A DNA stretch of 44,773 nt from Desulfuromonadales bacterium (lineage in GTDB: Bacteria > Desulfobacterota > Desulfuromonadia > Desulfuromonadales > JAHYIW01): contig JARGFI010000023.1 in the NCBI GenBank assembly GCA_029210745.1, forward strand, positions 1 through 44,773, in the 5' to 3' direction. The notes beneath the pieces were generated by a model. The model made no database searches. It was given only the letters and a program-made list of their open reading frames with translations, and was not told where the DNA came from. The first letter of the stretch is position 1, and each line of letters begins with the position of its first letter. The position numbers and the translations under genes were made by a program. Positions 1-44,773 of the stretch are shown piece after piece.

Positions 1-70
1 TTTCCCACAGACACGCAAAAGCGCCCCGCCGGTTAGCTCTACGTTCGCAACATAAAAGCAAAAATGAAAA

Positions 71-107
71 TTGACAGCCTCCAGGCCAAGTGTGTATAAT
101 ACACACT
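71..107 (+). promoter_or_regulatory. hicAB promoter with overlapping 19-bp operator palindrome
   Basis: TTGACA at 71-76 and a perfect TATAAT at 95-100 are separated by 18 bp. A perfect inverted repeat with 9-bp arms around a single central base covers 89-107, so it contains the whole -10 box and ends on the base before the hicA ATG at 108. The last -10 base is 7 nt from the ATG, which places the expected transcription start at about 107-108. Inference: HicB, which has a ribbon-helix-helix tail, binds this palindrome and represses the operon. Confidence 0.8.
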
Positions 108-296
108 ATGAAGAGTGGGGAAATTATCAAAAGACTGAAACAGGACGGGTGGATTCTCCATCATACCAAAGGAGATCATCACCAATTTAAACACCCGGAA
201 AAGCCAGGCAAGGTCACAGTTCCTCATCCCAAAAAAGACCTCCCGATCGGCACGCTCCGAAATATCTTCAAGCAAGCCGGTTGGGAATGGAGGTGA
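108..296 (+). CDS. hicA: HicA family mRNA interferase toxin
   Basis: A 62-residue protein of the HicA (YcfA-like) toxin family. Family members have a small double-stranded-RNA-binding-like fold and cleave mRNA and tmRNA during translation. The family signature KGDHHQFKHP is present, with the expected catalytic histidine at His24, followed by VTVPHPKKDLPIGTL; length and both blocks are normal for the family. An in-frame GTG at 90 lies inside the operator palindrome and the promoter, so ATG 108 is the only sensible start. There is no Shine-Dalgarno sequence before it, and the promoter position suggests a leaderless mRNA. The gene ends 4 bp before hicB, the usual toxin-first order of hicAB. It looks intact. 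Confidence 0.93.
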   Translation: MKSGEIIKRLKQDGWILHHTKGDHHQFKHPEKPGKVTVPHPKKDLPIGTLRNIFKQAGWEWR

Positions 297-300
297 AAAC

Positions 301-702
301 ATGAGATACCCCATTGCAATTCATAAAGACGAAACGTCGGATTACGGAGTTACCTTTCCCGATCTTCCTGGCTGTTTCTCCGCAGGAGACACTATCGAGG
401 AGGCAATAATCAATGCACAGGAGGCAGCAGAATGCCATATCGAAGGAATTTTGCTCGATTCCGAACCTGTTCCTGTGGCAACAGGCATTGTAAAACATAA
501 AGAAAAGGCAGACTATCAGGATGGTGTGTGGGCTCTCGTTGATGTGGATTTAAGCAAACTATCACTTAAATCAAAGCGAGTGAATGTCACTATCCCTGAG
601 AGAATTCTTAATTCCATCGATTATTATGCAAAAAAGCATGGAGAAACCCGCTCAGGCCTTTTGACGCAAGCAGTTACTGAATACATGGCAACACATCAAT
701 GA
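301..702 (+). CDS. hicB: HicB family antitoxin with C-terminal ribbon-helix-helix domain
   Basis: A 133-residue antitoxin partner of HicA. Residues 1-60 carry the HicB partial RNase H-like fold (YGVTFPDLPGCFSAGDT, then the helix EEAIINAQEAAE) that masks the toxin. The C-terminal 45 residues (VNVTIPERILNSIDYYAKK and onward) form a ribbon-helix-helix DNA-binding domain, which suits binding to the palindrome in front of hicA. A strong Shine-Dalgarno GGAGG at 289-293 overlaps the end of hicA and sets ATG 301. So the antitoxin has an efficient ribosome binding site while the toxin has none visible, which would favour excess antitoxin. It appears intact. Confidence 0.92.
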   Translation: MRYPIAIHKDETSDYGVTFPDLPGCFSAGDTIEEAIINAQEAAECHIEGILLDSEPVPVATGIVKHKEKADYQDGVWALVDVDLSKLSLKSKRVNVTIPERILNSIDYYAKKHGETRSGLLTQAVTEYMATHQ

Positions 703-770
703 AACGGAAGAATGGCGAACCAGGAACTGCCATGTGTTTCAGAACCCCCGACGAACTCTAACCCCCCCGG

Positions 771-793
771 CCCCCTCTTAATCTAAGCGGGGG
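771..793. other. GC-rich hairpin downstream of hicB
   Basis: Ten-base arms (771-780 and 784-793) pair with one mismatch around a 3-base loop, CCCCCTCTTA against TAAGCGGGGG. No T-tract follows, so this may be a weak terminator of hicAB or a solitary repeat remnant. Confidence 0.35.
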
Positions 794-869
794 TAAAAAT
801 CTCACTTTGCTCCCCGTTGGTGCGTTTCAGCCAGACTTAGCGGAAGGTCAGTGCTAATCAGGTATTGTT

Positions 870-898
870 TTGACAATTTCTTCGGGGGTTGTTAGACT
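870..898 (+). promoter_or_regulatory. Candidate sigma-70 promoter for the TPR protein gene
   Basis: TTGACA at 870-875, a 17-bp spacer, and TAGACT at 893-898 (4 of 6 consensus bases). The predicted start near 905 would give a leader of about 29 nt containing an AGGA ribosome binding site at 919-922. Confidence 0.5.
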
Positions 899-933
899 TC
901 CGCTTTCAAAAATCCTGAAAGGACTTGAATATA

Positions 934-1659
934 ATGTTTAACATACTCATTTCGACCCTCGCCGCCGCAGCTCTTGGTGCCGGACTTTTTTTGGGCGCAG
1001 GGCTCAGCCCCTGGATTGCCGGATTTGCCGGACTCGTCCTTTTTACTGCGCTTTATCTTTTGCTGATGCGGCACTTTATGAACAAACTCGTTGCGCTGAT
1101 GGAACAGTCTCAACGGGAATTGCAGGGACGTCATATCGAAAGGGCGATCAATACGCTCGAAAAGGGGTACCAGTTTGCTTCTTGGCAACTCTATGTCAAG
1201 GAGCAGATTAACTCGCAGATCGGCACCGTTCATTATCTCAACAGAAATTTCAGTGAAGCTTTCGAGTTTTTGAAAAAAGGGTTCATGCGCCACTGGGTCG
1301 CTCTGTGTATGTTGGCAATCTGTTATATGAAGCGCAACCGGACCAAGGATATGATTGCCGCTTTCGAAAGAGCTGTTGCCGCCGGAAAAAAAGAACCTCT
1401 GGCGTGGGCGGTTTATGCGTTTTGTCTGGAGAAGGTCGGCCAGCGTGACAAGGCGATCAGCATCCTTGAAAAAGGGTTGAAGAAGACCGGCAATGATGTC
1501 AACTTGCAATTAAATCTGGAGGATTTACGTGAGGGCGAGCGGATGCGGATGAAAGGGTACGGCGATATGTGGTATCAGTTTCACCTCGACAAGCCCGGTG
1601 CGCTGATCAAAAAGCAGACCAAAGCGGTGCAGGGACGGCGCAAGATTGTCCGTCGTTAG
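934..1659 (+). CDS. Membrane-anchored TPR-repeat protein, function unknown
   Basis: A 241-residue protein. The first 45 residues contain two hydrophobic segments separated by a short turn (ILISTLAAAALGAGLFLGAG and WIAGFAGLVLFTALYLLLM), so it should be held in the inner membrane. The rest is helical with TPR-like repeats, for instance around residues 65-105 and 130-190 (the latter ending near DKAISILEKGL). Such proteins scaffold membrane complexes, but no partner is evident here. ATG 934 is chosen over an in-frame TTG at 925 because AGGA at 919-922 is too close to the TTG and well placed for the ATG. It lies 5 bp before the Smr-domain gene, suggesting co-transcription. Confidence 0.75.
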   Translation: MFNILISTLAAAALGAGLFLGAGLSPWIAGFAGLVLFTALYLLLMRHFMNKLVALMEQSQRELQGRHIERAINTLEKGYQFASWQLYVKEQINSQIGTVHYLNRNFSEAFEFLKKGFMRHWVALCMLAICYMKRNRTKDMIAAFERAVAAGKKEPLAWAVYAFCLEKVGQRDKAISILEKGLKKTGNDVNLQLNLEDLREGERMRMKGYGDMWYQFHLDKPGALIKKQTKAVQGRRKIVRR

Positions 1660-1664
1660 TACCA

Positions 1665-2342
1665 ATGACCGACAAGCGCTGCAAATATGACAAATCATCC
1701 CCGCGGTGTTCAGCAACCCCCTTCAAGTCGCTGAAGGGGGTTGTCGTTTCCGCGGAGCAGACGTTGTCTGGGGCAGAAGAAGCTGACGGCGCTGGTTCGC
1801 ACCATGCCCGGCCCGGCATAAACGATGAGGATGACCTCTTTGCGCGTGAGATGGCGCGACTCGGCCTGCACCGTTCTGACCGGTGCGACGCGACACCGAC
1901 GGTGCTTGCACCAAAGGCAGCGCTGGAACCCCGGGACGAGAGTGAAGGCGCGGAATTTTTGACCGCGATGCGCGAATTGCGCGTGGATTTTCGTGATCAG
2001 CTGCCGGAAGATATCCCTGTTGCACAGGCGTCAGCTTACCGCCAACGACAATTGCGGCGGGGCCAGCTGAAGCCTGAAATGGAGCTCGATCTGCACGGGC
2101 TGACGCGCGATGCGGCGCGGGACAAGGTCGGGTTTTTTCTTGCGGATGCCCGCTTCCAGGGTGCCCGCACGGTGTTGATTATCACCGGTCGTGGCCATGG
2201 CTCAGCCACAGAGCCGGTGTTGCGTGGCGAGGTTGAACGATTGCTGCGGACGGAAGAGGGGACGTCGGTGGTGGAGTGGATGGTCGCCCCGCGTCGTTAC
2301 GGGGGTGCCGGAGCACTGGTGGTTTTTTTAAAGAAACGGTAA
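1665..2342 (+). CDS. Smr-domain protein (MutS2 C-terminal-like nuclease domain)
   Basis: A 225-residue protein ending in a Smr domain. LDLHGLT marks the domain start near residue 143 (the conserved DxH motif), TGRGHGS is the GxG/H motif, and the end APRRYGGAGALVVFLK is typical. Smr domains bind and nick branched DNA or cleave mRNA on stalled ribosomes; which applies to this stand-alone form is not known. The N-terminal PFKSLKG block recurs in family members, which supports a start upstream of it. ATG 1665 is the only candidate that does not extend far into the previous gene, though no clear ribosome binding site precedes it. A perfect 12-bp inverted repeat lies in its 5' coding region. Confidence 0.8.
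   Translation: MTDKRCKYDKSSPRCSATPFKSLKGVVVSAEQTLSGAEEADGAGSHHARPGINDEDDLFAREMARLGLHRSDRCDATPTVLAPKAALEPRDESEGAEFLTAMRELRVDFRDQLPEDIPVAQASAYRQRQLRRGQLKPEMELDLHGLTRDAARDKVGFFLADARFQGARTVLIITGRGHGSATEPVLRGEVERLLRTEEGTSVVEWMVAPRRYGGAGALVVFLKKR
1714..1743. other. Perfect 12-bp inverted repeat inside the Smr gene
   Basis: Arms 1714-1725 and 1732-1743 (CAACCCCCTTCA and its complement) around a 6-base loop, starting 50 nt after the Smr start codon and only 54 nt after the stop of the TPR gene. The shape is that of an intrinsic terminator stem, but it encodes the conserved PFKSLKG block and lacks a clean T-tract. Confidence 0.55.
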
Positions 2343-2352
2343 TGGGTGACGT

Positions 2353-2553
2353 TCAAAGCAACTCTTCCAGGGCACACTCTGCACAGATCGTGGTTATTTC
2401 ATAGAGGCCACTGTTTTTATTAAGACGCATTGATCGTTGCAGATGGGCACTGCAGGTGATTTTGTAACACTGGTCGCAAGCACGACTCTCGGTTGTGGAT
2501 GACGTGTAGCCGCAGTAATGACATATCCACGGTGATCTGTCGGGGTCGTTCAT
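2353..2553 (-). CDS. Small zinc-ribbon protein, function unknown
   Basis: A 66-residue protein with CHYC (C-x2-C) near residue 11, CDQC near residue 27, a Cys-Ser-Ala-His pair and a C-terminal CAEC, enough ligands for two zinc sites. I do not recognise a named family. The reverse-strand leader has GAGGAA 8 nt before the ATG, so it should be translated. It converges on the Smr gene with 10 bp between stops. Small double zinc ribbons of this kind often act in protein-protein contacts; nothing nearby suggests a more precise role. Confidence 0.7.
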   Translation of the reverse strand: MNDPDRSPWICHYCGYTSSTTESRACDQCYKITCSAHLQRSMRLNKNSGLYEITTICAECALEELL

Positions 2554-2830
2554 CGGTATTTCCTCTTGATCCTGAACAGGGGCTGGTGGTCAGGTATGAT
2601 ATGCGCGTTGACGACTTTTTTCAAGGCTGAGCCTTTTGCACCTGAAATTTTTTTTCCGCTCTAATGTAAATTGACCTGTTACGCGCTTGTGACAACCCGG
2701 CAAGCTGTGTCAATCTACCCGTTTTGAGAGATGCGGGGAGGGGGGATCGTAAAACAGTGAAGTCGATTCAGGATTCAGAATCCGGAAACGATCGAAGTTG
2801 CTGAAATACTTTATTAATGGAGATGACGTT

Positions 2831-3916
2831 ATGACAAGGGATAGCAGAATGAAAAATATACTGGTTACCGGCGGTGCCGGTTTTATCGGTTCCAATTTTG
2901 TGCGGCTGGCACTGAGTCGTCTGCCTGACTGCCGTTTGATTAATCTTGACAAGCTGACCTATGCCGGGAACCCCGGCAATCTGGTTGATATTCAGGATGA
3001 TCCCCGCTATCGTTTTGTGCAGGGGGATATCTGTGACGCGGCGCTGGTCGCAGAGCTTTTTGCCGATGAACAGATCGATACCGTCGTTCATTTCGCCGCG
3101 GAATCGCACGTCGATCGCAGTATCGATGGCCCGGCTGAATTTATTCAGACCAACATTGTCGGAACCTTCACGTTACTTGAAGCGGCTCGCCAGGCCTGGC
3201 TGGTTAACGCAGCGGTTGCTGGCGATAAACGTTTTCTGCACGTCAGTACCGATGAGGTTTACGGATCGCTTGGCGAAACCGGGATGTTCACCGAGACCAC
3301 CCGGTATGATCCACGCTCTCCGTATTCTGCCTCCAAAGCGTCGTCTGACCATCTGGTCAGTGCTTACTTTCATACCTACGGTCTGCCGACGGTCATCACC
3401 AATTGTTCAAACAACTACGGACCGTACCATTTTCCCGAAAAACTCATTCCGTTGATCATTAATAATGCCCTGAACGGTAAAGATTTGCCGGTCTACGGCG
3501 ATGGCAAAAATGTGCGTGACTGGCTCTATGTGGTCGATCACTGTACGGCGATCCTTACGGTGTTGCACCAGGGGGGGGTGGGGGAGACCTATAATGTCGG
3601 TGGGAACAACGAGAAACAAAATATCGAAATTGTGCAGACCGTTTGCGATATTCTTGATCAAAAGGTCGGGCCGCTGCCTTCGGGAGAGCCGCGCCGCAGT
3701 TTGATCCGCTTTGTCAAAGATCGCCCCGGACATGATCGCCGTTATGCGATTGATGCCGGAAAAATCGCGGCGGAACTGGGGTGGAAGCCATCCGTGACGT
3801 TCGCGGAAGGGATCGTCAAAACGATCGAATGGTATCTCGCTAATCCCGACTGGGTCGCGGCGGTAGTTGACGGATCGTATCAGGAATATTATCGACAGAT
3901 GTACGCCGGACGGTGA
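2831..3916 (+). CDS. rfbB: dTDP-glucose 4,6-dehydratase
   Basis: A 361-residue short-chain dehydrogenase-type enzyme that converts dTDP-glucose to dTDP-4-keto-6-deoxyglucose using bound NAD, the second step of dTDP-L-rhamnose synthesis. The Rossmann motif GGAGFIG is at residues 14-20, Thr-Asp-Glu of the active site at about 140-142, and the Tyr-x3-Lys pair at Tyr165/Lys169 (SPYSASKAS). ATG 2831 has GGAG 8 nt upstream; an in-frame ATG at 2849 with AGGG upstream is an alternative. First gene of a tight rfbB-rfbD-rfbA-rfbC run; I see no convincing promoter in the 277 bp upstream. Cytoplasmic; the product feeds lipopolysaccharide or another surface glycan. Confidence 0.95.
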
Positions 3917-3918
3917 AT

Positions 3919-4785
3919 ATGGGAGACAAAAAAGTTGCACTGATCGGTGCGCAGGGGATGCTGGCGAGTCAGGTGCGCGCTCTGGCCCCGGTTGAGGTTG
4001 AAATTCATTGCTTCGATTTGCCGGAGTTCGATTTGACCGATGCCGCTGCCGTGGCAACGACATTGGCGTCGTTGCAACCGCAGATTATCATCAATTGTGC
4101 GGCCTTTACCAACGTCGATGGGTGTGAAAGCAACGCCCCGCTGGCGTTTTTGGTAAACGGGGAAGGGCCGGGTCACCTGGCGGCAGCCGCGAAGAAGATC
4201 GGCTCCACCCTGGTTCATATCTCGACCGACTACGTCTTTGCGGGGACGAAAAATGAACCGTATGAGGTGGATGATGCGCCTGATCCGCAATCGATCTACG
4301 GTCAGTCGAAACTGGCCGGAGAACAGGCCATTCTGAACAGTGGTCTTGAGCACTATTTCATGGTTCGCACCAGTTGGTTGTATGGTCCGGACGGAAACAA
4401 CTTTGTCGAAACGATCTTGCGTCTGGCGGGGGAACGTGACGACCTCGGTATCGTCTCCGATCAGGTCGGCAGCCCGACCTATACCGGCGACCTGGCCGAG
4501 GCGTTGTGGCGATTGCTGGCAACTGATGACTACGGAGTGTACCACTTTTCCAATCACGGTGAGTGCAGCTGGTATGAATTCGCCCGGGAAATAATCGCTC
4601 AGGCAAAGTTATGCGGACTGCCGCTCAAGTTAAAGACCCTCAGGCCGATCCGTACTGAAGATTATCCGCTCCCGGCACGGCGGCCCGCGTACTCGTTGTT
4701 ATCGAAAGACCGTTATCTGCAAGTGACCGGGGCGTCAATTCCCTTTTGGCGCGACAGTTTGCAGCGTTATTTTGCAATTCGTTAA
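3919..4785 (+). CDS. rfbD: dTDP-4-dehydrorhamnose reductase
   Basis: A 288-residue NAD(P)H-dependent reductase catalysing the last step to dTDP-L-rhamnose. The N-terminal nucleotide-binding loop is [13 protein letters not shown], the catalytic Tyr-x3-Lys is Tyr127/Lys131 (IYGQSK), and STDYVFAG and TSWLYG blocks are typical of RmlD. The ATG at 3919 lies 2 bp after the rfbB stop; a GTG at 3913 overlapping that stop is a second possibility, and neither has a strong ribosome binding site, so translational coupling to rfbB is likely. Confidence 0.94.
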
Positions 4786-4798
4786 GGAGAAAAATTCC

Positions 4799-5677
4799 AT
4801 GGCACAGGTCAAAAAAGGTATTATCCTCGCTGGTGGGGCAGGGACCCGACTTTATCCGCTTACGCTGGTTGCCAGTAAACAGTTGCAGCCAGTTTACGAT
4901 AAACCGTTGATTTATTATCCTCTTTCGACCCTGATGATGGCGGGCATTGAGGATATTCTGATCATTTCCACTCCCCACGACACCCCTCGTTTTGAGGCTT
5001 TACTTGGCGATGGAAGTCGTTTTGGAATAAAGCTGACTTACGCTGTGCAGCCGGAGCCGAAAGGGATTGCCCAGGCGTTTCTGGTTGGTGAAGCGTTTAT
5101 TGCCAATGATCCGGTCTGTCTGATTTTGGGGGATAACCTTTTTTACGGTAAGCTGGGACTTGACAAGATTGTCAGTAATTTTTCCGGCGGCGCCTGGATT
5201 TTCGGATATCCGGTCACCGATCCGGAGCGCTACGGAGTCGTTGAATTCGATAAAGACGGCAAAGTGCTCAGCCTTGAAGAAAAACCGGAAAAACCGAAAT
5301 CGCATTATGCTGTTCCGGGACTTTACCTGTATGATGAGCATGTTGTTGAGCTGACCAAGGGGATGAAACCCTCAGCGCGCGGCGAGCTGGAAATTACCGA
5401 TCTGAACCTCATCTACCTGCGCCGTCATCAGTTAATGGTGGAGAAACTCGGTCGGGGTATCGCCTGGCTCGATACCGGCACCCATATGAGCCTGCTTGAA
5501 GCAAGCCATTTTATCGGCACACTTGAGGCGCGGCAGGGGCTGAAGATCGCCTGTCTCGAAGAGGTGGCCCTGCGCAAGGGCTATATCGATATTGGCCGAT
5601 TTAAAGAAATTATCAACGATACGCCAAAGTCCAGTTACCGTGAATATCTGGAAATGATTCTGCAGGGAGAATTTTAG
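4799..5677 (+). CDS. rfbA: Glucose-1-phosphate thymidylyltransferase
   Basis: A 292-residue nucleotidyltransferase, the usual RmlA length, making dTDP-glucose from dTTP and glucose-1-phosphate, the committed first step of the rhamnose pathway. The signature [11 protein letters not shown] begins at about residue 12 with Lys27 following, and [19 protein letters not shown] and the EEKPEKPKS loop match the family. AAGGAGA at 4784-4790 is 8 nt before the ATG; an in-frame TTG upstream overlaps rfbD and is not favoured. It is third in the operon although its product acts first. Confidence 0.96.
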
Positions 5678-5678
5678 G

Positions 5679-6230
5679 ATGAAGGTGGTTAAATCGATTA
5701 TCCCTGACGTATTGATTGTCGAACCGCGCGTTTTCGGTGATGATCGTGGGTTCTTTTTCGAGAGTTTCAATCAGCAGGACTGGACAGCCGCGACCGGATT
5801 GACGGATGCTTTTGTGCAGGATAATCATTCGAAATCGTCCTGCGGGGTGCTGCGCGGGCTGCACTATCAGTTGCCGCCCCGGGCGCAGGGGAAGCTGGTG
5901 CGTGTCGTGGCCGGAGAAGTGTGCGATGTTGCTGTCGATCTGCGCAAGAGCTCACCGACCTTTGGTCGCTGGGTCAGTGCCATTCTTTCCGCCGAAAATA
6001 AACGCCAGATGTTTATCCCGGCAGGGTTTGCACACGGATTTTTAACTCTGAGTGAAAGCGCAGAGTTTCTCTACAAAACGACCGATTACTACGCGCCGGA
6101 ATATGAACGATGCATCGCGTGGAATGACCCGACATTACAGATTGACTGGCCAAAGGTTGCGGACGGGCCACTTCTTGCGGCTAAAGATGCCGCCGCGCCG
6201 CTATTTTCCGATGCAGAGTTATTTGCCTGA
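5679..6230 (+). CDS. rfbC: dTDP-4-dehydrorhamnose 3,5-epimerase
   Basis: A 183-residue cupin-fold epimerase acting between RfbB and RfbD. The catalytic histidine is His62 in RGLHYQLPP, and the DRGFFFESF, GFAHGFLTLSE and IAWNDP blocks are family hallmarks. Its start codon is one base after the rfbA stop. With it the complete four-gene dTDP-L-rhamnose set is present (order B, D, A, C), but no rhamnosyltransferase lies in the window. yicC follows after 19 bp, so housekeeping genes may be transcribed through from the rfb genes. Confidence 0.95.
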   Translation: MKVVKSIIPDVLIVEPRVFGDDRGFFFESFNQQDWTAATGLTDAFVQDNHSKSSCGVLRGLHYQLPPRAQGKLVRVVAGEVCDVAVDLRKSSPTFGRWVSAILSAENKRQMFIPAGFAHGFLTLSESAEFLYKTTDYYAPEYERCIAWNDPTLQIDWPKVADGPLLAAKDAAAPLFSDAELFA

Positions 6231-6249
6231 GCATGAAGTGGAGAACATA

Positions 6250-7128
6250 ATGTTGAACAGCATGACAGGATACGGAAAAGGGCAGGCACTCTGCGGCGAT
6301 GTGACTTATGTTATCGAAATTAAATCAGTCAATCATCGCCACTGTGATGTGTCCGTTAAAGCGCCACGGGGGCTGATGGGGCTCGAGAATGAGATCAGGA
6401 AGACGGTTTCAGAGCGTCTGAAACGGGGCAAAATCGACGTATTTATCAATCGGGAATTTGCTGAATCGAATTCCATCGTACCCCAGTTGAATTCCGCGCT
6501 GGCTGCTTCTTATGTCAGGATTTTTCAGGAATTGCGTCTCCAGCTGGGTTTGTCCGGTGACGTCCCGCTGGAGTTAATTGCTGCGCAGCGGGATGTCATT
6601 GTTACGACTGAGGCGGATATCAGCCTCGCCGATGTGCGTGAAGGTCTTTTCTCAGCTCTGGATTCAGCCCTGGAAGCGATCAGGATGATGCGCGCCAATG
6701 AAGGCCAGGCGACTTGTCTGGATATGGAGGTGCGTTTGCATACCGTTGACGCCCTGGTCAGCCAACTGTCAGAGCGTTCATCCGTGGTTCCGATTGAGTG
6801 GCGTGACAAGCTGATGGCACGTCTGGAAAAATTGCGGACAGATTTCGACTATGATCCCCAACGGGTGGCGCAAGAGCTGGCAATTTTTGCTGATCGCTCT
6901 GATATCAGTGAAGAATTAGCCCGTTTGAACAGCCACCTGCAGCAGTTCCGCGATCTTCTTCAGGGTACGGAGCCGGTCGGGCGTCAGATGGATTTTCTGG
7001 TTCAGGAAATGAACCGTGAGGTGAATACCACGGGATCGAAGTCGAATGATATCGAATTGAGCCGCATCGTGGTTGCACTTAAATCCGAGCTGGAAAAAAT
7101 TCGCGAACAGGTGCAGAACATCGAGTAG
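6250..7128 (+). CDS. yicC: YicC family endoribonuclease-like protein
   Basis: A 292-residue member of the YicC/YloC family. The N-terminal MTGYGKG and SVNHRHCDV, together with the C-terminal MDFLVQEMNREVNTTGSKS, are diagnostic. E. coli YicC has been linked to endoribonuclease activity in small-RNA turnover, though the general role is not settled. ATG 6250 is preceded by GGAG at 6240-6243; the reading frame stays open back to 6052 inside rfbC, but that extension has no family support. It is followed 3 bp later by gmk, the standard neighbour in this lineage. Confidence 0.93.
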   Translation: MLNSMTGYGKGQALCGDVTYVIEIKSVNHRHCDVSVKAPRGLMGLENEIRKTVSERLKRGKIDVFINREFAESNSIVPQLNSALAASYVRIFQELRLQLGLSGDVPLELIAAQRDVIVTTEADISLADVREGLFSALDSALEAIRMMRANEGQATCLDMEVRLHTVDALVSQLSERSSVVPIEWRDKLMARLEKLRTDFDYDPQRVAQELAIFADRSDISEELARLNSHLQQFRDLLQGTEPVGRQMDFLVQEMNREVNTTGSKSNDIELSRIVVALKSELEKIREQVQNIE

Positions 7129-7131
7129 GAT

Positions 7132-7746
7132 ATGGAACGAGAAGGAATAATATTCGTCGTCTCGGCTCCCTCGGGGACCGGGAAAACGACGCTCTGCAAG
7201 GAACTGATTGACTTTTTCCCTGATCTGCGTCAGTCTGTTTCTTTCACAACGCGCGCGATGCGTCCTGCTGAAAAAGCCGGTCGTGACTACCATTTTATCT
7301 CCGCATCATCTTTTGCCATGATGGTTGATAAAGGTGAGTTTGCCGAGTGGGCGGCGGTTCATGGTCATTATTACGGAACCGCACTCGCACCCCTTGATGC
7401 CTGTCGTCAGAACGGTTGTGACGTGTTGCTGGATATCGATTTTCAAGGTGCTGAGCAGTTACGTCGCAATTATAGTCACGCGGTTTTTATCTTTATCGTC
7501 CCTCCGGACATGGTAGAGCTGGAGCGGCGGCTGCGGTTGCGGGGCACTGAGAGTGATGAGGTCATTAACAATCGCCTGGAAAATGCGCGGAGCGAATTAC
7601 AGGCGGGCGACTGGTATGATTATCTTGTCACCAACGATGATTTTGATCGTGCATTATCCAAATTAAAAGCAATTGTGATTGCAGAGGCGTGCAAGCGCAG
7701 CCGGATTCCCTTCTCGGTTGCGGAACTGGTAGGCCTGTCGGTTTAG
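7132..7746 (+). CDS. gmk: Guanylate kinase
   Basis: A 204-residue kinase phosphorylating GMP to GDP with ATP, essential in guanine nucleotide and (p)ppGpp precursor supply. The P-loop SAPSGTGKTTL is at residues 11-21 with Lys18; the GMP-binding segment SFTTRAMRPAEKAGRDYHF and the lid region RLRLRGTESDE are intact. Normal length. It sits in the yicC-gmk-rpoZ-rel order, which links guanine nucleotide supply with alarmone synthesis and the RNA polymerase omega subunit. Confidence 0.96.
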   Translation: MEREGIIFVVSAPSGTGKTTLCKELIDFFPDLRQSVSFTTRAMRPAEKAGRDYHFISASSFAMMVDKGEFAEWAAVHGHYYGTALAPLDACRQNGCDVLLDIDFQGAEQLRRNYSHAVFIFIVPPDMVELERRLRLRGTESDEVINNRLENARSELQAGDWYDYLVTNDDFDRALSKLKAIVIAEACKRSRIPFSVAELVGLSV

Positions 7747-7782
7747 TTAAACAGTCAAGTGTCATGAAAGGTCTGTAAAATA

Positions 7783-7986
7783 ATGGCAAGAGTAACCGTT
7801 GAGGATTGTCTGGAACAGATTCCTAATCGTTTTTTGTTGGTGATGGTCGCCACGAAGCGCTCGAAGCAGCTTTATAAGGGGGGCGCATCGCTGATCGAAA
7901 ATAAGGCGGAGAACAAAAATATCGTTTTGGCCTTGCGCGAAATCGCCGCAGGCAGGGTTGAATACGAAATTCCGAACCGCAAGTAA
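7783..7986 (+). CDS. rpoZ: RNA polymerase omega subunit
   Basis: A 67-residue omega subunit, which helps assemble RNA polymerase by latching the beta-prime subunit and forms part of a ppGpp site. [17 protein letters not shown] and [12 protein letters not shown] are the conserved helix 1 and MxxRAxQL-like regions, followed by [11 protein letters not shown]. Length is normal for a short omega. It is 36 bp after gmk and 112 bp before the alarmone synthetase gene, the classical association. Confidence 0.95.
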
Positions 7987-8001
7987 ACAAATCCACATCT
8001 C

Positions 8002-8031
8002 CGCCGGGCAGGGTTTAATCGTTGCCCGGCG
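8002..8031. other. GC-rich hairpin between rpoZ and rel
   Basis: Nine-base perfect arms CGCCGGGCA (8002-8010) and TGCCCGGCG (8023-8031) around a 12-nt loop. No T-run follows. It could be a partial terminator, an RNA processing site or a 5' leader structure that modulates expression of the alarmone gene. Confidence 0.45.
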
Positions 8032-8098
8032 CGTTGTCCACCCTGAATGATCGTCGGTCGTTCACACCGTAGCCCTGGTGATCTATTTATCCATCGAC

Positions 8099-10267
8099 AT
8101 GACTCGCTTAGAAGACATCCTCGACATAGTCGCCGGTTATATACCGGGCACCGATCTGGCGCTGATTCGCAAGGCCGGTTTGTTTTGTGCCCAAATTCAT
8201 GAAGGACAACAACGTCTTTCTGGTGACCAGTTTTATACACACCCCTATGAAGTAGCGCTGATCCTGACACACTTGCGCCTCGATATCCCGTCTATTGCGG
8301 CTGCCCTGCTGCACGACGTTCTCGAAAATACTGCGGTCACCAAAAACTATATCGCGGACGAGTTTACCCCCGAGGTTGCCGAATTGGTTGACGGTGTAAC
8401 CAAACTGGGGAAGATGAGCTTTCGCCCCGGTGAAGAGCGTCAGGCGGAAAGCTTTCGTAAAATGCTGCTCGCCATGGCGCGCGACCTGCGTGTCATTCTA
8501 GTCAAACTGGCCGACCGGCTGCACAATATGCGCACCCTTGACTGTCTTCCCGAAGAACAGCAACTGGCGATTGCCCGGGAAACGCGTGACATCTATGTTC
8601 CACTGGCCAACCGGTTGGGGATCAGCTGGATTAAAAGTGAACTCGAGGATTTGACCTTTCGCTATCTGCATCCCGTGGCTTTTGCCGAGCTGGAAGCCAA
8701 GGTTGCCCGCCACCGCGGGGAACGCGAAGATTATCTGGCCGATGTCCAAAAACTCATTCAGGGTAAATTGGCGGAACATGATATCCATGGCGAGGTTTCC
8801 GGGCGGTTCAAACATCTGAGCTCGATTTATAACAAAATAACCCGCCAGGGGGTTGACCTTCATGAGATTTACGATCTGATTGCCTTTCGTGTATTGGTTG
8901 ACAATGTTCGCGACTGTTACGCGGTTCTGGGAACGATCCATGCCACGTGGAAGCCGATTCCCGGACGTTTCAAGGATTATATCGCCATGCCGAAGGCAAA
9001 CCTTTACCAATCCCTGCATACCTCGGTGATCGGTCCTCATGGGGAACGGATGGAAGTCCAGATTCGTACCCACGAAATGCACCGTATTGCCGAAGAAGGT
9101 ATCGCGGCACATTGGAAGTATAAGGAAGGGCAGGGTTCGCTTCCCACCGTTGGTCGCGACGAACGGCGCTTCAATTGGCTGCGTCAGCTGCTTGAATGGC
9201 AAAAAGAGTTGAAAGACGCTGGCGAGTCGATGACTTCTGCCAAGGTTGATCTTTTCCCGGAAGAAGTCTACGTCTTTACCCCGAATGGTGATGTTTTCGA
9301 TTTGCCGCGGGGGTCAACGGCGGTTGATTTTGCCTTTCGGGTTCACTCCGATGTCGGACTGCGTTGCAATGGTGCCCGCATTAACGGAAAAATGGTGCCA
9401 CTTAAAACGGTTCTCAATAATGGAGATACGGTTGAGGTGCTGACCTCACCGAAGCAACGCCCCAGTAAAGACTGGCTGACTTTTGTACGGAGTTCCAAGG
9501 CGCGCAATCGTATCCGCCAGTGGTTGAAAGCGGAACAGCGTGAAGAGAGTCTGGAGCTCGGGCGTGAGTTACTCGATAAAGCGTTTCGCAAGCATGGTTA
9601 CAATCTCAACAAGTTGATCGCTTCCGGAAAACTGGATGGGGCATTGAAAGAATTCGGGCTGCCGAATGTTGACGACCTGATTGCAACCGTTGGTTATGGC
9701 AAGTTAACCTCATTGCAGGTCGTCGGCGCGGTCATCCCGCAGAATGAAATTAAAAGTCAGCTCAAACAGGGGAAAATTGGTCAGGTTCTCGATAAGATCC
9801 GCAAAAAACCATCCAGTGCCATTCGCATCCAGGGGATAGATAACATCCTCGTGCGTTTCGCCAAATGCTGTAACCCTCTTCCGGGTGACCCGATTGTTGG
9901 CTTCATTACCCGCGGGCATGGTGTTTCGATTCATGCATCGGAGTGCCCGCACACGCTTGATATCGATCCGGTACGGCGTGTCGATGTCGAATGGGATAGC
10001 CGGAAAAAAGAACTCCATGTTGTCGGTATTCGGGTGTTCTGCAATGACCAGAAAGGCTTGCTGGCAAATATTTCAGCAGCCTTGACGAAAAATGAGGTTA
10101 ATATCGTCAGTGCCCACATTTCCGCCTCTGGCGACGGCCAGGCAAGTTGTCTTTTTGACATTGAGATTGTTGATCTTGAACATTTGCAAAAAGTGATGAC
10201 TACGTTGCGCAAGGTCAAGGGCGTGAAGGATATTGAACGGACAAGACAGCGACAGGGGACGTCTTGA
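8099..10267 (+). CDS. Bifunctional (p)ppGpp synthetase/hydrolase (Rel/SpoT)
   Basis: A 722-residue full-length RSH enzyme that makes (p)ppGpp from ATP and GTP/GDP and hydrolyses it, driving the stringent response. In order: an HD hydrolase domain with His72-Asp73 (ALLHDVLEN); a synthetase domain with the RFKD motif at about 290-293, the version found in bifunctional Rel rather than RelA; a TGS domain (VYVFTPNGDVFDLPRG); a zinc-finger-like domain with Cys590-Cys591 (FAKCCNPLPGD); and a C-terminal ACT domain. Both active sites look intact. ATG 8099 fits the family start; no clear ribosome binding site precedes it, and a GTG at 8078 is possible. Its stop overlaps the ridA start by one base. Confidence 0.95.
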   Translation: MTRLEDILDIVAGYIPGTDLALIRKAGLFCAQIHEGQQRLSGDQFYTHPYEVALILTHLRLDIPSIAAALLHDVLENTAVTKNYIADEFTPEVAELVDGVTKLGKMSFRPGEERQAESFRKMLLAMARDLRVILVKLADRLHNMRTLDCLPEEQQLAIARETRDIYVPLANRLGISWIKSELEDLTFRYLHPVAFAELEAKVARHRGEREDYLADVQKLIQGKLAEHDIHGEVSGRFKHLSSIYNKITRQGVDLHEIYDLIAFRVLVDNVRDCYAVLGTIHATWKPIPGRFKDYIAMPKANLYQSLHTSVIGPHGERMEVQIRTHEMHRIAEEGIAAHWKYKEGQGSLPTVGRDERRFNWLRQLLEWQKELKDAGESMTSAKVDLFPEEVYVFTPNGDVFDLPRGSTAVDFAFRVHSDVGLRCNGARINGKMVPLKTVLNNGDTVEVLTSPKQRPSKDWLTFVRSSKARNRIRQWLKAEQREESLELGRELLDKAFRKHGYNLNKLIASGKLDGALKEFGLPNVDDLIATVGYGKLTSLQVVGAVIPQNEIKSQLKQGKIGQVLDKIRKKPSSAIRIQGIDNILVRFAKCCNPLPGDPIVGFITRGHGVSIHASECPHTLDIDPVRRVDVEWDSRKKELHVVGIRVFCNDQKGLLANISAALTKNEVNIVSAHISASGDGQASCLFDIEIVDLEHLQKVMTTLRKVKGVKDIERTRQRQGTS

Positions 10268-10647
10268 TGGAAAAAACGATCATAACAACGGATTCCGCAC
10301 CGGCGGCCATTGGTCCCTATTCACAGGCGGTCAAGGCCGGACCCATGGTTTTTTTCTCCGGCCAGATTCCGTTGCGCGCTGATGGATCTTTGGTCGACGG
10401 GGATATTGCTGTCCAAACTGAACAGGTGATGAAGAATCTCGGGGCGGTTCTGTCTGCCGCCGGGCTGGATTACGCTGCGGTGGTCAAAACAACGATTTAC
10501 CTGACCGATCTGGCTGATTTTTCCGTGGTTAATGATATTTACGGTGAATATTTCAAACACGCCCCCCCCGCCCGTGCCTGCGTGCAGGTCAGTGCGTTGC
10601 CAAAGGGTGTTGATATCGAAATAGAGGGGATCGCCTGTTGCGAATAG
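10267..10647 (+). CDS. ridA: RidA family reactive enamine/imine deaminase
   Basis: A 126-residue RidA (YjgF/YER057c) protein. It hydrolyses 2-aminoacrylate and related intermediates released by PLP enzymes such as threonine dehydratase. The conserved arginine that binds the substrate carboxylate is Arg103 (PARACVQVSALPKG), and IGPYSQAVKAG and FSGQIPL are the other signatures. AGGGGA at 10254-10259 is the ribosome binding site; the ATG overlaps the rel stop (TGATG), so translation is coupled. A run of eight C residues (10562-10569) just before the arginine codon is intact here but is a likely slippage site. Confidence 0.95.
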   Translation: MEKTIITTDSAPAAIGPYSQAVKAGPMVFFSGQIPLRADGSLVDGDIAVQTEQVMKNLGAVLSAAGLDYAAVVKTTIYLTDLADFSVVNDIYGEYFKHAPPARACVQVSALPKGVDIEIEGIACCE

Positions 10648-10672
10648 TTTTTCGCTTGCCCGATAATTAAAA

Positions 10673-10699
10673 CCCCGTTGTTCCGTGGGGACAACGGGG
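10673..10699 (-). terminator. Rho-independent terminator for thrC
   Basis: Perfect 9-bp arms (CCCCGTTGT at 10673-10681, ACAACGGGG at 10691-10699) with a 9-nt loop. On the minus strand the stem is followed by TTTTAATT, so it ends leftward transcription from thrC. A second hairpin, CCTCCAT(gca)ATGGAGG at 10717-10733, lies between it and the thrC stop. Confidence 0.75.
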
Positions 10700-10767
10700 C
10701 TGGTTGGTACGCCGGGCCTCCATGCAATGGAGGTAATGGAGGCCTTGTTATTGGTAGCCGGGAAGAA

Positions 10768-12156
10768 TCAACAGGCATTTTCCGCAATGAACGTTTTCAC
10801 CACAGCGATGTCGGCGGGGATCTTTTTACACCGCTTTTGCGTCGGATCAAGGGCCGCAATTACAGCAGGTAATTCCGGGTCGCGGCCGATGGCCTCGCGG
10901 ACCGCCGCACCAAATTTTGCCGGATGTGCGGTGGCAAGGCAGATCAAGGGGATATCGCTGTCAGCCAGAAGTTGTCCGGCGTAGACCCCCACCGCAGTAT
11001 GTGGGTCGAGGGTGTAGCCGGTTGCTGTGTAAAAGTTTTTAATCGTTGTCACTGTTGCGGCACTGGAGCCGCTGGCGGAGCGCAGCTCAGCACCGATGCG
11101 AGCAACAGTGGCGCTGTCAAACTGCAACCGTCCCTCGGCCTGAAATGTCGCCATCGCCTCACGAACCCGGCGTGGATCTTCATCAAACAGATAATACAGG
11201 TAACGTTCCAGGTTACTTGCCAGCTGAATATCCATCGAGGGGGAGAGCGTTTGATGCACGCTGCTGATACTGTAGTCACCGGCATTGACAAAACGCGTAA
11301 GGATGTCATTTTCGTTGGTCGCCAGAATCAGGGTGCGGATTGGTAGCCCCATGCGCTTGGCAATGAACCCAGCGAAAATATCCCCGAAGTTGCCGGTTGG
11401 TATCGAAAAGGTCACTTGCTGGCAGTTGGTCTGCGCACGGACTTGGGCGTAGGCGGAGAAATAGTAAACAATCTGCGCCAGAACACGTGCCCAATTGATT
11501 GAATTCACAGCGCCGAGGGCGTATTTGTTTTTGAATTCAAGATCACCGAAAATCTGTTTGACGATCGACTGGCAATCGTCAAAAGTCCCGTCCATGGCAA
11601 AATTGAAGACATTGTCATCCGCTACGGTTGTCATCTGCAGTTCCTGTACCGGGGAAACCTTGCCGTGTGGATGCAGAATAAAGATGTTGATATTTTCCTT
11701 ACTGCGTACGCCGTAGATCGCGGCACTGCCGGTGTCCCCCGACGTTGCGCCGATGATATTCATCCGTTCGCCACGTTCCTTGAGCAGGTATTCAAATAAA
11801 TTCCCAAGAAATTGAAGCGCAACATCTTTGAATGCGAGCGTTGGCCCGTGAAATAACTCAAGGATATAAATGCCATCTTTATTGACTGTCGGGGTGATTT
11901 CCGGGTGGTCGAAGGTTGCATAGCTGCGCTCGATCAAATCTTTGAGATCCGCCGCAGGAATATCGCTGACGTAACGGGAAATGATCTGAAAAGCGAGCTC
12001 GGGATAATCGAGCATGCCCAGGGCGTCGATATCCCCCGGGGTCAGATGGGGAATCGATTGTGGCAGCAACAGGCCACCATCGTCGGCAAGTCCCATCATG
12101 ACGGCATCCTTGAATGAAATGCCGCTGACTCCGCCACGGGTGCTGATATAGCGCAT
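10768..12156 (-). CDS. thrC: Threonine synthase
   Basis: A 462-residue PLP enzyme converting O-phospho-L-homoserine to L-threonine. The PLP lysine is Lys110 in PTLAFKDVALQ; the N-terminal MRYISTRGG and the SGDTGSAA phosphate-binding motif identify the longer threonine synthase subclass rather than the roughly 350-residue type. CAGGAGAAG precedes the ATG at good spacing. It is a single leftward gene converging on ridA, whose substrate enamine arises downstream in threonine catabolism; whether the placement matters is not shown. Confidence 0.95.
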   Translation of the reverse strand: MRYISTRGGVSGISFKDAVMMGLADDGGLLLPQSIPHLTPGDIDALGMLDYPELAFQIISRYVSDIPAADLKDLIERSYATFDHPEITPTVNKDGIYILELFHGPTLAFKDVALQFLGNLFEYLLKERGERMNIIGATSGDTGSAAIYGVRSKENINIFILHPHGKVSPVQELQMTTVADDNVFNFAMDGTFDDCQSIVKQIFGDLEFKNKYALGAVNSINWARVLAQIVYYFSAYAQVRAQTNCQQVTFSIPTGNFGDIFAGFIAKRMGLPIRTLILATNENDILTRFVNAGDYSISSVHQTLSPSMDIQLASNLERYLYYLFDEDPRRVREAMATFQAEGRLQFDSATVARIGAELRSASGSSAATVTTIKNFYTATGYTLDPHTAVGVYAGQLLADSDIPLICLATAHPAKFGAAVREAIGRDPELPAVIAALDPTQKRCKKIPADIAVVKTFIAENAC

Positions 12157-12328
12157 GATTCTTCTCCTGAAAACTGATAAGTCTTTTGAGTTGCGCGCGC
12201 ATTCTAGCAGGATTGCTTTGTACAGGGGAAGGATAAATTTTAACGCCGAAGGGGTAAAAGGTAACTAACGGTTTGCGTTGTGGTGATATTACCGGGTGCG
12301 ACCGCCCATCATCGCTGTCGCACAACAA

Positions 12329-12360
12329 AAAGAGGCCGCAGAACAATCCGCGGCCTCTTT
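12329..12360 (-). terminator. Rho-independent terminator for the malic enzyme gene
   Basis: Perfect 11-bp arms AAAGAGGCCGC (12329-12339) and GCGGCCTCTTT (12350-12360), loop of 10 nt, followed on the minus strand by a further TT. It lies 21 bp past the malic enzyme stop. The flanking A and T runs make it partly bidirectional. Confidence 0.8.
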
Positions 12361-12380
12361 GGGGGAAAAGCTGATCTCAA

Positions 12381-14648
12381 TTAAACCCGTTTCGCTGCTA
12401 TCTCCTGGGCATCGACGACGGCCACTGCGGCCATGTTGACAATATCCGTGACATCATCACCGCGTTGCAGGACGTGTACCGGTTTTTTCATTCCCATCAG
12501 GATCGGTCCGACCGCCTCGGCACCCCCCAGTTTGTTGAGCAGTTTGTAGGAGATGTTCCCCGATTGCAGATCGGGGAAGATCATGACGTTGGCGTCTCCC
12601 TTGAGCGCGGAGAAAGGGTATTGCTTGGCGACCAGTTCGGGGTCGAGAGCGACATTGGCCTGCACCTCGCCGTCAACGATCAGGTCGGGTACCTGCGCCT
12701 TGACCAGCGCCGTTGCCTTGGCGACTTTGATCGTTTGTGGACTGCTTGCGCTGCCGAAGTTGGAAAAGGAGAGCATCGCAACTTTCGGTAAAATGTTAAA
12801 TTGGCGGGCTTTGTTGGCGGTCAGAATGGCGGTTTCGGCCAGTTCCTCGGCAGTTGGGTCGATGGTTACGGTGGTGTCGGCGCAAAAGACGACTTCTTTT
12901 TTAAAGACCATCATGTACATACCGTGGACTTTTGAAAGGCCTTCCTGCTTGCCGATAACTTCCAGCGCCGGACGAATGGTGTCAGGGTAGTGTGAGTTAA
13001 TGCCGGACAACAGTGAATCTGCTTCGCCATTTTCAACCATCATTGAACCGTAGTAGTTGTGGTTGTTATAGATAAGTTTCTTTGCTTCAGAAAGGGTAAC
13101 CCCTTTGCGTTGCCGCAGTTTGAAAAGATCCAGCGCATATTGCTCCATATTCGGAGCGGTCTTCGGATCGATGATTTCGACCCCGTCAAGTTCAAGGCCA
13201 AGCTCCTTGCTTTTGCTCATAATGTCATGTTCGTCGCCGAGCAGAATTGGCGTGGCGATTTTTTCATCGACCAGAATCTGCGCCGCACGCAAAATCTTTT
13301 CCTCATTCCCTTCCGGGAAGACGATTCGTTTCGGATTATTTTTAGCTTTGTTGATTAATCCGCGCATGATTTCCTTCGAGCGTCCCTGGAGTGATTCAAG
13401 GTGCTCGACATATTTACTCATGTCTTCGATCGGACGGCGGGCAACTCCGGTGTCCATCGCCGCTTGCGCAACAGCCGGTGCAACGTGAAGGAGCACGCGG
13501 GGGTCAAACGGTTTCGGGATCAGGTATTCGCGACCGAAGGTAATAATCTCGCCGCTGTAGGCTTTGCGAACCGAGTCCGGCACGTCTTCCTTGGCCAGTT
13601 TCGCCAACGCCATGACTGCCGCCAGTTTCATTTCGTCATTGATCGCACTGGCGTGCGTGTCGAGTGCACCGCGGAACAAAAACGGGAAGCACAGGACGTT
13701 ATTGACCTGGTTGTTGTAATCGGAGCGACCGGTGCCGATGATGATATCGTCACGCACGGCCTTCGCCTCGGGAGGGGTAATCTCCGGGTCAGGATTCGCC
13801 ATGGCGAAGACCACCGGATCTTTTGCCATGCCTTTGAGCATCTCGGCTGTCACCGCACCTTTAGCGGAAACACCAAAGAAAATATCGGCGCCGACCATGG
13901 CTTCTTCAAGCGTCCGTGCGCTGGTGTTGGCCGCAAGTCGCTCTTTGTATACGTTCATCCCTTCGGTGCGACCTTTGTAAATAACCCCCTTGGTGTCGCA
14001 GAGGATAACATTATCTTTTTTAATCCCCAGTTTGATCGCCAGGTCAGCGCATGCGATTCCGGCAGCACCGGCACCGTTGACGACCATTTTGGCATTTTCA
14101 ATCTTTTTGCCGACAATTTCCATTGCGTTCAGCATTCCGGCGGCGGCGATAATCGCTGTGCCGTGCTGATCGTCATGAAAAACCGGGATGTTCATAATTT
14201 TTTTCAGCTCTTCTTCGATATAGAAACATTCCGGACCTTTGATGTCCTCCAGATTGATACCGCCGAAAGTCGGCTCAAGCAGCTTGACTGTGCGGATAAT
14301 TTCATCTGAATCGAGAGTGTCGAGTTCGATATCAAATACGTCAACATCGGCGAAGCGCTTGAAAAGGACCCCTTTTCCTTCCATGACCGGTTTGCCGGCC
14401 AGCGCGCCGATATTGCCCAGGCCGAGTACGGCGGTGCCGTTTGAGACCACCGCCACCAGGTTGCCTTTGGCGGTATATTTGTAGGCATCATCCGGATTCT
14501 TCTCAATTTCCAGACAGGGCTCTGCCACGCCGGGGCTGTAGGCCAGCGATAAATCTCGACTGGTGGCGCAGGGCTTGGTCGTAATAACCTCAATTTTGCC
14601 TTTACGGCCCATTGAGTGATAATCTAGTGCGTCCTGACGTTTTGACAT
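12381..14648 (-). CDS. maeB: Malic enzyme with C-terminal phosphotransacetylase-like domain
   Basis: A 755-residue MaeB-type malic enzyme decarboxylating malate to pyruvate, usually with NADP. Residues 1-410 are the malic enzyme part: [11 protein letters not shown], the catalytic region [13 protein letters not shown] and the nucleotide loop GAGAAGIA. Residues from about 430 on are a phosphotransacetylase-like domain ([16 protein letters not shown], then [19 protein letters not shown] region). In characterised relatives this domain is not an active acetyltransferase but mediates oligomerisation and allosteric control by acetyl-CoA. AGAGGA precedes the ATG. It has its own promoter (14750-14778) and terminator, so it is a monocistronic unit. 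Confidence 0.94.
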
Positions 14649-14749
14649 TTTTTATCCTCTCTATTGCGGTTTCTGGCGGTGGTCATGCTACGACTGTATT
14701 GCAGCAAAATTAAGTTTCAGTGAAATTTTTTTAGCAAAAATGAAGATAA

Positions 14750-14778
14750 TTTATAGTCCCGCCTCCACCAAGTGTCAA
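14750..14778 (-). promoter_or_regulatory. Strong sigma-70 promoter for the malic enzyme gene
   Basis: On the minus strand TTGACA (14778-14773), exactly 17 bp, then TATAAA (14755-14750). The predicted start near 14743 gives a leader of about 95 nt before the ATG at 14648. Confidence 0.7.
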
Positions 14779-15150
14779 GATGTTTCAGTTGCGTGCTATC
14801 TTTTTTTAACGATAATAAAATATATTTTGATTATAGCAATGTTTAAGCCAAAATTAAAAAAAGATCTTGTTTATCAAGATATTGACATGAACAGGCAAAT
14901 TTTGTGTACGAAATGGTAATTATTGCGAATTCGTGTTTTCCGGCTTTAAGGTAACAAGGTTATATTGTGGCCAAAAACAACCATTAATGTTGAAATTTGA
15001 CCAACAGGCAGGCCATTAATAAATCAAATCGTTTGACAGTGTCTGCTCCGCTAGGTAAAACATTGAGGTACTGAACGTTTGGCCTTGAACAGGGGTGGGG
15101 TTGATAATTGTTTGAGGATCGACGCAGCTTTGGATAAAGGACAGCCGGGG
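14779..15150. other. AT-rich intergenic region between divergent genes
   Basis: No ORF is supported here. It holds an inverted repeat ATCTTG-TTTAT-CAAGAT at 14864-14880, directly followed by TTGACA at 14882-14887, whose -10 match 17 bp on is poor (TGTACG). This may be a regulated promoter for the rightward phosphodiesterase gene, but the evidence is weak. Nothing else stands out. Confidence 0.3.
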
Positions 15151-15642
15151 ATGATTAAAATTGGTGTCATCGCTGATACGCACATCCAGAAACTGAAGTA
15201 CGCAACCGATTTTCTTGATCACCTCGCCACGGGACCATTGCAGGGCATTGATATGCTTTTTCACGCCGGAGATATGGTCGACCCGGATATCCTGGTGATG
15301 TTCGATCATGTGCCCGTTCATGCCGTGCGTGGTAATAGGGATCCGGCTTCTGCCGGGCTTGAGCAGAAAAAAATTGTGACCGTCGCGAGTTTTCGTATCG
15401 GTTTGATGCATGGCTGGGGAGCCTGTGCCGGTCTCGAACGGCGATTGATTCAAGCATTTTCCGGAGACAATATTGATTGTCTGGTTTATGGGCATACGCA
15501 CTACCCCTGTTGTCGGCAGCAACAAAACTTGTTACTGTTCAATCCGGGAAGCGCGACCGAGCGGCGGACGGCTCCCTACCATTCAGTAGGAATTTTGCGT
15601 GTCGAGGAAACTATTTCCGGCGAAATTATCCGTCTGGATTAG
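15151..15642 (+). CDS. YfcE/MJ0936-type metallophosphoesterase
   Basis: A 163-residue calcineurin-like phosphoesterase of the small YfcE group, which hydrolyses phosphodiesters with a dinuclear metal centre. The motif chain is complete: IADTH, HAGD, RGNRD, LMHGW and GHTHYP. ATG 15151 has AAAGGA at 15136-15141; the frame stays open upstream to 15079 but the added residues do not belong to the family. The true substrate of these enzymes in cells is generally unknown. Confidence 0.88.
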   Translation: MIKIGVIADTHIQKLKYATDFLDHLATGPLQGIDMLFHAGDMVDPDILVMFDHVPVHAVRGNRDPASAGLEQKKIVTVASFRIGLMHGWGACAGLERRLIQAFSGDNIDCLVYGHTHYPCCRQQQNLLLFNPGSATERRTAPYHSVGILRVEETISGEIIRLD

Positions 15643-15688
15643 GGGCGTTGCTGCACCTTGACAACTCCATGGAACGGAATAATTAAGA

Positions 15689-16288
15689 ATGTGGGAAATT
15701 GTACTCAAGGGCGGCCCACTGATGTGGCCGATACTTTTTTGCTCGGTATTATCGCTGGCGCTTTTTTTTGAGCGACTCTGGTTTTATTATCGATTTCGCC
15801 GCGATGATACCACGCTGGCGGCGGAGGTTGAAGGGCTGGCACGCGACGGACGGATCAATGATGCCGAAGTGGTTTGCCGTCGGGTCGGATCGCCTCTGAG
15901 CCGGATATATCTGGCCGCGTTACGTTGTGCCGGCCAGGAGCGGGCGCGCATCAAAACCGTGGTCGAGGAGATCGGCTCGCGCGAACTGGCACCGTTGGAA
16001 CGCTATCTGGGGTTAATGGGTACGATCGCCGCACTGACACCGTTGCTCGGTCTGCTGGGGACCGTTCTGGGAATGATCCGGGCATTTAATGTGATTGCCA
16101 CCGCCGGTGTCGGAACCCCCGCAACCCTTGGAGGGGGGATCTCGGAAGCTCTGATTACCACCGCCTCGGGGTTGGCTGTGGCCATCCCGACGTTGCTTCT
16201 TCATAAATACCTGAGCAGTCGAGCGGATCGGCTTGCTCTTGAGGTCGAGGTGCGCTCCCTGCACCTGGTCGACTTGTTGGAGAAGTAA
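15689..16288 (+). CDS. exbB: MotA/TolQ/ExbB family proton channel protein
   Basis: A 199-residue inner-membrane protein with the ExbB layout: an N-terminal transmembrane segment (residues about 9-28, WPILFCSVLSLALFF), a cytoplasmic loop, and two more helices with the conserved LGLLGTVLGMIRAF and ALITTASGLAVAIP stretches. With ExbD it forms the proton-driven motor that energises TonB or Tol systems. exbD starts one base after its stop. ExbB and TolQ cannot be told apart securely here; length and a lone ExbD partner favour ExbB. No tonB or receptor gene follows. Confidence 0.88.
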   Translation: MWEIVLKGGPLMWPILFCSVLSLALFFERLWFYYRFRRDDTTLAAEVEGLARDGRINDAEVVCRRVGSPLSRIYLAALRCAGQERARIKTVVEEIGSRELAPLERYLGLMGTIAALTPLLGLLGTVLGMIRAFNVIATAGVGTPATLGGGISEALITTASGLAVAIPTLLLHKYLSSRADRLALEVEVRSLHLVDLLEK

Positions 16289-16289
16289 T

Positions 16290-16706
16290 ATGTCCTGGCG
16301 GCGTAATCAACGAGAGGAACCACGGGTTGAACTGACTCCAATGATCGACGTGGTCTTCCTTTTACTGATTTTTTTCATGATTTCCACAACATTTGTCGAA
16401 ACGCCGGGCCTTTCGATTCGTTTACCCGAATCGTCTTCGCGGGTCGAAGAACGTGAGGCCCGTGAATTAAAGGTTTATCTCAATAAAGACGCCGAAATAT
16501 TTTATCAGGAGCAACAACGCTCGTTGGCATCGTTGACGGAAATTTTTGCCCAAAAAGGCCGGCAAGAGTTGAAGCAGATGACCTTCATTCTGGTTGCCGA
16601 CAAAGAGGCGTTGCATGGACGTGTCGTTCAATTGATGGATTTGGCCAAGCTTTCCGGATTCGGCAAGCTGGCGATCGCTACGGAGCGCGCGGCACCATTA
16701 AATTGA
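16290..16706 (+). CDS. exbD: ExbD/TolR family biopolymer transport protein
   Basis: A 138-residue protein with one N-terminal transmembrane helix containing the essential aspartate, Asp20 in TPMIDVVFLLLIFFM, and a periplasmic ExbD-type domain. It partners the preceding ExbB; GGAGAAG at the end of exbB is the ribosome binding site. The 122 bp after it contain no gene that I can support, so the expected tonB is absent from this locus. Confidence 0.9.
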   Translation: MSWRRNQREEPRVELTPMIDVVFLLLIFFMISTTFVETPGLSIRLPESSSRVEEREARELKVYLNKDAEIFYQEQQRSLASLTEIFAQKGRQELKQMTFILVADKEALHGRVVQLMDLAKLSGFGKLAIATERAAPLN

Positions 16707-16828
16707 GGTTTCGTTGGAAGACGATGCGCTTGATGAACATTCTTGCGTGTGGTATTGATCGCTGTCGATAATTTGCCGCCGATAACAACTTCTTTTATTC
16801 TATTTCCATTCCAGTCAGGGGCTTCCCG

Positions 16829-17371
16829 ATGTTACTTCCGTTGTTGCGTTTGCGTCGCAGTGTTCGTCAATTTTTACCAACGCCGGTTGCCGCCGCCGAT
16901 ATCGAGATTTTGCGTGAAGCGGTGTTGCGGTCGCCGTCATCGCGTGGCCGACGTCCCTGGGAATTTGTTATCGTCGATGACCCTGAGCTGTTGGTGCAGT
17001 TGGGCGCCGCGAAAGAGCATGGTTCGTTGTTTCTCGCCGCTGCTCCGTTGGCGGTTGTCGTTTGCGCGGATCCCGATAAATGTGATGTCTGGATTGAAGA
17101 TAGCAGTATCGCTGCCATTATTCTCCAGCTGACCGCAGAATCACTCGGTCTTGGCAGTTGCTGGGCGCAGATGCGTCTGCGTCCGCATGGTGACGGACGC
17201 ACTGCCGAGGAATATGTCAAGCAATTGCTGGGGCTGCCCCCGCGTTATCGTGTTGATTGCGTCATCGGCATCGGTCATCCGGCAAAGCGCTCCGCGGGGC
17301 ATGCAGCGGAAACACTGCCCTGGAAACAGCTACACCACAACCGGTTCGATCCCGCCACAGCCGAAAATTGA
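16829..17371 (+). CDS. Nitroreductase family protein
   Basis: A 180-residue flavin-binding nitroreductase-fold protein. The N-terminal RRSVRQFLPTPV and the segment SPSSRGRRPWEFVIVDD are the FMN-binding signatures, and ESLGLGSCWAQMR and VIGIGHPA are later family blocks. Members reduce nitro compounds, quinones or flavins using NAD(P)H. AGGGG lies upstream at suitable spacing. Substrate cannot be predicted. Confidence 0.85.
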   Translation: MLLPLLRLRRSVRQFLPTPVAAADIEILREAVLRSPSSRGRRPWEFVIVDDPELLVQLGAAKEHGSLFLAAAPLAVVVCADPDKCDVWIEDSSIAAIILQLTAESLGLGSCWAQMRLRPHGDGRTAEEYVKQLLGLPPRYRVDCVIGIGHPAKRSAGHAAETLPWKQLHHNRFDPATAEN

Positions 17372-17456
17372 ACTTCTATTGATATGGGATATGACGCTCT
17401 CTTTGGTACACTAATGTGCATTGCGCCGACATCAAGTCAAGACGGATAATGAATAG

Positions 17457-18164
17457 ATGACAACCAAACCGATAATTCTGCTGGTCGATGATCTCGATTT
17501 TTTTCTGGAAATGGAAAAAGATTATCTGAGTAAGACGCAGGCCGACATCCGGATTGCCAAAAATGGCAAGATCGCCATCGAAACGGCCCGTCGCGTTCTT
17601 CCTGACCTGATCTACATGGATGTGCAGATGCCGGTCATGGACGGAATGGAAGCGTGTCGCAAGATCAAACAAGATCCATTGCTGAGAAATATTCCGATAG
17701 TGATGGTTTTTACTGAAACGGGGGGCGTCACGCGTGAGTCGGTCATGCTTTGTGGCTGCGATGACGCGCTGATCAAGCCCGTTGATCGCAAACTCTTTCT
17801 GGAAGTCGGACGCAAATTTCTCTATCATGTCGAACGGCGTGATAAAAGGGTTTCCTGCCGCACGACCGTCGAGTTTCGAATCAATGGTCTTGATCGTCAG
17901 GGGTTGTCGCATGACCTGAGCAAAAATGGCGTCTACGTTGAATGTCGCGAAGCACTGAAGCAGGGAGATCATGTCTATCTGTCATTTCTGCTGCCGACGA
18001 TCAGTTCACATAAAATCCAGGCACGAGGGCGTATCGCCTGGGTTAATCAAGGATTTCCACGCACCAACAACAGTCTCCCGCAGGGGTTTGGCATCGAGTT
18101 TCAGAACCTTGACTCGATTTGTCGCCGGATGGTTGAAGAGTACGTGAAAAAAGCCACCAATTGA
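17457..18164 (+). CDS. Response regulator: receiver domain fused to a PilZ domain
   Basis: A 235-residue cytoplasmic signalling protein. Residues 5-125 form a receiver with acidic pair Asp11-Asp12, phosphoacceptor Asp55 (YMDVQMPVMDG) and the LIKPVD lysine. Residues about 128-230 form a PilZ domain carrying the cyclic di-GMP signature: RRDKRVSCR (RxxxR) and DLSKNGVYVE (D/NxSxxG). It could therefore join a histidine-kinase input with c-di-GMP output, typically in motility or surface behaviour. No kinase is adjacent. The window also encodes an HD-GYP protein, a possible c-di-GMP hydrolase. Confidence 0.9.
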   Translation: MTTKPIILLVDDLDFFLEMEKDYLSKTQADIRIAKNGKIAIETARRVLPDLIYMDVQMPVMDGMEACRKIKQDPLLRNIPIVMVFTETGGVTRESVMLCGCDDALIKPVDRKLFLEVGRKFLYHVERRDKRVSCRTTVEFRINGLDRQGLSHDLSKNGVYVECREALKQGDHVYLSFLLPTISSHKIQARGRIAWVNQGFPRTNNSLPQGFGIEFQNLDSICRRMVEEYVKKATN

Positions 18165-18192
18165 CACCTTACGTTTTTGAGAAAGCTTCCAG

Positions 18193-18735
18193 ATGATGAC
18201 GCACAAGAAGCTCAAACAGGGGCGCGTACAGGTCTATACCGGAGAGGGGAAGGGGAAGACGACAGCGTCGCTCGGGCTTGCTTTGCGGGCCGTTGGCCAC
18301 GATTTCAAGGTCTGTATTCTCCAGTTTATGAAGGGCAGCACGGTTTACGGCGAACTGGAGGCCGCGCGGAGGTTGTCACCATGGTTGACCATCAAGCAGG
18401 TCGGACGTAAAAACTTTGTGGCGCGTGACACCCCCTCGGCAGAAGATGTTGCTGCCGCCGGGGCCGGTTTTGCCGAAGCACAGCAGGTGGTCACGTCTGG
18501 TGACTTTGATCTGGTGATTCTGGATGAACTGAATTGTATCGCCGATTTCGGTCTGGTGCCGATCAGTGATATTTGCGCCCTGATCGCCTCCCGTCCGGCA
18601 CATGTCGAACTGGTATTAACCGGGCGGAATGCACCTGAGGAGATTGTCGCTATGGCGGATCTGGTCACTGAAATGCGCGAGGTAAAACATTACTTCCACG
18701 CGGGGCAGGTTGCGCGCAAAGGGATTGAATCGTAG
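18193..18735 (+). CDS. cobO: Cob(I)alamin adenosyltransferase (CobA/BtuR/CobO type)
   Basis: A 180-residue enzyme transferring adenosyl from ATP to reduced corrinoids, making adenosylcobalamin or its precursor. The P-loop YTGEGKGKTTAS sits near the N terminus, with ILQFMKGS and LVILDELNCIADFGL as the other family blocks; length matches CobA. Two consecutive ATGs at 18193 and 18196 are possible starts and no strong ribosome binding site is visible. I see no cobalamin riboswitch and no other corrinoid gene nearby. Confidence 0.9.
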   Translation: MMTHKKLKQGRVQVYTGEGKGKTTASLGLALRAVGHDFKVCILQFMKGSTVYGELEAARRLSPWLTIKQVGRKNFVARDTPSAEDVAAAGAGFAEAQQVVTSGDFDLVILDELNCIADFGLVPISDICALIASRPAHVELVLTGRNAPEEIVAMADLVTEMREVKHYFHAGQVARKGIES

Positions 18736-18758
18736 CTTCGATGACGCGGCAATTTCGA

Positions 18759-18787
18759 TTGACAGCGCAGACCTGAATTGATATAAA
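18759..18787 (+). promoter_or_regulatory. Promoter of tRNA-Val
   Basis: TTGACA at 18759-18764, a 17-bp spacer, and TATAAA at 18782-18787. The expected start (about 18794) is about 5 nt before the mature tRNA 5' end. Confidence 0.85.
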
Positions 18788-18798
18788 ACACAACTCTT

Positions 18799-18873
18799 GG
18801 GCGATTAGCTCAGCGGGAGAGCATCCGCCTCACACGCGGAGGGTCACTGGTTCAATCCCAGTATCGCCCACCA
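18799..18873 (+). tRNA. tRNA-Val (anticodon CAC), CCA encoded
   Basis: The sequence folds as a full cloverleaf: acceptor GGGCGAT/ATCGCCC, D stem GCTC/GAGC, anticodon stem TCCGC/GCGGA with loop CTCACAC (anticodon CAC, reading GTG valine codons), a 5-base variable region, T stem ACTGG/CCAGT with loop TTCAATC, discriminator A and encoded CCA. It has its own promoter and terminator. A toxin-antitoxin locus and recombinase remnant lie just downstream, which suggests past use as an integration target. Confidence 0.97.
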
Positions 18874-18882
18874 AGTAAAAGC

Positions 18883-18914
18883 AGGCACTTAGAGAAATTC
18901 TAGGTGCCTTTTTT
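18883..18914 (+). terminator. Terminator of tRNA-Val
   Basis: An 11-bp stem (AGGCACTTAGA at 18883-18893 and TCTAGGTGCCT at 18899-18909, one G-T pair) with a 5-nt loop, followed by a run of six T. Confidence 0.88.
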
Positions 18915-18947
18915 CTTGTCTGGAATTGGCACGGGAATATCTGGGGT

Positions 18948-19020
18948 CACAACTCTTGGCAGAAATATCAAGACTTGGCAGAAATTGAGATGTGGCCCTG
19001 TCAACTGTTCCTGTCAACTG
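18948..19020. repeat. Short direct repeats downstream of tRNA-Val
   Basis: CACAACTCTTGG at 18948-18959 repeats exactly the 12 bp at 18789-18800 that straddle the 5' end of the tRNA gene. Inside the block, CTTGGCAGAAAT occurs at 18955-18966 and 18974-18985, and CTGTCAACTG at 18998-19007 and 19011-19020. No gene is present from 18915 to 19061. These could be traces of recombination near the tRNA or recombinase arm-type sites. Confidence 0.5.
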
Positions 19021-19061
19021 CATGACCCCTATGGTTTTCGCGGTTTTCTCTTCTGAGTCTG

Positions 19062-19406
19062 TTACAGCAACATGCGATAATCACAATTCAGGACAGCAGC
19101 AAGGCGGCGGGCGGTGGCCTTGCCGATAGGGCGCTTGCTGTTCTCCATTTCGGACAGGTGACGGCGCGGCACTCCGGCGGCGGTGGCAAGCTGTACTTGT
19201 GTTAATCCCTCGCGGTGTCGGTATCCTCGCAGGGTGACAGCGGAACGGCTTTCACCTTGGAAGTGCTCGTTGAAAAACTCATCGGCGGTGACGTCGTGGA
19301 GTTCTTCGGCCCCGATCTCTTTCGCGTAGTTGCGCAAGCGGTCAATCGTTCCAGGGTTTCCGGTGAACCGGGCTTCAATAGGGTGCGTTTTCGTGTGTTC
19401 CTGCAT
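19062..19406 (-). CDS. XRE-family HTH antitoxin of a type II toxin-antitoxin pair
   Basis: A 114-residue protein whose C-terminal half (residues about 60-110) is a helix-turn-helix of the XRE/Cro type: LTQVQLATAAGVPRRHLSEM followed by KRPIGKATARRLAAVL. The N-terminal half is the toxin-binding part in such antitoxins. Its ATG lies inside the 3' end of the upstream toxin reading frame, with its own ribosome binding site GAGGTGA at 19416-19410. The toxin frame is interrupted by TGA, so this gene may survive as an orphan repressor or as immunity against a related toxin. It appears intact. Confidence 0.85.
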   Translation of the reverse strand: MQEHTKTHPIEARFTGNPGTIDRLRNYAKEIGAEELHDVTADEFFNEHFQGESRSAVTLRGYRHREGLTQVQLATAAGVPRRHLSEMENSKRPIGKATARRLAAVLNCDYRMLL

Positions 19407-19653
19407 AAATCACCTCAATCAGTTTTATTTCTTTGTTCTCTATTTTTCAGACGGCAACATAGCAGGGGCGGCCTTTTTTCAGATGGCAGTGGTGCCGGTC
19501 GCCGCTTAACTTGGAATAGTTGGGCCAGTCGCCGCGAACAGGGCCAGAGCGTTCTATTTCGCCAAGCAATGCTTGCAGCGTGTCCCGCACTTTGCGGGGT
19601 AATTTTGTCGCCTGCTTGTTCGCCTGTCGTGATATGGTCACTTTCCATGACAT
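19375..19653 (-). pseudogene. RelE/ParE-like toxin interrupted by an in-frame TGA
   Basis: The first 68 codons read as a RelE/ParE-superfamily toxin (LPRKVRDTLQALLGEIERSG, then HHCHLKKGRPCYVAV). A TGA at 19449-19447 then closes the frame exactly where relatives have Trp in a YVAVW block. The same frame continues through KIENKEIKLIEVIYAGTHENAPY to a second TGA at 19375; that is the expected C-terminal strand and the GTHEKAPY-like end of the family. Full length would be 92 codons, overlapping the antitoxin start as usual. A single TGG-to-TGA change explains it. The shortened product lacks the last strand and is probably inactive. Confidence 0.85.
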
Positions 19654-19657
19654 ACTG

Positions 19658-19687
19658 ATTATGTACCTTTTTTTAGTACAGTGTCAA
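19658..19687 (-). promoter_or_regulatory. Candidate promoter of the interrupted toxin-antitoxin locus
   Basis: Minus-strand TTGACA (19687-19682), an 18-bp spacer, and CATAAT (19663-19658). The toxin ATG follows only 4 nt later, so little or no leader is possible. Confidence 0.55.
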
Positions 19688-19734
19688 CCTTTTCTGGCAC
19701 TGTGTCCTTGTCGAGTTGTTGGCTTAAAGGGATA

Positions 19735-19967
19735 TCACTGGTGCAGATAAACAACCTTCGCCGGTGCATTTCCGGTGATGATCTCGGCAAGCCTGCGCTC
19801 CCATGCCAGAGCGGCCCGGCGGCGTTCCATGAAGGTTTGATTTCATCATCATTCAAAACTCTATCGCGTGACTGCGTTTTGCCTGCCGGTTCCATTGTCG
19901 CCATCGGGTTAAATTCGATCAGGTCACGGGCGGCGGCGAACTCCAGAGCGCGGCGCAAGCGGCGATG
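19735..19967 (-). pseudogene. Tyrosine recombinase (phage-type integrase) remnant with internal deletion
   Basis: The left-reading frame from about 19967 gives HRRLRRALEFAAARDLIEFN and then KTQSRDRVLNDDEIK, the core-binding-to-catalytic transition of phage-type integrases. At about 19835 the similarity jumps, in a different frame, to RRRAALAWERRLAEIITGNA and AKVVYLHQ followed by a stop (19735-19737), which resembles the C-terminal tail of the same family. The whole catalytic core with its Arg-His-Arg-Tyr residues is missing, as is the N terminus. So an internal deletion left the two ends abutting out of frame. It lies directly against the 3' end of the ACR3 gene. Confidence 0.75.
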
Positions 19968-19969
19968 GA

Positions 19970-21025
19970 TCAGAGTGTAGCCTGCCCCTGAAAATAGCGT
20001 CGCTGAAACCAGAAGGCGACATGCACCAGGCCGATCATCACCGGCACTTCGACCAGCGGGCCGATCACTGCGGCGAAGGCGGCGCCGGAATTGATGCCGA
20101 AGACGGCGATGGCCACCGCGATGGCCAGCTCGAAATTGTTGCTGGCGGCGGTAAAGGCCAGAGTCGTCGTTCGGCTGTAGTCGGCGCCGACCTTTCTGCC
20201 CATGTAGAAGGAGACCAGAAACATCAGCACGAAGTAGATCAGCAGCGGAATGGCGATGCGTACCACGTCCATGGGGATCTGCACGATCAGCTCACCTTTG
20301 AGGCTGAACATCACCAGAATGGTGAAGAGCAGGGCGATCAGGGTGAGCGGGCTGATTTTCGGTACCACCTCTGCATGATAGCGTTCGCGCCCCATGATTT
20401 TGACTCCGATCAAACGGGTCAACGCCCCGGCCAGAAAGGGGATGCCGAGGTAGATGAAGACACTCTGCGCAATCTCGCTGATGGTGATGTCGACCACCGC
20501 CCCTTCCAGACCGAACAGCGGCGGCAGCACGCTGATGAAAAACCAGGCGTAGACGCTGAAAAAGAGCACCTGAAAAATACTGTTGAAGGCGACCAGCCCG
20601 GCGGCGTATTCGCTGTTGCCGTCGGCCAGCTCGTTCCAGACGATGACCATGGCGATACAGCGCGCCAGGCCGATCATGATCAGCCCGACCATGTACTCGG
20701 GATAGTCCTGCAGGAAAACGATGGCGAGGATGAACATCAGAATCGGGCCGATCACCCAATTCTGCACCAGCGAAAGGCCGAGGATCTTCTTGTTGCGGAA
20801 GACGTCGGGCAGCTCCTCGTAGCGGACCTTGGCAAAGGGCGGGTACATCATCAGGATCAGGCCGACGGCGATGGGGATGTTGGTGGTGCCGACGGTAAAC
20901 AGGTCGACGAAGTCCTTGACGCCGGGAACCAGCCAGCCGGCGCCGACCCCCACCACCATGGCGACGAAGATCCACAGGGTCAGATAACGATCGAGAAACG
21001 AGAGCTTTCGGGTCAGGGTCGACAT
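19970..21025 (-). CDS. acr3: ACR3-family arsenite efflux permease
   Basis: A 351-residue inner-membrane protein with about ten transmembrane helices, exporting arsenite. The essential membrane cysteine is Cys123 in [19 protein letters not shown], and [15 protein letters not shown] is the later signature. ATG 21025 has AAGGAA at good spacing; a longer frame to 21082 would translate the REP sequence and is rejected. The last residues (about QGQATL) may not be native, because the sequence turns into the integrase remnant just here. Last gene of the arsR-arsC-ACR3 operon. An opposing open frame of 410 codons on this stretch is an artefact. Confidence 0.93.
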
Positions 21026-21038
21026 AACAGGTTTCCTT

Positions 21039-21118
21039 GTAGGGGCAGACCACTGTGTCTGCCCGGGGTTTGGGTTATCCAAGGACAGTTCAGGGCGAAC
21101 ACAGGGGGTCGCCCCTAC
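21039..21118. repeat. Pair of inverted GTAG-headed REP sequences
   Basis: One REP reads rightward: GTAG at 21039-21042, then a perfect 8-bp stem GGGCAGAC/GTCTGCCC with a 6-nt loop to 21064. The other reads leftward: GTAG (minus strand 21118-21115) followed by a 6-bp stem GGGCGA/TCGCCC to 21093. The head and the paired inverted arrangement match the REPs around the transposase at 40.8 kb, but the stem sequence differs. The TAG of the left-reading head is the arsC stop codon. Confidence 0.75.
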
Positions 21119-21540
21119 GATGCCAAATCCTTATCGAAAAAATCCTTCATTGTCCGGCGAATTTCATCCCGTACCCGGCGGTATTCCGGCAACACTTCTG
21201 CCTCGCTGCCGGGCAGCCGCGACGGATCGTCAAAGCCGATGTGCAGCCGCTGAACGCCGCCGAAGAAGAGCGGACATTTTTCGTTGGCGTCGCCGCACAG
21301 GGTGATCACGTAGTCAAAATCCTCACTGGCGAATTCGTCGAGGATCTTGGAACGGTGCGCGGAAAGGTCGATGCCGATCTCGGCCATGACATTAGCCGCC
21401 AGTGGGTTGACCTGGGTCGCTTCGGTGCCGGCGGAGAACGCCTCGATCCGGTCACTGAGAAAGTGGTTCGCCAAACCTTCGGCCATCTGTGAACGGCAGG
21501 AGTTGTGGGTGCAAAGAAACAGGACACGTTTTTTAGCCAA
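21115..21540 (-). CDS. arsC: Arsenate reductase, thioredoxin-coupled type
   Basis: A 141-residue arsenate reductase of the low-molecular-weight phosphatase fold, reducing arsenate to arsenite for export. I choose a TTG start at 21540: GAGAGGA stands 8 nt upstream, the protein then begins [17 protein letters not shown] like the family, and the catalytic cysteines fall at Cys10, Cys15, Cys82 and Cys89, the same numbers as in the well-studied Staphylococcus enzyme. An ATG at 21564 is the alternative but has no ribosome binding site. The redox pair region is [11 protein letters not shown]. The stop codon belongs to a REP element, so the C terminus may have been remodelled. Confidence 0.92.
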
Positions 21541-21590
21541 CTCGATAATCCTCTCTATCCGCATAAGCAGATATTGTGGCGACAAAAAAA

Positions 21591-21935
21591 TCAGCAGAGT
21601 GGTTTTTTCTGCCCGTCTTGAAAAGAGCCAAGCCTGTCGATAGCTGCGGCGTGTTCCGCCAGGTTGCAGAGTAATGTTACAAGCAGTGGTTTAATCCTCT
21701 TCACCGCCAGGTTTCGGTCATCATTGAGGCGATAGTACATCCAGACCCCCTGGCGGCGATCCGTGACCCAGCCACAGTTGCGCAGGGTGGCCAGATGGCG
21801 CGAGACGGTTGATTGCGGAAGTTCGAGCGCGGCAATCAGCTCGCATACGCACAGTTCACCCTCCAGTAACAGGGCCAGAATACGCAGGCGGGTTTCGTCG
21901 GCGAGGGCTTTAAAGAGTCTGGCTTCATTTTTCAT
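21591..21935 (-). CDS. arsR: ArsR family arsenite-responsive repressor
   Basis: A 114-residue winged-helix repressor of the SmtB/ArsR family. The inducer-binding cysteines are Cys29 and Cys31 in the ELCVCEL motif, and ELPQSTVSRHLATLRNCGWV is the recognition helix region. It represses its own operon until arsenite binds. There is no ribosome binding site; the ATG follows the -10 box by 6 nt, which implies a leaderless transcript. arsC starts 50 nt after its stop. Confidence 0.93.
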   Translation of the reverse strand: MKNEARLFKALADETRLRILALLLEGELCVCELIAALELPQSTVSRHLATLRNCGWVTDRRQGVWMYYRLNDDRNLAVKRIKPLLVTLLCNLAEHAAAIDRLGSFQDGQKKPLC

Positions 21936-21941
21936 GAAAAA

Positions 21942-21970
21942 AATATATTCGTGTATGCGGATATTGTCAA
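21942..21970 (-). promoter_or_regulatory. arsR promoter with operator in the spacer
   Basis: Minus-strand TTGACA (21970-21965), 17 bp, TATATT (21947-21942). The spacer carries an imperfect palindrome at 21945-21964 (ATATTCGTGTATGCGGATAT on the plus strand), the kind of AT-flanked site ArsR proteins bind. The arsR ATG starts 6 nt after the -10 box. Confidence 0.75.
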
Positions 21971-22122
21971 GATGGATTTGAAAAGATTTTCATTCGGAGT
22001 TGAATCCGGGCGGAGAATGCTTCATAATTCCGGCTATGCCGTCAAGGTTTTCTAAATCCCCGCGGGTTTTCCCCCGACGTTAGGAGCCGTTCTGCCGCTG
22101 ACCGGTGAGAGAGAGAAATTTA

Positions 22123-23217
22123 ATGGCCAAAAAAATATTTATTTCCGCGACCGGACAGGATTGTGGCAAGACCACGACCAGTTTGTCGCTGTTGCATCTG
22201 GCGCGGGAAAAGTATGCGCGGATCGGTTTTATCAAGCCGATTGGACCGAAGCCGGTTGACTGGCGCGGGCACCGGATCGATATGGACCCGGCGACGATTG
22301 CCGCGGTTTACGGGTGGGAGGAGAAGGTTGAGCTGATGTGCCCGGTGGTGATCGAGCCGGGGATGACGCAGCAATTTCTGCGTGGAGAACTGCCGGTTCA
22401 GAGGTTGGAGGATAAAATTCTCGCGGCGGTCAGGCGGCTGGAAAATGAATGTGATTTTCTCATCATTGAAGGTGCGGGGCACAGTGGCGTCGGTGCGGTG
22501 ATCGGGTTGAGTAACGCCCGGGTGGCGGCATTGGTTGGTGCTCCGGTGATGATGGTCACCGGCGGCGGCGTCGGGAGTGTGGTCGATGCGGTGGCGATGA
22601 ATCTGGCGCTTTACCGTCAGGAAAATGCCGAGGTACGGGCGCTGGTGATCAACAAACTGACCCCTGCGAAACGTGACCGCACCCTTGAATATCTGCGGCT
22701 GGCGTTTCGCGACCAGAACTTTGCAGTGCTGGGAGGATTCAATTATCAACCGATTCTCGCTGATCCGACGATCACGCGGTTGGCGCGGGTCCTCAATCTT
22801 CAGGTACAGGGCAATCAGCAGGAGTTGATGCGGATTATTCACCATGTACAGATCGCTGCCGCCTCGACCCAGCGGGTCTTTGATACGATGCAGGACTCGA
22901 CGATGTTGATTGTTACCAGCTCGCGAGATGAACTGCTGGTGACCCTCTCCAACCTTTACGAGATGGAAGAATATCATGACAAGATTGCCGGGCTGGTCAT
23001 CGCCGGAGTTGCGCCGGTTGCCAAGACGACACAACTGATTCTGGACAAGAGCAACATCCCCTATTTGCGCACCCCGCGCACTACGGCGGATATTTTTCTG
23101 GAATTTACCGCAGACGTATCGAAACTGACCGCTGAAGATACGGAAAAAATATCACTGATTCATCACCTGGCTGAGTTGAGATACAATTTCGCCGAAATCG
23201 ACCGATTGTTTGCCTGA
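22123..23217 (+). CDS. AAA/DRTGG-domain protein resembling the N-terminal region of Pta
   Basis: A 364-residue protein. Residues 1-215 are a dethiobiotin-synthetase-like P-loop NTPase (FISATGQDCGKTTTSLSL, with DFLIIEGAGHSGVGAV as the second motif). The C-terminal part has a DRTGG-like domain near residues 245-330 (STMLIVTSSRDELLVTLSNL, then IAGLVIAGVAP). The same pair forms the regulatory N-terminus of long phosphotransacetylases; here it stands alone. Stand-alone forms are common but not well defined. ATG 22123 is preceded by GAGAGAGAAA. It converges with the leftward gene at 23264. Confidence 0.8.
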   Translation: MAKKIFISATGQDCGKTTTSLSLLHLAREKYARIGFIKPIGPKPVDWRGHRIDMDPATIAAVYGWEEKVELMCPVVIEPGMTQQFLRGELPVQRLEDKILAAVRRLENECDFLIIEGAGHSGVGAVIGLSNARVAALVGAPVMMVTGGGVGSVVDAVAMNLALYRQENAEVRALVINKLTPAKRDRTLEYLRLAFRDQNFAVLGGFNYQPILADPTITRLARVLNLQVQGNQQELMRIIHHVQIAAASTQRVFDTMQDSTMLIVTSSRDELLVTLSNLYEMEEYHDKIAGLVIAGVAPVAKTTQLILDKSNIPYLRTPRTTADIFLEFTADVSKLTAEDTEKISLIHHLAELRYNFAEIDRLFA

Positions 23218-23263
23218 TTCTGTCTCCCCCCAATTCTTCCTCGTCACGAATCTTTCCTTTCAT

Positions 23264-24061
23264 TCAGCGTCCTTGACGACGCTTGAGCTCCGCTGCGACC
23301 AACTTTTTTTGCGCCGGACTCAGCTGCCGGGAGACGAGCAGGGTGTTGATCTCGGGAGTACGCAGTTGCGGCAGAAACAGGGTGAACCAGATTGCCGGGG
23401 TGCGGCGGTTTTTAAGGATTGCCATGCGCAGGTTCGGGCGGCTTTTCCATTTAGGGTGACGCGCGATGGCGGAGATCGTTGCGGCGTTTGCCTGCGGACC
23501 GTTGATGAACTGGACAATGGAAACTTCCTTAAGACGAGGGTTTGACAGGCAAGGTTCCAGTAAGCGGGGATCTCCCTCTTTCAACAGGGCGTCGAGCAAC
23601 GCTGTTGTGCCGCGCCGGGCCAGGGTCAGCTTGTTGCCGAGCGGGATTTCGGGCAGACGTTTGATGATGGCGCGTTCTGCGGCGTACTTCTGGTCGGGGG
23701 TGACGCCGGGCAGATAGCAGAGATTGAGCAGTTCGAAGAGATAAAGGTGCGGAATAAGCGACAGCACGATCTGGCCGGGGATGGCGGGGTTCTTGACCAG
23801 CGCCAGCTTTAACGCTCGATTCTTGCCGGTCAATTCCAGGCGGTAGATCGCTTTGAGTAGATCCTCGGGCAAGTCACGGCGCTTGAGTAGCGCCAGCAAG
23901 TGGTCAACCGCGAGATTGCGATTTTTCAGCAGGGCGCGTAACACCTCCGGCGCGGGGTCGAGAATGATCTGGAAGAGATGCTCGTGGTCGGCGCTCAAAG
24001 CCGACTGCAAACGCCTGACGAGTTCCGGGGCGAAGCCCTCTTTGAAGTCCGAAATGCTCAT
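23264..24061 (-). CDS. Helical-repeat protein of unknown function
   Basis: A 265-residue, almost wholly helical protein with short repeating blocks such as ALLKNRNLAVDHLLALLKRR and LALVKNPAIP, resembling HEAT or leucine-rich-variant solenoids. I do not recognise a named family. There is no signal peptide or membrane segment, so it should be cytoplasmic. ATG 24061 is used rather than an in-frame TTG three codons earlier. It lies 33 bp downstream of tgt on the same strand and is probably co-transcribed; a role as scaffold is a guess. Confidence 0.65.
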   Translation of the reverse strand: MSISDFKEGFAPELVRRLQSALSADHEHLFQIILDPAPEVLRALLKNRNLAVDHLLALLKRRDLPEDLLKAIYRLELTGKNRALKLALVKNPAIPGQIVLSLIPHLYLFELLNLCYLPGVTPDQKYAAERAIIKRLPEIPLGNKLTLARRGTTALLDALLKEGDPRLLEPCLSNPRLKEVSIVQFINGPQANAATISAIARHPKWKSRPNLRMAILKNRRTPAIWFTLFLPQLRTPEINTLLVSRQLSPAQKKLVAAELKRRQGR

Positions 24062-24094
24062 GACGAACAATTATCGAAGATCAACGGGCTAAGG

Positions 24095-27360
<3,266 letters not shown>

Positions 27361-27463
27361 AATTTCTCCTCCACTGATTTTTGGTTTTGTGTCATAATCC
27401 AGAAATACGATTTTTTTGAATTCATTATTTATTGCATTGATTGCTTTGCTGAAGGACGACAAA

Positions 27464-30400
27464 ATGCCGATATCGAAATTCTTTTTATGGCTGCTTGCGG
27501 GAGTGTTTTTATGTGGTTTGAACGGGGTTGCCGGTGCTGCCTTTCAGCAGGTAAATTTTATCGGTCAAGTTCCCTGTCAGCCCCCGGAAAAAATAGCTGT
27601 CGATCAGGAAGGTCGTATCTATGTCACGACAGAAAATGGCGCGGCATTTGTTCTGGATCAGGAAGGGAAAGTCCTCTTCACCCTGGGAAAGCCCGGCAGC
27701 CGCCGACCGGAAGTTGAAAAGGCATCCGGGATCGCGCTTTACGGCGATACAGTTTACGTCGCTGATCGTGGTCTGGATCGCATTGCGATGTTTACGCGTG
27801 ACGGTGAATTCCTGGGGAGCTTCGGCGCGGACGGCAGCGACCCGAAGGAATTTGACGATCCTGGCGGGATTGCGATCTTTGATGGCAATATCTTCGTTGC
27901 GGACACCGATAATGCGCGGATACAGATCTTCGGTCCGAACGGCGTTTTTCTCGGTTTCATTGGCAACGACGGCAACGATGATGCCCGTCTGCGCGAGCCG
28001 GTCGATTTGACGCTTGATTGTCTGGGCAACCTGTATGTCGTTGATGCCGGGGACGATATGGTCAAGATTTACAATCCAGCGGGGAAATACCTTGGTAACG
28101 TTAGGGGTCTGAGTGAACCCTGCGCCATAGCGATGAATGAGGGCGGTTTTTATATTGCTGATCGCGATGGTTATAACGTCACCAAATTCGACCTGTCCGG
28201 CAAGCAGTTGCTGCGTTTCGGGACCAGAGGGAAGGGGCGTGCGCAATTTCAGAAAGTCAGTGGTTTGTCGGTTGATGCCGCCGGGCAGCTTTACGTGGCC
28301 GACCTCAAGAATAAAAATATCCAGATTTTTGCCATGGAGAACGGGACAAAGATTGCCCATACCGACCGGAATCCTCCCCGCACCTCAGTGAAGTGGCTGG
28401 GCGATGCTGCTCTTGAAGCGCATCATCTCTATTGGGATGCCGGCGACAAACGCCTGCTGGCGGTCGATAATGAAAAGAACCTGCTCAATATTTATCGTGA
28501 TCTGAAGTTGGATAAAAGCATTCGTGTGAAGGGCTGGGAACCTGTGGCGGCGGCGGTTGACCCCCAGGGAAACATCTGGGCCCTTGATCGCGATAGAGGG
28601 CGTTTGTTGAAGCTTGCCGATGATGGCGCGGTACTGCTTTCGGTCGGAGAATCCGGGAGTCGCAACGGCAGTTTTTCAAAGCCAAGTGATCTGGCTATCT
28701 CTCACGAGGGGATTATTTATGTCGCTGACACCGGAAATGAACGTATTCAGGCGTTCAATACCGATGGCGTGTTTTTGGCTGTATTAGGGAAAAATTCCGG
28801 GCGTTTGGTCGTTGAGGAGCCGATTACGATCGAAATCGGTCCGAACAAAAACCTCTATGTGCTGGACAATGAGCGCAGGGCAGTGGTGGTCTTTTCCCCT
28901 GACGGCAAACCGGCCTATGAATTTGGCGGCGGAAAAGATAAGGACGCTCTGCAGGGGCCGGTCAATCTGGCGGTAACGGACGACGAAGTTTTTGTACTGG
29001 ATGCCGCTACCAGTGATGTCAAGGTTTATGCTCTTGACGGAACCTTGTCGCGCCGCTTTGGTGCTCCCGGAACGGGGAAGGGGGACTTTAGCCGACCGAC
29101 GGCAATGGTCACCCTTGATGCGATTACTTTTGTTGTTGCCGACGCCGCCGGCAAGCGACTCCAGACGTTTCAAACCATCTATACGCCCCCTGCGGTGACC
29201 GAGTTGCAAGCGAGTGAGGGGATGCGTCAGGTGCGTCTTGACTGGTCGGTCAGTCCTTATTCCTACGTCACATCATATCGAGTATATCGTGCCAATGCCG
29301 TCGATGGACCCTTTGAGAAACTGACAGAAACCAGCTCCAGTTCCTGTCTTGATACCGCTGTTGAGCCGCAAACCGCGTATTACTATCGGGTCAGTGCCGT
29401 GGCCAGGGGAGGGAATGAAGGGGCACGTACCGCCGCCGTCAATGCAACCCCTGCGCGCGCCGAGGTTGCTCCCCTGAATAATGTGCGCGCGGTTACGCAG
29501 GAATGGTCGGTTGAGCTGCAATGGGATGAGTGCAACGCCCCTTTTTTCGACCACTATAATATTTACCGTAATGTAAGTGGTGAATTTTCCAAGGTTGGAG
29601 AGAGCAAGGAACCGATCTACGTGGCGACCGGACTTGACCCGTCGACCGAGTATGTCTTTCGCGTTTCCGCTGTCAGTATCGATCAAATGGAAACTGTGCC
29701 GGTAGAGATCAAGGCAATAACCCAGATTGCGACCCGGCCTCCGATTGAGTATGCAGCGATTAATATCAGCAATGTTTTTTCAAATACCTACAAGCTCTAC
29801 GAAAACGAGGGGATTGGCGTACTGACGGTTGCCAATAATACGCGCGCCCGGATCGCCAGTCTCAAGGTGAAGTTTAAAATCAAGGATTTTATGGATTTCC
29901 CGACCGAAGTCGAGATTAAGGATCTGGGCCCACGTTCGAGTGCCGAGGTGGTATTGAAGGCGGTATTCAACAACAAAATTCTGGATGTTACCGAAGATAC
30001 CCCGGTGCAGACAGAGATTGAAATTTCTTACTACGAAAATAGTAATCTGAAGACCTTTACCCGTAATCATACGATCAATATTTACGAAAAACATCGGATG
30101 ATGTGGGATGTGCGGGAACGCTTTGCGACATTTATCGCACCGAAGGATAGCGTTATCCTCGAATTCGTGCGTACAATCACGACCCAGTATCCAGAGGTTG
30201 ATGATCCCCTGTTGTATGCCGGAGTCATTTTTGACGCCCTCGGTGTGGTTGGGGTGACGTACATGCAGGATCCGTCCAATCCCTACCAGAAAACATCGGA
30301 ACATACTGATTTTATAGATTATATCCAGTATCCACGGGAAACTTTGCAGCGCCGTTCGGGGGACTGTGATGACCTGGTTGCGCTCTACAGCTCAATGATG

Positions 30401-31174
30401 GAGAGTATCGGGGTGCGGACCAAGGCGGTGGAGGTTCCGGGGCATATGTTCATGATGTTTGCAACGCCCCTTGATTTTGCCAGCCGACCGGAGTCAATGA
30501 CCGATCTTTTTGTCGTTGATGAGGAGATTCTCTGGATTCCGGTAGAGGTCACGATGGTCGGTTCATCGTTTCTCAAGGCGTGGGAAAAGGGGGGTAAAAA
30601 TTACCATGATTGGGCCGGTCGCGGGTTGACGACGATGGATATTCGCGCAGCATGGGAAAAGTTTAAACCCGCCAGTTTGCCAAGTATCGACTGGCGCCCG
30701 CAACCTGTTAAACGAAGCGAAATTGAAAAAAAAATCGATGAGCTGAAGAGTCTCAAGAAGATTCGCATGGGATATCTCACCAAGGCGTTGGTCGACACCG
30801 TGCGTGCCGAACCTGACAACTATGAGCCGATGTTGCAACTCGGTATCGTCTACGCTGAAGAGGGGGAACTGGACGAGGCTTCACGAATGTTGTTGAAAGC
30901 CGAAGAACTCGCCCCCGGGGATGCGTCAATTAAAAATAATCTGGGGAATGTAAATTATCTGCAGGAAGATTTTGATCAGGCGTTATACTATTATCAGTTG
31001 GCCGCTGAACTCGACGCGGAGGACCCCTACATCCAGGTCAATCTGGCTCGGGCTTATCTGGGGAAGGATATGAAAGAAGATGCCGTGAATGCATTTAAAC
31101 GAGCCATGGAAATGGATATAACAATTGCCACAAAATATCGGAAACTGGCGCTCGAACTGACCGGGCCGATTTGA
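27464..31174 (+). CDS. Secreted NHL-repeat, FN3, transglutaminase-like and TPR protein
   Basis: A 1236-residue protein. A signal peptide (residues 1-26, ending near GLNGVAGA) is followed by NHL/beta-propeller repeats to about 573 (units such as SGIALYGDTVYVADRGLDRI), two fibronectin type III domains (about 575-755), a beta-rich linker (760-895), a transglutaminase-like domain with Cys968 (RSGDCDDLVALYSSM) and His994 (EVPGHMFMM), and TPR repeats near 1118-1219. GAAGGAC supports ATG 27464. It is exported, and probably works in cell-envelope or extracellular assembly; the domain order is unusual and I know no characterised relative. The cyclase upstream and a small secreted protein downstream are likely neighbours in function. 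Confidence 0.85.
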   Translation: MPISKFFLWLLAGVFLCGLNGVAGAAFQQVNFIGQVPCQPPEKIAVDQEGRIYVTTENGAAFVLDQEGKVLFTLGKPGSRRPEVEKASGIALYGDTVYVADRGLDRIAMFTRDGEFLGSFGADGSDPKEFDDPGGIAIFDGNIFVADTDNARIQIFGPNGVFLGFIGNDGNDDARLREPVDLTLDCLGNLYVVDAGDDMVKIYNPAGKYLGNVRGLSEPCAIAMNEGGFYIADRDGYNVTKFDLSGKQLLRFGTRGKGRAQFQKVSGLSVDAAGQLYVADLKNKNIQIFAMENGTKIAHTDRNPPRTSVKWLGDAALEAHHLYWDAGDKRLLAVDNEKNLLNIYRDLKLDKSIRVKGWEPVAAAVDPQGNIWALDRDRGRLLKLADDGAVLLSVGESGSRNGSFSKPSDLAISHEGIIYVADTGNERIQAFNTDGVFLAVLGKNSGRLVVEEPITIEIGPNKNLYVLDNERRAVVVFSPDGKPAYEFGGGKDKDALQGPVNLAVTDDEVFVLDAATSDVKVYALDGTLSRRFGAPGTGKGDFSRPTAMVTLDAITFVVADAAGKRLQTFQTIYTPPAVTELQASEGMRQVRLDWSVSPYSYVTSYRVYRANAVDGPFEKLTETSSSSCLDTAVEPQTAYYYRVSAVARGGNEGARTAAVNATPARAEVAPLNNVRAVTQEWSVELQWDECNAPFFDHYNIYRNVSGEFSKVGESKEPIYVATGLDPSTEYVFRVSAVSIDQMETVPVEIKAITQIATRPPIEYAAINISNVFSNTYKLYENEGIGVLTVANNTRARIASLKVKFKIKDFMDFPTEVEIKDLGPRSSAEVVLKAVFNNKILDVTEDTPVQTEIEISYYENSNLKTFTRNHTINIYEKHRMMWDVRERFATFIAPKDSVILEFVRTITTQYPEVDDPLLYAGVIFDALGVVGVTYMQDPSNPYQKTSEHTDFIDYIQYPRETLQRRSGDCDDLVALYSSMMESIGVRTKAVEVPGHMFMMFATPLDFASRPESMTDLFVVDEEILWIPVEVTMVGSSFLKAWEKGGKNYHDWAGRGLTTMDIRAAWEKFKPASLPSIDWRPQPVKRSEIEKKIDELKSLKKIRMGYLTKALVDTVRAEPDNYEPMLQLGIVYAEEGELDEASRMLLKAEELAPGDASIKNNLGNVNYLQEDFDQALYYYQLAAELDAEDPYIQVNLARAYLGKDMKEDAVNAFKRAMEMDITIATKYRKLALELTGPI

Positions 31175-31227
31175 ACAGGGTGATAACAGGGCTACGTTAC
31201 GGCACATGGACCGTGAGGAGGTTTAAT

Positions 31228-31626
31228 ATGACAAGACTTATTGTTATTGCATTCGCGTTGGTGTTTTCTGTTGGTGTCGCCGGTGTTTCGGCGCAAGAGG
31301 CGCAGAAAAGTTTCTGGGACGGACTGCGCAGCAAAATTGAGAAGGTGACGCCAACGAAAAAGACTTCTGTTACAACCGCTGTCGGGGGCGTACGCGGCGC
31401 TAAAAAAGACGACGGCCGAGAATTGTACTGGAAAGGGAAAGAAGAGACGTTGAACGTCTCCGCAGACGAATTGACGGCGTTTAATGCGGCGGTGCAGGTC
31501 GCTGTTGACGGCGACAGCGCGCGTGCGACGGAACTGTTTGAAGCATTTGTTGCCAGTTATCCGACGAGTGCGCTCCGCCAGGATTCGCTGCTGGCACTGG
31601 AAAATTTGAAAGCCGGGGCAAAATAG
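31228..31626 (+). CDS. Small secreted protein, function unknown
   Basis: A 132-residue protein with a clear signal peptide (MTRLIVIAFALVFSVGVAG, cleavage near VSAQ). The mature part is basic in the middle and ends in a helical segment (LTAFNAAVQVAVDGDSARAT, then ELFEAFVASYP) that resembles a single TPR-like unit. AGGAGG at 31216-31221 precedes the ATG. It begins 53 bp after the large NHL/transglutaminase-like gene, so the two are probably co-transcribed and may act together in the periplasm. Confidence 0.72.
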   Translation: MTRLIVIAFALVFSVGVAGVSAQEAQKSFWDGLRSKIEKVTPTKKTSVTTAVGGVRGAKKDDGRELYWKGKEETLNVSADELTAFNAAVQVAVDGDSARATELFEAFVASYPTSALRQDSLLALENLKAGAK

Positions 31627-31742
31627 TTTCACAAATAGTTTCACTTGTCCTTATCGATGACATGTTCGGCAATGTCGGGGTGCGGCAGAGCAGAATGATG
31701 CGGTGTGCCTGTGTTCGGGATGGCTCTTGGGGAGAGTGAGTT

Positions 31743-33371
31743 GTGCACAGTGGTGGCAATGTCAAAAACCTGCTTGATCGAATAGAGAAACTGAACGAGA
31801 TTGGTATCCGCTTGTCTACGGAAAAGGATACCGCCCGGTTGCTTGAAACCATTCTGCTTGGCGCCAAGGACTTGACCAATGCCGACGGGGGGACCCTTTA
31901 TTCGGTCACCGCTGACAATGCCCTCAAGTTTGAAATCATGCGGACCGAGTCCCTTGGTTTTGCGATGGGGGGGACAAATGGTATTGAGATTCCTTTCGCG
32001 CCGATCCCCATGTATGACGATCAGGGACAGCCTAATTTAAAGATGGTGGCGACCTACGCCGCGATCAAAGATGAAATTGTCAATATCCCGGACGCTTATA
32101 AAGCGTCCGGTTTTGATTTTTCCGGGACGCGGATTTTTGATCAAAAAACCGGATTTCGCTCCAAATCGTTTTTGACCGTTCCCCTGAAAAATCAGGAAGA
32201 TGTCATTATCGGGGTTTTGCAGCTGCTCAATGCGATCGACGCTGAGTCCGGCGAGGTGGTGTCTTTTTCCGATGAGGATCAACGTTTGGTCGCCTCGCTG
32301 GCGTCGCAGGCGGCAGTTGCGTTGACCAAAGAGCGCCTGATTCAGGATTTGAAAAAGCTTTTTGAGGCGTTGATCCAGATGCTGGCGACTGCGATTGACG
32401 AGAAGTCGCCCACCACCGGGCAACATTGTCGGCGGGTGCCGATCCTGACGATGATGCTGGCGGATGCTGTTTCTGCTTCTACCGAGGGGCACCTTGCCTC
32501 GTTTGTACTCGATGAAAAGAAGCGTTATGAACTGGAGGTTGCCGCGTGGTTGCACGATTGCGGCAAGATAACCACACCGGAATATGTCGTCGGTAAAGCA
32601 ACCAAACTGGAAACGATTTACGACCGGATTGAAGCGGTTGATACGCGGTTTGAGGTTATTAAACGTGACGCTGAAATTGCCTGGTTGCGCGATCAATTGC
32701 GGCAGCACGGGGTGATTGAAAAGATCGACGAAGGGGCGTTGAAAGAGATTTTTGCCGAACTCGACAAGGAACGCGATTTTTTGCGGCGGTGCAATACCGG
32801 GGGAGAATTTATGCCGCCGGACCAGCAACAACGGGTTTCAACGCTCGCCGAATCGATGCGTTGGCGGGGGCCGGACGGTACGACGCAGCCGTTGCTGGAC
32901 GCTGATGAAATAAACAATCTGATCATTTCTCGTGGTACATTGACTGACGCAGAACGTGACGTTATCAATAATCATGTCGTTGCTTCAATCGAAATTCTCG
33001 AATCGTTGCCGTTTCCGCAAGATATGCAACATGTTCCTGAATATGCAGGAGGGCATCATGAACAGCTGGACGGTAACGGTTATCCCGCGCATCTGGTTGA
33101 AGAACAAATTCCGCTGCAAGCCAGAATTATCGCTGTTGCCGATGTGTTTGAGGCGCTGACCGCGAAAGACCGTCCTTATAAAAAAGGCAAGACCTTATCG
33201 GAAACGCTCAGGATTATGGCCTTTATGACCAAAGATCGTCATTTTGATGCGGATATTTTTGCCGTCTTCGTCAAAGATCGGGTCTATCTTGATTATGCCC
33301 GCAAATACATGAATGATGAACAGATCGACGCCGTCGATCATGACACGATTTTGAAACTTTTTACTGGGTGA
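31743..33371 (+). CDS. GAF and HD-GYP domain phosphodiesterase with a long insertion
   Basis: A 542-residue cytoplasmic protein. A GAF sensor domain occupies about residues 15-190, then an HD-GYP domain: His271-Asp272 (AAWLHDCGK) and HHExxDGxGYP at 438-448 (GHHEQLDGNGYP). All metal-binding signatures are present, so hydrolysis of a cyclic dinucleotide (c-di-GMP, or 3',3'-cGAMP as in some deltaproteobacterial relatives) is expected. The distance between the two motifs is about 167 residues, roughly 100 more than in standard HD-GYP proteins. The start is GTG 31743 with GGGAGAG upstream. It converges on dinB, the stops being one base apart. Confidence 0.9.
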   Translation: MHSGGNVKNLLDRIEKLNEIGIRLSTEKDTARLLETILLGAKDLTNADGGTLYSVTADNALKFEIMRTESLGFAMGGTNGIEIPFAPIPMYDDQGQPNLKMVATYAAIKDEIVNIPDAYKASGFDFSGTRIFDQKTGFRSKSFLTVPLKNQEDVIIGVLQLLNAIDAESGEVVSFSDEDQRLVASLASQAAVALTKERLIQDLKKLFEALIQMLATAIDEKSPTTGQHCRRVPILTMMLADAVSASTEGHLASFVLDEKKRYELEVAAWLHDCGKITTPEYVVGKATKLETIYDRIEAVDTRFEVIKRDAEIAWLRDQLRQHGVIEKIDEGALKEIFAELDKERDFLRRCNTGGEFMPPDQQQRVSTLAESMRWRGPDGTTQPLLDADEINNLIISRGTLTDAERDVINNHVVASIEILESLPFPQDMQHVPEYAGGHHEQLDGNGYPAHLVEEQIPLQARIIAVADVFEALTAKDRPYKKGKTLSETLRIMAFMTKDRHFDADIFAVFVKDRVYLDYARKYMNDEQIDAVDHDTILKLFTG

Positions 33372-33372
33372 A

Positions 33373-34596
33373 TCACTCGACCTCCACGTCCCGAATCCCT
33401 GCCGGTTGCCAGGCCGGAGCAATGACCCGCGCCACGCTTTCCTGTCCCAGAATACTCCCGAACGTCAGGGCGGCGGTGCCGTAGCGCTCATTCATCCGAT
33501 CCATCGCCAGCGTTGTCAGTTGGCGCCGCCGATCTTCATCAAACAGTTGCAGCTGCCCGTTCTGGTGTTGCAGGCCGCTGAGGCGGATGCCGAGGAGGCG
33601 GACCGGTTGACAAAGCGGCGTGCGGTCGAGAATCCCCCGCGCCCGGCGATAGATCTCGTCGCTGCGATCAATCCATTCCAACGAACTGTCCTGGCTACTG
33701 AAGGTGGTGAAGTCGGCGTAACGGATCGTCAGGGTGACGGTTCGACCACTGACCCGATAGCGACGGGCGCGGCGACCGACCATTTCGGCCAGACGCAACA
33801 GTTGCGTATGAATTTCTTCCGGATCGTCAATGTCCTGCGCAAGCGTCACCCCGTGCCCCACGGTTTTGACCGGTTCCGCCTGGGTGCCGGGGATCACCGG
33901 CGCGTCATCCTCGCCACGTCCCATGCGTTGCAGACGCAGGCCGATTATACCGAATTTGCGCCGCAACGCATCGCCCGGAAAACGCCCCAGTTCTCCGCAG
34001 GTGAAAATCCCGAGACGGTTGAGTTGACTCGCGGTGCGCTTGCCGATCCCGCAGAGTTCCCCGATCGGCAAATACTCCAGGGTTGCGGCAATGCGTGTGC
34101 TGTCGATGATGGTGAGACCGTCCGGTTTCTGCATCTCCGAAGCCAGTTTGGCGAGTAATTTATTCGGTGCGATACCGACCGAGCAGGTCAGCCCGAAAGC
34201 TTGCCGGATCCGCGCCTTGAGAAGGTACGCAACGCGTTGTGCGGAACCGAAGAGTTGCAACGATCCGCTCAGATCGAGAAACGCCTCGTCCACGGAAAAG
34301 ACTTCCACCTGCGGGGTGAAATCGTGAAAGAGGGCAATGATGCGTTTTGAGGTGTCGGTGTAGAGCCGGTTGTTGCCAACCACAAGGGTCAATTCAGGGC
34401 AGACATTGCGGGCTTGCCAGAGGTTCATCCCGGTCTTGACGCCGTACCGCCGCGCTTCGTAGGACGATGTGGTGATGATCGTGCGTTTCCCGCCACCGGT
34501 AACGGCGATCGGTTTACCACGCAGCTGCGGGTTGCGTTGTTGCTCGACGGCAGCGAAGAACGCGTTCATGTCGATATGCATGATGGTGCGCTTCAT
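33373..34596 (-). CDS. dinB: DNA polymerase IV (Y-family translesion polymerase)
   Basis: A 407-residue Y-family polymerase that bypasses damaged bases with low fidelity. Catalytic acidic residues are Asp9 (MHIDMNAFFA) and Asp103-Glu104 (SVDEAFLD), and the helix-hairpin-helix region GIGKRTASQLNRLGI follows. A beta-clamp binding motif QLQLF lies near the C terminus rather than at its very end. It overlaps the upstream gene by 4 bp (ATGA), so it is translationally coupled and under lexA operon control. Confidence 0.95.
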   Translation of the reverse strand: MKRTIMHIDMNAFFAAVEQQRNPQLRGKPIAVTGGGKRTIITTSSYEARRYGVKTGMNLWQARNVCPELTLVVGNNRLYTDTSKRIIALFHDFTPQVEVFSVDEAFLDLSGSLQLFGSAQRVAYLLKARIRQAFGLTCSVGIAPNKLLAKLASEMQKPDGLTIIDSTRIAATLEYLPIGELCGIGKRTASQLNRLGIFTCGELGRFPGDALRRKFGIIGLRLQRMGRGEDDAPVIPGTQAEPVKTVGHGVTLAQDIDDPEEIHTQLLRLAEMVGRRARRYRVSGRTVTLTIRYADFTTFSSQDSSLEWIDRSDEIYRRARGILDRTPLCQPVRLLGIRLSGLQHQNGQLQLFDEDRRRQLTTLAMDRMNERYGTAALTFGSILGQESVARVIAPAWQPAGIRDVEVE

Positions 34597-34847
34597 CGCT
34601 GTTCCGTATCGACTGCGCCGAGCATCCAGCTCTGTTCATTGCTGTCATAGATCAGCTCGTAGAGATTGCTGTCTACCGCCGTGGCATAGTGGTGCAGGGT
34701 GGTTGCCCCGCGTTGTTCCTGCCAGCGATAGGTGATCTCGGCGATCTGGTATTTGCGTCGATTCCAGTCGAACCAGATTGGCCGGGGAGCTTCACCGGGG
34801 GCGAAGATGACCGCGACCCGCACCGTTTTATTGACCTGGATCACCAT
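34593..34847 (-). CDS. Small conserved protein between lexA and dinB (DUF6504-like)
   Basis: An 84-residue protein beginning MVIQVNKTVRVAVIFAPGEA, with the block PRPIWFDWNRRKYQIAEI. I recall similar short proteins placed with SOS polymerase genes (DUF6504), but no function is known to me. Its start is 2 bp after the lexA stop and its end overlaps dinB by 4 bp, so it is the middle cistron of an SOS operon and should be DNA-damage inducible. Confidence 0.8.
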   Translation of the reverse strand: MVIQVNKTVRVAVIFAPGEAPRPIWFDWNRRKYQIAEITYRWQEQRGATTLHHYATAVDSNLYELIYDSNEQSWMLGAVDTEQR

Positions 34848-34849
34848 GT

Positions 34850-35458
34850 TCAGTCCGGCAGCTGACGATAGAGACCAACCACCTTGCCGACAATGTGCGC
34901 TTCACCGTCGCGGGCCGAGATGTACAGCGGGGCATAGTGGAGATTTTCCGGTTGCAGGCGAATCCGCCCAGGTTCGTGAAAAAAACGTTTTAGCGTCGCT
35001 TCGCCATCGAGCAGGACAACGACAATATCGCGATCATGAGCGATAGGCTGGGGCCGGATCAGGGCGAGATCACCGTCGATGATCCCGGCGTCGATCATTG
35101 AATCGCCGCGCACGCGCAGAAAAAAGGTGCCGCCGCTGCGGCGGGCGCGATCGATGGCGAAATATCCTTCAATTTCTTCGGTGGCCGGTTGCCAGTTCCC
35201 CGCCTGCACGGTGCCGACAATCGGCAGTGCGTCACCCGCACTTTCCGAAGCGTTGAGGATGATCCCGCGGGCGCTGCCGGAGCGGCGGTGCAGATATCCT
35301 TTGCGTTCCAGAGCGGCCAGATGTTTCATCACGCCAAGCGTGCCGGAGACCCCCAGATGAGCGGCAATTTCGCGCAGGGTTGGCGGCCGACCGTGGGTGT
35401 CACAATGGACGGTGATAAAGTTGAGAACCTGCTGTTGACGTGGCGATAGTTGTTTCAT
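34850..35458 (-). CDS. lexA: LexA SOS repressor/protease
   Basis: A 202-residue LexA. The N-terminal winged helix (LSPRQQQVLNFITVHC, then TLREIAAHLGVSGT) binds DNA; the C-terminal domain has the Ala86-Gly87 cleavage site (TVQAGNW), nucleophile Ser120 (RGDSMIDAG) and Lys157. RecA filaments trigger self-cleavage. ATG 35458 fits the family; the longer frame to 35497 runs through the operator and promoter. There is no ribosome binding site, and the promoter position implies a near-leaderless mRNA. It heads the lexA, small protein, dinB operon. Confidence 0.95.
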   Translation of the reverse strand: MKQLSPRQQQVLNFITVHCDTHGRPPTLREIAAHLGVSGTLGVMKHLAALERKGYLHRRSGSARGIILNASESAGDALPIVGTVQAGNWQPATEEIEGYFAIDRARRSGGTFFLRVRGDSMIDAGIIDGDLALIRPQPIAHDRDIVVVLLDGEATLKRFFHEPGRIRLQPENLHYAPLYISARDGEAHIVGKVVGLYRQLPD

Positions 35459-35497
35459 GGTTGTCAAATGATAACCATGATGACGTGACACTGTCAA
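35457..35497 (-). promoter_or_regulatory. lexA promoter with LexA box overlapping the start codon
   Basis: A 22-bp palindrome at 35457-35478 (ATGGTTGTCA-AA-TGATAACCAT, one mismatch) fits GGTT-N2-C-N4-G-N3-ACC, the motif I recall for a Geobacter LexA. Minus-strand TTGACA (35497-35492), an 18-bp spacer and TATCAT (35473-35468) form the promoter, so the box covers the -10, the predicted start (about 35460) and two bases of the ATG. Confidence 0.8.
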
Positions 35498-35546
35498 GGG
35501 TGAAAAATATGCTCGATTTTTTCAGACCGCCTTGCCCGATGAAGCG

Positions 35547-35576
35547 CTGGCAGCGCCGACCAAAACACGCTATAAT
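35547..35576 (+). promoter_or_regulatory. Candidate promoter of the nucleotidyltransferase fusion gene
   Basis: CTGGCA at 35547-35552 (4 of 6 matches), an 18-bp spacer and a perfect TATAAT at 35571-35576, giving a leader of about 35 nt. A second weaker option starts with TTGACA at 35576. Confidence 0.45.
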
Positions 35577-35617
35577 TGACAGGATTTCAATAATTTATCT
35601 TTATTCAGGATGCAACG

Positions 35618-38272
35618 ATGGATGTCATAACCACCCACGTGAATGCCGATTTCGACTGTCTCGGTTCGATGGTCGCGGCCCACCTGCTTTATCCGCAGGC
35701 CAAGATGGTCTTTGCCGGGGCGCAGGAACGTGGATTACGCGAATTCTTTGTCAAAAGCGTCGGCTATGCCCTCGATTTCAAACGCTTTCGCGACATCGAC
35801 CTGGCTGCCGTGACCCGTTTGATTTTGGTCGATGTACGTCAGGCGGAGCGCATCGGTCCGTTCGCTGAGCTGATTGGCCGCGAAGGGATCGAACTGCATA
35901 TCTACGATCATCACTCCGCCAGTAAAAATGATCTGCGCGGCACGCTCGAAATCGTCGAGCCGGTCGGCGCGACGGTGACCGTCCTGACGCGGATCATCCG
36001 CGAACGTGGCATCAAACCGAGCCCGGAAGAAGCGACGATGATGATGCTCGGGCTCTATGAAGATACCGGCTGCCTGCTGTTTAGCTCGACAACCGGTGAA
36101 GATTTCTCCGCCGCCGCTTTTTTACTGGAGCAGGGGGCCGATCTCAACACCGTTGCTGACTTCCTGACGCAGGAGTTGACGGTTGAACAGGTCGCACTGC
36201 TCCATGAACTGACCCAGAATCTGTCCGTACTCAATGTCCACGGGGTCGACATTACCCTGGCGCATGCCTCGACGGAACGGTTTGTGGGCGATCTGGCGAT
36301 GCTGACGCACAAATTGAAAGATATGGAAAATTGCCAGGTGTTGATCGTGGCGGCACGGATGGGTGACCGGATCTTTCTGGTCGGGCGGTCGCGGCTGCCG
36401 GAAGTTGATGTTCGGGAGGTGTTGGGCGAGTTCGGCGGCGGGGGGCATCCTTACGCCGCCTCCGGGGTGGTGCGCGATCTGACGTTGATCCAGGTGATGG
36501 AGCGCTTGCCGCTGGTGCTGGCACAACAGGTGAGCCCGCGCTGGAATGCCCGACACCTGATGTCAACGCCGGTCAAAAGTGTCGCGGTCAATACGACAAT
36601 CAGTGAGGCGCGGCAGTTACTGACCCGTTACAATCTCAATGCCCTGCCGGTACGCGACGGGCAGCGAGTGGCGGGCGTTATTACCCGACAGACGCTTGAA
36701 AAAGCCGCGCATCACGGTCTCGGCAAAGAGCTGGTGACCGAGTACATGTTTGATGACGTAGCCTGTGCGACCCCGGAAACCAGCGTTGCCGAGCTTCAGG
36801 AGTTGATCGTTGGCAATAATCAGCGCTTCGTGCCGGTCATCGAGGGGGATCGCATGGTCGGCGCGGTCACCCGTACCGACTTGCTGCGCCATCTGGTTTC
36901 GGGTGGACGCATCGCACGTCTGTCCTCGGCACTGCATCCGGACGGTGGGGGAGGAATCAAACGTCACCAGCTGATGCGACGGTTACACGCCAAAATTCCG
37001 GAGCGGGTGGTAGTGCTGCTGAAAGAACTTGGGGACCTCGCGGACGAACTTGACTGCCAGTTGTTCGCCGTCGGCGGCTTTGTGCGTGATTTACTCCTCG
37101 GTGAAGAAAACATCGATCTTGATCTGGTCGTCGAAGGCGACGCGATCGTTCTGGCGCAGGCATTTACCCGCAGGCGCACCTGCCGGATACGGGTGCATCG
37201 CAAGTTCGGGACGGCGGTGATTATCTTTCCTGACGGCTACAAAATCGATGTTGCCAGTGCGCGCACCGAGTATTACCTGGAACCGGGGGCGCTCCCCAAC
37301 GTCGAAAATTCTTCCCTCAAGCTGGATCTCTATCGTCGCGATTTTTCGATCAACACGCTGGCTTTAGCACTGAACAAAGAGCACTTTTGTGAACTGGTTG
37401 ATTACTTCGGTGGTCAACGTGATCTGCGTGAAAAGGCGGTACGGGTGCTGCACAATCTGAGTTTTGTCGAGGACCCGACGCGGATGTTCAGGGCGGTGCG
37501 TTTTGAGCAGCGGCTCGGTTTCAGGATCGGTAAACATACCCTCAACCTCCTTGTCAGCGCGGTGCGTATGGGATTCCTGAACAAGGTGGGGGGCAGTCGT
37601 CTGGCCAACGAGCTGATCCATATTCTCAATGAATCAGAGCCGTTCCGCGCCCTTGAACGGTTGAACGACCTCGGTCTGCTGGCCGGGTTGCATCTTGAGC
37701 TGCAACTCGGACGCCGTAACCGGCGGGCGTTGAAAGCGGTCGGCAAGATATTGCACTGGTATGAACTGCTCTACGCGGAACACGATTGCGAGATCTGGCT
37801 GGTCTATCTGCTCTGTCTGACCTGCGACCTTGATGATGAGGCGATGCAGGCGCTCTGCACCCGGCTGACACTGCCCCAGCGGCAGCGCACGCAGCTTGTC
37901 ACTGGCCGCGCCGCCGGACATCAGGTGTTGCGTTACTTGTCGCGCCGGGCCGGGAGTGACGGCACGCTGTTGCCCAGCCAGTTGTATCGCCGGTTGCAAC
38001 CGTTGACTCCGGAAGTCATTCTCTACCTGATGAGCCTGACCTCACGCGATGCGATAAAACGGTGGATCTCTCATTATCTGACCCATTTGCGTCAGGTACA
38101 ATGTTTGTTGACCGGTGATGATCTGCATCACATGGGGATGCCGTCGGGCCCGCTGTATCGTGAGGTTCTGGAACGACTGCTCGGGGCACGGCTCGACGGG
38201 CGGGTGGTGACGCATGAGGATGAAGTGAATTGGGTACGGAAACGGTTCAGGAATCATTTGCCGAAGGGGTAG
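35618..38272 (+). CDS. DHH-CBS-tRNA nucleotidyltransferase/poly(A) polymerase fusion
   Basis: An 884-residue multidomain protein. Residues 1-300 are a DHH/DHHA1 phosphoesterase module (HVNADFDCLGSM, DHH at about 97-99, GEFGGGGHPYAASG near 270). Two CBS domains follow (about 310-430), then a class II nucleotidyltransferase head with VGGFVRDLLLG and catalytic Asp500/Asp502 (DLDLV), and helical neck/body domains to the end. The same fusion exists in A-adding tRNA nucleotidyltransferases of lineages with split CC- and A-adding enzymes, as reported for Geobacter. Tentatively the A-adding enzyme or a poly(A) polymerase. AGGA precedes the ATG. The DHH part suggests an added nuclease activity. Confidence 0.88.
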   Translation: MDVITTHVNADFDCLGSMVAAHLLYPQAKMVFAGAQERGLREFFVKSVGYALDFKRFRDIDLAAVTRLILVDVRQAERIGPFAELIGREGIELHIYDHHSASKNDLRGTLEIVEPVGATVTVLTRIIRERGIKPSPEEATMMMLGLYEDTGCLLFSSTTGEDFSAAAFLLEQGADLNTVADFLTQELTVEQVALLHELTQNLSVLNVHGVDITLAHASTERFVGDLAMLTHKLKDMENCQVLIVAARMGDRIFLVGRSRLPEVDVREVLGEFGGGGHPYAASGVVRDLTLIQVMERLPLVLAQQVSPRWNARHLMSTPVKSVAVNTTISEARQLLTRYNLNALPVRDGQRVAGVITRQTLEKAAHHGLGKELVTEYMFDDVACATPETSVAELQELIVGNNQRFVPVIEGDRMVGAVTRTDLLRHLVSGGRIARLSSALHPDGGGGIKRHQLMRRLHAKIPERVVVLLKELGDLADELDCQLFAVGGFVRDLLLGEENIDLDLVVEGDAIVLAQAFTRRRTCRIRVHRKFGTAVIIFPDGYKIDVASARTEYYLEPGALPNVENSSLKLDLYRRDFSINTLALALNKEHFCELVDYFGGQRDLREKAVRVLHNLSFVEDPTRMFRAVRFEQRLGFRIGKHTLNLLVSAVRMGFLNKVGGSRLANELIHILNESEPFRALERLNDLGLLAGLHLELQLGRRNRRALKAVGKILHWYELLYAEHDCEIWLVYLLCLTCDLDDEAMQALCTRLTLPQRQRTQLVTGRAAGHQVLRYLSRRAGSDGTLLPSQLYRRLQPLTPEVILYLMSLTSRDAIKRWISHYLTHLRQVQCLLTGDDLHHMGMPSGPLYREVLERLLGARLDGRVVTHEDEVNWVRKRFRNHLPKG

Positions 38273-38310
38273 CTGGGTCGGCTCCTGGCGCCGCCGGTGC
38301 ATCAAGCTGA

Positions 38311-38348
38311 GCCCCGCCTGTTCCATAGCGCGCCTGAACTGGCGGGGC
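38311..38348. other. Hairpin between convergent genes
   Basis: Eight-base arms GCCCCGCC (38311-38318) and GGCGGGGC (38341-38348) with a 22-nt loop. It lies 38 bp after the nucleotidyltransferase stop and may help terminate transcription, but no T-tract is present. Confidence 0.35.
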
Positions 38349-38390
38349 CCCTTGATCATTTAATGGTTCGTCTGACCGGTTTATGTTTCT

Positions 38391-38582
38391 TTACAGCGAA
38401 CAACTCATGTCTTCGCCGCAACACATCGGTGATTTGATCTTGCCATGTCCGTTAGGGCATTTGGAAATCTGGACCGTCTTTCCGTCGGGCAAGGTCAAGG
38501 TGTCATTTTCAAGCGGGGCATTGCATTTGGCGCAGGTTGCATTGACACCCATGCCACATTTTGCGCAGCTGTAAGTTGCCAT
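38391..38582 (-). CDS. Small cysteine-rich zinc-ribbon protein
   Basis: A 63-residue protein with nine cysteines in C-x2-C patterns (YSCAKCGMGVNATCAKCNAP, then KCPNGHGKI and CCGEDMSC). The length and pattern suggest a rubredoxin-like or zinc-ribbon fold. AAGGAG 8 nt before the ATG marks a well-translated gene. I recall similar small proteins in Geobacter-type genomes but know no function. It stands alone on the minus strand between the nucleotidyltransferase fusion and dgt. Confidence 0.75.
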   Translation of the reverse strand: MATYSCAKCGMGVNATCAKCNAPLENDTLTLPDGKTVQISKCPNGHGKIKSPMCCGEDMSCSL

Positions 38583-38758
38583 TATTTTTTCTCCTTTGCG
38601 CAGCTGAGGGCGGCGGTGCCGCCAACGTTGAATTTATCCCTGATTCTAAATTATGACCGTAGTTGCGTGATCTGTCAATTTCTCGATCGGTATTTTGCCT
38701 TCACGTTGCCCCTTTGTAAAAAATCGTTTAAATTGATTCTTCATCAAGGAGAACTGCT

Positions 38759-39889
38759 ATGGAACGATCCGCTCTGGCAACTTATGCCGCACACAGTGAC
38801 ACCAGTCGTGGCCGCCGTTATGAGGAACCTCACAAAGACGATCGCCCGCCCTTCGAGCGCGACCGTGATCGCATTATCCATTGCGCGGCGTTTCGGCGCC
38901 TCGAATACAAGACCCAGGTTTTTGTCAACCACGAAGGAGATTACTACCGGACGCGGCTGACCCATTCGCTCGAAGTGGCGCAAATCGGGCGCGGGATTGC
39001 AAGGCGGCTGCAACTCAATGAAGACCTGGTTGAAACGCTGGCGCTGGCCCACGATCTGGGGCATACCCCGTTCGGGCACACCGGTGAAGATGTGTTGAAT
39101 CGTTTGATGAAGGATTACGGCGGGTTCGAGCACAACCGTCAATCGTTGCGTATTGTTGAACAGCTGGAAGAGCGTTATCCTGATTTTGATGGTTTGAATT
39201 TGTCGTGGGAAACACGCGAGGGGATTATCAAACACACCTCTGATTACGATTCAGCGGACGGTGATTTTGTCGAGTATGAGCCTGGCACCCAGCCGACTCT
39301 CGAAGCGCAGTTGATCGATCTGGCCGACGAGATTGCCTACAATAATCACGATATCGATGACGGGCTCAAGGCCGGGTTTATTCATCTGCACGAATTGGCT
39401 GAGCTCGAATTATGGCGCGAAACGTCAGATCTGGTGCGTGAAAAATACGGAACCCTTGGTGAGGAAAGGCATGCCCATCAAACGATCAGTCACTTGATCG
39501 GGCGGCTGATCCTCGATCTGGTTGAGCAGACGGCTGAAAATATTACTGCTGCGGGGATTGAAAGTCTGGCAGATGTGCGTCGTCAGGAACGCCGCCTGGT
39601 AGAATTCAGCCCCCGCATCGCGACGTTAAACCGCCAACTGAAAAAATTCCTCTTCAAACGTTTGTATCGGCATTACAAGGTCGAACGGATGCGCTTTAAA
39701 GCAGAACGGTTTATTACGCTGATCTTTGAGTGTTATCAGCATAATCCACTATTGCTGCCGCTGAGTTATCAGGAAAAGTATGCGCGTTTCGGTAGGGAGC
39801 GCGTCATCTGCGACTATATTGCCGGGATGACCGATCGCTACGCGCAGGACGAATACAAACGGCTCTTCGAGCCGTTTGAACGGGTGTGA
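38759..39889 (+). CDS. dgt: Deoxyguanosinetriphosphate triphosphohydrolase-like protein
   Basis: A 376-residue HD-superfamily dNTPase removing triphosphate from deoxynucleotides. The metal-binding residues are visible in RTRLTHSLEVAQIGR (His), LALAHDLGHTPFGH (His-Asp) and LADEIAYNNHDIDDG (Asp). Length matches the shorter, broad-specificity dGTPase-like group rather than E. coli Dgt. AAGGAG precedes the ATG. Together with gmk and rel it is one of several purine nucleotide genes here, though they are not linked in one operon. Confidence 0.93.
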   Translation: MERSALATYAAHSDTSRGRRYEEPHKDDRPPFERDRDRIIHCAAFRRLEYKTQVFVNHEGDYYRTRLTHSLEVAQIGRGIARRLQLNEDLVETLALAHDLGHTPFGHTGEDVLNRLMKDYGGFEHNRQSLRIVEQLEERYPDFDGLNLSWETREGIIKHTSDYDSADGDFVEYEPGTQPTLEAQLIDLADEIAYNNHDIDDGLKAGFIHLHELAELELWRETSDLVREKYGTLGEERHAHQTISHLIGRLILDLVEQTAENITAAGIESLADVRRQERRLVEFSPRIATLNRQLKKFLFKRLYRHYKVERMRFKAERFITLIFECYQHNPLLLPLSYQEKYARFGRERVICDYIAGMTDRYAQDEYKRLFEPFERV

Positions 39890-39904
39890 GCGTGGCGCTG
39901 TCGG

Positions 39905-40207
39905 TCAGGGGAGCTTGATTGTCGGTTCCTCGGCGGGACGATAGAGCAGGAAGGTGCGACCGACCACCTGGGCGATCGCAGAATGCGTGGCGGCGGCCAG
40001 TTCGGCGGCGACCTCTTTGCGATTGCTGAGACAGGTTTCCAGCAGCTTGACTTTAATCAGCTCATGAATCGCCAGCGCTTCTTCGGCGGCGGCGATGACC
40101 TGCTCGGTCAGTTCGTTTTTGCCGATGACGAGCACCGGGTTGAGATGATGGCCGAGGCCGCGCAGATGTCGGGCCTGTTTGCCGCTGAGTTTTCCCATCG
40201 GTTTCAT
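39905..40207 (-). CDS. yhbY: YhbY-family RNA-binding (CRM domain) protein
   Basis: A 100-residue single CRM domain protein, associated with pre-50S ribosomal subunits in E. coli. LSGKQARHLRGLGHHLNPVL and the helix HELIKVKLLE are diagnostic. The GxxG loop that contacts RNA reads GKNE (VLVIGKNELTEQ) instead of the usual GxxG; the second glycine is Glu. AAGGAATAAAG lies before the ATG. It converges on dgt with 15 bp between stops. Confidence 0.9.
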   Translation of the reverse strand: MKPMGKLSGKQARHLRGLGHHLNPVLVIGKNELTEQVIAAAEEALAIHELIKVKLLETCLSNRKEVAAELAAATHSAIAQVVGRTFLLYRPAEEPTIKLP

Positions 40208-40239
40208 TCTTTATTCCTTCAGTGGGTAGAGTGGGGGCA

Positions 40240-40266
40240 TTATACGCAGCCGTCGCGGCAATGCAA
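40240..40266 (-). promoter_or_regulatory. Candidate yhbY promoter
   Basis: A perfect minus-strand TATAAT at 40245-40240; the best -35 (TTGCAT, 40266-40261) is at a short 15-bp spacing. The leader would be about 25 nt. Confidence 0.4.
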
Positions 40267-40358
40267 CTGCTTTTCGCCTGATTATCTCAAGTCGTCTTTG
40301 TACAGGTGGTGTTGACGGGGTGTCGATATCGTTTCATTTCAAGTGACAAGGAGAACAT

Positions 40359-40427
40359 ATGCCGAAGAATGAATGGTCGATCGAACGGTTCATGCAGCAA
40401 AGCAGTGGTTTCTGCAAAACCCGATAA
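40359..40427 (+). pseudogene. 5' fragment of a gene cut off by a REP array
   Basis: AAGGAG stands 6-8 nt before an ATG that opens MPKNEWSIERFMQQSSGF, after which the sequence becomes the first REP unit (from about 40411) and the frame ends at TAA 40425-40427, giving 22 residues. The ribosome binding site and reasonable N-terminus suggest the beginning of a former gene. I cannot identify it, and I see no continuation after the array. Confidence 0.4.
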
Positions 40428-40806
40428 CGGCAGGGACAGGGCCCCCGCGAGGGGTGCCCCTACGGGATCAAACAACCGCCAGCGGATTGATTTGTAGGGA
40501 TACCCCTTGCGGGTATCCAGGTTCTGGTTCTGGTTTTACCCACCTGCAATCCAGTTTTCTGCAAAACCCGATAACGGCAGGGACAGGGCCCCCGCGAGGG
40601 GTGCCCCTACAGAAACAAACAACCACCGGATTGATTTGTAGGGATACCCCTTGCGGGTATCCAGGTTCTGGTTCTGGTTTTACCCACCTGCAATCCAGTT
40701 TTGTGCAAAACCCGGTAACGGCAGGGACAGGGCACCCGCAAGGGGTGCCCCTACAGGAACAAACAACCACCGGATTGATTTGTAGGGATACCCCTTGCGG
40801 GTATCC
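40411..40806. repeat. Tandem array of three inverted REP pairs (BIME-like)
   Basis: Three consecutive units with a 144-bp period (GTAG heads at 40494, 40638 and 40782). Each unit holds a left-reading REP (ending CTAC at 40463, 40610, 40754) and a right-reading REP with the perfect stem GGATACCC-cttgc-GGGTATCC after GTAG. The spacer includes TTCTGGTTCTGGTTTTACCC. The left-reading copy in unit three has the stem GGGCACCC-gcaag-GGGTGCCC, so substitutions relative to the other orientation are compensated. The first unit has a 3-bp insertion before 40494. Open frames across it (for example 152 codons) are repeats, not genes. Confidence 0.9.
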
Positions 40807-40846
40807 TGCGTCTCTCCGGTGGGAACCGTAGATCAGGCTAAGTGAA

Positions 40847-41464
40847 ATGAACCGATACAATCCCGACATTCACCACCGTCGATCCATTCGGCTGAAAAAT
40901 TTCGATTATTCTCAGAAGGGCGCATATTTCCTGACGTTGTGTACCTTTGACCGTGGTTGTCACTTTGATCGGTTCCCTCAGTTGCGGCACATTGTCGAGA
41001 CTCAATGGTATAGCCTGCCGCAGCGGTTTCCGGGAGTTGTCCTGGATGAATTCGTGATCATGCCCAACCATTTCCACGGGATAATCGTTCTTTGCAGGGA
41101 TACCCCTTGCGGGTATCCTGAATCAGATTCTGGTTCTGTCCACCTGCAATCCGGGTCTCTGCAAAACCCGACACCGGCAGAGACAGTGCACCCGCAAGGG
41201 GGCGGACCAACCGTTGGCGATGTTGTTGGTGCGTTCAAGTCATTGTGTGTCAACGCGTGGCTGAAAGTCATCAGGTCCGAGGGCACCAATGCCACCGGAA
41301 AATTCTGGCAGAACAACTATTACGAGCACGTCATTCGCGATCAAGGGGAAATGGACCGTATCCGTCGATACATTGCCGAGAATCCCCTGCGGTGGGAATT
41401 CGACCGGGAAAATCCGGGGTTCAGCAAGAAACAAGGACAGCAAGACGAGAGATGGATGGTGTAA
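40847..41464 (+). CDS. REP-associated tyrosine transposase (RAYT, Y1/HUH family)
   Basis: A 205-residue single-strand transposase-like protein. The HUH metal motif is His-Phe-His at 75-77 (VIMPNHFHGIIVL), and the catalytic tyrosine is Tyr158 or Tyr159 (GKFWQNNYYEHVIR), followed by RIRRYIAENPLRWEFDRENP, the family's conserved end. These proteins cut GTAG-headed REP hairpins; such hairpins flank this gene on both sides. Residues 83 to about 118 are encoded by a REP pair inserted in frame between the HUH domain and the PTVGDVVGAFKS block. The core motifs are intact, so activity is possible. Confidence 0.9.
   Translation: MNRYNPDIHHRRSIRLKNFDYSQKGAYFLTLCTFDRGCHFDRFPQLRHIVETQWYSLPQRFPGVVLDEFVIMPNHFHGIIVLCRDTPCGYPESDSGSVHLQSGSLQNPTPAETVHPQGGGPTVGDVVGAFKSLCVNAWLKVIRSEGTNATGKFWQNNYYEHVIRDQGEMDRIRRYIAENPLRWEFDRENPGFSKKQGQQDERWMV
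41093..41203. repeat. REP pair inside the transposase coding sequence
   Basis: This stretch repeats the array unit: GGATACCC-cttgc-GGGTATCC at 41098-41118, spacer with CCACCTGCAAT, then GCACCCGCAAGG. The head is GCAG instead of GTAG and the second REP is decayed after 41200. It is read through in frame as CRDTPCGYP and onwards, without a stop. Confidence 0.85.
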
Positions 41465-41476
41465 GGAATCGAATCT

Positions 41477-41552
41477 GTAGGGATACCCCTTGTGGGTATC
41501 CAGGGGTTCGATGTGCGTGATAACGACAAAAGGGCACGAGGGGTGTCCCGAC
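41477..41552. repeat. REP pair downstream of the transposase
   Basis: GTAG at 41477-41480 followed by GGATACCC-cttgt-GGGTATCC to 41501, then a decayed left-reading partner around 41532-41552 (GGGCACGAGGGGTGTCCC). The sequence between them differs from the array spacer. Confidence 0.75.
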
Positions 41553-41628
41553 GGTAAAAAACTACCGTCAGCCCCCCAATAACGGACAAATATCGCATCT
41601 GTCGAAAATAATGGTTTAAACTTGTTTT

Positions 41629-42447
41629 ATGGAATTAACCTTTTTTACTCTCATGTTGTTTGTGCTCCTGGGTGCCGGTGCCGGTTTTCTTGCCGGGTTG
41701 CTCGGTATCGGTGGCGGCATCATTCTCGTACCGCTCTTCCTGTATACCTTTCCGCTCGCCGGTTTCCCTGCCCAGATCGTTGTTCATGCCGCTTTTGCCA
41801 CCAGTCTGGCGGTCATTATTCCGACCGCCGTCTCCAGTACGTTGGGACATCGCAAACGCGGTAATGTCGACTGGCATCAGGTCTTCTTCCTGGGGGTGGG
41901 CGGGATGATCGGAGCGGTGATGGGTTCGACCCTTGCGGTCGGGATCGGCGGAGATCAACTGAAAATTTTATTCGGATTGATGCAGATCGCCGTGGCGCTG
42001 AAGATGATCAGTTCACCCGAACAACTGCCCGAAGTCGAGCGACGCGAGCATGCGTTGTGGAAATTTGTGCTGGTGGGGATGGCTGGAGGGTGCTTTTCCG
42101 CATTTTTCGGCGTCGGCGGAGGGATCGTTGCCGTGCCGCTGATGGTGATCGCACTGCGTTTGCCGATTCATCTGGCGGTCGGTAATTCGAGTGCGCTGAT
42201 TGTGCTGTCCGCAATTTCCGGGGTACTCGCCTACATCTGGCATGGCTGGGATGTTGCCATGCCGGCTTATTCACTCGGTTTTGTCAGCCAACCCGTGGCC
42301 CTGATTGTCGCTCCTTTTTCCATTCTTTTCGCGCGTCTCGGTGTGCGGGTTGCCGGACGGTCAGCGCATGCTAGACTTATAAAGGTATTTTCCGGCCTGT
42401 TGATTATTATCGGGCTGCAAATGATTTTGGGTCGTTATTTTCAATGA
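41629..42447 (+). CDS. TauE/SafE family sulfite exporter-like permease
   Basis: A 272-residue inner-membrane protein with about eight hydrophobic helices in two related halves, each with a glycine-rich signature: LAGLLGIGGGIILVPLF near residues 22-38 and FFGVGGGIVAVPLMV near 160-175. Such permeases move sulfite, sulfonates or other organic anions; the substrate cannot be told. No good ribosome binding site precedes ATG 41629. It overlaps the MEMO frame region, and the two are probably co-transcribed. Confidence 0.88.
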   Translation: MELTFFTLMLFVLLGAGAGFLAGLLGIGGGIILVPLFLYTFPLAGFPAQIVVHAAFATSLAVIIPTAVSSTLGHRKRGNVDWHQVFFLGVGGMIGAVMGSTLAVGIGGDQLKILFGLMQIAVALKMISSPEQLPEVERREHALWKFVLVGMAGGCFSAFFGVGGGIVAVPLMVIALRLPIHLAVGNSSALIVLSAISGVLAYIWHGWDVAMPAYSLGFVSQPVALIVAPFSILFARLGVRVAGRSAHARLIKVFSGLLIIIGLQMILGRYFQ

Positions 42448-42455
42448 GGTGCGTG

Positions 42456-43259
42456 ATGTTGCGTCAACCTGCGGTCGCCGGTCATTTTTATCCGGGTAAA
42501 CGTCAGTCGCTCCATGATCTGATCGAGCGCTTGTTGCCGACCGACAAGGCACCGTCTGCCGCACGCGGGATCATCTCTCCCCATGCCGGCTATGTCTATT
42601 CCGGGGCGATTGCCGCGGCAACGTTCGCCGCTGTAAAGGTACCGGAACAGGTCATCGTCATGGGGCCGAATCATCACGGATTCGGACACAGCGCAGCGCT
42701 CTACGCGTCCGGTTCGTGGCTGACCCCCCTTGGAGAAGTTATGATCGATGCCGGGCTGGCCGCGCTGCTCCTCTCTGCCTGCCCGGCGCTGGCGTGCGAC
42801 GAAAGTGCCCATCTTCGTGAGCATTCACTGGAAGTGCAGATCCCGCTGATTCAAATGTTGAACCCCGTTGCTCAAATTGTCCCGATTTGCTTCGGTCATT
42901 TACCGCTCGATGTGCTGGTACAAACCGGTGATCAGATCGGGGCGCTGCTCAATGAGCAGGCGCGCGATGTGCTCCTTGTCGCCAGCAGTGACATGACTCA
43001 TTTTGAATCGGCCAGTCGGGCCAGGGAACACGACTTTCTTGCCCTGGAGCGGATCCTGGCGCTCGATCCGGAAGGGCTCTACACCATCGTTCATGAACAG
43101 CGGATCAGCATGTGCGGGGTGATTCCGACCGTTGTCATGCTGGCTGCCGTGCGCGTCATGGGGGGGTGCCAGGCAGAACTGATTCGCTACGGTCATTCAG
43201 GGGAAGTGAGCGGCGACGATACCGACGTGGTCGGTTATGCCGGGGTGGTGATTCACTGA
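42456..43259 (+). CDS. MEMO1 family protein
   Basis: A 267-residue protein of the MEMO family, related in fold to non-heme iron dioxygenases. The start [14 protein letters not shown] is the family's, and [19 protein letters not shown] and SSDMTHFES carry the histidines and aspartate of the metal site. ATG 42456 has GAGGTG just upstream; an ATG at 42444 overlapping the permease stop is possible but not family-like. Bacterial members have no settled function; many sit beside an AMMECR1 or radical SAM gene, which is not the case here. Confidence 0.9.
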
Positions 43260-43306
43260 AGCGCACAGATCAATCCTTGCCAATGAGTCAAACATCACGT
43301 ATAAAG

Positions 43307-43326
43307 AGGGCCGCAACAGCGGCCCT
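43307..43326 (+). terminator. Hairpin before gltX, terminator or leader structure
   Basis: Perfect 8-bp arms AGGGCCGC (43307-43314) and GCGGCCCT (43319-43326) with an AACA loop. A GTTTTC run comes 7 bases later. It ends 24 bp before gltX, so it may end the MEMO transcript or regulate read-through into gltX. Confidence 0.5.
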
Positions 43327-43350
43327 TGCGTCGTTTTCAGGAGGAATTCC

Positions 43351-44748
43351 ATGTCTCAGTTACGCGTACGATTTGCCCCCAGTCCAACCGGATATCTTCA
43401 TGTCGGCGGGGCCCGCACGGCCTTGTTCAATTATCTGCTCGCCCGTCAGCAGGGGGGGAAGATGATTCTCCGGATTGAGGATACCGATGTTGAGCGTTCG
43501 ACCCAGGAGTCGGTCGATGCGATCTTGCAGGCCATGGATTGGCTCGGACTCGATTATGACGAGGGGCCATTTTATCAGTCGGAACGCTTCGACCATTATC
43601 AGGCGAAAGTGCAGCAATTGCTTGATGAGGGGAAAGCTTACCGTTGTTACTGCACGACCGAGGAGTTGACCGTCAAACGCGAGTTGGCGATGAAACTCGG
43701 CCAGAAGCCGAAGTATGATGGTACCTGTCGGGAGCGTGCCGACCAGCCGGCGGGGCAGCCCTGTGTCATTCGCTTCAAGGCGCCGCCGGAAGGGGATACC
43801 GGTTTTTTCGATCAGATCAAGGGACCGATCGTCTTCGACAACGAAGAACTCGATGATTTGATTATCCAGCGCACCGACGGCACGCCGACCTACAACTTTG
43901 TGGTGGTGATCGATGATGCCGAGATGGGGATCACCCTGGTGATTCGCGGCGATGATCATATCAATAATACCCCGCGGCAGATTCAGCTCTATCAGGCGCT
44001 CGGTTATCCGGTGCCGGAATTTGCTCACGTGCCGATGATTCTCGGCGCCGACAAAGCTCGCCTGTCTAAACGCCACGGTGCCACCTCGGTGATGGCTTAC
44101 AAGGATGAGGGTTATCTGCCTGAGGCGCTGCTCAACTATCTGGTACGCCTCGGCTGGTCGCATGGTGATGACGAGATTTTCAGCAAAGCCGAGTTGATCA
44201 AACTCTTCAGCCTGAAGAGTGTTGGCAAGTCAGCCGGAGTTTTCAATCCGGAAAAACTGTTGTGGCTCAACAGCCATTACATCAAAACCGGAGATCCGGT
44301 TCGACTCGGTGCCATTCTGTGCGAACATCTCACTGCGACGGGGATTGATACGTCCTTCGGTCCGGACCCGGCGGCGGTGGTCAAAACCCTGAATGAACGT
44401 GCCAAAACGATGGTCGAGATGGCCGCGAGTGCGGCGTTCTATTATCGCCCCGAGTTGGAGTACGACAGTGAGGCGGTGGCCAAATTTTTGACTGCCGATC
44501 ATCAGCCGGTGCTTGACCTGTTGCTGCACAAGCTTGAAGCGTGCAGCGACTGGACCCACGACGGTATTGAAGCGGTTTTCAAGGGGGTGATGGCTGCCTC
44601 CGGCCTGAAACTCGGGAAGATCGGACCGTCGGTGCGGGTGGCGCTGGCCGGGGGGACAACCAGTCCGGGGATCTACGAGGTTCTCGAAGTACTGGGGAAA
44701 GAGGAGTCGCTACGCAGACTTCGGATCGGAATCAATAAAATCGTGTAA
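43351..44748 (+). CDS. gltX: Glutamyl-tRNA synthetase
   Basis: A 465-residue class I aminoacyl-tRNA synthetase charging tRNA-Glu, and in organisms with GatCAB also tRNA-Gln. The HIGH motif is [13 protein letters not shown] and the KMSKS motif is [18 protein letters not shown] lies before the ATG. The zinc-type cysteines CYCTTEE near residue 98 are present. Complete length; it ends 25 bp before the window ends. No glnS is visible, and the discriminating or non-discriminating type cannot be told from this alone. Confidence 0.97.
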
Positions 44749-44773
44749 GTTCAGTGACTCAATTGGGGAATTT

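Follow-up and report, generated by a model that had tools for sequence, protein, structure and literature searches.

The gene for a REP-associated HUH tyrosine transposase (RAYT, or TnpA_REP) described here carries, in frame within its own coding sequence, a pair of the REP elements that surround it. The window, by which we mean the whole 44,773-nt stretch of DNA that was analysed, holds the gene at 40847-41464 and the REP pair at 41093-41203. We consider the best explanation to be the recurrent insertion of REPs into a permissive loop of their own transposase, the copy in the window now being a passive relic, and we assign this reading a probability of about 0.75. The case is an ordinary one for its subgroup of transposases, and the insert is probably inert.

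Organization of the RAYT locus

The features of the locus are listed below, with coordinates in the window and strand.

40359-40414 (+), remnant of an O-methyltransferase gene, its first 18 codons; the gene is intact (334 aa) at the same place in the sister species G001
40407-40463 (+), partial upstream array unit, the 3' part of the spacer and an inverted REP with its CTAC foot
40493-40611 (+), array unit 1, a REP-spacer-inverted REP that retains its two feet
40637-40755 (+), array unit 2, of the same REP-spacer-inverted REP structure, also with its two feet, and sharing 97% identity with unit 1
40782-40806 (+), single REP just 5' of the RAYT start
40847-41464 (+), RAYT gene, 205 aa plus stop (from the ORF, NF047646 and Foldseek)
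41093-41203 (+), in-frame REP, spacer and inverted REP, residues 83-119, in the linker that joins the HUH strand to helix alphaC (from identity to array units and disorder in the model)
41094-41118 (+), intragenic REP hairpin, GCAGGGATACCCCTTGCGGGTATCC, with its foot changed from GTAG to GCAG; the orthologs L044 and L114 keep GTAG
41187-41203 (-), intragenic inverted REP, shortened by a 9-nt in-frame deletion that took the CTAC foot kept in L044
41477-41501 (+), single REP just 3' of the RAYT stop
41537-41562 (-), degenerate inverted REP at the 3' junction, the point from which the window is again syntenic with the sister species

On both sides of the locus the DNA is 95-97% identical to that of G001. 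Between the positions matching 40414 and 41537, G001 has the intact 334-aa O-methyltransferase gene (L196 3566-4570) followed by a REP, and the window has 18 codons of that gene (from 40359) followed by the REP array and the RAYT gene. The simplest reading of this alignment is that the RAYT locus came after the split from G001 and replaced most of the O-methyltransferase gene; its right junction coincides with a REP. One frame of the array stays open over 152 codons (40373-40831), and the unit spacings of 147 and 144 nt are multiples of three, which is probably chance; a real 152-aa gene is not supported, the array unit being open on the other strand too.

The transposase and its insert

The protein has its HUH motif, PNHFHG, at residues 73-78, and in an alignment of 24 relatives H75, H77, W154, Q155, Y175 and N179 are invariant. 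The NCBIfam model NF047646 (REP_Tyr_transpos) matches it with E 2.8e-17 and a score of 63 bits, short of the curated cut-off (80 bits), in two stretches that flank the insert; all 24 relatives match the same model at E <= 0.001. A Pfam-A search with the protein gave no match, and RAYTs found in a search of plasmid records were distant ones only. The HUH/Y1 fold is seen in an AlphaFold2 model (mean pLDDT 75), and Foldseek searches with this model returned the IS200/IS605 transposases TnpA of IS608 and ISDra2 together with E. coli TnpA_REP (4ER8), E 1.2e-5. In the model, residues 83-121 are unstructured (pLDDT about 44-55) and lie between strand beta3 (75-82) and helix alphaC (123-145). The earlier note had placed the insert in a variable linker after the HUH domain, and the model puts it there.

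Codons 83-119 correspond to 41093-41203, in agreement with the earlier estimate of about 36 residues encoded from residue 83. The insert is free of stops and preserves the reading frame, so that the ORF at 40847-41464 stays open throughout. When its 111 nt were used as a whole-genome query, the array units were recovered (40493-40601 and 40637-40745) at 83% identity and E 3.6e-27, with further matches to the partial unit (40407-40454) and to single REPs elsewhere in the genome. The pair had been described as nearly identical to the array units. This holds for the REP hairpin, whose first 28 nt agree with the array REP at 27 positions, and overstates the likeness of the whole unit, which is 81-83% identical and includes a spacer of about 70 nt. 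With homology over the length of a unit, a preserved frame and this position, the proposal that the transposase gene took up its own REP in frame, as part of the linker, is borne out.

The array units retain both feet, and the intragenic copy has neither GTAG foot: the first now reads GCAG, and the 3' end is 9 nt shorter, the CTAC foot included, than in the ortholog from genome G049 described below. For E. coli TnpA_REP any alteration of GTAG abolishes binding and cleavage, and the S. maltophilia enzyme continues to bind GCAG but its cleavage is barely detected (PMC8266576). As both feet are lost, the intragenic REP is probably no longer cleavable; should group 4 enzymes act in the same way, it would have ceased to be a substrate.

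The same genome carries two further RAYT genes, on contig C28 (L059 640-1188, minus strand) and contig C118 (L003 1492-1842), the latter truncated past its linker; the linkers of both are REP-like and resemble other REP families (VRAIHELP; GAAPCGRPDLGQPQGVAPT). It also has a compact REP pair, with both GTAG and CTAC feet, in frame in a gene for an MmeI-like DNA methyltransferase (G000:C26:2774-2828, equivalent to L086 1501-1555; context EQHL-VGAPLAGAHGQGGHPQGVPLQ-IAFAI). Tolerance of in-frame REPs is thus not confined to the RAYT gene. The sister species G001 (L091) has the same insertion, apparently at the same site.

Age of the insertion

A genome of the same order but another family, G049, encodes a RAYT ortholog with 93% protein identity that carries the same REP pair (L044), with site and frame unchanged. 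DNA homology with G049 spans 40840-41508 and then ends, except for REPs. This limited extent points to horizontal transfer of the RAYT gene and its 3' REP between families, without the surrounding genes. In G049 five of the six REP hairpins are at the RAYT locus, and a complete REP-spacer-inverted REP is present only inside the RAYT gene. Between the two orthologs dN/dS is 0.023/0.203 (0.12) in the core and 0.067/0.124 (0.54) in the linker; by this measure purifying selection acts on the core and is relaxed in the linker.

The insert might have been a recent copy of the adjoining array. Identity is 97% between the array units, 91% between the orthologous inserts and 81-84% between array and insert; as the insert is closer to its G049 counterpart (91%) than to the array beside it (81%), a recent array copy was rejected. 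The array may have been seeded from the gene, or the gene from the array.

The ortholog L114, whose core is 72% identical, comes from a Desulfuromonadaceae MAG; it holds one perfect REP in exactly this position and frame (GIIVL-CRDTPCGYP-GSSNHLGNIVGSFKS). Judged from these alignments, the insertion is old, a REP having probably occupied the slot before the window gene, the G049 copy and L114 diverged; two separate entries at the same site are less likely. The 27-nt REP is identical at 26 positions between the window gene and L114, and of 392 windows of this length in the core not one attains that level. Within REP1 alone, eight of nine codons are identical, against 63 of 112 in the core (a weak test, about p 0.05). 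The 26/27 identity exceeds the expectation for passive decay, and gene conversion with other REPs or selection on the hairpin could be its cause.

RNA folding of the window insert is modestly better than that of shuffled sequences (z -2.4), with z -4.6 for L044 and -3.0 for the single REP of L114. These scores follow from the palindromes and do not discriminate between gene conversion and hairpin selection. In L114 (4538-4565) the TAG stop codon of the RAYT gene comes from the GTAG foot of a flanking REP.

REP units in the linkers of related RAYTs

Two sets of RAYTs were surveyed, one of 34 genes from the same genus and order and one of 76 from named genomes of many phyla. In the first, the best local alignment of a linker to its own flank had a median rank of 2 among 34, as against 22 and 16.5 for the two halves of the core. 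In the second, 44 of 76 linkers fell in the top 5% for their own flank; the two core halves, which were compared with a random 40% of the other flanks, did so in 9 and 6 cases. The earlier note had held that relatives with the same linker and no REP similarity would mark the match as chance; the survey came out the opposite way, linkers matching the REPs of their own loci.

Feet were counted in 108 RAYTs pooled from both sets, with codon-shuffled linkers as the expectation. GTAGGG occurs in 80 of the 108 linkers, at 86 sites against a mean of 6 and a maximum of 13 after shuffling; its density is 6.3 per kb in linkers and 0.36 per kb in cores. The complementary CCCTAC is found in 78 of 108. By reading phase, 67 GTAGGG sites are read as GTA|GGG and 19 as xGT|AGG, the phase of the window insert, and none falls in the G|TAG phase that would make a stop. 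Of the 71 linkers with both feet, 69 begin the unit with GTAG and close it with CTAC, so that it is a REP dimer whose feet face outward. Neither foot is present in about 15 of the 108 linkers, and some short linkers show no visible REP (L186, L146). Most of the 108 relatives thus have REP-bearing linkers, and the earlier suggestion that such an insert is unusual does not stand; the phenomenon was published for subclass 2.4 (PMC6006769).

The contents of the slot also change. L064 and L057 have cores that are 73% identical and carry different REPs, each of which matches its own flanks (scores of 63 versus 24 and 106 versus 21, respectively). Related cores with different REPs, each matching its own flank, imply repeated turnover of the slot. 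Short tandem peptide repeats, which perhaps arose from REP sequence, have grown in the linkers of L057, L074, L167 and L115 (GAMNQ, LRQPPQRV, RAGLE and PGRPHGA), and the C-terminal tail of the L052 RAYT resembles a REP-coded peptide (ADVGATDVRMVDVGATGVGATGRSPLRKIG). A class-wide rule by which feet are lost to escape self-cleavage was considered and rejected, since most linkers keep their feet; it may apply to the window copy only.

Origin and present state of the insert

The sequence of events that we favour is as follows. The loop between beta3 and alphaC is an exposed, disordered slot that tolerates changes in length, and a cognate REP unit with outward GTAG...CTAC feet would have entered it through the transposase's own activity or through recombination between REPs. 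The insert would have survived because the frame used is stop-free and the loop is clear of the active site. The gene, with the REP already in its slot, would then have moved between families. The window insert has since lost both GTAG feet, one to a point change and one to an in-frame deletion, and what is left is most likely an immobile relic that codes for peptide and is passively carried by a transposase that still works. The sequences establish the homology of the insert, its position and frame, its age relative to the orthologs, the purifying selection on the core, the loss of the feet and the recurrence of cognate REPs across the class. An insertion as such was not observed; that it was the work of the transposase, and that the relic has no function, we infer. 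The 26/27 identity with L114 counts against a purely passive relic.

Homologous recombination or gene conversion between REPs, acting in place of the transposase, could have filled the slot. We place this account on the unlikely side. Linkers and flanks share more REP identity than the age of the insertion would lead one to expect, and there is a REP at the 3' junction with the sister species; however, a loop that is still free of REPs offers no homology for the first one to enter by, and the bias towards outward feet (69/71) fits insertion of a defined REPIN unit.

It is unlikely, in our estimation, that selection or continual refreshing maintains the intragenic REP because it does a job in group 4 RAYT genes, either as a self-carried seed or as a feedback site. 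The presence of feet in about 80 of 108 linkers, their outward arrangement in 69 of 71, the matching of flanks and the 26/27 identity with L114 are compatible with it. If this were true, each group 4 gene would carry its cognate substrate in its coding sequence, the window copy being an exception that has decayed.

The two roles can be weighed separately. As a regulatory element, the REP would be bound by the transposase in its own coding strand or mRNA, or its hairpin would slow translation or attenuate transcription, giving negative feedback. The earlier note had raised such self-targeting and regulation by an mRNA hairpin, for which no positive evidence emerged: direct evidence of feedback was not found, both feet are gone from the window copy, and the slightly better folding of the insert RNA (z only -2.4, beside the ortholog values above) is no independent evidence, given that a REP pair folds by nature. 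The unusual conservation of the hairpin between the window and L114 and the retention of feet in most linkers of the class speak for regulation; the footless linkers (about 15 of 108) and the short L186 and L146 speak against it, and we regard it as distinctly unlikely.

As a portable seed, the REP in the coding sequence would travel with the gene in horizontal transfer and found a new REP family in the new host, which we think quite improbable. It would suit G049, with its full unit only in the gene and most of its hairpins at the locus (5/6), the passage of the gene unit across families without the surrounding genes, and the intact feet of most relatives. Against this, the 3' flanking REPs moved with the gene too, which makes an internal copy unnecessary, and it is the internal copy in the window that is footless while the flanking copies are intact.

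Although the linkers of the class are poorly conserved and proline-rich, chance resemblance, or an ordinary proline/glycine-rich linker, is in effect ruled out by E 3.6e-27 over 109 nt that include the non-palindromic spacer and by the class-wide enrichment of feet far above codon shuffles.

A transposase gene that bears its own substrate illustrates how a repeat can turn protein-coding without killing the gene. The internal REP ties a RAYT to its cognate REP and could help to assign REP families to enzymes, and the intact feet across the class pose a testable question, namely whether the internal REP is tolerated or used.

Relation to known systems

E. coli TnpA_REP and its REPtron (4ER8; subclass 2.2) share the HUH-Y1 fold and the association with REPs. 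They differ in that an in-gene REP is not reported for subclass 2.2 and in their motifs, the HuH motif being DHLH and the Y motif another one.

The Rickettsia palindromic elements (RPEs), as cited in PMC3733652, resemble the present case as palindromic repeats that code for an in-frame peptide insert in protein genes. RPEs, however, are spread over many unrelated genes. We know of no cognate transposase that carries them. GTAG/CGTC REPs within other genes (PMC3733652) are likewise in-frame units in coding genes, often dimers coding for 20-30 aa, whereas here the REP lies in the gene for its own transposase, at a position that is used repeatedly in the family.

The closest likeness is to TnpA_REP subclass 2.4 (RAYT group 4), in which in-frame REP insertions at this position are typical and predominant (Quentin et al. 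2018, PMC6006769). By its HuH and W motifs, length and flanking long GTAG REPs, the window RAYT fits this kind. The REPs of subclass 2.4 lie in frame between the HuH and Y motifs, as at 41093-41203. Its HuH motif NH[IFV]H corresponds to NHFH, with histidines invariant in the 24 relatives; and its WQ upstream of Y to the invariant W154-Q155. In place of its Y motif YIxNNP the window protein has YIAENP, with the catalytic Y175, N179 and P180 present and the first N of the consensus replaced by E. The variable beta3:alphaC insertion has its counterpart in alignment columns of very high variability that separate the HUH strand from the FKS helix, and the long canonical GT[AG]G REPs within 1 kb in those at 40494, 40638, 40782 and 41477, together with inverted REPs. 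The median length is 194 aa, against 205 here. The window insert departs from the published description in being a full REP-spacer-inverted REP pair in which both GTAG feet have decayed. That subclass 2.4 carries internal REPs has been known since 2018; the present analysis adds the age of the insertion, the loss of its feet and the frequency of such inserts across the class.
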